Shown: piece by piece, positions 1 to 64,000 of the stretch | How positions within the stretch are numbered: position 1 is the stretch's first letter | Layout: each line of letters starts with the position of its first letter | DNA from: Entrophospora sp. SA101 | Taxonomy: Eukaryota; Glomeromycota; Glomeromycetes; Entrophosporales; Entrophosporaceae | Assembly: GCA_958430865.1 (NCBI GenBank) | Contig: CAUDNR010002146.1 | Span: 19,039 to 83,038 of the forward strand | Direction of reading: 5' to 3' | Length of the DNA stretch: 64,000 nucleotides | The notes under the pieces: generated by a model | Told to the model about the DNA's origin: nothing | What the model saw: only the letters and a program-made list of their open reading frames with translations | Databases searched by the model: none | Program-made: the position numbers and the translations under genes

Positions 1-1350
1 CAGAGTAGGTATGTAAAACACATGCAGAAATAAGATTCTATATAAATTTTTTTCTGATATTTATTGATCAGTTTAATTTTATAGTTTAGTTTAAAATATA
101 CTGTTTCTTCATATTGTATACATCCAACGCCGCCTTTACAACATTATGTTTATGGAAGTGATATTACTTTCATGTTGAATGTACATTAATATTACTATTT
201 TGAAACTTTAAAAAAATAACGTATTAGGTATGATAGATAACCATGCAATAAATAAAATGTAAATTAAAATTTATGGCATGTAAAATAATTCATAAAAAAA
301 AAACTAAGAACTTGGGAAATGGAAAACTTTTTTCTTATAAATAAAAACTATGACTTGGACAATAGGAAAATTTTTTCTTATATAAAGAGAAGGAAATATC
401 CACCTTTGTCCATAATCAAGAAAAAAATTTTAACAGTTTGCAACTATACTTTTAATAATAAAGTTGCCCACAAAACGGATCAGAAGAAAATTCAAACTTA
501 CAGTACATAAATTTTTTATACGATATTTATATAACGTATATCACATGATTATCATAAATGCCAATTCTAATTCCAAATTTCTTTGTTTTTACAGATATTT
601 CGATTTTAGCGGATAAATCTCTTGGGCCAAACTTGTCCACTAAATCGAGATTCACTGTGTACTTCTAATAGCGCTGTAACTCTTTGATTCCATGGTGAAT
701 CTAATGTAAATGAGATTCATATTAATTATTTTTACATAGGAGTAATTCTATATACCACTCGAGAAAAAATCCACTGCTGAAACTTTAAGGAAATATGGTA
801 TTTTAATAGATTGAAAAACACCATAATGAATTCATTACGGGACATTATAAAATTGTTGTATAACGTTCATTATCGCATTACATTGGTGAATTTAATAATG
901 CAAAATGTTGGGTTTTATTGCAGTATGCCCATATTAAACTGAACTACTATGATGTATTAATATTAGTATATGAAAACACTCCTAGTAGTAATAGTTGGTC
1001 TACTAAATTTTTTGATGCCCCAAATTTTATTAAAAATATAAAAATCTTCTTCGGGATACATATTAATATAGTAATGTACTTAACTCATTTATTGAAATCA
1101 ATTTAGCACCATTCAGTAAACCTTCCTTTTTATAGATTTACTTTCACACAATAACAAACTCCAATATTTGGTTTAATCCATCATCAATCAGTTTTACCTT
1201 TTATTTTTATTACCATATGAATAAAGTTCAGATGTCAATAAACCAAACTTCCATGTTTTTTTTGTCACACCTATTTTTAAATGAATTTACAAGCATCGTA
1301 AAAAAAGATTTTTTTTTTTTTTTAATTATAATTTTTTTAACTAACAAATA
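1..1350. other. Non-coding lead-in to copy 1, no supported gene
   Basis: AT-rich sequence with many stops in all frames. The first bases correspond to the end of the Mtr4-like exon seen at 30686, but the Trp codon there reads as a stop here. Short frames at 319-510 and 918-1106 are not conserved in the second copy and look accidental. Part of a dispersed repeat lies at 655-960. Confidence 0.6.
655..960. repeat. Dispersed repeat, member A
   Basis: Shares 'tacttctaat' and 'ccatggt' followed by an 'aatgtaaatgag' stretch, and further on 'ttgcagtatgcccatatta', with 14732-14955. Both members could encode a similar minus-strand peptide beginning around 'NLIYIRFTMESKSYSAIRS'. No transposase or terminal repeat is visible. 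In copy 2 this repeat is split by a hAT-like insertion. Confidence 0.6.
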
Positions 1351-2415
1351 ATGATGATGATGATGATGTTTGATAATGAAGGAAATTGTATATATGATTC
1401 TGTAAAAATTTCAATTTATTCATTTATTGGGTTCATTTTGCTGAATTATTTGACAACAATTTGCGTTTCAAACTTTACAGTTAAGTAATTTCACAAATGA
1501 TATTATTTGTTAATCAAAAAAAAAAATTTAATTATAATTTTTTTCTTTAACAGGATTTTTATAATAAATTGGATAAAAGAAAACAATCAATTTGGAATAA
1601 CACATTTGTTAGTTATATTCATGCATGGATTTGTTCTATAATAACTACTGCAAGGTAATGAAATTAATAATAATAATTATATAATTTAAATTATTGTTAT
1701 TATTAAGAAGTAATTAATCAATCCATTGAATGATTTTCAATAGTTTTATATATTATCCTGAAGCATGGAATGATATGATTAATTCCAATGTAAAACTATG
1801 TGCAATTCAAATACCTTTATCAACTGGTAAAAACTTTATTCTTTCAATTAATCCCTGAATATCTTTAGATTGTTATCATTAATACTAATTCAAATATTTT
1901 ATTATTTAGGATATTTTTTTGCAGATATGTTTGATTTTTTAATAAAAAATATATTTATGGATTCACCTGGGATTTGGTTGCATCATATTTTAGTAGTAGG
2001 AGTGCTTATTTCATCTATCTCAACTTGTAAATATTTCCCATATTTGACAGCAACGTTATTAGTAGAAATTGGTAATATTTTTTTACATCAACGTAAACTT
2101 TATTTGACAATATATAAAACAAAACTTACTTTTATTTACAAATTGAACTCGTTGTTATTATTATTATCATTTATTTTTGCAAGGATTTTTTTACACATGT
2201 ATTTACTCTTTAGAGTTTGGAATGAATATGGTTTATTTGATTCCAATATTTGGAAAATTGCATTTTATGGCATGTTTTTGTTGAATGTTTTAAATATGAT
2301 ATTATTTCAACAATTATGGAATTCAGATTGGAAAAAAAACTTTTTTTCCAATAATGATGATAATAGAGATAAAAATAGAATTAAATTAGAAAAAAACATT
2401 ATAGACAATGATTAA
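1351..2415 (+). CDS. TLC-domain multi-pass membrane protein (copy 1)
   Basis: Four exons with GT-AG introns: 1351-1479, 1554-1654, 1744-1826 and 1910-2415, giving 272 codons before TAA. The start is one of six consecutive ATGs. The second and third exons encode 'DFYNKLDKRKQSIWNNTFVS' and an 'FIYYPEAWNDMI' stretch; exon 4 continues 'GYFFADMFDFLI' and a 'WLHHILVVG' segment with the paired histidines typical of TRAM-LAG1-CLN8 (TLC) domains. Several strongly hydrophobic stretches follow, and the tail is polar and Asn/Lys-rich. Length (~270 aa) fits TLCD4/TMEM56-type proteins, which are ER or plasma-membrane lipid-handling factors; ceramide synthases are longer and have a fuller Lag1 motif. The substrate cannot be read from the sequence. 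Reading through the first donor would give only a short peptide, so splicing is required. Confidence 0.8.
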
Positions 2416-2529
2416 TGATAATTTAGTTTATGTATAAACTTTAAAAAATTTTTTTATAATAATAATACAATAATAATAATCAATAGCTTTTCTTCTATTT
2501 AAATTTAATAATTGAAGTGAATCAAGTCT

Positions 2530-4010
2530 TCTTTAATTGAATCTTCTAGTGCAGGCATAACTACATGACTTTCCATGAATCACAAAAGTCCTTTGCTAAA
2601 TCAGCAGGATTATCATTAAGACGAATATAATGGTTTGTGAATGACCATTCTCAAGTTCAATATTAATTATTTGCTACGTTTATGTTTATCAATACATCTT
2701 GGCGTTTTTTCTAATGTTTGGTCATTTGTCAACTCTATCATCAGTAGGTGGTGGTGAGAATGGTGTTGAAAATGATGGTGGTGAGGAATATTGGTTCCAA
2801 TATGGAGGATATAGAGTTGAATCGAATTCTTGAGGAATAAAAGATATATTACAATTGCCTTGATATGATTTGACTTTGCTTGAAGCTGTCTTATTATTTT
2901 AGCAGATTTTGATTTTGCACTTGAGCTATTGCCATTTATTATTATTTTCATCAAGATTATTCTTATTTTTATTCTTGTTGTTATTATTTTTTGTTTTAGA
3001 TTTTGAAGTATTTGTATCATTTTGTTTTGGCTTACTTTTCCAATTAGAAGAATCGGTGATATTTTTGATTGATAAGAATGATTCTGATTATTTTGAGATG
3101 AATTACCTACCTCTCTTACGATGATTTTTTATTAGGAATTTTTTTCATTGTATTTCTAACAAAGTTTTCTCATCAGCTGGAATAAATTTTTTTCCTTAGT
3201 GATGTAATTAAACTGTGCCTAAACCACCTTTTCTTATTTTTATGCAGGGGTTAGCAAGAGAATGCCATGATTGCAGCAGTTTTTACATTCACAGTCTTTA
3301 AACAAAATTCTTTTCCAGGTTTTTCGTCTGTCGAGGGCTGAGAATTGCTGGAATTGGTTGATATAATAATTATTGCTGTAGTTGATAGCTGATAATGATG
3401 GTGATAGATGTTGTATTATAATTGTTGTTGTTGCTGTATTTGCTGGGTGTTAGATCAAATTTAGTCGTCATTCTTGTAGTTGATATTGATGTGTGCAGCC
3501 ATTTGTTGTTGAATTTATAGCATGTATACTATTAATGGTCGAAGTTGAGGTTGTTGAAGGTTTGCCTAAACAGTTACTATATTGTAATTGTGATATAGAT
3601 TGTAATCGTGATGGTGATAATTAAGGTGGTCAATGTATATGACATAAATTGAGGTTGTGATTGTAAGTATTTATTATTATAATTATTATTGTTATACCAT
3701 GCATTTTAATAATTACTATCATGATCGTCCGTACCATTGCTAATACCATCGGTGTTATATATACTTCTTTCAGAACTCCAATCTAACAAGCCTAAGGATC
3801 GCACTTGGAGCAGCAATGTTTTTCAAGCTAGCATTTACATCATTTATAGCACCAAATTGTTTAACGCCACTACCACCACTATCTTGATGCAACCTGCTTG
3901 AATCTAATACTTGTGTTGAACTATTATTGTTGTTCACATCATTCCGTCCATTCCTTGTTAAATTCTACATAATGTTCTTTATGAATAATACAAAATTTTG
4001 CGTAATATGA
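2530..4010 (-). pseudogene. Decayed Asn/Gln-rich gene (copy 1)
   Basis: Read on the minus strand, codon-like stretches appear in changing frames: a Q-rich run near 3420-3450, 'STNSSNSQPSTDEKPGKEF' near 3330, 'SSNWKSKPKQNDTNTSKSKT' near 3010-3050, 'STLYPPYWNQYSSPPSFSTP' near 2750-2825 and 'LNDNPADLAKDFCDSW' near 2575-2630. Stops and frame changes separate them, so no intact protein can be made. The composition resembles low-complexity transcription-factor flanks, but no DNA-binding domain is recognisable. The 117-codon frame at 2667-3020 is an out-of-frame His-rich reading of the same material. Confidence 0.45.
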
Positions 4011-4542
4011 GTTTCTTCTACCTTTAAATATATACAATAATAACATAATAATAATAATAATACTTGATAACATGAGAACGAACCGCCTTCATTTTTTTTT
4101 GAGACACAAATACTATGAAGATTAATATAGACTATACAAGAAACATTTGAATTAATATCAATATTTTTCTGTGATGGAATGATAGCGTTAAACCTAGAAA
4201 TTGCACAAGATGTATTTTAACATTAAACTCTCCATGATATAAATCCGCATTTAATCTTGTAACATTAGATTAAATATTACAAAAACCATTTATAATTCGT
4301 TGGTTTAATTCAGTATTTCATTGACCAATTCCCCCATTTTTACTAAACATAACAGGAGAGACCGTCCTGCATAAGGAAAGAATTTTCAATTTTTTTTATA
4401 CAGTTTAAAATACTTTTACAAGGGTATCACGTAGCAATAAATCATATGTAAATAATTGCACAAACTTGAAGCTTTTTACACTTGGAAAATATTATATCTT
4501 TTGAATCCCACAACTATCATAATATGATTTATTTGAAGAAAA
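4011..4542. other. Intergenic, nothing recognised
   Basis: AT-rich with a short (AAT)n run near 4040-4060. No open frame, tRNA or inverted repeat was seen. The copy 2 counterpart is 36235-36766. Confidence 0.5.
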
Positions 4543-5100
4543 ATGCCTGAAATTAAACATTGCACAGAATATAAAACCACTGAATCAGCTAAATTTCGTC
4601 AACTGAAAGGCAATAAATGGAAAGAACAACAACTTAGTGAAAGTAACATGTTGTTTTATGTAACATTTGTTATATGAATTTGTAGAAAATCCTTTAAAAA
4701 GATAACCTAGGAGAGTGAAAACCACAGATGCGGAAGGGAAGAGTAAGAGGAAGAGGAAGAGGAAGAGGAAGAAGTAAGTGAAAAGATTGATTTCACTAGA
4801 GCCATCAAGATGATGGCCAAAAATCTTTATGAAAGAGAATGTTCAAATAAAGAAGGTCCTATATACGATTTTGATGAAATACAAAGATTGCTCCAAGAAA
4901 TAGAACCAAGCTTGAAGGGGTTTTTTGACCAACTCTATTTAGCAGCTCAGCCATTTGAATGTAATGAACAATGGACCGTATGAAGATGACATGTTATTAT
5001 TATAGTTCGTTTTTTAATCCAGAATTAATGAAAAACTGTACTGTTTTCGGACAACATGAATTAATAATATCAGTTATGGATGAATTTTTGCGAATAATCT
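4543..5100 (+). pseudogene. Decayed member of a repetitive fungal gene family (copy 1)
   Basis: A first frame from ATG 4543 encodes 'MPEIKHCTEYKTTESAKFRQ' and stops after about 44 codons. A second frame starts near 4740 with a (GAA/GAG)n poly-Glu run, then 'VSEKIDFTRAIKMMAKNLYE' and a segment ending 'LKGFFDQLYLAAQPFECNEQ' before a stop at about 4980. The 'FFDQLYLAA' style is one I associate with large lineage-specific, probably transposon-linked families in Glomeromycotina genomes; this is recollection, not a search. It is broken by stops and frame changes. Confidence 0.4.
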
Positions 5101-5687
5101 CAACTGTGCATGGGGACAAAATGATTCAAGTATAAAACTCTTAACTTTTGTTATAACATGGAACATCAATAAGTTTCTCAATTTTGTTTTAATGGGATTC
5201 TTATGTGAAAATATTTGCTCCACAAATTGGAATTATAATTGCTAACTGTCCTCCCAATTTCTTCAATACCGAATTCATCTTTATCTGGTAGTTCTTTTTA
5301 CATATGCATAATTTTCTATTTTGGGGAGTTTGAACTCACAATCACCACACTTCTTCCTCTTGGTTAATAAATAATACTCATCAAAATAGATATATTCAAA
5401 AATAATATAAAATTACAACCTTCGTGTTTTCCAAATGCTTGCTTGATCAAATATAAATTTTTATAATAACACTGAGGATTAAACTATTCTATGAAGTTGT
5501 TATCATATAATTCACTCTCGATTGATTCATAGCAACTATTATGCAAAGTTTAACCCACAAGGACCACAACAAAAAGGGTCATTTACAAAACATAAATAGT
5601 AAATATCATGTAAAATCGATGTCATATTCTTTTTCAAAAATTATATCACAAAAGCCAATATCCTCGAGTTAATCACTATTACGAGCA
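5101..5687. other. Intergenic, nothing recognised
   Basis: No coding signal on either strand and no structured repeat seen. The copy 2 counterpart is 37325-37911. Confidence 0.5.
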
Positions 5688-6284
5688 TCACATGTAAATC
5701 TTCCTAAATAAAGTAATTTTAGAATATTCGAATAGGAACATTGCCTTGAGTAATCCTTTAATTTCACTTAGATTAGTCCACAAGAGAAAACTTTGTGAGA
5801 TATCGTCACCTACCTTGCTAGTGGATCTAATTGAACAATCTAGCATATCTTGAGCCAATGTGAGAATGACTGGACCCGGAATCATGTCCATTTCTTCCAA
5901 TTCTTTTTTAACATCAAAAGACAGAATTATGACCTTTAGATATTTATGTGCTGCATTATTTGCATACATATAAAAGATTAATAGGTAGAGATGGTAGTAG
6001 TCACATCTGTAAATCTTCCTAAATAAAGTAATTTTAGAATATTCGAATAGGAACATTGCCTTGAGTAATCCTTTAATTTCACTTAGATTAGTCCACAAGA
6101 GAAAACTTTGTGAGATATCGTCACCTACCTTGCTAGTGGATCTAATTGAACAATCTAGCATATCTTGAGCCAATGTGAGAATGACTGGACCCGGAATCAT
6201 GTCCATTTCTTCCAATTCTTTTTTAACATCAAAAGACAGAATTATGACCTTTAGATATTTATGTGCTGCATTATTTGCATACAT
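5688..6284 (-). CDS. Unknown reading frame doubled by an in-frame tandem duplication (copy 1)
   Basis: One open minus-strand frame of 198 codons in which a block of about 105 residues occurs twice. The block includes 'VKKELEEMDMIPGPVILTLA' and 'SKVGDDISQSFLLWTNLSEI'. The DNA period is 315 bp, a multiple of three, so the frame survives. Amino-acid composition is protein-like, with no low complexity, but I do not recognise the family and see no signal peptide. The single-unit form at 37912-38193 is presumably ancestral. It may be an exon or fragment of a larger decayed gene, since no introns or flanking exons could be placed. Confidence 0.4.
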   Translation of the reverse strand: MYANNAAHKYLKVIILSFDVKKELEEMDMIPGPVILTLAQDMLDCSIRSTSKVGDDISQSFLLWTNLSEIKGLLKAMFLFEYSKITLFRKIYRCDYYHLYLLIFYMYANNAAHKYLKVIILSFDVKKELEEMDMIPGPVILTLAQDMLDCSIRSTSKVGDDISQSFLLWTNLSEIKGLLKAMFLFEYSKITLFRKIYM

Positions 6285-6319
6285 ATAAAAGATTAATAGG
6301 TAGAGATGGTAGTAGTCAC
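5690..6319. repeat. 315-bp tandem duplication (two units), copy 1 only
   Basis: 'aaatcttcctaaataaagta' occurs at 5696 and again at 6011, and the right ends 'gtagtagtcacatc' at 5993 and 6308 also repeat. The period is 315 bp. The second copy of the 32-kb block has one unit only. Confidence 0.95.
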
Positions 6320-6656
6320 ATCATAGGTTTAGGATTATGCAAACCGGTTTATCAAATAAAACCAGGACCCTGGTTCTGTTAATTTTTCGTCATCATAGTA
6401 AAACTTTGACAGGGATAAATCGAAAAAAATTTATTTATTGAAGCAAAAAATTTTAAAAGTTGCAACTATTATTTGTTTTTATTATTTCAAACTCATTACG
6501 TTATGAACATTTTTCCTACTACGTGAATTTTGATATCATTATTATTATTATTATTATTATTCACTTTCTACATTGACTCCACTTTCCAAATAACCAATAT
6601 CATAAATAAATATATAATATATATATGTGTGAATAAATTTATAATGGAAAATTAAA
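6320..6656. other. Intergenic with an (ATT)n run
   Basis: Contains an ATT microsatellite near 6537-6561 and an isolated 'gcaaaccggttta' motif near 6338 that recurs near 11335. No gene seen. Counterpart at 38229-38565. Confidence 0.5.
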
Positions 6657-8873
6657 TTAATAATCCATAGACAATTCATCAACTTCCTCAATTCTTTCAA
6701 TATCTTTTCCATTGTTATCACTAGAATCTAATGTTTATTAATGATAATGATAATAATTAGTAATTTCCAATGAATTAATGAAATTTAACAAAACTAAAAA
6801 TTTAATTCACCTTTATTAAGATTAATATTTAAAAACTCATTAGATAGCATCGAAATATCATTGAGTGGCCAATGGATATGGTTTGTGTATTCGTTGTAAA
6901 TTATTATTAATAGAATTTTTATTGTTACTACTGCCACCATTATTACCATCGCCACTGCCAAAATCACATTAATATTGTTTTTTAAATCTCCAGCTTTAGA
7001 TATTTTATCTAATTTATTTTGAACAAAATCTGTTATTAATAAATTATTAATTATTAAGTTATTAATAACGAAATAGGGTTTCTATTCGAATTATTTATTT
7101 ATTTGTTAAGAATTGAGTATTCAAAAGTTTATTCAAATAACGCGAATAATTCGACGAATAAAGCGAATAATTCAACGAATAAAATAAATAATTTTATGAA
7201 TAAAACGAATTATTCAACAAATAAAACGAATGGTTCGATGAATGAAATGAATAGTTCAATGAAACGAATGGTTCGACGAATAAAACAAATTATTCGATGA
7301 ATAAAACGAATGATTTGAATAAGAATATGTATTATAAATAGAAACTCTATAATGAGATTATAATTCACCTTTATTAAAAAAATCATCTAAGGGAATAGAG
7401 TTAATATCAAGATTATTTAATGAAGTGTTGTTGTTACTTGTATAACTTTTTAAGCTTTTAATTTTAATAATTTTGTCATCTAATATTCTACTTGTATGAT
7501 ATGCTAATGGATGTTGTGAATTACTACTACTAATACTATTATTACTATTAATATAATCATTATTATTAAGAAGAATTTCTTCCAGTTTATTTTTAACAAA
7601 ATCATAAAGCTCTCTAATGGTTGGTCTTTTTGATGAATCATCATCCCAACATTTTTGCATCATTTGTGAATAATTTTCAGGCATTTCTGGTAATATTGGT
7701 GGTCGTAAACCTTCACATATATCAAAAACTAAATGATGACTATGAGCTCTATTGTCAAATGGTGGATGGCCTGCAAATATTTCCCACATTAACATCCCAA
7801 CACTATAGATATCAGTTTCTTTTGTGTTCTTTGTATTTGTTTTGCCTCTAAGTAACTCTGGTGCAACATACGACACAATTCCATAGATTTTATTTGATGA
7901 TTTTTCATCAACTGGCCCACATAATCCTAAATCTGTAATATAGCAATTACCTCCTTGCAGTAATATATTACCACTATGCAAATCACAATGGATTAAATCT
8001 TTTTCATGTATGTCATATAATGCATTACATAAATAACTAAAGATTGTAATCCTATCTTTTAATGTTAAATTTGAATGATTTTTTTGTAGATAATCCCTTA
8101 AATTTCCTTCTGAATGATAATAAAGAATCATTGCATAGTTTCCATTATCAGAGAATTTAGTTATACCATAACATTCAACAATCAGTGGTGACTTAATTTT
8201 ACAATAATTCATTGCCTGTAATTAAACATAAAATCAATCAACATTATAGAATAGCATTATTTATTTTTGATTTAAATAAAGATACTAACTTCGTCAAAAA
8301 AACGTTTTCCTGGGTCATTTAAACTTTTTAATGCAATTTTTTGTCTTCCATAATAACTAAATTCCTTTTCATTTTCATTATAATCAAATATTCTCCCTCT
8401 TGTCCATATAGCTGTATAAATTGAACTAAACCCACCTTCAGTTAATTTTGTTATGTTTTCAAATTGCTCAAAAGGTATCCATTCTAAAATATACCTTGGC
8501 AGAGATGATTTCATTTGACATTGTTGAATAAAAATATCAACAATGTTACTTCCAGACGTCCAAGTACTAAAAAGATTCTGTAATTGTAAACTAATACAAC
8601 CTTCACAGAATCTATCAGAATACTTTGTTGATTTACACTTATTACATTCTTTTTGTTTGCCCAATTTATCTCTTGCATTATCTAATTCAAAATCCTTTCT
8701 TTACAATATTCTTCTTCATCTTCGGAAAGCTCCTTATTTTCTTTGACTAGTGAAAAAAAATTCACTTTTATGCTTTCTCTATCAGAATTAACAAAAACAT
8801 TATTATACATTTTGTTATAAATTTTAAACACGAATTCCTCTCTTTCTGGTAGTAATAATTTATTATATGACAT
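6657..8873 (-). CDS. Protein kinase, lineage-expanded TKL-like family (copy 1)
   Basis: Exons (minus): 8290-8664, 7369-8215 and 6657-6727. Introns are 74 bp (8216-8289) and 641 bp (6728-7368), and phases match across both. Visible kinase features are a Gly-rich 'TEGGFSSIY', the beta-3 Lys in 'IALKSL', the catalytic loop 'HCDLHSGNILL' (Cys in place of the usual Arg of HRD), 'DLG' instead of DFG in 'ITDLGLCGP', an 'APELLRG' P+1 motif and 'SKRPTIRELYDFVKNKLEE' closing the C-lobe. The tail ends 'IERIEEVDELSMDY'. N-terminal of the domain is a small Cys cluster (CNKCKS, CEGC). A further 74-codon frame (8682-8906; Met at 8873, 'MSYNKLLLPEREEFVFKIYN') clearly belongs to the same protein but is out of frame at about 8690-8705. 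Either the gene has a lesion or translation starts at 8664 (MGKQKECNKC). Confidence 0.75.
6790..6960 (-). pseudogene. Decayed kinase C-terminal segment inside the kinase intron (copy 1)
   Basis: On the minus strand it reads 'LNDISMLSNEFLNINLNKG' followed by a donor-like GTGAATTA, matching the end of the kinase main exon (FFNKG, then GTGAATTA at 7369). It is an extra, degenerate copy of that exon end, evidence of an older local duplication. Counterpart at 38699-38869. Confidence 0.5.
7130..7315. repeat. Minisatellite in the last kinase intron (copy 1)
   Basis: Degenerate ~20-bp units of the form 'aataattcgacgaataaaac' repeated about nine times. It reads through as an Asn/Thr-rich 65-codon frame that is not a protein. 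A shorter related tract lies in the kinase pseudogene at about 12740-12810. Confidence 0.85.
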
Positions 8874-8906
8874 TTTTAATTTAAACTTGAACAACGAAGA
8901 ATTCAA

Positions 8907-10591
8907 ATTTTTATCCCAAATGATAAAAGAAAAGAATATTATGGGGAATGTCTAACCTGCAATAGATGTTAGGACTTTTGAACCTATATATAAAAAAATT
9001 AATAGCCGCCCGCAAATTTAACAATTAGAGAATTTGAATGCATGTGTAACAAAAAATGATAAAAGGTTTTAAATTCACTCCCCCCATTAGTCGTCATCCA
9101 CCCTTTTCCTTTATTATTATAATAAATAACTTCAACTAAATAAAACATAGTAAATTCGGGCAATGGATTGTTGAAGTATCTTTTCCTTCGAACTAGGGTT
9201 ATTTGCAAGAAGCAAGTTAATTTTAAACACTCGACTACCAGAGATTGCTAGTGAATTGATTGGGATAGTTACTATAACTCAGAAAATAACGATTTTGTGA
9301 TTTCCAGTGCGTCACCTACAAGCGACTAGATCTACGGGCATAGGTTTAAAGAACCAGCTTCTATTTTAAGCTCTTTCCCTACGGTGAAATCATACATTCG
9401 ATCAATCAGAAATTTTCGAAAAAACATGTTAGTTTTCAAAATCAAGTTACCCCAATAACAATACCAATGCCAATACTAATATTAGCGAAATCGAAATTCG
9501 AAAATTCGAAAATCAAAATTAAAGCTTCTATATTCTTTAGACAATAATAATTCTGCAACTCAAAATTTGATTCAAAAGGCCTGAAGATCATCAAACATTA
9601 TAAACAATTTACTAGTTATTTTTAAACTATCAAATATTTTTTTCGGCATCTCCTAGTCTTTATTTGCCTTCTTCGAAAGTATCTCATTAAAGGTACATAG
9701 GTAGAAAGGGCACTATTTTTAAAAGGGCAGACCTGTTTGAATAGAAATAGAAAATTTAAAAGATCTTGATTATCGGCAAACGCCATTTACTGTATATCAC
9801 CTATTATCATTGCCAATTTCAGTGTTGGCAATTTAAACCGGTTCAAATATTTTTTTTGTTAAATAACCGATAATTAGTTAAATATCATCCAAAGATAAAA
9901 ATCAACTGATCTGCCAATTACTTGGATAACAAATCATACAAGAGAAGGCTGTGTTGTAACAGCTTAAAAGTCAATAGGAGAATCACATTTGGCAATTAAA
10001 GATTACTTGTATATCCATTTAAAAAATAATGTGATTTTAGAGTGCATAATCCAACCAAATTTGGAAATTTTTTACTTATGTTTCTATCTTTTGGTTAGTG
10101 CGTATAATCAACCCATTATGATGTTTTCTGCAGAAATCACAGAATGTGCATTAAGGAAAATATAATTATTGTTATTATTATTACTATTATAGAAAGTACA
10201 ATAAAGTAAACATTTATAATAAACAATTACAATCAGTAGAAAAAAATCTGGTTGCATACAATTTTTTTTTGAAATGGAAAAAATTTTTGTAATAAACATG
10301 TGATTCCTCCATTTTTTCACTGTCATCATTGCATATCAATATCACACGTGTAAATACCGGATAGTCCCGAAAAATAGCACCCATACTTTAAAACAATTGA
10401 AAATTGTTTGTTACATATATAGTATAAATGAATGTAAAAAAAGGGAATGCTATCTTTCGATACTATACGATAGTGTAACTATGAGTCAAACAGCCGCATG
10501 TATAAAAAAGTGTCATCATGAAGTTTATCAATTAATTCCCTGCTGTGCACACATTTTAAATTTGATTGAGTAAAATCAAGATAATTTCATA

Positions 10592-10630
<39 letters not shown>

Positions 10631-10905
10631 GTTAAAAACTATTAAATTGTTATTAGAAAATCATTTACTAGAAGTGTAGTTTAAATCTTTAGGATTTCTA
10701 TTTTATGAATAAATAATAAATCATAATCAGATAACGAGGAAAATCTGAAAATGTTATTGACCTGATAAATGCGTAATTTATTTATGTTGATAATAATAAT
10801 AATAAACACTCAAGTAACTATATAACTCATAACGAATACTTAATATAGTATGATCGACTTGAAATAATCGTATGTATGCCTCGTCTCGACGAATCTATGG
10901 GGACA
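8907..10905. other. Long intergenic stretch with no supported gene
   Basis: Minus-strand frames at 8999-9208 and 10108-10329 are short, lack homology I can recognise and cross low-complexity sequence. An 'aaaccggttcaaa' motif near 9835 resembles transposon end debris. A (TA)n run is listed separately. Counterpart at 40816-42814. Confidence 0.5.
10594..10627. repeat. (TA)n microsatellite
   Basis: Alternating TA of about 30 bp; the same length is present at about 42503-42536. Confidence 0.9.
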
Positions 10906-10910
10906 AAGTT

Positions 10911-11142
10911 ACTCATCGCGTTTCAACGAGGTTTGACCGTATAACAAAAATTATTTTCTAAACCATTGTTAGTAATTTTACGAATAATAAATCTAGACGC
11001 TAACTACATTTATTACATAATAATAATATTATTATTATTCTTACAGTTTCAACGAATTATAATCAAATTCACGTTATAATGAATTTTTTACTTCACATAT
11101 AAAAACATGTAAAATTCGTTGAAACGCGACAAGTAACTTTGG
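10911..11142. mobile_element. Inverted-repeat element (MITE-like), copy 1
   Basis: 'caaagttactcatcgcgtttcaacga' near 10911 is mirrored by 'ttcgttgaaacgcgacaagtaactttgg' near 11116-11143, about 24 of 26 positions matching. The inner sequence is AT-rich without coding. The adjacent 'cgaggtttgac' resembles pogo-type termini seen at 31875-32762. Counterpart near 42820-43051. Confidence 0.6.
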
Positions 11143-11549
11143 TATAACGAATTTTAAATGCAACTTTCTTATGTGTTCTCATTAATTAATTATTATTCAG
11201 CTATTTTATATCATTTATTATATTCGCAAAGTAAATAGAATCATTTTAATCGCGTTTTGTATATAGATAATAATAAATAAAATGTCTATGATAGGTTAAT
11301 ATCTCCTTGTAACACTCGGCATATCAGCATGCAAACCGGTTTAACTACAGTTGAAATGTTATATTTCCTTAAACGTATATTAATATAGTTAGTTCTTATT
11401 GGCTAGGACCAACTAGTCGTGGTCCTAAAATTTATGTTGATTGTTGAATTTTTAATATAATAGAAATTTTTTTTTTTTTTTTTTTAGAATTCATATTCCT
11501 TTTTCTCTCAATAAAAGATAAATATATATTATCACTGCTGTATTAATAC

Positions 11550-11775
11550 TATAGATTGGCGTCTAATTGTTTTTGGGTTGTCTAAAGTCAAAATAGTATT
11601 TAGACAAAAAATGTCTAAATGTCTAAATTAATATAAATAGTAATAATAATAATGATTTGCTTTAACTAAAAGTCACGTGGATATACACAAAATATCCACA
11701 AAGTTCATTTAAATGTCTATATTAATCTATATTTTTGACATTGTCTAAATAATTTACTTTAGACGCCCATCTATA
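11550..11775. mobile_element. MITE with 17-bp terminal inverted repeats, copy 1
   Basis: Left end 'tatagattggcgtctaa' and right end, reversed, 'tatagatgggcgtctaa' match at 16 of 17 positions. The ~226-bp element has no coding capacity and contains repeated 'gtctaaat' subterminal motifs. It is flanked by TATA-like bases, so the target duplication is ambiguous (TA or TATA). Counterpart at 43459-43684. Confidence 0.75.
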
Positions 11776-12513
11776 ATCAATACCAATTCAAATTCCGGTT
11801 TAACAGCGGGTTTTCAACAAAATTAAGTAAAAATTTTTTATGTCAATGACGAAAGAATTGATAGTGCTGTACTTCAACTTTAATTGTTCAATAGTAATAC
11901 CAATAAAATTTTCAATTTGAATACCATAATCATCATCATAATAATCGTTCAAATGTCCTAATAATTCGCAAATCATTAGAAATACTTTAAAAGTAGATGA
12001 TATTTTACAAGAAATAGCGAAATTCAGAAGTGCCGTATTTGTGCGGCCACATATGGTGGGATTGGAAAAACTTCAACTGGTACTTTTAAAAATTATATCT
12101 GATGAAGATGATAGTAATGATGTCTAAAATAGCTTTAATTACTGGAGCAAATATTTTTTTTTTTTTTTATTTTAAGAAATAAAACAAAATTATAAAACTA
12201 CGGTTCAAACCGCGATGGTAAACCACCGGTCGGTGCGGTTCACTGGGATCCCAACTCAATATTAATATCATCAGAAAACTTTTTCGTCGTAATATTATAC
12301 TTGTAAGATATAATATATGCATAGTTTTACGTAATAGTTACTTACATCTGAATATAATACGATTGTTAATATTTATTAGGAAGGGTAATATCTGCATATT
12401 TCGCAATTTTACTATAATTTAGTTTAAGGAATAAAATAAACCAAATGAAAAAAATGAAAAGATAAGGTACTGTAATATATATATATGTGAATAAATTTAT
12501 AATGGTGGCTAAA
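11776..12513. other. Intergenic with a solo transposon end
   Basis: At 12195-12250 'caccggtcggtgcggttcac' plus 'tgggatccca' resembles a hAT-type subterminal region, but no partner end was found. No gene seen. Counterpart at 43685-44422. Confidence 0.4.
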
Positions 12514-13280
12514 TTAATCATCCATATACAATTTATCAACTTCATCAATTCTTTCAACATATTTTCCTTTATTATCACTATAATCTAATGTGTGTTAATA
12601 AATCATCATTAATAAATCTCCAGCTTTATATGTTCCATCTAATTTATTTTGAGCAAAATCTGTTAGTAATAAATTATTAATTATTAATCTATTAATAATG
12701 AGATAGGATTTCTATTCGAATAAAATTTGTTTAATTTGTTATGAATTTGAGTATTCAAAATAATCAATGATTTGAATAAAATGATAATTCGACGAATGAA
12801 ACAAACGATTTGAATAAGAATTTGTATTATAAATAGAAACTCTAATCAAATTATAATTCTCCTTTATTAAAATCAATATTTAAAAAAAAGAGGATTAAAA
12901 TCAAGATTATTCAATGAACTATCGTTACTTGCATAACCTTTTAAGTTTTTAATTTTAGTAATTTCGTTATCTAATATTCTACTTGTATGATGTGTTAATG
13001 GATGTAATTTGTGTACTTGTTGTGAATTATTAATAATAATACTATTACTAATACTATTATTACTATTAATATTATTAAGAATTTCTAGTTTACTTTTAAC
13101 AAAATCATAAAGCTCCCTAATAATTGGTCTTTTTGATTGATCTTCATCATAACACCTCTGCATAATAATCATCAGGAATTTCTGGTAATATTAGTGGTTG
13201 TAAACCCTACACATATATCAATCATTAAACAATGACTATGAGCTCTATTGTAAAATGGCGAATGGCCTGCAAATATTTCA
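12514..13280 (-). pseudogene. Kinase pseudogene, C-terminal part only (copy 1)
   Basis: Paralogous to 6657-8215. It retains 'EIFAGHSPFYNRAHSHC', then a frame change, 'LQPLILPEIPDDYY', another frame change and 'QSKRPIIRELYDFVKSKLE'. The separate last exon (12514-12584) reads to 'RIDEVDKLYMDD'. Homology to the intact kinase stops abruptly at about 13279 within the codons for 'EIF', so the N-lobe and catalytic loop are missing. It cannot encode a kinase. Confidence 0.8.
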
Positions 13281-13420
13281 GTATATTGCTTTGCAAGCTT
13301 CATAGATCTTGTCTTCAATACTTTAATTCCATCAAACCTACCTATATAACATTGAATAATTTATACAAATTGCTTTGCAACTTTAATTCCATCAAACCCG
13401 CCTATATAGGTGTGGAAGAT
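13281..13420. repeat. Short imperfect tandem repeat
   Basis: 'attccatcaaacctacctat' and 'attccatcaaacccgcctat' occur about 70 bp apart, each preceded by a 'ttgctttgcaa' motif. Two units only. Counterpart at 45190-45329. Confidence 0.6.
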
Positions 13421-13872
13421 TTTTTCTAGTTACGCGCACAGTTTCTGGTTACGCACACAGCCTTTGAATCTAACTAAAATGGATCATTTTGGAATTTTTA
13501 TTAATTATTATTATCTTATCATTATAATTTTTATATATTACCTTTTGAAAATTTTATAACTAGCTGTAATGATGGTTTTCCTATTCATTGAAAATAAAAC
13601 TGTTAGATTCATTATTCTCATGGTACAATCCTATTGAAATAGTAATAGGCTACTTAACTTTTAAGCAATTCTATTATAGTGTTGCTATGATGGTTTCATT
13701 AATTAATAATAATATTATTATTTAGAAAGTAGTAATAACCTTATAAATAACTATAATCAGTCCTTTATAATTAAAAACAAAAATTTTCTAACACGACCTT
13801 CCAAGTGGTTATAAGCAACTTTGTCAAGAAATGATTACTTGAATAGAAGTCAGAGTTAAGTAATTAAGTAAT

Positions 13873-14505
13873 ATGGAAGAATTGCTTTATACAGTTCTGA
13901 ACTTAGATGAGTGAAATAAAGATGAAACCTGCGATTTTTGCCCTAACTTTAACAAAAGGAATAAAGCAGTTTCTCAAATTAGAACTCGTAATAAGGTAAG
14001 TCATAGGATAGTTGATAATGCTTGTGCTTGCGAAGATTGTAAGGATAAATTTGAGAATGATGAACTACCCAAATGTGAAAAGTGTGGTGAGTTAAAAACT
14101 AGAATGAGTTTTCATTATAATTGCTCTGAAAACAATGAGAAATGGTTGCCAGTCTTGCCCCACGAGGAAAGAGCATCCACTAGATATGAACGATAAATAA
14201 ACTCTTTACGAGAAGAGTTAACCACCACTGAGGAAGCACTAGAGATTGAAAGAGAAGTAGTTAAATTTCAAGAAAAATCAGAAGAGTGAAGCAAAAAGCA
14301 AAAACGGGAATTATTAGATCAAATTAAGCAATTAGAAGCAGAAAATGAAAAACTAAAAGGCTTAACTAATCAAGAATTAATCAAAGAAATCAATGAGTTA
14401 AAAGTTCAATTAGCACAATTACAACAACAAAATGGTCAGTTAGTTGCTCAAATTGAAGTTAAAGAAACTAAAAAATGACCTTGATTGAAAATAAAAGGTA
14501 ATTAA
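13873..14505 (+). pseudogene. Fossil gene with TGA as Trp, probably of Mollicutes origin (copy 1)
   Basis: From ATG 13873 a single phase runs 211 codons to TAA 14503 if TGA is read as Trp. TGA falls at 13912, 14287, 14476 and 14482, and there is one TGG. One in-frame TAA (14194) sits where CAA (Gln) would fit and the phase continues unbroken beyond it. Residues ~19-81 hold several Cys pairs (CDFC, CACEDC, CEKC), suggesting a zinc-ribbon-like head. From residue ~109 to the end is a Lys/Glu/Gln-rich heptad-like coiled coil (for example 'QIKQLEAENEKLKGL'). TGA positions give sensible contexts such as Glu-Glu-Trp-Ser and Lys-Lys-Trp-Pro-Trp-Leu. Codon-level continuity across five standard stops is unlikely by chance. 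Mollicutes use TGA=Trp and live inside arbuscular mycorrhizal fungi, which makes transfer from such an endobacterium likely; fungal mitochondrial DNA is the alternative. No homologue name can be given. Confidence 0.7.
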
Positions 14506-14543
14506 AAATTAACAGTTGAAAAAAAAGTAATTATTTGTTTTAG

Positions 14544-14792
14544 TTATTCTGCCAGTTTTCTTTTTTTTCTTGATTCTTTACTAGAATTATCTAATACTCT
14601 TTTGAGAACTCTTTCCTCTTGATAAATTTCATAGGTAATTCTTTCTTTGTCTAAATATATTTGCAAAGGTTTGGTATCTGCTAATTTAAAAATGTAAGGA
14701 GCAATTTTTTCACCTTGTTCCTTTTTCAAAATACTTCTAATGGTGCTGTAATTTTTGGGTTCCATGGTAGACTTAATGTAAATGAGTTTCAT
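14544..14792 (-). CDS. Hybrid unknown reading frame next to the TGA=Trp fossil (copy 1)
   Basis: Minus-strand frame from Met at 14792 (or further up at 14810) to TAA at 14544. Its first ~20 codons lie in the dispersed host repeat (14732-14955), reading 'MKLIYIKSTMEPKNYSTIRS'. The remaining ~62 codons ('KKEQGEKIAPYIFKLADTKP' and on to 'SRKKRKLAE') have no counterpart in the other repeat member. They converge on the TGA=Trp fossil with 38 bp between stops. The Lys/Glu-rich, Trp-free tail may be the 3' end of a second foreign gene fused by insertion to repeat sequence. No function recognised. Confidence 0.35.
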   Translation of the reverse strand: MKLIYIKSTMEPKNYSTIRSILKKEQGEKIAPYIFKLADTKPLQIYLDKERITYEIYQEERVLKRVLDNSSKESRKKRKLAE

Positions 14793-14955
14793 ATTAACTA
14801 TTTTTATCACTTAAGATAACAAATGGGATATTATAAAACTGTTAATTATGATCACACATTACAAATGACTAAATTTTGATCCCTGAAATCCTTGGTTAAT
14901 ACCAATGTTCACTTTGTCTGGTTTTGTTGCAGCATGCCCATATTATTTGCTTTAG
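14732..14955. repeat. Dispersed repeat, member B
   Basis: Homologous to 655-960 from 'tacttctaat' onward through 'gcatgcccatatta'. Part of its middle ('atccctgaaatccttggt') recurs near 28575, so at least three places share it. The homology to member A begins abruptly at 14732. Confidence 0.6.
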
Positions 14956-14959
14956 TGTT

Positions 14960-15996
14960 ATTAACTTTATTATTATTATTATAGCAGACATAAGAATTGT
15001 TCATTATTCGAAAGAAATTTTTATTAATCATTAAATGACAACATACTGACACTTTTTGCTGGTCCTAATTCTTTCAATCAAATTACTTTGTGAAAAAATT
15101 TCCTGAATATTGACGTTTGTCTTTGTGAATATACAAGCAATGGAAATTGTGGTAATTAAATTAACATTAATCGAGGCTTTTATTATATACATACATACAT
15201 ATATATATACCTACCTGTGAATTTATTATTTGTAAAGTCAATGGCTTCAACAAAATCATTTTTTTATGATTAGGACATTTAAATAAAGATGGGATTAAAC
15301 ATAATGCAGCTAGTGTTAAAATACTAGCTATAGTTGCAACTAATTATGTAAAGCTAGCTAGTTCTAACTGCATAATTTATTGAAAAAAATAAAATAAATT
15401 TTTTATGGACGAAGAAAGTTAAACCATAAAGGAGCTATACCGCTAAATTTGCTAGCTCGTTTTACAGACCTTTTTTTTTTTATTGCTTTAATTCATTGTA
15501 TACGAAGTATTTAATAATAATTATGTATATATATATACATTTGGTAATCGTAAACACTAACAAATTCGCGTGGATTGGTATGCTATGCAATCATACGCGA
15601 TATTGGATGTTATAATGGTTAAACCTGGAATGTCTACTTGGAGATGCAACCACTAGCTATTTATCAAGTTTCTGGTGAATTTGGAGACAAAAGTTTTTGA
15701 TCTTAAAGTTGCAGTATTTGAAAGTATGAAATCTTTCTTAAAAGCGGGCAAAAGTTATTATTGCTTTTTTAATTAATTTGAATAATTATTTAATTGTAAT
15801 TTTATTTTTTGATAGTGATGATAATAATTAATAATTTTTATTATTATTACTACATATGTAGTGCAAATATAATCTTGTACTCTGCAACTTCCTGAATGGT
15901 TGGAGAAAGATGTAAGTTTTTTTTCCTTTCAAATAAGATCTAATGAACTTATGAATCCCGGTAAATGTGAAATTATTATTATATTATCAGATTATA
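14960..15996. other. Intergenic, AT-rich
   Basis: Contains 'agctagctag' motifs near 15270-15460 that may be debris of an inverted-repeat element, and (TA)n near 15190-15210 and 15525. No gene supported; the plus frame at 15900-16148 overlaps the gene on the other strand. Counterpart at 46869-47905. Confidence 0.45.
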
Positions 15997-17420
15997 TTAT
16001 TCACCAACATCTTGAAATTCTCGAGACTCTCTTTCTTCGTTTTCTAAATCTTCAAGTTCTAACAAATAATCAATATCACCAACCACCCAATTCCAATTCA
16101 TTTTTAAATTATCATTTTCATCATTATAATCAAAATTCGTACCCCTAAAAAATTTATTATTATTAAAATAATTATTATCATTGTCACTATCATCTATATT
16201 CTTTCTTCTTTTTTCATCTGATTTAAAATAAATTTCTGATGGTGAATCAAAATAGGGCGTTTCAAATCTAAATAATACAATTCTTCTTGATTGATCATTT
16301 ATCAAGTCTACGTTATCTTTTGTTTTTAAAATATAATCAACATCAGCATCTACCTCTACATCCACCTTAAATTTTATTCCTTCTTCAACACTTTTTAATG
16401 TTCTAAGTCTTGCTTCATTAAATGTTGTCGACGATGATGATGTATTAGTGTTTTCATCTTTTGATGATGATTGTTTGACACCTAATTTAATTGTCATCCA
16501 TTCAAAAATAAAACCATCGTCTTTATTTTTATTTTTGTTATTATCTGAATATAATTCTGAAGCTCCAGTGTTTAACCAAATATCACGTATATTTAAATTA
16601 TAAATTTTTGATAATTTTATTTTTATTGTGGATTTCTCGGTTGATAATTTATCAAGTTCAGTAATATAACGATTATATAATCTTGGAGTAAACATATTTT
16701 CTAATTGCTCCCGATTAGATGGACTTGAAAGTGATGCACATATCTGTTGTACAGCTAACGATGCTATACATTTTTTAAAAAAAAATTAGATAATTTTACT
16801 GTATACAATTTTTTTTTTAAGAATGATTTGATTATTATTACCGCCTAACATGAATTCGTCAGGAAAATAAGTTTCCGGTAGTAATCGTCTTAGAAATCTT
16901 ATAACGAACCATTTACATAATTTATGTTGTAACTCTAAAGGTAAAAGATTTGCTAATAAAATTCTTTTAAATTCTGCCGTATGATATGGATATTGTATTA
17001 TTCTAGGTGGTTGATCATTATAAAGCCAAGCTATTATTAAAAATGACAATAGTTGTTTTTTACATGATGTATATAAAAGACGTTTTGTTCTAAAGAACTA
17101 TAATTATAATTACATTTACATTTATTACTGCTTAAAAATATTTAATACATACGAAAATTAATTGAAGATCCAGTTTTATCAGGTGGGGGTAAATTTTCAA
17201 TTGGTGAGTTTATAAAGGGCGGTGGTTTTGGTAAAGGATCTTCAGGTGGACCTGGAGGTGTAGGAGGTGGTGGTGTCAGTGAAGGAGAAGTATAAGAAAG
17301 TCGAGTACTTGTATTAAAGTAGGCTATTTGATGATTTATTTGAAAAATTGATCTTTTGTTGTAGTTTTTTAAACATTGCAAATTATCTTTATAAATGTTT
17401 GTTAATATTTTTTTATTCAT
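15997..17420 (-). CDS. Mitochondrial Tim44/MAIP1-like protein (copy 1)
   Basis: Exons (minus): 17149-17420, 16842-17089 and 15997-16763, with matching phases; about 428 aa. The chosen start (MNKKILTN, 17420) follows a poly-T tract; an upstream in-frame Met adds only 14 residues. The N-terminus is basic and Asn/Ser-rich without acidic residues until ~25, fitting a mitochondrial presequence. A Pro-rich stretch follows ('PPPPTPPGPPEDPLPKPPP'). Exon 2 has one hydrophobic segment (LLSFLIIAWLY) and then 'LCKWFVIRFLRRLLPETYF'. Exon 3 carries 'ASLAVQQICASLSS' and ends near 'WNWVVGDIDYLLELEDLE'. The order of a hydrophobic segment, a 'KWF-R-F' motif, a Tim44-like fold region and a 'W-V-DID-LLELE' ending resembles MAIP1 (m-AAA protease-interacting protein) and Tim44-domain proteins of the inner membrane. 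The acidic Asp/Asn-rich insert is unusual. Family assignment is by pattern only. Confidence 0.6.
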
Positions 17421-17462
17421 TTTTTTTTTTTTTTTAAAGATCAATGTTGGTTGATTTATCAA

Positions 17463-18145
17463 CCCCTTTCCACGTGATCTCCTCTTTCATGTGCAAGGCT
17501 TATTATTGGTGATTAACAAGTGTTACCCAGTTAAACATATCATATTCTGCCACAACTAAAATAACAGCAGAGGTAATCCCAATCCAGGTTGGCCTAGCAT
17601 TATTATTTCTTGCACAAGCACCAAATGCCTTCTGTTTTATTAATTTTCGATTTCCATTGCAAACGACACCAGCGACGTTCACCATAGAGATCAAGGATTA
17701 TGTCGAGACATAAGATAGGTAAGAGCCATATTCATAGACATTAACGACAGCAGACGTCAGAATTCCTAAATTTGATTAGGTAGAGAAGGGTATATAAATA
17801 TGATGATTTCTATAAATTAATTCGTGGATCGCGAACCATTACTATTACTAAGCCAAGTTCTTCGTCACCTATTTAAGAGGGTGAGTGGGTAAACAAGTTT
17901 CTCTCAACCTTCCACGATTTTTTTGAAAAAAAAGATATGTATCTCGTTTATAACCCCCTTGTTTATCATTTAAATCTCACAGATGAACTGGAATGGATTT
18001 CCCTATATATATAAACTTTACCTCATTTATATCCCAATTGAGTCATATCCCTATCCCCAAATTTTTGGCATATCCCAATTTTAACCTTATTTGTACATGA
18101 CGTGTAAGGGAAATTAGGTATCTATATATACCATTGAATCCACCT
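17463..18145. other. Intergenic; one doubtful frame and transposon flank
   Basis: A minus frame at 17503-17694 ('KQKAFGACARNNNARPTWIG') extends upstream past a stop with protein-like residues, so it may be a small decayed gene, but nothing is recognised. From about 17980 'tatatccc' motifs recur and are mirrored near 18480-18500, suggesting the flank of the pogo-like remnant that follows. Counterpart at 49372-50054. Confidence 0.4.
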
Positions 18146-18149
18146 ACTG

Positions 18150-18421
18150 ATGAAATATTATTGAAGATATTCTTGTTTCAGAAGGTGCTTGGTAACCTGA
18201 ACATGTTGAAGTGGGAATGGGAGTGTAAGAAAACACGAGTGAAAAAGAACCAGTTATTTCTATAGAAGAAGGAAGGAAAGCATTTGAAACTGCAAATAAA
18301 TTCTTAGAACAACAAGAATTTGCTACAGGAAAAGATGTTAGGTATGTTGGTGAATCAATAAAACGTTTAAATAATTCTGTAGATAAAAGCAAAACTCCAA
18401 TCTTTGTTGACCGAATTCATT
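18150..18421 (+). pseudogene. C-terminal remnant of a pogo/Tigger-type transposase (copy 1)
   Basis: One phase with two internal stops reads 'NIIEDILVSEGAW', then 'VISIEEGRKAFETANKFLEQ', and ends 'KSKTPIFVDRIH' before TAA. An acidic tail followed by 'A-ETA-KFLEQQ' is the usual C-terminal layout after the DDE domain of pogo-like transposases in these fungi. The catalytic domain is absent. Counterpart at 50059-50330. Confidence 0.55.
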
Positions 18422-18586
18422 AAATATTAAAAGTTTTGAAACTTCAAAATCACGTGAAATGATCAACTGTTTGAGCTATATCCCGAAGGGGGATATAAAA
18501 GAGGTTTATATTCCTAGTGGTATTATTATTCCCGGCTAATATATATATACTAATACTAATTCTAATACTAACACCCTGTTTATTTG

Positions 18587-18869
18587 CGCTCCCGTTACAA
18601 TATAGTGGACTAATGTTCACTCCATTTATGATGAACTAGACACACGATGCAAGCATCTACGAATGTATAATTGATAATTGAAGATATTAGGAATAAATCA
18701 AAATTATGAAAAAGAACAAATTGAAAACCACGAGACGTAAATCTAATAATAATAATGATCAAGGAAATGCTTCTTAAAGAAATTTTCAGCACTAGATTAA
18801 GAATTTTGTGAAAGTATGAAATGTTGGAAATTTTATTTCGAATAGGATGATCGCATGGTAACGGGAGCG
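18587..18869. mobile_element. MITE with 12-bp inverted repeats (copy 1)
   Basis: 'cgctcccgttac' at 18587-18598 is mirrored exactly by 'gtaacgggagcg' at 18858-18869. The length is 283 bp, with no coding. No clear target-site duplication was found. Counterpart at 50496-50778. Confidence 0.65.
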
Positions 18870-18995
18870 AAGAAAATGAATATAATCTTCCTAGAAAACT
18901 CGATCTCTTATTGTTTTTTACAGTTGTTAACTGAGAAAATGCGCATATAAAGTTAGTTTATCTTTCCAGAATTCAAGTGTTTATTTTTAAATTAC

Positions 18996-19490
18996 AGTAA
19001 CATCTATATAATGAACCTCATTTAACCGAAAGTACATTTATACCAAAATCTATTGGGATTTATTTTTCATATTAATATGAATACTCGCTCATTATACTGG
19101 TATAACCAAAGTCTATATTAATATTAAATTTACCTCACTACACCGAAACACGTGATCACAAAAATGAATTCTTTGATATGATTGGTGGGTGAACAATCTA
19201 ATGACATTGTCAGATTCTGATGAGTAAGAGAACTTTGTATTACTTATATAGCGAGGCTCTTTTGTTTTTGGAGCAACAAGATGATGAATTTGGAATTACA
19301 AATAGATTTATATCAGTTGTTTGTGGAATTCTTAGAATATGTAAATTTAATTTATGCTTGCCGACTATTTTAATGAGTAATTATATTCAATTTCTCTATA
19401 ACGAAATTTGTTAATAAATTCGGTAACGTATAAACCGAAACCTCTCTATAACGAACATGGGTGACGTTTCGTTATATAGAGGCTATACTA
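18996..19490 (+). mobile_element. Degenerate pogo-like element (copy 1)
   Basis: The left part has 'catctatataatgaacctca'. The right part has 'cctctctataacgaacatgg' and a reversed 'cctctatataacgaaacgtc', matching pogo-type ends seen elsewhere in the window. In between, the frame at 19220 reads 'SEALLFLEQQDDEFG', like the tail of a pogo transposase. Ends are too eroded to place exactly. Counterpart at 50905-51399. Confidence 0.45.
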
Positions 19491-19861
19491 TATTTAAAGT
19501 CAACTGAAAAGTTGTTTTATAACTTTAGATTACTTTAATATTTTAGTTATTTAATGTAATCAAATTTAAAATTAATGTGAAAATTTCATTAATTTAATAA
19601 TTATATATATATATATAATATAATAACATTTAAATTTATTATTTAATATTCCAATAAAAATATCATAATAATAATATTTTAGTTGAGCATACATATTTAC
19701 AAAATAAACTATACCAAAAAAAATTATCCTACAAGGGAAAAATTAAAAATCTACCAATCTAATTTTAAACCTTAAAAGATTGATCACACATATTGATAAA
19801 TACAAATTAAAATTACCGCAAAAAAATGCTTTAATTTCAAAAAATGTTTTTTGATGAAGAT
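19491..19861. other. AT-rich 3' flank
   Basis: Short (TA)n near 19600-19620; no gene seen. Probably the 3' flank of the cytochrome b561 gene on the minus strand. Confidence 0.5.
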
Positions 19862-21572
19862 TTATTGTACTTCTGTTGTTAAAAGACCTATTTTAAACAT
19901 TATTAATAAACATAATCAAAAACATATTAATTAGCATTTATAAATAGTCACATAGAAACAAAAGGAAACAAATTTACTTACTTTCAAAATCACCATCATC
20001 TTGACGAACTCCGGTATACAAAACAGTCGAACGTCCAGAATTACGAATTTCACTTTTCCTTCTTCTCCAAAATGCAATTGATAATGTAATGTATGTGATG
20101 ATTAAAACCATTGAATAGATAAAATAGCCACCAATGTATGTTTTAGAAACATTGAAAAGATTAAAACCAATTGGGATTTGTACAAATGCAAGGATGACAA
20201 CAAATCTTCCGAACCACCTTAAACATTTATTTTTATAAATAAATTAATATACGATTATATATGTATATATACTTATATATATAGAATCCTTACCAATGAA
20301 CTTTTGTCCACCAAGGAATAGATTTACGTTCTGGGCTATATAAATGATGATGAATGGCTCCGATTAAAAGTTGAACAGCGAAACAAAATGTTAAAGCACC
20401 TCCAATAACCTAAGTGTAAAATGAATTATTATAATAATAATTAATATTTTAAATTTATTGGATTTTTTTTTTTTTATTAAAAAGAAAAAAAACTTACATG
20501 ATGCCTATTTTCAATATTGAATTTTACACCAGCAAGGTATGTCATCGCTATACCGACAATTGATAATGGTAAAGCACCCAATGTCTGAAGACCCCAATGA
20601 AGAGCAAACCAACGTTTTGGTAAAATATTTCTAGCAAAACGAGCAATAAATATACCACCAGGAACAATAAAACCCCAAGAAACAAACATAATTAAACCAT
20701 GCATGAAAATAAAAGTGTCACGTTCAGAATATGGTAATTTAGTAGTGGTAGTAGTGGTAGTATCAGTGCTGGTAGTGTCTATAGCAATATCAAAACTGCC
20801 AAGTGCATTATGCCTTTCAATTCCCATAGTGTTTGGATCTTCGTCAGGCCGTTCAGCGTCATGGATTGCCCAGATGTAAGTGGTTGAGTCGGTTGTAATT
20901 AAAGAGCCATTGACAGATAATGGACGTCTGAAAAGTACCACCAATTTATTTCCTTGAATGCCACTTGATGGATCTAACATTATATCATGTTGATGCTTTG
21001 TCACTATTGGAACTTCATATCCTTTGGCAATACGTTGCGAAATTATAACACTGCCATTCGCACGAGGCCATGCAATCTAATTAAATAATTAATTAAAGGA
21101 ATAAGTGTTTTAAGAAAAAATCTCTAATATATTATACGAGAAAGAGAGATAATTATCAATGAAAACAAACTTACCACCATATAACTTCCAATCATATTTC
21201 TCCCAATTCCCATTGACATCCATCTATGATTGAACAAATAATTAAATTTAAATCATAAACATCATATAGTATATAGGTTAATACATACCCGACTGTTGAT
21301 GGTGCTTCCATTCGAAATAATGCATAAGTTTCTTTTGGATCAAAAGAAACATTAGGAATTGATACAGTCAAACAAAATTGTGATTCCCTATCACAGTGAA
21401 ATTTTTGTGTAAAAATGCCTACATGAGTTGTTTTTCAAAGAAGAATTAAGATAAGTTTTTTGATTTTTAAAAAATATAATAATACTTTTTTTTATTCGGC
21501 TATTTTACCTTTTAGTATGGTTGCTAAGCCCACTAAAAATGATAATAAAATAATATTTCGTTTAAATATCAT
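19862..21572 (-). CDS. DOMON-cytochrome b561 membrane protein (copy 1)
   Basis: Seven exons (minus): 21509-21572, 21289-21418, 21175-21223, 20498-21076, 20294-20409, 19982-20217 and 19862-19887. All junctions are GT-AG in matching phase; about 399 aa. Exon 1 encodes a signal peptide (MIFKRNIILLSFLVGLATIL). A DOMON domain follows, with 'FHCDRESQFCLTVSIPNVSF' and the Met-rich 'GWMSMGIGRNMIGSYMV' that can supply a haem-iron Met ligand. Then a Thr-rich linker and five to six membrane segments carrying the b561 histidines: 'FIFMHGLIMFVSWG', 'RWFALHWGLQTLG', 'ENRHHVIGG' and 'LIGAIHHHLY'. Such proteins move electrons from the cytosolic side to a secreted haem domain, as in fungal extracellular redox and iron reduction. 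The last tiny exon is inferred from a strong GTAAGT donor; reading through it instead would end two codons later at 19974. Confidence 0.88.
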
Positions 21573-22623
21573 TTTGTTTAATAATTAATAAATAATAATA
21601 AAGTCTGGAATAATAAGTTTGAAAAAAAGAAAAGAAAAAATGAATATTGAAATTGAAAAGAAATTTTGTAAAAGAAAAATAGTAAGGAAGATTTTGATGA
21701 GGCTGTGATGATACTTTTTCTGATGCTTAATAAATAAAAATAAATAAATAGAATTCTCATAATAGTAATTGGAGTGTCACTCACTAATAATCTAAAAATG
21801 TAAAAATCATACTAATTACTCTTTTTTTTTTTCTATGATTCAACCAAATAAATATTAAATTTTACAACGGTAAAAATACTAATTTCTTAAAATATTTTAT
21901 TATGTTACATATATGTTCATATTTTTATTTTATTTTACAAACAAGCCCTATTTTTAAATCATTTTTAAATAATTGAAAGATTAAGAAAAAAAAATCAATC
22001 CAATATTATTTTTTATTGATGAAGTACTGTCAATCTATCAAAACTCTCCATGTTTGAAAATTGCGTGATGAATTGATCAATTTAAGTTTTTTTAAAAATC
22101 TGTTTTTATGGTCATGCAATGTGATTAAAGTTTTGTTTTTTTTTTTTTAAGAAATAAGATTTTATTAAATTCGTCTGAGAACTCTGGATTCAATACTAAT
22201 CCCAACATAGTAAAAATTAAAGGTCTGCCAGCTCGATTATGACTTAGCCACTCTATATGCGCTAGCTACCCACTGTTCAAATCACCAAAAAAGGTAAATA
22301 TGACATTGAGCATAGCCAACCATTACATTAGACAGTCTGATCGTCAACCTGCCACATAAATAAGCCGCAGGTGTGACAATATACACGGATTCATTTGTCA
22401 TTTGTCATTTGTTATTATTTATTATATTATTTATTATTTATTATCCATATCATAGTAGTGTCAAACTTTAACCACCACCATAATCATGTTTAGCATGTTT
22501 AGAATACGTGATTACGCTAATGTAAATTAAAAGCATTTTTTAAAAAGTTTGAATATGTTTTTTTATAACTAAATTATCAATAAAACTTATTTTAACTAGA
22601 TTCAAAATACTGCTACTGGATCA
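21573..22623. other. Divergent intergenic region between cytochrome b561 and RING genes
   Basis: Both flanking genes start here, so their promoters lie within. 'catttgtcatttgtcatttg' style short repeats occur near 22388-22412 and (ATT)n near 22410-22440. No further gene was found. Counterpart at 53482-54532. Confidence 0.55.
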
Positions 22624-23010
22624 ATGAGAAACAGTAATCAAGCTGTTCGCATCAATTCAAATCGTCGTATAACAAGATCTGCTACAGCAGTTCTTAGTAA
22701 CCAGATACTAGCTCGTAGTACCTCACGAACTACAAGTCTTAAGAATAAACGACAACAACAACAACCACCGCCACCAAAACAACAACATCGACCAGCACGA
22801 GTTACTCAACCAGAGGGATATACCAAGAACATTGAAAAAAATACAACTTTAATATGTATGAACTGTGAAGTTAAACTGAAAGATAGGCTGTTTGCTTTAG
22901 ATTGTGGGCATGTAAGTTGTGGAGAGTGTCAAAGTCAATTCAAAACACACAAAAAATCATGTCCTGGTTGCGGGAAAAAAACAAAGCAAATTTTACAATT
23001 ATTTGCATGA
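22624..23010 (+). CDS. Small RING-finger protein (copy 1)
   Basis: Single exon, 128 aa. Residues 1-75 are basic and low in complexity (Arg/Ser/Gln, a 'QQQQPPPP' run). The C-terminal half is a compact C3HC4-type finger: CMNC, then a Cys-Gly-His (LDCGHVS), CGEC and CPGC. Such fingers usually act as ubiquitin E3 ligases by binding an E2. There is no transmembrane segment or second domain. The position of ATG 22624 after a long AT-rich leader and the intact frame support it. The substrate is unknown; a structural zinc finger without ligase activity is possible. Confidence 0.75.
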   Translation: MRNSNQAVRINSNRRITRSATAVLSNQILARSTSRTTSLKNKRQQQQPPPPKQQHRPARVTQPEGYTKNIEKNTTLICMNCEVKLKDRLFALDCGHVSCGECQSQFKTHKKSCPGCGKKTKQILQLFA

Positions 23011-23229
23011 ACAAATAATGATAATAACAAACAGTAACAATGCAATTATTTAATTAATTAATTATATTAATAGAAAAATACATTTTTATTATAGAGATAT
23101 TAAAAATCACATGATTTTTCTTTTCATATTGAACATTATAATTTTGTGTTAAAAAAACTTTTGCATAATTTAAATTATACTGGTTATAATAAAATATATT
23201 ATTACTTTTGTCCAAATATATTTTAAATA

Positions 23230-25150
23230 ATCTAGCTCTTTGTGATAGACTAGATGTAAAATCTAAAGAGTTGTGTACTATATCAAAAATCATGGTTTTG
23301 TTGGAACGGGTGAAAATTGTGAAAGGATTCAATTAGTCGTGGATTTGTCTTTGAAAAATTGATAGGATATTGATTCAAAAAACAAGATTTTTTAAAAAAA
23401 TAGAATTTATAAATAAACAAATATTTATAAAATATAAAATTAATATGATAGGAAAATAATGGGAAAATACCTTGTCATCCTTGTTATCTTTATCTTCAAC
23501 TGAATTCTCTGAAACAGCACCATGAAGGCACTGATGCATATATTTTACATTTTTAAGCTCTTAAGAGATTTTCTAATTCATCAACATCCTTTCGACTAGA
23601 ATTTCATCATCATTGCCACCGCTATTAGAAGTTATTTTTGATAATGATGCTTTTGTTTGTGCGTTATAATCTCTAGCACATTCACATAATAAATAGCTTT
23701 TAATTCTTTGTTTAGAACAGCATATATAAAAAAATGAATTATCACTAACACTACTATTATTGTCATTATTGTGTTTTGGTTGATTCATGGTATGTATTTA
23801 AATATTTATTTATTCTCTATGCTTTATAATACCAAGTTTTTTGTATCAATTCTATTAAGATCATTAATCTCATTATAATTTGACTATTTCTTGATATATT
23901 TTCCACCAAAAAAATTTAACCTTAATTACGTTGAATTATGTTTAAGTGTTTTCATTATGTTGAATTTTGTATATGCTACATAATTATAAACAAATCAAGA
24001 TCTTCTGTCAATTGTTCCGATTTGTAATATTGACTTTTGCTGTAGCTTCCTATATATATATATCAAGGATTATAACAAATAAATAAATTATAATATTTTG
24101 ACAAACTAATATATATATATATATATATTTAAAGAATAAAGAAAGTATATTTTACCATGTCTTCCTTTACAACAAATTTTTTGCCATAAGCTTCTAAAGA
24201 TGCATCAAATCAATGAATCTTCAGCTTCTGAATCTAAAGCATTTTCAAGGTTTTTTATTGCATCTTGAGCTTTTAAAATGTAAATTACCAATCTGTATTT
24301 TTAAGAGATATAGTCAATCATGCCAAGTTATAAATTCAAGAAATGATGCTTTTTATTGACAAGATTATGTGAGAATAGACTATAATTAAAAAAAAATCAC
24401 CTTCTAATAAATCTAATCCAACTTTTTTATTTTTTCTTAAAGTCATTTATAATACCTCAACACCAGTATTGCCATCTGCACCTAGTTGCAATTTAAATGC
24501 ATAAAAATGAATATTTGGATAGTATCATCAATTACAGGTTGACGTAAAGTTTCTTGATGTGGAGTTCCAGCTGCATATAATATATATTATCCCATAAATA
24601 AATATTTTAAGTGTTTATATGTATCCATGCACTATTATCACTATAGTTGTTGTAACTATAATTATAAATTATCTTGAAGCAGCAAATTTGTCTAATGCAA
24701 CTTGCCAAGATTGTTTTTCAAATAGTAAATATCCAGATATTAAATAAGAAGATGCATATTTATATGTTAGTGATTTTTTTGTAAATAAATTCTAAATGTA
24801 TCATTCTCTTGAAAAATTAAATCTGAGTTTCCAACACAGTCCTAGTATATTTCTCTTGAACACAAATGTTCTAATTTCTTGGAGAATTTTCTTGCTTTTT
24901 AAATGATATTTATTGCTAGTAGAATTTTCATTTCCATTGCATAGCTCCAAGCACACTCAATATCAAATAATACAATATTAAATATGTAAAAATCTATTAT
25001 AAATAAATTTAATCTTATGAATTGATGAAATATATTTTTTAAAGATATATATTACAATGATTTATCTGATATCATCATTTTTTTAGTAAATCTTCCTTTG
25101 CCATATGTAAATTTTAAAGATGATAGATTTTTTGGTTGCAGCATTTTCTA
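23230..25150 (-). pseudogene. SRP68 (signal recognition particle) pseudogene (copy 1)
   Basis: Successive minus-strand fragments follow the order of SRP68. Near 25060-25140, 'LKFTYGKGRFTKK' matches the RNA-binding 'hKFTGKKV' region. Near 24945 comes 'ECAWSYAMEMK', matching the family's 'AWSYAMqLK'. Near 24690-24765, 'SSYLISGYLLFEKQSWQVAL' matches the TPR-like 'YLSGMLRFEhQeWkAAi'. Then 'AAGTPHQETLRQPVIDD' (24530-24580), 'FDASLEAYGKKFVVKEDM' (24155-24210), 'CECARDYNAQTKASLSKI' (23630-23690), 'DVDELENLLR' (23570-23600) and a C-terminal 'IFDIVHNSLDF' (23255-23295) resembling 'FFDlAlNhvaFP'. Frames change repeatedly and stops intervene, so it is dead. SRP68 is normally essential, so an intact gene should exist elsewhere. 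Confidence 0.7.
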
Positions 25151-25882
25151 TATCAAATTAATTTTTTTAATTAAAACAAAATTAAAAATTGAATGATAAA
25201 TAAATATATATATTAATCATACTATAATGTGTATAGCCTTGATATCTAAGTCTATATGTGTTTTTTATTTATTGAAACTTTTCTTAAAAAAATTAATTGA
25301 TTATTAAAAAACCATGCATCAATACTAATCTTTGTTCAAAGAAAAAATAAATTAAGGAGTGTACTAACTATCAAGTAGATATCTTATCTTTTTATATGGA
25401 GGTGGAGCTGCCTATTTTTACGTTGAAAATAGATTTTGCATACTTGTTAAGTAAATAACATTTTATTCTATGAAATGTGTATAAGTAATTGTATTGATGA
25501 TAATGATAATACAGATTTAGTTGTTGACTTAATAGATAATAAGTACATTAAATGTGCCAGTATCAGTATCATTTTTCTTACTGTTCAAATTATTATTTGA
25601 ATACATATTAGAGAAATCATTTCATAATCAGATAGAGATGTCTAAAAAATGTTTTGGTGAGACATTTAACTTTAATAATATATGTTAATTAATATTAATA
25701 TATTCTTGATAAAGAAAACTGTTGATTTGTATATATTATGTAATATTTAATATAAAAGAATTATCTTTTAATGAAATAAAGATAGCTTGTATTTTTGCAA
25801 TAATTAAAATATCGTAGAAAATGTATTTTGACTGACAAACATTTATCACGTGAGGGAATGCAAGTAATTAATTGGTCCTAAA
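25151..25882. other. Intergenic, nothing recognised
   Basis: Very AT-rich with stops in every frame; no repeat structure seen. Counterpart at 57060-57791. Confidence 0.5.
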
Positions 25883-26853
25883 AAATTTAATATTGCATTA
25901 CTTCAATTGGAAAAACATCACCCCTCCTGCAAGGTCTGGGTTAAACATGGAGAAAATTGGGCAGTAAAAGTTATCCTAAGAAAAAAAAGTGATGTTGATT
26001 ATTTAAAAGAAGCAATCAAAGTAAAGTTATCACCCTCTTTGGACAATGTTCCAATTAGTCGGATCATTTTAAAAAGACATGGCGAAGAAACTGAGTTGCG
26101 CCCTGGTTTAACTATAGATAAGAACTTTACAACTACCACTGACACACCAATTCAAGTATTAGTAAAAGAATCTGGTACGTAATCAGTTTTTTATGGTTTT
26201 TTAACCGCAAAGAAGTTATAGAAATGTATATATTATTTACGATGTTAAACCGATTTTTTTTATTTTAAATTATTTTCATCTGAATTTTTTTTTAACATCT
26301 CATAAAGAACAAGGTAAACACGTTTGTGGTTAAGTTATTACGATTATATATGAAAAAACTCATTTAACATTGTCCGATGTTCTTTATTATATATATTATA
26401 AAACATGAAGAAAACGGTAAAATTAATGAAATTTTAAAAACTTTAAAAAATCAGAGTGAAAATTTAGAAAATATGGTAAAGAATCGGAATGAAAATTTAG
26501 AAAAAATGAGCAAGGAACTCGATGAACGCGAAACTAAAACTATATCAATTGTCACAGGTAAGCAACCGTATTGTTGAAAATGTATTACAAGATTATGGGA
26601 ACAAACATACGAAAGTACGTTCCGCGATTTCCATTGCGCAAGAATTAATTGATAAGCTATCATTAAATGTTAAAGTTGAGCCAAATGAATTTTCGTAGAG
26701 TGATCATAATGAGGGTCATCCTGTAAATACAAAAAAAGTCCTAGAATATTTTCAGGGCTCATTTATAAAACTTTATTGGTGGATGATAAAAAATTGTCAG
26801 AAAAAAATTCACCATTTATGTTAAACTTGGAGACATCATCAGGAAAATTTCTT
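25883..26853 (+). pseudogene. Crinkler-like effector gene, 5' part cut by an inversion (copy 1)
   Basis: The first exon (to about 26175, donor GTACGT) encodes a ubiquitin-like header, 'CKVWVKHGENWAVKVILRKK' and on to 'RHGEETELRPGLTIDKNF', of the type fronting Crinkler-like proteins in these fungi. It lacks an ATG in frame, so a start exon is missing or lost. A Lys/Glu/Asn-rich coiled coil lies at 26400-26540, and further fragments in other frames follow (near 26590 'IVENVLQDYGNKHTKV') with a stop near 26696. At 26850-26853 the sequence jumps to reversed HMG-box gene. The 3' part of this gene sits reversed at 29230-29711. Confidence 0.6.
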
Positions 26854-27440
26854 TTCGGCGCATTAGGATCTTTTAATTGATTTCTTTTAAATTTTCGTAC
26901 TTGATTTCCTCCTCCTCCTGTTGATTGATGTTGGTTATGAACATTACTATGATGCATGCGTCGTGAAATACTAGCAGTATTACTGCTACCACCACCACCA
27001 ATACTAAAACCAGCAACATTACCACCACCACCAAATGATATCATATTATTATCATTATTGTTGTTATTATTGTTATTATCACCAGGTATAATTCCTACGT
27101 CTCTTGGAATAAGTGACTGAAATTCATCACATGCTCTTGCTGCGTATCTAAGAGCATTTGCAACTTGAGTGAAAGCATCAACAAGCTTAAATTACATGTG
27201 TCATTTTAATAGATAAAATTTTGTCAATATGCTTGAGTAATGATGATTTTATACTTTTTTATTATTTGGTAAATTTATTGTCAATGGAGAAAGAAAAAAA
27301 TCGTATTGAATTTTACTACTTACGATTTCTTTTTTATGATTTAATTGTGATAAAAGTTCTGGATCAATATTTTCAGTTGTAACAATATTATTATTATCAT
27401 TGTTGTTGTTGTTGTTGTTAGGACGCGTGTCAGCGGGCAT
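26850..27440 (-). pseudogene. HMG-box gene truncated by inversion (copy 1)
   Basis: Exon 1 27324-27440 and the start of exon 2 from 27185 are identical to 61187-61777. The coding sequence stops inside the HMG box after 'LKDPNAPKR' and runs into reversed Crinkler-like sequence (NFPDDVSKF). Most of the box and the whole C-terminal region are absent, so no DNA-binding protein can result. Confidence 0.9.
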
Positions 27441-27711
27441 TTTTTATTATTTTATTTAAATATATTACTTTTTTTTTCTCAAATAAAAAAATAATTATAA
27501 AATTTATGAATTGAATTAAAAGAATTAAAAAAAAAAAAAAGGTAATTTCAGAGGAACACAAATTTCTAACAATTTCCAAATATGATTTTAAGGGTAGTAT
27601 GAGGTCATGCAAATTTTGATTATCGTTATTTAACAATCTATAAATTTAAATTGAATAATAATAAATGTTAAACTAAACTTATATTTCCCCATTCTCTAAC
27701 TAATTCTGAAT

Positions 27712-28003
27712 TTAAATATCAGTACAATAAATTTGCCTGCCAGTCAAACCCATTCTTAAAACAACAAATGTTAGTTTCGAATCTGCATCTTGTTGTTTTT
27801 CAATTGTTAAATACTCTTCGTTTTAATATTCCATTCAAAAGATTTACCAGCAATTTTAAAGATCTCATCCTCTGATTTTCCAATAATGATGGCAACACTT
27901 CGGCCAGCTGCCTTGAGTTCCATCTAACTTAACACATTCCATTTTGATATAAATTTCCTTTTTCTGATGCTTTTTTTACTAAATAAATTGTTTCTTTGCT
28001 CAT
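27712..28003 (-). pseudogene. Unrecognised decayed coding remnant (copy 1)
   Basis: From an ATG at 28003 it reads 'MSKETIYLVKKASEKGNLYQ', then after frame changes 'AAGRSVAIIIGKSEDEIFKI' and 'LTFVVLRMGLTGRQIYC'. Residue choice is clearly protein-like, but the frame breaks at least twice. I do not recognise the family. Counterpart at 60624-60915 on the plus strand. Confidence 0.4.
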
Positions 28004-28100
28004 TTCAAGCTCGGAGGATTCATATGTCACTCTTGTTCAATGTTTGCATGAAGAGCGAGAATCAGAATGTCTATAAAAGCTTATTTCAAAGCCTCGCCAT

Positions 28101-28419
28101 TTGAGTGCTTATGCAATTCTCAATACATTTTTTCCCTATAGCATTGGTTATTTTACTCGAAGCATAAAAAATATATTATTACCAATACTAGATGATGTAC
28201 TATACAACACAGTAACTTGGATTATTCCACTGACAGTTTCTTTTGTTTATCTAATTTGTGCAGTATCTGCGTTAATTAAAAAATAAGAGAATTAGAGAGA
28301 TGTCTTTTTTGATATTTTTTCTAGCTATAGTAATTCCAGTATTCTGGATCGTTTATATTAAAATCACACATGATATCGATTCAATTAGTATAGTATTCAT
28401 TGCATTATTTGGCTTGTAA
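28101..28419 (+). CDS. Two small hydrophobic reading frames (copy 1)
   Basis: The frame 28101-28286 encodes a peptide with 'FPYSIGYFTRSIKN' and a clear membrane segment ('TWIIPLTVSFVYLICAVSAL'). Only 13 bp later, ATG 28300 opens a 39-aa frame ('MSFLIFFLAIVIPVFWIVYI') ending at TAA 28419, also membrane-like. They may be pieces of one small membrane protein broken by a frame change or joined by an unseen intron. Family not recognised. Confidence 0.35.
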
Positions 28420-28879
28420 TAAAACATTGTTACACGTGACTTGTTACAATTCTATTCCTTTGACGGATGATTTTCTTCATTTGGATCCCTATAACTTCAT
28501 AAAATCATAATAATAATAATAATAAATAATAACAATAATCAATCACATTACATTGATGGCGACCAAATTTCAATCCCTGAAATCCTTGGTGATTCATTTT
28601 GTTGCGGTCTAACTTCAAGGAATTTAAATACCTTTTGAAATTGTGCAAAAAAGGGGTATCTACAATGTCGAGGAACTTTCCGGTAATTATAATCCTTCAT
28701 TTATGAAATGTAATTTTTCGTTCGTGAAGTCAATAATGATGAAATATTTTGTAATTTTTTTAAAATACTCGTGCATTTCTTAATGAATATAATATGATGA
28801 TAAATAAATATTCAAATTCTGTAATTGAACCGGTATCAATCAATAAATGATATCAAAGATGTATAAAAGTATAAGCATA

Positions 28880-29051
28880 CAGTCAGACTCCTATATAGTC
28901 ACACACCTCGGGACCATAGTGAAATTTCAAGAATTTTGGTGACTATAGTGTTTGTGACTATACAGGACTTGTTTTTACTATGATTTAACAAAAAAATGTG
29001 ACTATAATATGTTGCGACTATATAGGATGTGACTATATAGGAGTCTGACTG
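28880..29051. mobile_element. 172-bp MITE with perfect 23-bp inverted repeats (copy 1)
   Basis: Begins 'cagtcagactcctatatagt' and ends with its exact reverse complement over 23 bp; the left flank is TA. Inside, the motif 'gtgactata' repeats in both orientations, making the whole element nearly self-complementary. The 'CAGTCA' end and TA target suggest a pogo/Tc1-mariner-type non-autonomous element. Confidence 0.85.
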
Positions 29052-29229
29052 CAATAATACCGTTAATTTGTGGGAAAAACAATAAATTCTATTTTTTCAA
29101 TTAACATTATTATTATTATTCAAAATAGAGGATAACTACATGATTATTTATTCTGATTTTTAAAAAATCATTCCGAATATTTAAATTTTTACAGGAAATT
29201 TTTTTAAGCAACTTCGTTATAGTATTCCT

Positions 29230-29711
29230 AATTAAACATTGACATATATTCACCGTTATGATGATTTTCATCACCATGTGAAGAAAATAGATTATAATAA
29301 TCTTCTGCATATTCTGATGTAAAATTAAACGGGCTATCACCTTCTAAATGTTGGTTGAGACAAGTACGAAGCGAGCATTTTTCTTAATTTATATTTTCTT
29401 TCCATGAAATCAACCAGGTCGTCTAGATTTGCAATACCATCATTTATATTATTGAACTTTTTTTCTAATTTTATTTTGTTATCAATTGAACTATTGTATC
29501 TGCTACTGAAATCGTTAAATGCTGTTTAGCTCATATTATAAGAAAATCTAGCGATTTTAAATCCAACAGTCCATGATCCCTAATGCAATCTTTCGTTCAT
29601 TACCATTTAAATGCTTTATTTAATATAGCCTCATTATTATCATTAAACATTATCCATTTTAAAAACCAACATGTTTTTAGATCAGTCAATGGATGTAATG
29701 GAGTAAAAATG
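29230..29711 (-). pseudogene. Crinkler-like gene, 3' part in reversed orientation (copy 1)
   Basis: Carries the same C-terminal fragments as 58916-59397 and is now on the opposite strand from its own 5' part (25883-26853). The PD-(D/E)xK-like core (58763-58915 in copy 2) is deleted here. Confidence 0.7.
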
Positions 29712-29792
29712 ACCTGGTTGAGAAATTGCTTACAATAGAAAATATTCAATTGGAATTAGTGACGACGCAACAAACTATAGGANNNNNNNNNN
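29712..29792. other. Unmatched 71 bp and 10-N assembly gap
   Basis: 29712-29782 ('acctggttgagaaattgctt' onward) matches neither the HMG gene continuation nor any other place seen in the window. 29783-29792 are ten Ns, a scaffold gap whose true size is unknown. Confidence 0.95.
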
Positions 29793-30060
29793 ACAAAATC
29801 CCGGAGATCAACATCAGAAATATCCACGCCACACACCCCGAAAGGCAGAAGCTTTACCCATTGTTATTCCATGGATAAAGGATTTGCCTTTCGGAAAATG
29901 TCCGAATTAGGTGAGTTCGAGATATTTTTAAAAAAACCATGTGACACGAATTTCGGATATATGTCACACAACTAATCATCCAAACCCATACCGCCGCAAT
30001 CCGGGTAAAAGTTGCGAGTCCCGGCCTGCTGCAGGCCTGCCTGAAAGAATGAATTGGACC
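29793..30060. other. GC-richer block beside the gap, origin unclear
   Basis: Base composition (roughly 45% GC by eye) differs sharply from the ~25% of the surroundings, and it is not repeated in the window. Frames such as the minus frame 29854-30063 show no family I recognise. It could be an exon of the neighbouring Mtr4 pseudogene, foreign DNA, or gap-edge contamination. Confidence 0.4.
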
Positions 30061-30700
30061 CATTTAAAAGTTGCAATACACTGTATAGAAAGATTTTAGT
30101 TAGTGCGCACACTTTTTGCTGGAAAATCTGTTATTGCAGGATATGCTATTGCACAAGCTTTGAAAAATAAACAAAGAGTCATTTACACCACTCCAATAAA
30201 GGTATACGAACGATAAAACTTCTTTTTTTAATTAATTAACTGTTAATTATTACTATTATATTCAAAGCTTTAAGCAATCAAAAATACAGAGAATTAAAAG
30301 TTCTTTTAGTGACGTTGGATTGATAACTGGCAATGTTTCCATTAAACCTGATGCAAATTGTTTAGATGACTACAGAATAATTTTAAAATCCTTAACATAA
30401 AGAATTATATATATAAACTAATAAATTATTATTCAAAAAAATAGATTTTATTGACTATGCTTTATCATGGTACGGGTAATTTTTGATGAGATACTGTACA
30501 TTATATGAAAGATAGAGATATTTGAAATTTACAAGATGAATTAATTATTTTTAATTAACATTTCTATTTTAATTTTTAATTTTAATCTAGTTTGAGATGT
30601 AGTTTGGGAAGAAATTATTATTATTTTATTTACCAAATTCATTTTGTATTTTTATCTGAAACAGTCTCCAATGCTATGGAATTCGCAGAGTGGGTATGTA
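30050..30700 (+). pseudogene. Mtr4/Ski2-like RNA helicase pseudogene, N-terminal RecA part
   Basis: Successive fragments follow the helicase in order: 'ELDPF' and 'VAIHCIER' before motif I, 'ILVSAHT' then, after a 1-bp shift, '[20 protein letters not shown]' (Walker A) and 'VIYTTPIK'. An intron-like gap comes next, then 'YRELKVLFSDVGLITGNVSI' (motif Ib region), 'VIFDEI' (motif II, DEIH in the family), 'VVWEEI' and 'VFLSETVSNAMEFAEW' (motif III, normally S-A-T). Shifts and stops make it non-functional. Mtr4 is the exosome-associated helicase and is normally a single essential gene. The fragment ends at a GTATGT donor exactly where the duplicated block's visible sequence begins. Confidence 0.8.
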
Positions 30701-30958
30701 AAAATAAGATTCTATATAAATTTTTTTCTGATATTTATTGATTAGTTTAATTTTATAGTTTAGTTTAAAATATACATACTGTATATATATTGCTTCTTCG
30801 TATCGTATACATCCAAGGCCGCCTTTACAACATTATGTTTATGGAAGTGATATTACTTTCATGTTGAATGTACATTAATATTACTATTTTGAAACTTTAA
30901 AAAAATAACATATCAGGTATGATAGATAAATAAAATGCAAATTAAAATTTTATGGCAT

Positions 30959-31802
30959 GTAAAATGATTCGTGAAAATAAAACTTATGACTTAGACAATA
31001 GGAAAAAATTTTCTTATATAAAGAGAAGGAAATATCCATAATCAAGAAAATTTTTTTAACAGTTTGCAACTATAATTTTAATAATAAAGTTGCCCACAAA
31101 ACGGATCAGAAGAAAATTCAAACCTACCTAAAGTAATATTATTTTTTATATTATTGTTATTAATACGATATTTATATAACGTATATCACGTGATTATTAT
31201 AAATGCCAATTCTAATTCCAAATTTCTTCGTTTTTAGAGATATTTCGGTTTTAGCGGATAAATCTCTTGGGCCAAACTTGTCCACTAAATCGAAATTCAC
31301 TGTGTACTTCTAATAGTGCTGTAACTCTTTGATTCCATGGTGAATCTAATGTATGGGTTGGCACCGTTAACCGGTTAATTGTAAAATGATTCGTGAAAAT
31401 AAAACTTATGACTTAGACAATAGGAAAAAATTTTCTTATATAAAGAGAAGGAAATATCCATAATCAAGAAAATTTTTTTAACAGTTTGCAACTATAATTT
31501 TAATAATAAAGTTGCCCACAAAACGGATCAGAAGAAAATTCAAACCTACCTAAAGTAATATTATTTTTTATATTATTGTTATTAATACGATATTTATATA
31601 ACGTATATCACGTGATTATTATAAATGCCAATTCTAATTCCAAATTTCTTCGTTTTTAGAGATATTTCGGTTTTAGCGGATAAATCTCTTGGGCCAAACT
31701 TGTCCACTAAATCGAAATTCACTGTGTACTTCTAATAGTGCTGTAACTCTTTGATTCCATGGTGAATCTAATGTATGGGTTGGCACCGTTAACCGGTTAA
31801 TA
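30959..31802. repeat. 422-bp tandem duplication (two units), copy 2 only
   Basis: Units 30959-31380 and 31381-31802 are identical in the lines compared. Each unit contains flanking DNA, the 8-bp target 'atctaatg' and the first ~29 bp of the hAT-like element. The duplication therefore happened after the transposon landed. Confidence 0.95.
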
Positions 31803-32679
31803 TTTTTTTTTAACCGGTTAATTCTTTTTGATTAACCGGTTAACCACCATTTATTAATTTTTTTTTATATATTACAGTCAAACCTCGTCACAGCGGACCT
31901 TGCCACAACACATTTCTTGTTACAACGGATTTAAGTATTGTCCCCTTATTAATATTAATTAAAACGTTTGTCATAATAATAACTGATTCTACTACTAATA
32001 ATAAATTTGTTCCATGGATTTTTGATGGGGTCTTTCTATATGTCTACAGCAGAATTCACGTGACATATAAATGTCCAAATTACCAAAATTGATAGAGGAA
32101 AACTGCAATTCTCCCTTTGGAAAATGAAATATCTAATAATGAAAATTGAAAATTCAAGAAATATAGTTAATAATATAATAGTTGTTTAGAGTAACCCTAT
32201 GTCTAAAGTTTCAACGAAAGATGCTGTAATTTCCTTTGAGATAGCTTTTAATTTTCTTCAACAAGGTGATTTAGAAATAGATTGTAAAGAATTTAAACCG
32301 TTTAAAAAACCATTGAAAAAAGTGAAATTATTAGGTAATACAACCAAATATTACATCTTATTTCAACAAATAATTTTCATTTCCGTATGTATTATTCATT
32401 TATTCATTCATTCATTTATTTATTTCTGTATTTAGTTTATTAATTTATTGCACTATACCAAACCTCTCTATAACGAACACTAAGTAAATTTCCCTATAAC
32501 GAATTTCCCTTTTGTCGCCCGTCTCCGATTCAATTTTTTATAATTAATTTCTCCCTATAATGAACAAAAGCAGAAAAATGCATATAATGGACAGAGGGTT
32601 CTGTATAGAGAGAGTGCTTTTTATTATTAAAAAAATTTTGCCCGATCATCACCAATTTTGCCGTTGCGGACTTCTTGTC

Positions 32680-32714
<35 letters not shown>

Positions 32715-32905
32715 GGATTTTTTTGGCTGGAACTATGAATCCACTGTGGCGAGGTTTGACTGTAATCATTTAGCATCTATTAAGTGTATAATAAAATTCA
32801 ACAGGCGCGTGCTTATTTTGTAATGAACGATCGAATTTACCAGTTAAAAAATTTCACGTGACTAAATTAACTGGTTAAAGAATTTTTGCGCGGTGCCAAC
32901 TTCTA
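31774..32905. mobile_element. hAT-like non-autonomous element with 8-bp target duplication (copy 2 only)
   Basis: Ends are 'tatgggttggcaccg' and, reversed, 'tagaagttggcaccg' (12 of 15 match). They are flanked by the direct repeat 'atctaatg' at 31766-31773 and 32906-32913. Copy 1 has the empty site with a single 'atctaatg' (695-702 region). Subterminal palindromes 'ttaaccggttaa' are repeated near the left end, and a variant lies near the right. Without the nested element it is only about 242 bp and has no transposase. Confidence 0.9.
31875..32762 (+). mobile_element. pogo/Tc1-mariner-type element nested in the hAT-like element
   Basis: Termini 'cagtcaaacctcgtcacag' and, reversed, 'cagtcaaacctcgccacag', with TA on both sides as target duplication. 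Inside, the frame at 32199 encodes 'STKDAVISFEIAFNFLQQGD', like the C-terminal tail of a pogo transposase, without a catalytic domain. A (TAA)n run lies at 32681-32713, and 'ctctctataacgaac' at 32466 may be a still older insertion. Confidence 0.8.
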
Positions 32906-32913
32906 ATCTAATG

Positions 32914-33561
32914 TAAATGAGATTCATATTAATTATTTTTACATAGGAGTAATTCTATATACCACTCGAGAAAAAATCCACTGCTGAAACTTTAAGGAAA
33001 TATGGTATTTTAATAGATTGAAAAACACCATAATGAATTCATTACGGGACATTATAAAATTGTTATATAACGTTCATTATAGCATTACATTGGTGAATTT
33101 AATAATGCAAAATGTTGGGTTTTATTGCAGTATGCACATATTAAACTGAACTACTATGCTGTATTAGTATTAGTATATGAAAACACATCTAGTAGTAATA
33201 GTCGGTCTACTAAATTTTTTTGATGCCTCAAATTTTATTAAAAATATAAAAATCTTCTTCGAGATACATATAGTAATGTACTTGATCAAAAATAACTCAT
33301 TTATTGAAATCAATTTAGCACCATTCAGTAAACCTTCCTTTTTATAGATTTACTTTCACACAATAACAAACCCCAATATTTGGTTTGATCCGTCGTCGAT
33401 CAGTTTTACCTTTTATTTTTATTACCATATGAATAGAGTTCAGATGTCAATAAACCAAACTTCCATGTTTTTTTTTGTCACACCTATTTTTAAATGAATT
33501 TACAAGTAAAAAAAGATTTTTTTTTTCTTTTAATTATAATTTTTTTAACCAAAAAATAATA
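32914..33561. other. Non-coding lead-in to TLC gene, copy 2
   Basis: Counterpart of 703-1350, with scattered substitutions and small indels. Contains the right half of dispersed repeat member A. Confidence 0.6.
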
Positions 33562-34629
33562 ATGATGATGATGATGATGTTTGATAATGAAGGAAATTGT
33601 ATATATGATTCCATAAAAATTTCAATTTATTCATTTATTGGATTCATTTTGCTGAATTATTTGACAACAATTTGCGTTTCAAACTTTACAGTTAAGTAAT
33701 GATTTCACAAATGATATTATTTGTTAATCAAAAAAAAAAAATTAATTATAATTTTTTTTTTTAACAGGATTTTTATAATAAATTGGATAAAAGAAAACAA
33801 TCAATTTGGAATAACACATTTGTTAGTTATATTCATGCATGGATTTGTTCTATAATAACTACTGCAAGGTAATGAAATTAGTAATAATAATTATATAATT
33901 TAAATTATTGTTATTATTAAGAAGTAATTAATCAATCCATTGAATGATTTTCAATAGTTTTATATATTATCCTGAAGCATGGAATGATATGATTAATTCC
34001 AATGTAAAACTATGTGCAATTCAAATACCTTTATCAACTGGTAAAAACTTTATTCTTTCAATTAATCCCTGAATATCTTTAGATTGTTATCATTAATACT
34101 AATTCAAATATTTTATTATTTAGGATATTTTTTTGCAGATATGTTTGATTTTTTAATAAAAAATATATTTATGGATTCACCTGGGATTTGGTTGCATCAT
34201 ATTTTAGTAGTAGGAGTGCTTATTTCATCTATCTCAACTTGTAAATATTTCCCATATTTGACAGCAACGTTATTAGTAGAAATTGGTAATATTTTTTTAC
34301 ATCAACGTAAACTTTATTTGACAATATATAAAACAAAACTTACTTTTATTTACAAATTGAACTCGTTGTTATTATTATTATCATTTATTTTTGCAAGGAT
34401 TTTTTTACATATGTATTTACTCTTTAGAGTTTGGAATGAATATGGTTTATTTGATTCCAATATTTGGAAAATTGCATTTTATGGCATGTTTTTGTTGAAT
34501 GTTTTAAATATGATATTATTTCAACAATTATGGAATTCAGATTGGAAAAAAAGCTTTTTTTCCAATAATAATGATAATAGAGATAAAAATAGAATTAAAT
34601 TAGAAAAAAACATTGTAGACAATGATTAA
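33562..34629 (+). CDS. TLC-domain membrane protein (copy 2)
   Basis: Exons 33562-33690, 33768-33868, 33958-34040 and 34124-34629, with the same exon lengths (129, 101, 83, 506) as copy 1, so both frames are intact. Exon 1 has 'DSIKIS' where copy 1 has 'DSVKIS'; near the C-terminus there are three further conservative changes (N/S, D/N, I/V). This gene lies in the diverged part of the duplication, so the pair are true paralogues or alleles rather than a read-level repeat. Confidence 0.8.
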
Positions 34630-34756
34630 TGATAATTTAGTTTATGTATAAACTTTTAAATTTTTTTTATAAGTTTCTTGGTAATAATAATACAATAATA
34701 ATAATCAATAGCTTTTCTTCTATTTGAATTTAATAATTGAAGTGAATCAAGTCTTC

Positions 34757-36234
34757 TTTAATTGAATCTTCTAGTGCAGGCATAACTACAGGAATTTCCA
34801 TGAATCACAAAAGTCCTTTGTTAAATCAGCAGGATTATCATTAAGATGAATATAATGGTTTGTGAATGACCATTCTCAAGTTCAATATTAATTATTTACT
34901 ATGTTTATGTTTATCAATACATCTTGGTGTTTTTTCTAATGTTTGGTCATTCGTCGACTCTATCATCAGTAGGTGGTGGCAAGAATGGTGTTGAAAATGA
35001 TGGTGGTGAGGAAGATTGGTTCCAATATGGAGGATATAGAGTCGAATCAAATTCTTGAGGAATAAAAGATATATTACAATTGCCTTGATATGATTTGAAT
35101 TTGCTTGAAGCTGTCTTATTATTTTAGCAGATTTTGATTTTGCACTTGAGCTAGTTCCATTTATTATTATTTTCATCAAGATTATTCTTGTTTTTATTCT
35201 TGTTATTATTATTTTTTGTTTTAGATTTTGAAGTATTTGTATCATTTTGTTTTGGCTTATTTTTCCAATTAGAAGAATCGGTGATATTTTTGATTGATAA
35301 GAATGATTCTGATTATTTTGAGATGAATTACCTACCTCTCTTACGATGATTTTTTATTAGGAATTTTTTTCATTGTATTTCTAACAAAGTTTTCTCATCA
35401 GCTGGAATAAATTTTTTTCCTTAGTGATGTAATTAAACTGTGCCTAAACCACCTTTTCTTATTTTTATGCAGGGGTTAGCAAGAGAATGCCATGATTGCA
35501 GCAGTTTTTACATTCACAGTCTTTAAACAAAATTCTTTTCCAGGTTTTTCGTCTGTCGAGGGCTGAGAATTGCTGGAATTGGTTGATATAATAATTATTG
35601 CTGTAGTTGATAGCTGATAATGATGGTGATAGATGTTGTATTATAATTGTTGTTGTTGCTGTATTTGCTGGGTGTTAGATCAATTTAGTCGTAATTCTTG
35701 TAGTTGATATTGATGTGTGCAGCCATTTGTTGTTGAATTTATAGCATGTATACTATTAATGGTCGAAGTTGAGGTTGTTGAAGGTTTGCCTAAACAGTTA
35801 CTATATTGTAATTGTGATATAGATTGTAATCGTGATGGTGATAATTAAGGTGGTCAATGTATATGACATAAATTGAGGTTGTGATTGTAAGTATTTATTA
35901 TTATAATTATTATTGTTATACCATGCATTTTAATAATTACTATCATGATCGTCCGTACCATTGCTAATACCATCGGTGTTATATATACTTCTTTCAGAAC
36001 TCCAATCTAACAAGCCTAAGGATCGCACTTGGAGCAGCAATGTTTTTCAAGCTAGCATTTACATCATTTATAGCACCAAATTGTTTAACGCCACTACCAC
36101 CACTATCTTGATGCAACCTGCTTGAATCTAATACTTGTGTTGAACTATTATTGTTGTTCACATCATTCCGTCCATTCCTTGTTAAATTCTACATAATGTT
36201 CTTTATGAATAATACAAAATTTTGCGTAATATGA
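34757..36234 (-). pseudogene. Decayed Asn/Gln-rich gene (copy 2)
   Basis: Same broken minus-strand frames as 2530-4010. The downstream half has many substitutions relative to copy 1 (for example around 34790-34870); beyond about 35698 the two are identical. The change from diverged to identical therefore falls inside this pseudogene. Confidence 0.45.
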
Positions 36235-36766
36235 GTTTCTTCTACCTTTAAATATATACAATAATAACATAATAATAATAATAATACTTGATAACATGAG
36301 AACGAACCGCCTTCATTTTTTTTTGAGACACAAATACTATGAAGATTAATATAGACTATACAAGAAACATTTGAATTAATATCAATATTTTTCTGTGATG
36401 GAATGATAGCGTTAAACCTAGAAATTGCACAAGATGTATTTTAACATTAAACTCTCCATGATATAAATCCGCATTTAATCTTGTAACATTAGATTAAATA
36501 TTACAAAAACCATTTATAATTCGTTGGTTTAATTCAGTATTTCATTGACCAATTCCCCCATTTTTACTAAACATAACAGGAGAGACCGTCCTGCATAAGG
36601 AAAGAATTTTCAATTTTTTTTATACAGTTTAAAATACTTTTACAAGGGTATCACGTAGCAATAAATCATATGTAAATAATTGCACAAACTTGAAGCTTTT
36701 TACACTTGGAAAATATTATATCTTTTGAATCCCACAACTATCATAATATGATTTATTTGAAGAAAA

Positions 36767-37324
36767 ATGCCTGAAATTAAACATTGCACAGAATATAAAA
36801 CCACTGAATCAGCTAAATTTCGTCAACTGAAAGGCAATAAATGGAAAGAACAACAACTTAGTGAAAGTAACATGTTGTTTTATGTAACATTTGTTATATG
36901 AATTTGTAGAAAATCCTTTAAAAAGATAACCTAGGAGAGTGAAAACCACAGATGCGGAAGGGAAGAGTAAGAGGAAGAGGAAGAGGAAGAGGAAGAAGTA
37001 AGTGAAAAGATTGATTTCACTAGAGCCATCAAGATGATGGCCAAAAATCTTTATGAAAGAGAATGTTCAAATAAAGAAGGTCCTATATACGATTTTGATG
37101 AAATACAAAGATTGCTCCAAGAAATAGAACCAAGCTTGAAGGGGTTTTTTGACCAACTCTATTTAGCAGCTCAGCCATTTGAATGTAATGAACAATGGAC
37201 CGTATGAAGATGACATGTTATTATTATAGTTCGTTTTTTAATCCAGAATTAATGAAAAACTGTACTGTTTTCGGACAACATGAATTAATAATATCAGTTA
37301 TGGATGAATTTTTGCGAATAATCT
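36767..37324 (+). pseudogene. Decayed repetitive-family gene (copy 2)
   Basis: Identical in the stretches compared to 4543-5100, including the poly-Glu run near 36964-36996 and the same stop positions, so the decay precedes the duplication. Confidence 0.4.
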
Positions 37325-37911
37325 CAACTGTGCATGGGGACAAAATGATTCAAGTATAAAACTCTTAACTTTTGTTATAACATGGAACATCAATAAGTTT
37401 CTCAATTTTGTTTTAATGGGATTCTTATGTGAAAATATTTGCTCCACAAATTGGAATTATAATTGCTAACTGTCCTCCCAATTTCTTCAATACCGAATTC
37501 ATCTTTATCTGGTAGTTCTTTTTACATATGCATAATTTTCTATTTTGGGGAGTTTGAACTCACAATCACCACACTTCTTCCTCTTGGTTAATAAATAATA
37601 CTCATCAAAATAGATATATTCAAAAATAATATAAAATTACAACCTTCGTGTTTTCCAAATGCTTGCTTGATCAAATATAAATTTTTATAATAACACTGAG
37701 GATTAAACTATTCTATGAAGTTGTTATCATATAATTCACTCTCGATTGATTCATAGCAACTATTATGCAAAGTTTAACCCACAAGGACCACAACAAAAAG
37801 GGTCATTTACAAAACATAAATAGTAAATATCATGTAAAATCGATGTCATATTCTTTTTCAAAAATTATATCACAAAAGCCAATATCCTCGAGTTAATCAC
37901 TATTACGAGCA

Positions 37912-38193
37912 TCACATGTAAATCTTCCTAAATAAAGTAATTTTAGAATATTCGAATAGGAACATTGCCTTGAGTAATCCTTTAATTTCACTTAGATTAG
38001 TCCACAAGAGAAAACTTTGTGAGATATCGTCACCTACCTTGCTAGTGGATCTAATTGAACAATCTAGCATATCTTGAGCCAATGTGAGAATGACTGGACC
38101 CGGAATCATGTCCATTTCTTCCAATTCTTTTTTAACATCAAAAGACAGAATTATGACCTTTAGATATTTATGTGCTGCATTATTTGCATACAT
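37912..38193 (-). CDS. Unknown 93-codon frame, single unit (copy 2)
   Basis: One unit of the block that is doubled at 5688-6284. It starts 'MYANNAAHKYLKVIILSFDV' and ends 'LFRKIYM'. Function unknown. Confidence 0.4.
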   Translation of the reverse strand: MYANNAAHKYLKVIILSFDVKKELEEMDMIPGPVILTLAQDMLDCSIRSTSKVGDDISQSFLLWTNLSEIKGLLKAMFLFEYSKITLFRKIYM

Positions 38194-38565
38194 ATAAAAG
38201 ATTAATAGGTAGAGATGGTAGTAGTCACATCATAGGTTTAGGATTATGCAAACCGGTTTATCAAATAAAACCAGGACCCTGGTTCTGTTAATTTTTCGTC
38301 ATCATAGTAAAACTTTGACAGGGATAAATCGAAAAAAATTTATTTATTGAAGCAAAAAATTTTAAAAGTTGCAACTATTATTTGTTTTTATTATTTCAAA
38401 CTCATTACGTTATGAACATTTTTCCTACTACGTGAATTTTGATATCATTATTATTATTATTATTATTATTCACTTTCTACATTGACTCCACTTTCCAAAT
38501 AACCAATATCATAAATAAATATATAATATATATATGTGTGAATAAATTTATAATGGAAAATTAAA

Positions 38566-40782
38566 TTAATAATCCATAGACAATTCATCAACTTCCTCAA
38601 TTCTTTCAATATCTTTTCCATTGTTATCACTAGAATCTAATGTTTATTAATGATAATGATAATAATTAGTAATTTCCAATGAATTAATGAAATTTAACAA
38701 AACTAAAAATTTAATTCACCTTTATTAAGATTAATATTTAAAAACTCATTAGATAGCATCGAAATATCATTGAGTGGCCAATGGATATGGTTTGTGTATT
38801 CGTTGTAAATTATTATTAATAGAATTTTTATTGTTACTACTGCCACCATTATTACCATCGCCACTGCCAAAATCACATTAATATTGTTTTTTAAATCTCC
38901 AGCTTTAGATATTTTATCTAATTTATTTTGAACAAAATCTGTTATTAATAAATTATTAATTATTAAGTTATTAATAACGAAATAGGGTTTCTATTCGAAT
39001 TATTTATTTATTTGTTAAGAATTGAGTATTCAAAAGTTTATTCAAATAACGCGAATAATTCGACGAATAAAGCGAATAATTCAACGAATAAAATAAATAA
39101 TTTTATGAATAAAACGAATTATTCAACAAATAAAACGAATGGTTCGATGAATGAAATGAATAGTTCAATGAAACGAATGGTTCGACGAATAAAACAAATT
39201 ATTCGATGAATAAAACGAATGATTTGAATAAGAATATGTATTATAAATAGAAACTCTATAATGAGATTATAATTCACCTTTATTAAAAAAATCATCTAAG
39301 GGAATAGAGTTAATATCAAGATTATTTAATGAAGTGTTGTTGTTACTTGTATAACTTTTTAAGCTTTTAATTTTAATAATTTTGTCATCTAATATTCTAC
39401 TTGTATGATATGCTAATGGATGTTGTGAATTACTACTACTAATACTATTATTACTATTAATATAATCATTATTATTAAGAAGAATTTCTTCCAGTTTATT
39501 TTTAACAAAATCATAAAGCTCTCTAATGGTTGGTCTTTTTGATGAATCATCATCCCAACATTTTTGCATCATTTGTGAATAATTTTCAGGCATTTCTGGT
39601 AATATTGGTGGTCGTAAACCTTCACATATATCAAAAACTAAATGATGACTATGAGCTCTATTGTCAAATGGTGGATGGCCTGCAAATATTTCCCACATTA
39701 ACATCCCAACACTATAGATATCAGTTTCTTTTGTGTTCTTTGTATTTGTTTTGCCTCTAAGTAACTCAGGTGCAACATATGACACAATTCCATAGATTTT
39801 ATTTGATGATTTTTCATCAACTGGCCCACATAATCCTAAATCTGTAATATAGCAATTACCTCCTTGCAGTAATATATTACCACTATGCAAATCACAATGG
39901 ATTAAATCTTTTTCATGTATGTCATATAATGCATTACATAAATAACTAAAGATTGTAATCCTATCTTTTAATGTTAAATTTGAATGATTTTTTTGTAGAT
40001 AATCCCTTAAATTTCCTTCTGAATGATAATAAAGAATCATTGCATAGTTTCCATTATCAGAGAATTTAGTTATACCATAACATTCAACAATCAGTGGTGA
40101 CTTAATTTTACAATAATTCATTGCCTGTAATTAAACATAAAATCAATCAACATTATAGAATAGCATTATTTATTTTTGATTTAAATAAAGATACTAACTT
40201 CGTCAAAAAAACGTTTTCCTGGGTCATTTAAACTTTTTAATGCAATTTTTTGTCTTCCATAATAACTAAATTCCTTTTCATTTTCATTATAATCAAATAT
40301 TCTCCCTCTTGTCCATATAGCTGTATAAATTGAACTAAACCCACCTTCAGTTAATTTTGTTATGTTTTCAAATTGCTCAAAAGGTATCCATTCTAAAATA
40401 TACCTTGGCAGAGATGATTTCATTTGACATTGTTGAATAAAAATATCAACAATGTTACTTCCAGACGTCCAAGTACTAAAAAGATTCTGTAATTGTAAAC
40501 TAATACAACCTTCACAGAATCTATCAGAATACTTTGTTGATTTACACTTATTACATTCTTTTTGTTTGCCCAATTTATCTCTTGCATTATCTAATTCAAA
40601 ATCCTTTCTTTACAATATTCTTCTTCATCTTCGGAAAGCTCCTTATTTTCTTTGACTAGTGAAAAAAAATTCACTTTTATGCTTTCTCTATCAGAATTAA
40701 CAAAAACATTATTATACATTTTGTTATAAATTTTAAACACGAATTCCTCTCTTTCTGGTAGTAATAATTTATTATATGACAT
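38566..40782 (-). CDS. Protein kinase (copy 2)
   Basis: Exons 40199-40573, 39278-40124 and 38566-38636; N-terminal out-of-frame part at 40591-40815. The encoded protein is identical to copy 1. The only substitutions noticed correspond to copy 1 positions 7859 and 7871; both are silent (Pro and Ser codons) and 12 bp apart. The N-terminal frameshift is shared, so it predates the duplication or is a systematic error. Confidence 0.75.
39039..39224. repeat. Minisatellite in the last kinase intron (copy 2)
   Basis: Same array as 7130-7315 with the same number of units in the sequence compared, so it has not changed length since the duplication. Confidence 0.85.
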
Positions 40783-42500
40783 TTTTAATTTAAACTTGAA
40801 CAACGAAGAATTCAAATTTTTATCCCAAATGATAAAAGAAAAGAATATTATGGGGAATGTCTAACCTGCAATAGATGTTAGGACTTTTGAACCTATATAT
40901 AAAAAAATTAATAGCCGCCCGCAAATTTAACAATTAGAGAATTTGAATGCATGTGTAACAAAAAATGATAAAAGGTTTTAAATTCACTCCCCCCATTAGT
41001 CGTCATCCACCCTTTTCCTTTATTATTATAATAAATAACTTCAACTAAATAAAACATAGTAAATTCGGGCAATGGATTGTTGAAGTATCTTTTCCTTCGA
41101 ACTAGGGTTATTTGCAAGAAGCAAGTTAATTTTAAACACTCGACTACCAGAGATTGCTAGTGAATTGATTGGGATAGTTACTATAACTCAGAAAATAACG
41201 ATTTTGTGATTTCCAGTGCGTCACCTACAAGCGACTAGATCTACGGGCATAGGTTTAAAGAACCAGCTTCTATTTTAAGCTCTTTCCCTACGGTGAAATC
41301 ATACATTCGATCAATCAGAAATTTTCGAAAAAACATGTTAGTTTTCAAAATCAAGTTACCCCAATAACAATACCAATGCCAATACTAATATTAGCGAAAT
41401 CGAAATTCGAAAATTCGAAAATCAAAATTAAAGCTTCTATATTCTTTAGACAATAATAATTCTGCAACTCAAAATTTGATTCAAAAGGCCTGAAGATCAT
41501 CAAACATTATAAACAATTTACTAGTTATTTTTAAACTATCAAATATTTTTTTCGGCATCTCCTAGTCTTTATTTGCCTTCTTCGAAAGTATCTCATTAAA
41601 GGTACATAGGTAGAAAGGGCACTATTTTTAAAAGGGCAGACCTGTTTGAATAGAAATAGAAAATTTAAAAGATCTTGATTATCGGCAAACGCCATTTACT
41701 GTATATCACCTATTATCATTGCCAATTTCAGTGTTGGCAATTTAAACCGGTTCAAATATTTTTTTTGTTAAATAACCGATAATTAGTTAAATATCATCCA
41801 AAGATAAAAATCAACTGATCTGCCAATTACTTGGATAACAAATCATACAAGAGAAGGCTGTGTTGTAACAGCTTAAAAGTCAATAGGAGAATCACATTTG
41901 GCAATTAAAGATTACTTGTATATCCATTTAAAAAATAATGTGATTTTAGAGTGCATAATCCAACCAAATTTGGAAATTTTTTACTTATGTTTCTATCTTT
42001 TGGTTAGTGCGTATAATCAACCCATTATGATGTTTTCTGCAGAAATCACAGAATGTGCATTAAGGAAAATATAATTATTGTTATTATTATTACTATTATA
42101 GAAAGTACAATAAAGTAAACATTTATAATAAACAATTACAATCAGTAGAAAAAAATCTGGTTGCATACAATTTTTTTTTGAAATGGAAAAAATTTTTGTA
42201 ATAAACATGTGATTCCTCCATTTTTTCACTGTCATCATTGCATATCAATATCACACGTGTAAATACCGGATAGTCCCGAAAAATAGCACCCATACTTTAA
42301 AACAATTGAAAATTGTTTGTTACATATATAGTATAAATGAATGTAAAAAAAGGGAATGCTATCTTTCGATACTATACGATAGTGTAACTATGAGTCAAAC
42401 AGCCGCATGTATAAAAAAGTGTCATCATGAAGTTTATCAATTAATTCCCTGCTGTGCACACATTTTAAATTTGATTGAGTAAAATCAAGATAATTTCATA

Positions 42501-42539
<39 letters not shown>

Positions 42540-44422
42540 GTTAAAAACTATTAAATTGTTATTAGAAAATCATTTACTAGAAGTGTAGTTTAAATCTTTA
42601 GGATTTCTATTTTATGAATAAATAATAAATCATAATCAGATAACGAGGAAAATCTGAAAATGTTATTGACCTGATAAATGCGTAATTTATTTATGTTGAT
42701 AATAATAATAATAAACACTCAAGTAACTATATAACTCATAACGAATACTTAATATAGTATGATCGACTTGAAATAATCGTATGTATGCCTCGTCTCGACG
42801 AATCTATGGGGACAAAGTTACTCATCGCGTTTCAACGAGGTTTGACCGTATAACAAAAATTATTTTCTAAACCATTGTTAGTAATTTTACGAATAATAAA
42901 TCTAGACGCTAACTACATTTATTACATAATAATAATATTATTATTATTCTTACAGTTTCAACGAATTATAATCAAATTCACGTTATAATGAATTTTTTAC
43001 TTCACATATAAAAACATGTAAAATTCGTTGAAACGCGACAAGTAACTTTGGTATAACGAATTTTAAATGCAACTTTCTTATGTGTTCTCATTAATTAATT
43101 ATTATTCAGCTATTTTATATCATTTATTATATTCGCAAAGTAAATAGAATCATTTTAATCGCGTTTTGTATATAGATAATAATAAATAAAATGTCTATGA
43201 TAGGTTAATATCTCCTTGTAACACTCGGCATATCAGCATGCAAACCGGTTTAACTACAGTTGAAATGTTATATTTCCTTAAACGTATATTAATATAGTTA
43301 GTTCTTATTGGCTAGGACCAACTAGTCGTGGTCCTAAAATTTATGTTGATTGTTGAATTTTTAATATAATAGAAATTTTTTTTTTTTTTTTTTTAGAATT
43401 CATATTCCTTTTTCTCTCAATAAAAGATAAATATATATTATCACTGCTGTATTAATACTATAGATTGGCGTCTAATTGTTTTTGGGTTGTCTAAAGTCAA
43501 AATAGTATTTAGACAAAAAATGTCTAAATGTCTAAATTAATATAAATAGTAATAATAATAATGATTTGCTTTAACTAAAAGTCACGTGGATATACACAAA
43601 ATATCCACAAAGTTCATTTAAATGTCTATATTAATCTATATTTTTGACATTGTCTAAATAATTTACTTTAGACGCCCATCTATAATCAATACCAATTCAA
43701 ATTCCGGTTTAACAGCGGGTTTTCAACAAAATTAAGTAAAAATTTTTTATGTCAATGACGAAAGAATTGATAGTGCTGTACTTCAACTTTAATTGTTCAA
43801 TAGTAATACCAATAAAATTTTCAATTTGAATACCATAATCATCATCATAATAATCGTTCAAATGTCCTAATAATTCGCAAATCATTAGAAATACTTTAAA
43901 AGTAGATGATATTTTACAAGAAATAGCGAAATTCAGAAGTGCCGTATTTGTGCGGCCACATATGGTGGGATTGGAAAAACTTCAACTGGTACTTTTAAAA
44001 ATTATATCTGATGAAGATGATAGTAATGATGTCTAAAATAGCTTTAATTACTGGAGCAAATATTTTTTTTTTTTTTTATTTTAAGAAATAAAACAAAATT
44101 ATAAAACTACGGTTCAAACCGCGATGGTAAACCACCGGTCGGTGCGGTTCACTGGGATCCCAACTCAATATTAATATCATCAGAAAACTTTTTCGTCGTA
44201 ATATTATACTTGTAAGATATAATATATGCATAGTTTTACGTAATAGTTACTTACATCTGAATATAATACGATTGTTAATATTTATTAGGAAGGGTAATAT
44301 CTGCATATTTCGCAATTTTACTATAATTTAGTTTAAGGAATAAAATAAACCAAATGAAAAAAATGAAAAGATAAGGTACTGTAATATATATATATGTGAA
44401 TAAATTTATAATGGTGGCTAAA

Positions 44423-45189
44423 TTAATCATCCATATACAATTTATCAACTTCATCAATTCTTTCAACATATTTTCCTTTATTATCACTATAATCTAATGT
44501 GTGTTAATAAATCATCATTAATAAATCTCCAGCTTTATATGTTCCATCTAATTTATTTTGAGCAAAATCTGTTAGTAATAAATTATTAATTATTAATCTA
44601 TTAATAATGAGATAGGATTTCTATTCGAATAAAATTTGTTTAATTTGTTATGAATTTGAGTATTCAAAATAATCAATGATTTGAATAAAATGATAATTCG
44701 ACGAATGAAACAAACGATTTGAATAAGAATTTGTATTATAAATAGAAACTCTAATCAAATTATAATTCTCCTTTATTAAAATCAATATTTAAAAAAAAGA
44801 GGATTAAAATCAAGATTATTCAATGAACTATCGTTACTTGCATAACCTTTTAAGTTTTTAATTTTAGTAATTTCGTTATCTAATATTCTACTTGTATGAT
44901 GTGTTAATGGATGTAATTTGTGTACTTGTTGTGAATTATTAATAATAATACTATTACTAATACTATTATTACTATTAATATTATTAAGAATTTCTAGTTT
45001 ACTTTTAACAAAATCATAAAGCTCCCTAATAATTGGTCTTTTTGATTGATCTTCATCATAACACCTCTGCATAATAATCATCAGGAATTTCTGGTAATAT
45101 TAGTGGTTGTAAACCCTACACATATATCAATCATTAAACAATGACTATGAGCTCTATTGTAAAATGGCGAATGGCCTGCAAATATTTCA
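44423..45189 (-). pseudogene. Kinase pseudogene (copy 2)
   Basis: Identical in the portions compared to 12514-13280, with the same truncation and frame changes. Confidence 0.8.
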
Positions 45190-45781
45190 GTATATTGCTT
45201 TGCAAGCTTCATAGATCTTGTCTTCAATACTTTAATTCCATCAAACCTACCTATATAACATTGAATAATTTATACAAATTGCTTTGCAACTTTAATTCCA
45301 TCAAACCCGCCTATATAGGTGTGGAAGATTTTTTCTAGTTACGCGCACAGTTTCTGGTTACGCACACAGCCTTTGAATCTAACTAAAATGGATCATTTTG
45401 GAATTTTTATTAATTATTATTATCTTATCATTATAATTTTTATATATTACCTTTTGAAAATTTTATAACTAGCTGTAATGATGGTTTTCCTATTCATTGA
45501 AAATAAAACTGTTAGATTCATTATTCTCATGGTACAATCCTATTGAAATAGTAATAGGCTACTTAACTTTTAAGCAATTCTATTATAGTGTTGCTATGAT
45601 GGTTTCATTAATTAATAATAATATTATTATTTAGAAAGTAGTAATAACCTTATAAATAACTATAATCAGTCCTTTATAATTAAAAACAAAAATTTTCTAA
45701 CACGACCTTCCAAGTGGTTATAAGCAACTTTGTCAAGAAATGATTACTTGAATAGAAGTCAGAGTTAAGTAATTAAGTAAT

Positions 45782-46414
45782 ATGGAAGAATTGCTTTATA
45801 CAGTTCTGAACTTAGATGAGTGAAATAAAGATGAAACCTGCGATTTTTGCCCTAACTTTAACAAAAGGAATAAAGCAGTTTCTCAAATTAGAACTCGTAA
45901 TAAGGTAAGTCATAGGATAGTTGATAATGCTTGTGCTTGCGAAGATTGTAAGGATAAATTTGAGAATGATGAACTACCCAAATGTGAAAAGTGTGGTGAG
46001 TTAAAAACTAGAATGAGTTTTCATTATAATTGCTCTGAAAACAATGAGAAATGGTTGCCAGTCTTGCCCCACGAGGAAAGAGCATCCACTAGATATGAAC
46101 GATAAATAAACTCTTTACGAGAAGAGTTAACCACCACTGAGGAAGCACTAGAGATTGAAAGAGAAGTAGTTAAATTTCAAGAAAAATCAGAAGAGTGAAG
46201 CAAAAAGCAAAAACGGGAATTATTAGATCAAATTAAGCAATTAGAAGCAGAAAATGAAAAACTAAAAGGCTTAACTAATCAAGAATTAATCAAAGAAATC
46301 AATGAGTTAAAAGTTCAATTAGCACAATTACAACAACAAAATGGTCAGTTAGTTGCTCAAATTGAAGTTAAAGAAACTAAAAAATGACCTTGATTGAAAA
46401 TAAAAGGTAATTAA
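45782..46414 (+). pseudogene. Fossil gene with TGA as Trp (copy 2)
   Basis: Same sequence as 13873-14505 with the same four TGA codons and the same internal TAA. The transfer and the TAA lesion therefore predate the 32-kb duplication, and the copies add no independent evidence of selection. Confidence 0.7.
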
Positions 46415-46452
46415 AAATTAACAGTTGAAAAAAAAGTAATTATTTGTTTTAG

Positions 46453-46701
46453 TTATTCTGCCAGTTTTCTTTTTTTTCTTGATTCTTTACTAGAATTATC
46501 TAATACTCTTTTGAGAACTCTTTCCTCTTGATAAATTTCATAGGTAATTCTTTCTTTGTCTAAATATATTTGCAAAGGTTTGGTATCTGCTAATTTAAAA
46601 ATGTAAGGAGCAATTTTTTCACCTTGTTCCTTTTTCAAAATACTTCTAATGGTGCTGTAATTTTTGGGTTCCATGGTAGACTTAATGTAAATGAGTTTCA
46701 T
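46453..46701 (-). CDS. Hybrid unknown reading frame (copy 2)
   Basis: Identical to 14544-14792 in position and sequence relative to the neighbouring fossil. Confidence 0.35.
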   Translation of the reverse strand: MKLIYIKSTMEPKNYSTIRSILKKEQGEKIAPYIFKLADTKPLQIYLDKERITYEIYQEERVLKRVLDNSSKESRKKRKLAE

Positions 46702-47905
46702 ATTAACTATTTTTATCACTTAAGATAACAAATGGGATATTATAAAACTGTTAATTATGATCACACATTACAAATGACTAAATTTTGATCCCTGAAATCC
46801 TTGGTTAATACCAATGTTCACTTTGTCTGGTTTTGTTGCAGCATGCCCATATTATTTGCTTTAGTGTTATTAACTTTATTATTATTATTATAGCAGACAT
46901 AAGAATTGTTCATTATTCGAAAGAAATTTTTATTAATCATTAAATGACAACATACTGACACTTTTTGCTGGTCCTAATTCTTTCAATCAAATTACTTTGT
47001 GAAAAAATTTCCTGAATATTGACGTTTGTCTTTGTGAATATACAAGCAATGGAAATTGTGGTAATTAAATTAACATTAATCGAGGCTTTTATTATATACA
47101 TACATACATATATATATACCTACCTGTGAATTTATTATTTGTAAAGTCAATGGCTTCAACAAAATCATTTTTTTATGATTAGGACATTTAAATAAAGATG
47201 GGATTAAACATAATGCAGCTAGTGTTAAAATACTAGCTATAGTTGCAACTAATTATGTAAAGCTAGCTAGTTCTAACTGCATAATTTATTGAAAAAAATA
47301 AAATAAATTTTTTATGGACGAAGAAAGTTAAACCATAAAGGAGCTATACCGCTAAATTTGCTAGCTCGTTTTACAGACCTTTTTTTTTTTATTGCTTTAA
47401 TTCATTGTATACGAAGTATTTAATAATAATTATGTATATATATATACATTTGGTAATCGTAAACACTAACAAATTCGCGTGGATTGGTATGCTATGCAAT
47501 CATACGCGATATTGGATGTTATAATGGTTAAACCTGGAATGTCTACTTGGAGATGCAACCACTAGCTATTTATCAAGTTTCTGGTGAATTTGGAGACAAA
47601 AGTTTTTGATCTTAAAGTTGCAGTATTTGAAAGTATGAAATCTTTCTTAAAAGCGGGCAAAAGTTATTATTGCTTTTTTAATTAATTTGAATAATTATTT
47701 AATTGTAATTTTATTTTTTGATAGTGATGATAATAATTAATAATTTTTATTATTATTACTACATATGTAGTGCAAATATAATCTTGTACTCTGCAACTTC
47801 CTGAATGGTTGGAGAAAGATGTAAGTTTTTTTTCCTTTCAAATAAGATCTAATGAACTTATGAATCCCGGTAAATGTGAAATTATTATTATATTATCAGA
47901 TTATA

Positions 47906-49329
47906 TTATTCACCAACATCTTGAAATTCTCGAGACTCTCTTTCTTCGTTTTCTAAATCTTCAAGTTCTAACAAATAATCAATATCACCAACCACCCAAT
48001 TCCAATTCATTTTTAAATTATCATTTTCATCATTATAATCAAAATTCGTACCCCTAAAAAATTTATTATTATTAAAATAATTATTATCATTGTCACTATC
48101 ATCTATATTCTTTCTTCTTTTTTCATCTGATTTAAAATAAATTTCTGATGGTGAATCAAAATAGGGCGTTTCAAATCTAAATAATACAATTCTTCTTGAT
48201 TGATCATTTATCAAGTCTACGTTATCTTTTGTTTTTAAAATATAATCAACATCAGCATCTACCTCTACATCCACCTTAAATTTTATTCCTTCTTCAACAC
48301 TTTTTAATGTTCTAAGTCTTGCTTCATTAAATGTTGTCGACGATGATGATGTATTAGTGTTTTCATCTTTTGATGATGATTGTTTGACACCTAATTTAAT
48401 TGTCATCCATTCAAAAATAAAACCATCGTCTTTATTTTTATTTTTGTTATTATCTGAATATAATTCTGAAGCTCCAGTGTTTAACCAAATATCACGTATA
48501 TTTAAATTATAAATTTTTGATAATTTTATTTTTATTGTGGATTTCTCGGTTGATAATTTATCAAGTTCAGTAATATAACGATTATATAATCTTGGAGTAA
48601 ACATATTTTCTAATTGCTCCCGATTAGATGGACTTGAAAGTGATGCACATATCTGTTGTACAGCTAACGATGCTATACATTTTTTAAAAAAAAATTAGAT
48701 AATTTTACTGTATACAATTTTTTTTTTAAGAATGATTTGATTATTATTACCGCCTAACATGAATTCGTCAGGAAAATAAGTTTCCGGTAGTAATCGTCTT
48801 AGAAATCTTATAACGAACCATTTACATAATTTATGTTGTAACTCTAAAGGTAAAAGATTTGCTAATAAAATTCTTTTAAATTCTGCCGTATGATATGGAT
48901 ATTGTATTATTCTAGGTGGTTGATCATTATAAAGCCAAGCTATTATTAAAAATGACAATAGTTGTTTTTTACATGATGTATATAAAAGACGTTTTGTTCT
49001 AAAGAACTATAATTATAATTACATTTACATTTATTACTGCTTAAAAATATTTAATACATACGAAAATTAATTGAAGATCCAGTTTTATCAGGTGGGGGTA
49101 AATTTTCAATTGGTGAGTTTATAAAGGGCGGTGGTTTTGGTAAAGGATCTTCAGGTGGACCTGGAGGTGTAGGAGGTGGTGGTGTCAGTGAAGGAGAAGT
49201 ATAAGAAAGTCGAGTACTTGTATTAAAGTAGGCTATTTGATGATTTATTTGAAAAATTGATCTTTTGTTGTAGTTTTTTAAACATTGCAAATTATCTTTA
49301 TAAATGTTTGTTAATATTTTTTTATTCAT
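47906..49329 (-). CDS. Mitochondrial Tim44/MAIP1-like protein (copy 2)
   Basis: Exons 49058-49329, 48751-48998 and 47906-48672. No difference from copy 1 was seen in the exons. Confidence 0.6.
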
Positions 49330-51770
49330 TTTTTTTTTTTTTTTAAAGATCAATGTTGGTTGATTTATCAACCCCTTTCCACGTGATCTCCTCTTTCATG
49401 TGCAAGGCTTATTATTGGTGATTAACAAGTGTTACCCAGTTAAACATATCATATTCTGCCACAACTAAAATAACAGCAGAGGTAATCCCAATCCAGGTTG
49501 GCCTAGCATTATTATTTCTTGCACAAGCACCAAATGCCTTCTGTTTTATTAATTTTCGATTTCCATTGCAAACGACACCAGCGACGTTCACCATAGAGAT
49601 CAAGGATTATGTCGAGACATAAGATAGGTAAGAGCCATATTCATAGACATTAACGACAGCAGACGTCAGAATTCCTAAATTTGATTAGGTAGAGAAGGGT
49701 ATATAAATATGATGATTTCTATAAATTAATTCGTGGATCGCGAACCATTACTATTACTAAGCCAAGTTCTTCGTCACCTATTTAAGAGGGTGAGTGGGTA
49801 AACAAGTTTCTCTCAACCTTCCACGATTTTTTTGAAAAAAAAGATATGTATCTCGTTTATAACCCCCTTGTTTATCATTTAAATCTCACAGATGAACTGG
49901 AATGGATTTCCCTATATATATAAACTTTACCTCATTTATATCCCAATTGAGTCATATCCCTATCCCCAAATTTTTGGCATATCCCAATTTTAACCTTATT
50001 TGTACATGACGTGTAAGGGAAATTAGGTATCTATATATACCATTGAATCCACCTACTGATGAAATATTATTGAAGATATTCTTGTTTCAGAAGGTGCTTG
50101 GTAACCTGAACATGTTGAAGTGGGAATGGGAGTGTAAGAAAACACGAGTGAAAAAGAACCAGTTATTTCTATAGAAGAAGGAAGGAAAGCATTTGAAACT
50201 GCAAATAAATTCTTAGAACAACAAGAATTTGCTACAGGAAAAGATGTTAGGTATGTTGGTGAATCAATAAAACGTTTAAATAATTCTGTAGATAAAAGCA
50301 AAACTCCAATCTTTGTTGACCGAATTCATTAAATATTAAAAGTTTTGAAACTTCAAAATCACGTGAAATGATCAACTGTTTGAGCTATATCCCGAAGGGG
50401 GATATAAAAGAGGTTTATATTCCTAGTGGTATTATTATTCCCGGCTAATATATATATACTAATACTAATTCTAATACTAACACCCTGTTTATTTGCGCTC
50501 CCGTTACAATATAGTGGACTAATGTTCACTCCATTTATGATGAACTAGACACACGATGCAAGCATCTACGAATGTATAATTGATAATTGAAGATATTAGG
50601 AATAAATCAAAATTATGAAAAAGAACAAATTGAAAACCACGAGACGTAAATCTAATAATAATAATGATCAAGGAAATGCTTCTTAAAGAAATTTTCAGCA
50701 CTAGATTAAGAATTTTGTGAAAGTATGAAATGTTGGAAATTTTATTTCGAATAGGATGATCGCATGGTAACGGGAGCGAAGAAAATGAATATAATCTTCC
50801 TAGAAAACTCGATCTCTTATTGTTTTTTACAGTTGTTAACTGAGAAAATGCGCATATAAAGTTAGTTTATCTTTCCAGAATTCAAGTGTTTATTTTTAAA
50901 TTACAGTAACATCTATATAATGAACCTCATTTAACCGAAAGTACATTTATACCAAAATCTATTGGGATTTATTTTTCATATTAATATGAATACTCGCTCA
51001 TTATACTGGTATAACCAAAGTCTATATTAATATTAAATTTACCTCACTACACCGAAACACGTGATCACAAAAATGAATTCTTTGATATGATTGGTGGGTG
51101 AACAATCTAATGACATTGTCAGATTCTGATGAGTAAGAGAACTTTGTATTACTTATATAGCGAGGCTCTTTTGTTTTTGGAGCAACAAGATGATGAATTT
51201 GGAATTACAAATAGATTTATATCAGTTGTTTGTGGAATTCTTAGAATATGTAAATTTAATTTATGCTTGCCGACTATTTTAATGAGTAATTATATTCAAT
51301 TTCTCTATAACGAAATTTGTTAATAAATTCGGTAACGTATAAACCGAAACCTCTCTATAACGAACATGGGTGACGTTTCGTTATATAGAGGCTATACTAT
51401 ATTTAAAGTCAACTGAAAAGTTGTTTTATAACTTTAGATTACTTTAATATTTTAGTTATTTAATGTAATCAAATTTAAAATTAATGTGAAAATTTCATTA
51501 ATTTAATAATTATATATATATATATAATATAATAACATTTAAATTTATTATTTAATATTCCAATAAAAATATCATAATAATAATATTTTAGTTGAGCATA
51601 CATATTTACAAAATAAACTATACCAAAAAAAATTATCCTACAAGGGAAAAATTAAAAATCTACCAATCTAATTTTAAACCTTAAAAGATTGATCACACAT
51701 ATTGATAAATACAAATTAAAATTACCGCAAAAAAATGCTTTAATTTCAAAAAATGTTTTTTGATGAAGAT

Positions 51771-53481
51771 TTATTGTACTTCTGTTGTTAAAAGACCTAT
51801 TTTAAACATTATTAATAAACATAATCAAAAACATATTAATTAGCATTTATAAATAGTCACATAGAAACAAAAGGAAACAAATTTACTTACTTTCAAAATC
51901 ACCATCATCTTGACGAACTCCGGTATACAAAACAGTCGAACGTCCAGAATTACGAATTTCACTTTTCCTTCTTCTCCAAAATGCAATTGATAATGTAATG
52001 TATGTGATGATTAAAACCATTGAATAGATAAAATAGCCACCAATGTATGTTTTAGAAACATTGAAAAGATTAAAACCAATTGGGATTTGTACAAATGCAA
52101 GGATGACAACAAATCTTCCGAACCACCTTAAACATTTATTTTTATAAATAAATTAATATACGATTATATATGTATATATACTTATATATATAGAATCCTT
52201 ACCAATGAACTTTTGTCCACCAAGGAATAGATTTACGTTCTGGGCTATATAAATGATGATGAATGGCTCCGATTAAAAGTTGAACAGCGAAACAAAATGT
52301 TAAAGCACCTCCAATAACCTAAGTGTAAAATGAATTATTATAATAATAATTAATATTTTAAATTTATTGGATTTTTTTTTTTTTATTAAAAAGAAAAAAA
52401 ACTTACATGATGCCTATTTTCAATATTGAATTTTACACCAGCAAGGTATGTCATCGCTATACCGACAATTGATAATGGTAAAGCACCCAATGTCTGAAGA
52501 CCCCAATGAAGAGCAAACCAACGTTTTGGTAAAATATTTCTAGCAAAACGAGCAATAAATATACCACCAGGAACAATAAAACCCCAAGAAACAAACATAA
52601 TTAAACCATGCATGAAAATAAAAGTGTCACGTTCAGAATATGGTAATTTAGTAGTGGTAGTAGTGGTAGTATCAGTGCTGGTAGTGTCTATAGCAATATC
52701 AAAACTGCCAAGTGCATTATGCCTTTCAATTCCCATAGTGTTTGGATCTTCGTCAGGCCGTTCAGCGTCATGGATTGCCCAGATGTAAGTGGTTGAGTCG
52801 GTTGTAATTAAAGAGCCATTGACAGATAATGGACGTCTGAAAAGTACCACCAATTTATTTCCTTGAATGCCACTTGATGGATCTAACATTATATCATGTT
52901 GATGCTTTGTCACTATTGGAACTTCATATCCTTTGGCAATACGTTGCGAAATTATAACACTGCCATTCGCACGAGGCCATGCAATCTAATTAAATAATTA
53001 ATTAAAGGAATAAGTGTTTTAAGAAAAAATCTCTAATATATTATACGAGAAAGAGAGATAATTATCAATGAAAACAAACTTACCACCATATAACTTCCAA
53101 TCATATTTCTCCCAATTCCCATTGACATCCATCTATGATTGAACAAATAATTAAATTTAAATCATAAACATCATATAGTATATAGGTTAATACATACCCG
53201 ACTGTTGATGGTGCTTCCATTCGAAATAATGCATAAGTTTCTTTTGGATCAAAAGAAACATTAGGAATTGATACAGTCAAACAAAATTGTGATTCCCTAT
53301 CACAGTGAAATTTTTGTGTAAAAATGCCTACATGAGTTGTTTTTCAAAGAAGAATTAAGATAAGTTTTTTGATTTTTAAAAAATATAATAATACTTTTTT
53401 TTATTCGGCTATTTTACCTTTTAGTATGGTTGCTAAGCCCACTAAAAATGATAATAAAATAATATTTCGTTTAAATATCAT
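51771..53481 (-). CDS. DOMON-cytochrome b561 membrane protein (copy 2)
   Basis: Exons 53418-53481, 53198-53327, 53084-53132, 52407-52985, 52203-52318, 51891-52126 and 51771-51796. No change from copy 1 seen. Confidence 0.88.
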
Positions 53482-54532
53482 TTTGTTTAATAATTAATAA
53501 ATAATAATAAAGTCTGGAATAATAAGTTTGAAAAAAAGAAAAGAAAAAATGAATATTGAAATTGAAAAGAAATTTTGTAAAAGAAAAATAGTAAGGAAGA
53601 TTTTGATGAGGCTGTGATGATACTTTTTCTGATGCTTAATAAATAAAAATAAATAAATAGAATTCTCATAATAGTAATTGGAGTGTCACTCACTAATAAT
53701 CTAAAAATGTAAAAATCATACTAATTACTCTTTTTTTTTTTCTATGATTCAACCAAATAAATATTAAATTTTACAACGGTAAAAATACTAATTTCTTAAA
53801 ATATTTTATTATGTTACATATATGTTCATATTTTTATTTTATTTTACAAACAAGCCCTATTTTTAAATCATTTTTAAATAATTGAAAGATTAAGAAAAAA
53901 AAATCAATCCAATATTATTTTTTATTGATGAAGTACTGTCAATCTATCAAAACTCTCCATGTTTGAAAATTGCGTGATGAATTGATCAATTTAAGTTTTT
54001 TTAAAAATCTGTTTTTATGGTCATGCAATGTGATTAAAGTTTTGTTTTTTTTTTTTTAAGAAATAAGATTTTATTAAATTCGTCTGAGAACTCTGGATTC
54101 AATACTAATCCCAACATAGTAAAAATTAAAGGTCTGCCAGCTCGATTATGACTTAGCCACTCTATATGCGCTAGCTACCCACTGTTCAAATCACCAAAAA
54201 AGGTAAATATGACATTGAGCATAGCCAACCATTACATTAGACAGTCTGATCGTCAACCTGCCACATAAATAAGCCGCAGGTGTGACAATATACACGGATT
54301 CATTTGTCATTTGTCATTTGTTATTATTTATTATATTATTTATTATTTATTATCCATATCATAGTAGTGTCAAACTTTAACCACCACCATAATCATGTTT
54401 AGCATGTTTAGAATACGTGATTACGCTAATGTAAATTAAAAGCATTTTTTAAAAAGTTTGAATATGTTTTTTTATAACTAAATTATCAATAAAACTTATT
54501 TTAACTAGATTCAAAATACTGCTACTGGATCA

Positions 54533-54919
54533 ATGAGAAACAGTAATCAAGCTGTTCGCATCAATTCAAATCGTCGTATAACAAGATCTGCTACAGCAGT
54601 TCTTAGTAACCAGATACTAGCTCGTAGTACCTCACGAACTACAAGTCTTAAGAATAAACGACAACAACAACAACCACCGCCACCAAAACAACAACATCGA
54701 CCAGCACGAGTTACTCAACCAGAGGGATATACCAAGAACATTGAAAAAAATACAACTTTAATATGTATGAACTGTGAAGTTAAACTGAAAGATAGGCTGT
54801 TTGCTTTAGATTGTGGGCATGTAAGTTGTGGAGAGTGTCAAAGTCAATTCAAAACACACAAAAAATCATGTCCTGGTTGCGGGAAAAAAACAAAGCAAAT
54901 TTTACAATTATTTGCATGA
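54533..54919 (+). CDS. Small RING-finger protein (copy 2)
   Basis: Identical 128-aa product to 22624-23010. Confidence 0.75.
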   Translation: MRNSNQAVRINSNRRITRSATAVLSNQILARSTSRTTSLKNKRQQQQPPPPKQQHRPARVTQPEGYTKNIEKNTTLICMNCEVKLKDRLFALDCGHVSCGECQSQFKTHKKSCPGCGKKTKQILQLFA

Positions 54920-55138
54920 ACAAATAATGATAATAACAAACAGTAACAATGCAATTATTTAATTAATTAATTATATTAATAGAAAAATACATTTTTATTA
55001 TAGAGATATTAAAAATCACATGATTTTTCTTTTCATATTGAACATTATAATTTTGTGTTAAAAAAACTTTTGCATAATTTAAATTATACTGGTTATAATA
55101 AAATATATTATTACTTTTGTCCAAATATATTTTAAATA

Positions 55139-57059
55139 ATCTAGCTCTTTGTGATAGACTAGATGTAAAATCTAAAGAGTTGTGTACTATATCAAAAATC
55201 ATGGTTTTGTTGGAACGGGTGAAAATTGTGAAAGGATTCAATTAGTCGTGGATTTGTCTTTGAAAAATTGATAGGATATTGATTCAAAAAACAAGATTTT
55301 TTAAAAAAATAGAATTTATAAATAAACAAATATTTATAAAATATAAAATTAATATGATAGGAAAATAATGGGAAAATACCTTGTCATCCTTGTTATCTTT
55401 ATCTTCAACTGAATTCTCTGAAACAGCACCATGAAGGCACTGATGCATATATTTTACATTTTTAAGCTCTTAAGAGATTTTCTAATTCATCAACATCCTT
55501 TCGACTAGAATTTCATCATCATTGCCACCGCTATTAGAAGTTATTTTTGATAATGATGCTTTTGTTTGTGCGTTATAATCTCTAGCACATTCACATAATA
55601 AATAGCTTTTAATTCTTTGTTTAGAACAGCATATATAAAAAAATGAATTATCACTAACACTACTATTATTGTCATTATTGTGTTTTGGTTGATTCATGGT
55701 ATGTATTTAAATATTTATTTATTCTCTATGCTTTATAATACCAAGTTTTTTGTATCAATTCTATTAAGATCATTAATCTCATTATAATTTGACTATTTCT
55801 TGATATATTTTCCACCAAAAAAATTTAACCTTAATTACGTTGAATTATGTTTAAGTGTTTTCATTATGTTGAATTTTGTATATGCTACATAATTATAAAC
55901 AAATCAAGATCTTCTGTCAATTGTTCCGATTTGTAATATTGACTTTTGCTGTAGCTTCCTATATATATATATCAAGGATTATAACAAATAAATAAATTAT
56001 AATATTTTGACAAACTAATATATATATATATATATATTTAAAGAATAAAGAAAGTATATTTTACCATGTCTTCCTTTACAACAAATTTTTTGCCATAAGC
56101 TTCTAAAGATGCATCAAATCAATGAATCTTCAGCTTCTGAATCTAAAGCATTTTCAAGGTTTTTTATTGCATCTTGAGCTTTTAAAATGTAAATTACCAA
56201 TCTGTATTTTTAAGAGATATAGTCAATCATGCCAAGTTATAAATTCAAGAAATGATGCTTTTTATTGACAAGATTATGTGAGAATAGACTATAATTAAAA
56301 AAAAATCACCTTCTAATAAATCTAATCCAACTTTTTTATTTTTTCTTAAAGTCATTTATAATACCTCAACACCAGTATTGCCATCTGCACCTAGTTGCAA
56401 TTTAAATGCATAAAAATGAATATTTGGATAGTATCATCAATTACAGGTTGACGTAAAGTTTCTTGATGTGGAGTTCCAGCTGCATATAATATATATTATC
56501 CCATAAATAAATATTTTAAGTGTTTATATGTATCCATGCACTATTATCACTATAGTTGTTGTAACTATAATTATAAATTATCTTGAAGCAGCAAATTTGT
56601 CTAATGCAACTTGCCAAGATTGTTTTTCAAATAGTAAATATCCAGATATTAAATAAGAAGATGCATATTTATATGTTAGTGATTTTTTTGTAAATAAATT
56701 CTAAATGTATCATTCTCTTGAAAAATTAAATCTGAGTTTCCAACACAGTCCTAGTATATTTCTCTTGAACACAAATGTTCTAATTTCTTGGAGAATTTTC
56801 TTGCTTTTTAAATGATATTTATTGCTAGTAGAATTTTCATTTCCATTGCATAGCTCCAAGCACACTCAATATCAAATAATACAATATTAAATATGTAAAA
56901 ATCTATTATAAATAAATTTAATCTTATGAATTGATGAAATATATTTTTTAAAGATATATATTACAATGATTTATCTGATATCATCATTTTTTTAGTAAAT
57001 CTTCCTTTGCCATATGTAAATTTTAAAGATGATAGATTTTTTGGTTGCAGCATTTTCTA
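55139..57059 (-). pseudogene. SRP68 pseudogene (copy 2)
   Basis: Same fragments and lesions as 23230-25150; no extra decay noticed since the duplication. Confidence 0.7.
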
Positions 57060-57791
57060 TATCAAATTAATTTTTTTAATTAAAACAAAATTAAAAATTG
57101 AATGATAAATAAATATATATATTAATCATACTATAATGTGTATAGCCTTGATATCTAAGTCTATATGTGTTTTTTATTTATTGAAACTTTTCTTAAAAAA
57201 ATTAATTGATTATTAAAAAACCATGCATCAATACTAATCTTTGTTCAAAGAAAAAATAAATTAAGGAGTGTACTAACTATCAAGTAGATATCTTATCTTT
57301 TTATATGGAGGTGGAGCTGCCTATTTTTACGTTGAAAATAGATTTTGCATACTTGTTAAGTAAATAACATTTTATTCTATGAAATGTGTATAAGTAATTG
57401 TATTGATGATAATGATAATACAGATTTAGTTGTTGACTTAATAGATAATAAGTACATTAAATGTGCCAGTATCAGTATCATTTTTCTTACTGTTCAAATT
57501 ATTATTTGAATACATATTAGAGAAATCATTTCATAATCAGATAGAGATGTCTAAAAAATGTTTTGGTGAGACATTTAACTTTAATAATATATGTTAATTA
57601 ATATTAATATATTCTTGATAAAGAAAACTGTTGATTTGTATATATTATGTAATATTTAATATAAAAGAATTATCTTTTAATGAAATAAAGATAGCTTGTA
57701 TTTTTGCAATAATTAAAATATCGTAGAAAATGTATTTTGACTGACAAACATTTATCACGTGAGGGAATGCAAGTAATTAATTGGTCCTAAA

Positions 57792-59397
57792 AAATTTAAT
57801 ATTGCATTACTTCAATTGGAAAAACATCACCCCTCCTGCAAGGTCTGGGTTAAACATGGAGAAAATTGGGCAGTAAAAGTTATCCTAAGAAAAAAAAGTG
57901 ATGTTGATTATTTAAAAGAAGCAATCAAAGTAAAGTTATCACCCTCTTTGGACAATGTTCCAATTAGTCGGATCATTTTAAAAAGACATGGCGAAGAAAC
58001 TGAGTTGCGCCCTGGTTTAACTATAGATAAGAACTTTACAACTACCACTGACACACCAATTCAAGTATTAGTAAAAGAATCTGGTACGTAATCAGTTTTT
58101 TATGGTTTTTTAACCGCAAAGAAGTTATAGAAATGTATATATTATTTACGATGTTAAACCGATTTTTTTTATTTTAAATTATTTTCATCTGAATTTTTTT
58201 TTAACATCTCATAAAGAACAAGGTAAACACGTTTGTGGTTAAGTTATTACGATTATATATGAAAAAACTCATTTAACATTGTCCGATGTTCTTTATTATA
58301 TATATTATAAAACATGAAGAAAACGGTAAAATTAATGAAATTTTAAAAACTTTAAAAAATCAGAGTGAAAATTTAGAAAATATGGTAAAGAATCGGAATG
58401 AAAATTTAGAAAAAATGAGCAAGGAACTCGATGAACGCGAAACTAAAACTATATCAATTGTCACAGGTAAGCAACCGTATTGTTGAAAATGTATTACAAG
58501 ATTATGGGAACAAACATACGAAAGTACGTTCCGCGATTTCCATTGCGCAAGAATTAATTGATAAGCTATCATTAAATGTTAAAGTTGAGCCAAATGAATT
58601 TTCGTAGAGTGATCATAATGAGGGTCATCCTGTAAATACAAAAAAAGTCCTAGAATATTTTCAGGGCTCATTTATAAAACTTTATTGGTGGATGATAAAA
58701 AATTGTCAGAAAAAAATTCACCATTTATGTTAAACTTGGAGACATCATCAGGAAAATTTCTTAAAGGCAAATCAGACTTATATGTTTTGTGGGATAGTTC
58801 GGACTCTTTACGTAGTATAATTAATTGTATTAATGGAAATTAAAAAACCTGACAGCATTAATTCATCTCAACTTGATCAAGCAGTAGCGTAGCTGATAGC
58901 TGCACATACTACTTCCATTTTTACTCCATTACATCCATTGACTGATCTAAAAACATGTTGGTTTTTAAAATGGATAATGTTTAATGATAATAATGAGGCT
59001 ATATTAAATAAAGCATTTAAATGGTAATGAACGAAAGATTGCATTAGGGATCATGGACTGTTGGATTTAAAATCGCTAGATTTTCTTATAATATGAGCTA
59101 AACAGCATTTAACGATTTCAGTAGCAGATACAATAGTTCAATTGATAACAAAATAAAATTAGAAAAAAAGTTCAATAATATAAATGATGGTATTGCAAAT
59201 CTAGACGACCTGGTTGATTTCATGGAAAGAAAATATAAATTAAGAAAAATGCTCGCTTCGTACTTGTCTCAACCAACATTTAGAAGGTGATAGCCCGTTT
59301 AATTTTACATCAGAATATGCAGAAGATTATTATAATCTATTTTCTTCACATGGTGATGAAAATCATCATAACGGTGAATATATGTCAATGTTTAATT
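57792..59397 (+). pseudogene. Crinkler-like effector gene with PD-(D/E)xK-like region (copy 2)
   Basis: Full-length arrangement of the family. It has a header (57816-58084), a coiled coil (58309-58450), and a region with 'KSDLYVLWD' followed about 20 residues later by 'EIKKP', which fits the Asp and Glu-x-Lys of a PD-(D/E)xK nuclease fold. Next comes 'TTSIFTPLHPL' and a C-terminal part near 59280-59397. The frame changes at least three times and stops interrupt it, so it is a decayed gene. Family knowledge: such proteins combine a ubiquitin-like header with nuclease-like C-domains and are thought to act in host or neighbouring cell nuclei. Confidence 0.6.
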
Positions 59398-59575
59398 AGG
59401 AATACTATAACGAAGTTGCTTAAAAAAATTTCCTGTAAAAATTTAAATATTCGGAATGATTTTTTAAAAATCAGAATAAATAATCATGTAGTTATCCTCT
59501 ATTTTGAATAATAATAATAATGTTAATTGAAAAAATAGAATTTATTGTTTTTCCCACAAATTAACGGTATTATTG

Positions 59576-59747
59576 CAGTCAGACTCCTATATAGTCACAT
59601 CCTATATAGTCGCAACATATTATAGTCACATTTTTTTGTTAAATCATAGTAAAAACAAGTCCTGTATAGTCACAAACACTATAGTCACCAAAATTCTTGA
59701 AATTTCACTATGGTCCCGAGGTGTGTGACTATATAGGAGTCTGACTG
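59576..59747. mobile_element. 172-bp MITE (copy 2)
   Basis: Reversed counterpart of 28880-29051; the insertion predates both the duplication and the inversion. Confidence 0.85.
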
Positions 59748-60207
59748 TATGCTTATACTTTTATACATCTTTGATATCATTTATTGATTGATACCGGTTC
59801 AATTACAGAATTTGAATATTTATTTATCATCATATTATATTCATTAAGAAATGCACGAGTATTTTAAAAAAATTACAAAATATTTCATCATTATTGACTT
59901 CACGAACGAAAAATTACATTTCATAAATGAAGGATTATAATTACCGGAAAGTTCCTCGACATTGTAGATACCCCTTTTTTGCACAATTTCAAAAGGTATT
60001 TAAATTCCTTGAAGTTAGACCGCAACAAAATGAATCACCAAGGATTTCAGGGATTGAAATTTGGTCGCCATCAATGTAATGTGATTGATTATTGTTATTA
60101 TTTATTATTATTATTATTATGATTTTATGAAGTTATAGGGATCCAAATGAAGAAAATCATCCGTCAAAGGAATAGAATTGTAACAAGTCACGTGTAACAA
60201 TGTTTTA

Positions 60208-60526
60208 TTACAAGCCAAATAATGCAATGAATACTATACTAATTGAATCGATATCATGTGTGATTTTAATATAAACGATCCAGAATACTGGAATTACTAT
60301 AGCTAGAAAAAATATCAAAAAAGACATCTCTCTAATTCTCTTATTTTTTAATTAACGCAGATACTGCACAAATTAGATAAACAAAAGAAACTGTCAGTGG
60401 AATAATCCAAGTTACTGTGTTGTATAGTACATCATCTAGTATTGGTAATAATATATTTTTTATGCTTCGAGTAAAATAACCAATGCTATAGGGAAAAAAT
60501 GTATTGAGAATTGCATAAGCACTCAA
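60208..60526 (-). CDS. Two small hydrophobic reading frames (copy 2)
   Basis: Reversed counterpart of 28101-28419 (frames 60341-60526 and 60208-60327, minus strand). Same sequence. Confidence 0.35.
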
Positions 60527-60623
60527 ATGGCGAGGCTTTGAAATAAGCTTTTATAGACATTCTGATTCTCGCTCTTCATGCAAACATTGAACAAGAGTGA
60601 CATATGAATCCTCCGAGCTTGAA

Positions 60624-60915
60624 ATGAGCAAAGAAACAATTTATTTAGTAAAAAAAGCATCAGAAAAAGGAAATTTATATCAAAATGGAATGTGTTAAGT
60701 TAGATGGAACTCAAGGCAGCTGGCCGAAGTGTTGCCATCATTATTGGAAAATCAGAGGATGAGATCTTTAAAATTGCTGGTAAATCTTTTGAATGGAATA
60801 TTAAAACGAAGAGTATTTAACAATTGAAAAACAACAAGATGCAGATTCGAAACTAACATTTGTTGTTTTAAGAATGGGTTTGACTGGCAGGCAAATTTAT
60901 TGTACTGATATTTAA
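60624..60915 (+). pseudogene. Unrecognised decayed coding remnant (copy 2)
   Basis: Reversed counterpart of 27712-28003 with the same breaks. It lies about 270 bp upstream of the HMG-box gene on the same strand. Confidence 0.4.
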
Positions 60916-61186
60916 ATTCAGAATTAGTTAGAGAATGGGGAAATATAAGTTTAGTTTAACATTTATTATTATTCAATTTAAATTTATAGATTGTTAAATA
61001 ACGATAATCAAAATTTGCATGACCTCATACTACCCTTAAAATCATATTTGGAAATTGTTAGAAATTTGTGTTCCTCTGAAATTACCTTTTTTTTTTTTTT
61101 AATTCTTTTAATTCAATTCATAAATTTTATAATTATTTTTTTATTTGAGAAAAAAAAAGTAATATATTTAAATAAAATAATAAAAA

Positions 61187-61968
61187 ATGCCCGCTGACAC
61201 GCGTCCTAACAACAACAACAACAACAATGATAATAATAATATTGTTACAACTGAAAATATTGATCCAGAACTTTTATCACAATTAAATCATAAAAAAGAA
61301 ATCGTAAGTAGTAAAATTCAATACGATTTTTTTCTTTCTCCATTGACAATAAATTTACCAAATAATAAAAAAGTATAAAATCATCATTACTCAAGCATAT
61401 TGACAAAATTTTATCTATTAAAATGACACATGTAATTTAAGCTTGTTGATGCTTTCACTCAAGTTGCAAATGCTCTTAGATACGCAGCAAGAGCATGTGA
61501 TGAATTTCAGTCACTTATTCCAAGAGACGTAGGAATTATACCTGGTGATAATAACAATAATAACAACAATAATGATAATAATATGATATCATTTGGTGGT
61601 GGTGGTAATGTTGCTGGTTTTAGTATTGGTGGTGGTGGTAGCAGTAATACTGCTAGTATTTCACGACGCATGCATCATAGTAATGTTCATAACCAACATC
61701 AATCAACAGGAGGAGGAGGAAATCAAGTACGAAAATTTAAAAGAAATCAATTAAAAGATCCTAATGCGCCGAAAAGACCAAATACTGCATATATTTTGTT
61801 TAGCAATGAAATTCGTCCAGAGACTAAAGATGCTAATCCAAAAGCAAATCAAAAAGAAATAGTCACTATGATTGGTCAAAAATGGAAAGCTCTTTCTAGT
61901 GAACAAAAAAAGGTAAATTATATATATATAATATATTTTGAATCTTTTTTTATTAAATTTTTATTTTT

Positions 61969-62010
<42 letters not shown>

Positions 62011-62820
62011 TTTTAAAAGGTATATGAAGATCGTTATTCGGCTGATAAAGAAAGATATGACGAAGAACTTCGTGCTTATAGAGCAGGTCATCATGCTGAT
62101 TCACCAGTTTCAATAACATCAAATGAAGATAATGGTGGTGAAAGTTCCAATAATAATAATAATAATAATAATACATCTAATAAACGAATGAAATCAACAA
62201 TAGGTTCTTCTAGTAATAGCAGTAACACGTTTATACCAGTACAAATGATGGCTCAAAATCATAATGTTGTTGGAAGAGTGCAAATTCCAACTTCAGTAGC
62301 TCCACCATCACATTCTTCCAATGCCACCACAACCACAACAACTGCTACTACACAATTCTTAGACCCTCAATTATATTCAATGCAAGACGTATTAACTAAT
62401 AAAAAATCTGGTAACACGGTCTCTTTTGAAAATGTACAGCAACAACAAGAAGAAGCGAATTCTTCTAGAAAAAATACTTCCAGAGCAAATAAACGTACAA
62501 TATCTGGTATTAGGAAAGATGATAATCCAGATGAAAACGTGACAGAGGATGGACTATCTACAAAGAAAACTCGTTCTGCAACTGCTAAAGGTGATGATTC
62601 TCTAAATGATAATGATTATAATGATGAAGCTATAACAATTGTGGTGCAAGATGATTCTTCTTCAAATAAAAAACAAAGACCTAAACGTGGTTCTGGTGGT
62701 AACAACGTTTCTTCTACAAATGGATCTAAATCTAATACTGCTACTCAACAAGTTAATACTATTGCTCCATCAACAACACAAATTACTACTCGTAGTACTA
62801 GACGTACTGCTAAATCTTAA
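61187..62820 (+). CDS. HMG-box chromatin protein
   Basis: Exons 61187-61303, 61442-61912 and 62020-62820, all phase 0; 462 aa. The N-terminus has an Asn run then a conserved-looking helix ('DAFTQVANALRYAARACDEF'). Gly- and Ser-rich linkers follow, then a basic approach and one HMG box: 'DPNAPKRPNTAYILFSNEIR', 'EIVTMIGQKWKALSSEQKK' and, after intron 2, 'VYEDRYSADKERYDEELRAY'. The long tail is Asn/Ser/Thr-rich with basic clusters. The box is of the sequence-non-specific, DNA-bending NHP6/HMGB type ('PNAPKRP' start, 'KW' core), so the protein probably shapes chromatin. Intron 2 contains a 34-bp T run (61971-62004) just before the acceptor. This is the intact version of the gene cut at 26850. Confidence 0.9.
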
Positions 62821-63324
62821 AAAAAAACTTATAATAATGATAATGATATTATATATTAAATACTACTATATATTATTAATACCGAAATCTGAAAGACTTT
62901 CTCATCAAAAAACGTTAATATCCCGGACATTATTATATATAGAAAATCTTCGTTGATGTAATTTTTTTCGGAAAAAATCGACACATAATTTCTTTAATAA
63001 TAATAATAGTGATTGATAATAGAGTGACGATAGTAATTATTAATAGTAATTATTAATTATAATAGTTGGGTTTGGGAAATTCCTAAATAATTTTCTCTTT
63101 TCTAATTAATCTTTTTTTTTTTCTTTTTTTATAAACTTATAAATAATAATCTTTATTGTTTATTACTATTCAATATACTTTTTGTTTTAATTAATGTAAA
63201 TATTAACCATTATTATTATTTTTTCATAATTAATAAAATAATTTAAATAAATATAATCTAAATATCTAAACAGAGTGTGAAAAATGTCTCTTTGATATCT
63301 TGTATCATTCAAAAATATGTTTTC
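62821..63324. other. Convergent 3' flanks, nothing recognised
   Basis: AT-rich with (TAA) and T-rich runs between the convergent HMG-box and ISCA1-like genes; room only for 3' untranslated regions. A 105-codon frame here is an out-of-frame reading. Confidence 0.6.
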
Positions 63325-63924
63325 TCATATCAAAAAACTTTCACCACATCCACAACTTTCTTTAACATTTGGATTATTAAAAACAAATTTAGAAGATAAT
63401 TTGTCCTCGACATAATCCATTTCTGAACCAAGCATTTTAAAAAGCGATTTAGAATCAATTAAAACATTAACTCCTAAATGAATAAATAAATAAATAAGTA
63501 CATGTAAATATAGTAGATATAAATTAAAAAAGTAATTATTAATAATAATATTTAATTAAAAAAATTTATTTCTACCCTCTTGAGTTACCACTTCATCAAA
63601 TTTTCCTTTTTCTTTGGTGAGCTCCAAGTCATAAGACAATCCTGCGCAACCTTTGTTTTTTACAGCTACTCTGATCAATTTTGGATCTGGACCCTCGACA
63701 AGTTGACGTAGTCTCTTTACAGCTGAAGGCGTCTTTTTTTCATTAGTATTTTAAAATAAATAAAATTTGATATGATAATGACAAGACTGTGAGTTATATA
63801 TATAACTTACGATTGTCAATGCTGCTTTTTTTTGAATTCTAGGTCTTACTTTTGTTGTTGAATTGTTAACAGCTTGTTTAATTGTTGAAGTTGTTGCCGA
63901 TCTCAATGCTCCTGCTAATGACAT
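63325..63924 (-). CDS. ISA1: Iron-sulphur cluster assembly protein, ISCA1/Isa1 type
   Basis: Exons (minus): 63811-63924, 63576-63732 and 63325-63473, phases 0 and 1; 139 aa, a normal size for the family. The N-terminus is Ser/Thr/Lys/Arg-rich without acidic residues ('SLAGALRSATTSTIKQAV'), fitting a mitochondrial presequence. The A-type core follows: 'TPSAVKRLRQL', then the first metal-binding Cys in 'KNKGCAGLSYDLEL' and the C-terminal 'ESCGCGESF' pair. Isa1 with Isa2 helps build [4Fe-4S] clusters in mitochondria. The gene lies outside the duplication and is single in this window. The G-x-S-Y spacing favours ISCA1 over ISCA2. Confidence 0.92.
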
Positions 63925-64000
63925 GATTTTTTATTTTTCAAAAATAAAAATATATGAAAGAAAATCTTAATGTAACGCAATGATGATTAACATTATTACT

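What the first reader, a model, noticed from the sequence alone, without database searches (positions are those of the whole stretch)
13873..14505. A reading frame that needs TGA=Trp inside a fungal nuclear scaffold
One phase stays open for 211 codons if four TGA codons are Trp and one TAA is a point lesion. The predicted protein has Cys-pair motifs and a long coiled coil, and each TGA sits in a natural Trp context; TGA outnumbers TGG four to one, as in Mollicutes. Known biology supplies a donor, because Mollicutes-related endobacteria inhabit arbuscular mycorrhizal fungi. Published transfers I know of run mostly from fungus to bacterium, so a bacterium-to-fungus fossil would be notable. The segment sits between host kinase debris and a host repeat, so it is not obviously a contaminating contig.
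Basis: partly seen in the sequence, partly recalled or inferred. Interest (0 to 1): 0.92.

Follow-up and report, generated by a model that had tools for sequence, protein, structure and literature searches.

The report
Bacterial-code transposon in fungal nucleus
A stretch of a mycorrhizal fungus's nuclear DNA is one of many copies of a transposon whose genes read correctly only if the stop codon TGA means tryptophan, as it does in bacteria that live inside such fungi, so this mobile element appears to have evolved in one genetic code and inserted into a genome that uses another.

Summary
The frame is real: 13873-14505 (+) is open apart from four TGA and one TAA. It is not a single fossil. It is ORF3, with the last codons of ORF2, of a truncated copy (about 13825-14943) of a repeated element of about 4.3 kb. 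The fullest copy read, on C1574 (L051), encodes a 590-aa DUF7869 protein, a coiled-coil protein and this Cys/coiled-coil protein; all three need TGA=Trp. In this assembly all 77 ORF1 match rows contain TGA and 42 contain no other stop. In the loci held, TGA falls on Trp columns 108 times of 137 and alternates there with TGG. dN/dS read in code 4 is mostly below 0.2. Some copies lie near fungal genes and share one right end with different flanks. A Moeniiplasma protein is a 54% homologue of ORF1, and code-4 bacterial genes occur in the assembly. But no copy was listed on a bacterial-marker contig (0 of 21), and the tree does not nest the copies with Moeniiplasma. Best reading: a transposon evolved in Mollicutes-type endobacteria and repeatedly inserted into the fungal nucleus; donor, direction and mobilising enzyme are inferred.

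The parts
13825..14943 (+). 5'-truncated copy of the element (left edge approximate)
   Evidence: similarity to other copies begins near 13825 and ends at the shared right end at 14943
13825..13863 (+). last 13 codons (with stop) of ORF2, with a TGA where the copies printed beside it have Gln or Arg codons
   Evidence: read by eye
13873..14505 (+). ORF3, Cys-pair plus coiled-coil protein, code 4
13912..13914 (+). TGA read as Trp14
14194..14196 (+). TAA where 15 of 16 other aligned copies have a Gln codon
14287..14289 (+). TGA read as Trp139; in this column 9 of 17 copies have TGA and 8 TGG
14476..14484 (+). TGA-CCT-TGA, Trp202 and Trp204 of the C-terminal KKWPWLKIK motif (TGA in 15 of 17 and 16 of 17 copies)
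14876..14943 (+). conserved right end of the element
45736..46852 (+). second copy of the element within the duplicated part of the window (ORF3 45782-46414)

Best explanation
The segment is the 3' end of a truncated DNA-transposon copy. The full element (about L051:2466-6722) carries a DUF7869 transposase-like ORF1, a coiled-coil ORF2, and ORF3 (Cys pairs plus coiled coil), whose start lies between a one-base overlap and 15 nt after the ORF2 stop. SHOWN: the three ORFs need TGA=Trp; ORF1 and ORF3 are constrained as proteins in that code; several copies lie on contigs with fungal genes, and many share one right end with different flanks. INFERRED: the coding lineage lived where UGA is Trp, most likely Moeniiplasma-type endobacteria; DNA of several of its lineages entered the fungal nucleus repeatedly and inserted as a transposon. 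Nuclear copies cannot give full-length ORF1 by the standard code, so they are probably dead on arrival, or are moved in trans by stop-free DUF7869 relatives in the same nucleus. The window copy then decayed.
For: Frames and TGA. TGA at Trp columns 108 times, elsewhere 29; TAA plus TAG 15; TGG 45 at the same columns, in 11,184 codons. ORF1: 77 of 77 rows contain TGA, 42 TGA only, sums TGA 246, TAG 26, TAA 79 (74 of 1646 candidates scored; tallied). Control: of 24 rows classed as standard-type DUF7869, 13 are stop-free, 10 contain a TGA, sums 11, 6, 9. dN/dS in code 4: ORF3 median 0.19 over 136 pairs of 17 copies; ORF1 of L051 against 11 loci, 16 segments: 10 at 0.08-0.18, 6 at 0.25-0.52. Flanks: of 20 ORFs given to Pfam, 9 hit above cut-off, all of eukaryotic type: TFIIS/SPOC about 0.57 kb from the C1574 element end (and on C1028), hAT and sortilin on C313, F-box on C1645, kinase, HMG box and TLC in the window. 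Operon-like ORF2-ORF3 spacing. Moeniiplasma homologue P0154. Tyrosine-recombinase genes in the assembly, 20 of 24 with TGA as the only stop. Own ORF3 copies fall in several lineages among environmental proteins.
Against: No element copy is listed on any of 21 contigs bearing NusA or tyrosine-recombinase genes (only rows listed compared). In the ORF1 tree the TGA type joins the standard-code fungal proteins at 100/99 to the exclusion of P0154 and two environmental proteins; the outgroup branches are very long and the root is unsure. P0154 matches this genome's best copies at 55-60% over most of its length, up to 65% over short pieces, covers ORF1 only, and comes from a MAG that could hold fungal contigs; its codons were not seen. 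Scans of genome contigs (19, 25) and viral contigs (24, 66, 98, 99) found no relative. Ten of 24 standard-type rows also contain TGA. Blocks of 100% identity between diverged copies show exchange within the assembly, or assembly reuse. How bacterial DNA is inserted at precise ends is not shown.
Confidence: 0.55

Rival explanations
1. The element is truly nuclear and the fungus itself makes its proteins by decoding UGA as Trp (suppressor tRNA or efficient readthrough).
For: Several copies are nuclear, numerous and constrained; none was listed on a bacterial-marker contig; the TGA type groups with standard-code fungal proteins in the tree as drawn; sites W220 and W316 are TGA in 5 of 5 sequences held each.
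Against: Standard-type DUF7869 relatives in the same genome are stop-free in 13 of 24 rows. Readthrough of four or five UGA in about 200 codons should be very inefficient. ARAGORN found no Trp tRNA in the window or 12 loci; the rest of the genome was not scanned. Fungal ORFs examined carry TGG, but they were chosen as stop-free, so this is weak.
Confidence: 0.16
2. The coding reservoir is the fungal mitochondrion (or a mitochondrial plasmid), where UGA can also be Trp, and nuclear copies are derived from it.
For: Code 4 fits mitochondria as well as Mollicutes; no COX1 is in the assembly, so the mitochondrion could not be examined.
Against: A named bacterial homologue exists in Moeniiplasma; several divergent intact lineages in one genome are hard to house in a mitochondrion.
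Confidence: 0.08
3. Assembly chimerism: endobacterial contigs were joined to fungal ones, or repeats were reused by the assembler.
For: Bacterial genes are in this assembly; hidden MRE contigs in fungal assemblies are published (PMC11423566, passages); identical blocks between diverged copies and the 99.98% duplication of the window look partly like assembly effects.
Against: 152 ORF3 matches, the listed rows on 112 contigs; one right end against differing flanks; no bacterial family among 20 neighbouring or host ORFs scanned, 11 of which had no hit above cut-off; annotated pieces of the same protein in Geosiphon (contig of 1.19 Mb), Gigaspora, Ambispora, Diversispora and Funneliformis.
Confidence: 0.08
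4. An ordinary nuclear DUF7869 transposon that has decayed; TGA are random stop lesions.
For: DUF7869 is a fungal family in Rhizophagus; many copies are truncated or hold TAA/TAG.
Against: TGA is concentrated at Trp columns and exchanges with TGG; TGA exceeds TAA plus TAG 246 to 105, against 11 to 15 in the standard type; dN/dS is far below 1.
Confidence: 0.02

Closest known systems
Standard-code DUF7869 (PF25273) proteins of Rhizophagus irregularis, R. clarus and Glomus cerebriforme (P0142, P0146, P0156, P0160, P0207)
   Same: Same ORF1 family; Trp at the W316 TGA site in 5 of 5 and at W220 in 4 of 5.
   Different: 31-39% identity to ORF1; open in the standard code as annotated; not tested for ORF2 and ORF3 neighbours.
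Candidatus Moeniiplasma glomeromycotorum hypothetical protein I3273_02745 (P0154)
   Same: Homologue of the C-terminal half of ORF1, 54% identity, from a Mollicutes bacterium; that these read TGA as Trp is recalled.
   Different: 329 aa; outside the clade of this genome's copy; neighbouring genes and codons not seen.
Annotated fragments in other Glomeromycotina (Ambispora P0126, Geosiphon P0137, Gigaspora rosea P0127/P0217, Diversispora eburnea P0134, Funneliformis P0218)
   Same: Same family: P0217 joins ORF1-, ORF2- and ORF3-like pieces (by eye); in P0126, P0127, P0134, P0135 and P0137 the annotated protein skips the W316 site. W316 is absent in 16 of 17 such proteins, though several do not reach it.
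   Different: Called as spliced or partial fungal genes; P0210 (Geosiphon) keeps a Trp at W316, and several keep W220; the TGA itself was not read in their DNA.
Endosymbiont or foreign-code DNA in nuclear genomes (Wolbachia inserts in Glossina, PMC3998919; mitovirus sequences in plant genomes, PMC4393810; both seen only in search listings)
   Same: Foreign DNA inside a eukaryotic host genome.
   Different: Here a multicopy transposon with a shared end, not genome fragments or viral cDNA.

Membership tests
DUF7869-type DNA transposon | DUF7869 domain in a transposase-sized ORF | tested here: met
   PF25273 E=4.8e-17, 62.6 bits over cut-off 26, in ORF1 of L051 (that the domain is a transposase is inferred)
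DUF7869-type DNA transposon | Dispersed copies with a fixed end at different sites | tested here: met
   30 right ends, chosen because they matched, share the terminal sequence and then differ, apart from a few repeated loci; other loci lack that end
DUF7869-type DNA transposon | Fixed left end | tested here: inconclusive
   20 of 42 rows start at query 166-167 (L051:2466-2467), but 12 start at query 1-2
DUF7869-type DNA transposon | Terminal inverted repeats and target-site duplication | tested here: inconclusive
   no long inverted copy of the right end upstream of ORF1; at most a short ATGGGG-like match by eye; no duplication recognised at the truncated window copy
DUF7869-type DNA transposon | Nuclease fold / catalytic residues of ORF1 | not tested
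   structure job unfinished; sequence search of solved structures gave only E>=0.22
Mollicutes (Moeniiplasma) element | TGA=Trp coding under purifying selection | tested here: met
   (a mitochondrial code would give the same)
Mollicutes (Moeniiplasma) element | Homologue in a Moeniiplasma genome | tested here: inconclusive
   ORF1 yes, by name, from a MAG; none named for ORF2 (30 hits) or among the 120 of 270 ORF3 hits listed
Mollicutes (Moeniiplasma) element | Copies nested among Moeniiplasma sequences in a tree | tested here: not met
   P0154, the only such sequence, falls outside the TGA clade; one sequence and an unsure root make this weak
Mollicutes (Moeniiplasma) element | Copy on an endobacterial contig of this assembly | tested here: not met
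   0 of 21 marker contigs among 157 contigs of listed matches; the bacterial contigs are probably incomplete
Plain endosymbiont-to-nucleus DNA fragment | Adjacent bacterial genes carried along | tested here: not met
   9 of 20 ORFs scanned hit, all eukaryotic-type families; most loci were not examined

The most novel reading that the evidence does not exclude
A eukaryotic-type transposon captured by Mollicutes-related endobacteria was recoded to TGA=Trp, diversified there, and shuttles back into nuclear genomes across Glomeromycotina, where its copies, unreadable by the host, may be mobilised by standard-code relatives: a mobile element living across two domains of life and two genetic codes.
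Probability: 0.37. Interest if true: 0.95.

Novelty: new variant of a known kind. Interest (0 to 1): 0.85.

Why it matters
Transfers reported between these endobacteria and their fungi, in the passages I read, run from fungus to bacterium (PMC10507103; PMC5982333). A multicopy nuclear element in the bacterial code would show traffic the other way, carry a built-in marker of direction (the codon), and allow a test of how a transposon crosses a change of genetic code. It would also explain why several fungal annotations of this protein skip the TGA sites.

Tried and rejected
Random decay of a nuclear gene was rejected. A phage or plasmid origin found no support: tblastn of ORF1 against plasmids and phages gave nothing, nor did P0154 against plasmids; IMG/VR scans gave no relative. 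A degenerate KKWPWLKIK pattern hit two IMG/VR contigs, chance matches. Bac_DnaA was absent, which at first suggested no bacterial contigs; NusA_N and Phage_integrase hits corrected this. COX1 was absent, so the mitochondrial rival is untested. ARAGORN called a tRNA-Val in L051; Rfam did not confirm it, so it is not used. A 16S search could not be run. The ORF1 structure job was unfinished; the ORF3 job was not accepted. My first idea of LINE-like variable left ends was dropped. PHROGs and NCBIfam gave only coiled-coil-like or weak matches. Literature: no held paper contains 'DUF7869'; searches listed no such element in the titles and abstract starts shown; most subscription journals are not held, and the two 2015 PNAS papers on MRE genomes were not read.

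Full report
OBSERVATION. Window 13873-14505 (+), read with table 4, gives 210 residues with one internal TAA; four Trp are TGA. Shuffles show that length alone is modest evidence (2 of 500 for a one-lesion frame of 211 codons or more, 112 of 500 for an open run of 107 or more). The window is G000:C1344:19039-83038 of a 101-Mb, 2123-contig assembly.

A REPEATED ELEMENT. A DNA search found 40 matches (40 of 960 candidates scored) and a code-4 protein search 152 (150 of 371 scored). Of the best 50 protein rows, 31 have TGA as the only in-frame stop and none lacks TGA; sums are TGA 169, TAG 6, TAA 21. Five lower rows lack TGA. The window copy is truncated (about 13825-14943) and keeps the last codons of an upstream ORF. 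The fullest copy held, L051 on C1574, has ORF1 (590 aa, 4 TGA, no other stop), ORF2 (296 aa, 3 TGA, no other stop) and ORF3 with six TGA and one TAA. ORF1 has DUF7869 (E=4.8e-17); ORF2 and ORF3 match no Pfam family above cut-off. In the copies printed (one, L027, set aside because ORF2 is not recognisable), ORF3 starts between a one-base overlap (L034) and 15 nt (L051) after the ORF2 stop. ORF2 and ORF3 end in an AQIEVK-like motif (by eye).

TGA MEANS TRP. Over 60 alignments from the loci held (11,184 codons; identity at least 45%, length at least 40, contained duplicates dropped, queries themselves included) TGA lies at a Trp column 108 times and elsewhere 29 times; TAA and TAG together occur 15 times; TGG occurs 45 times at the same columns. 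Among 17 ORF3 copies, 58 of 64 TGA are at columns with Trp in other copies and 4 at Arg columns. ORF1 W316 is Trp in 5 of 5 standard-code fungal relatives and W220 in 4 of 5, whereas the other three Trp positions are not Trp in them. All 77 ORF1 rows contain TGA and 42 contain only TGA. Of 24 rows that I class as standard-type DUF7869, 13 are stop-free, 10 contain a TGA, and the sums are TGA 11, TAG 6, TAA 9; the TGA share differs (246:105 against 11:15, Fisher p=0.007). dN/dS in code 4 is 0.19 (median, 136 pairs, 17 ORF3 copies). For ORF1 of L051 against 11 loci, 10 of 16 segments give 0.08-0.18 and 6, mostly C-terminal ones, 0.25-0.52. L031 and L036 differ by five ORF3 substitutions, with dN 0.002 and dS 0.040.

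WHERE THE COPIES ARE. The C1574 element ends about 0.57 kb from a TFIIS/SPOC gene. C313 carries sortilin ORFs and a hAT C-terminus, C1645 an F-box protein, and the window a kinase, an HMG box and a TLC domain; 11 of the 20 ORFs scanned had no hit above cut-off. Thirty right ends, chosen because they matched, share one terminal sequence and then differ, apart from a few repeated loci; some loci lack that end. The left end is less sure: 20 of 42 matches start at L051:2466-2467 and 12 run to the query start. The assembly also contains bacterial genes: NusA_N on C994 and C2074, without stops, and 24 Phage_integrase matches, 20 with TGA as the only in-frame stop and 4 without stops. None of these 21 contigs is among the 157 contigs of ORF1 or ORF3 rows listed.

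RELATIVES. ORF3 of L023 has 270 relatives, the listed ones mostly on short environmental contigs. ORF1 has 99. The named ones are mostly AM fungi: TGA-type relatives as fragments in Ambispora, Gigaspora, Diversispora, Geosiphon and Funneliformis, and standard-type proteins in Rhizophagus. Others are a Moeniiplasma MAG protein at 54%, two Nitrososphaeraceae MAG proteins at 36% and 34%, which group with the standard type in the tree, and a weevil protein. ORF2 has 30, none named Moeniiplasma. DUF7869 rings in 0 of 14 control genomes. In the ORF1 tree (38 proteins) the TGA clade lies between the Moeniiplasma-like proteins and the standard-code clade; as drawn it joins the standard clade at 100/99, with very long outgroup branches and an unsure root. 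In the ORF3 tree (17 own copies and 24 environmental proteins that I chose) this genome's copies fall in several lineages; bootstrap values had not settled.

MECHANISM. Shown: ORFs read with TGA=Trp and constrained; several copies near fungal genes; a shared right end. Inferred: the lineage lived in Mollicutes-type endobacteria; DNA entered the nucleus many times; insertion was by transposition, perhaps with a nuclear DUF7869 enzyme acting in trans. Against this stand the absence of a copy on the bacterial-marker contigs, the tree, and the distance of the one Moeniiplasma homologue. Blocks of 100% identity of about 1.0-1.6 kb between copies that differ by 10% or more on one or both sides are unexplained: gene conversion, recombination or assembly reuse.

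LITERATURE. PMC10507103 (passages) reports genes moved from fungi to MRE. PMC11423566 (passages) finds MRE in 19 of 389 fungal assemblies and names contamination of MRE assemblies with fungal contigs as a possible source of false positives. PMC5982333 (passages) says very few bacterium- or plant-to-AM-fungus transfers had been reported by 2018. PMC13315312 (passages) gives no such element in the passages shown. No held paper contains DUF7869.

Noticed in passing
window 698-26853 and 32905-58762: Tandem near-identical duplication of about 26 kb at a spacing of about 32 kb (99.98% over 20.8 kb, 98.2% over 5.3 kb), plus a 2.9-kb 100% identical inverted pair (26850-29711 / 58916-61777). Real duplication, uncollapsed haplotype or assembly artefact.
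   Followed up: partly
L051, L056, L023, L024, L025, L031, L036: Copies at different loci are 100% or nearly identical over about 1.0-1.6 kb around ORF3 but clearly different on one or both sides.
   Followed up: partly
L051:4647-5537 and 5553-6140; window 13873-14505: ORF2 and ORF3 proteins share an AQIEVK-like motif near their ends; ORF3 copies look as if coiled-coil segments were exchanged (by eye).
   Followed up: no
window 14544-14810 (-): An 88-aa frame without TGA lies antisense inside the repeat downstream of ORF3; no Pfam match. Conservation not tested.
   Followed up: no
G000 contigs C37, C555, C61, C1304, C2028, C293, C1735, C994, C2074 and others: Bacterial, largely code-4, genes appear in this fungal assembly.
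   Followed up: partly
window 14194-14196 and L043 residue 105: The window copy and the C1574 copy have TAA at the same Gln codon though about 74% identical overall: shared lesion or repeated C-to-T change.
   Followed up: partly
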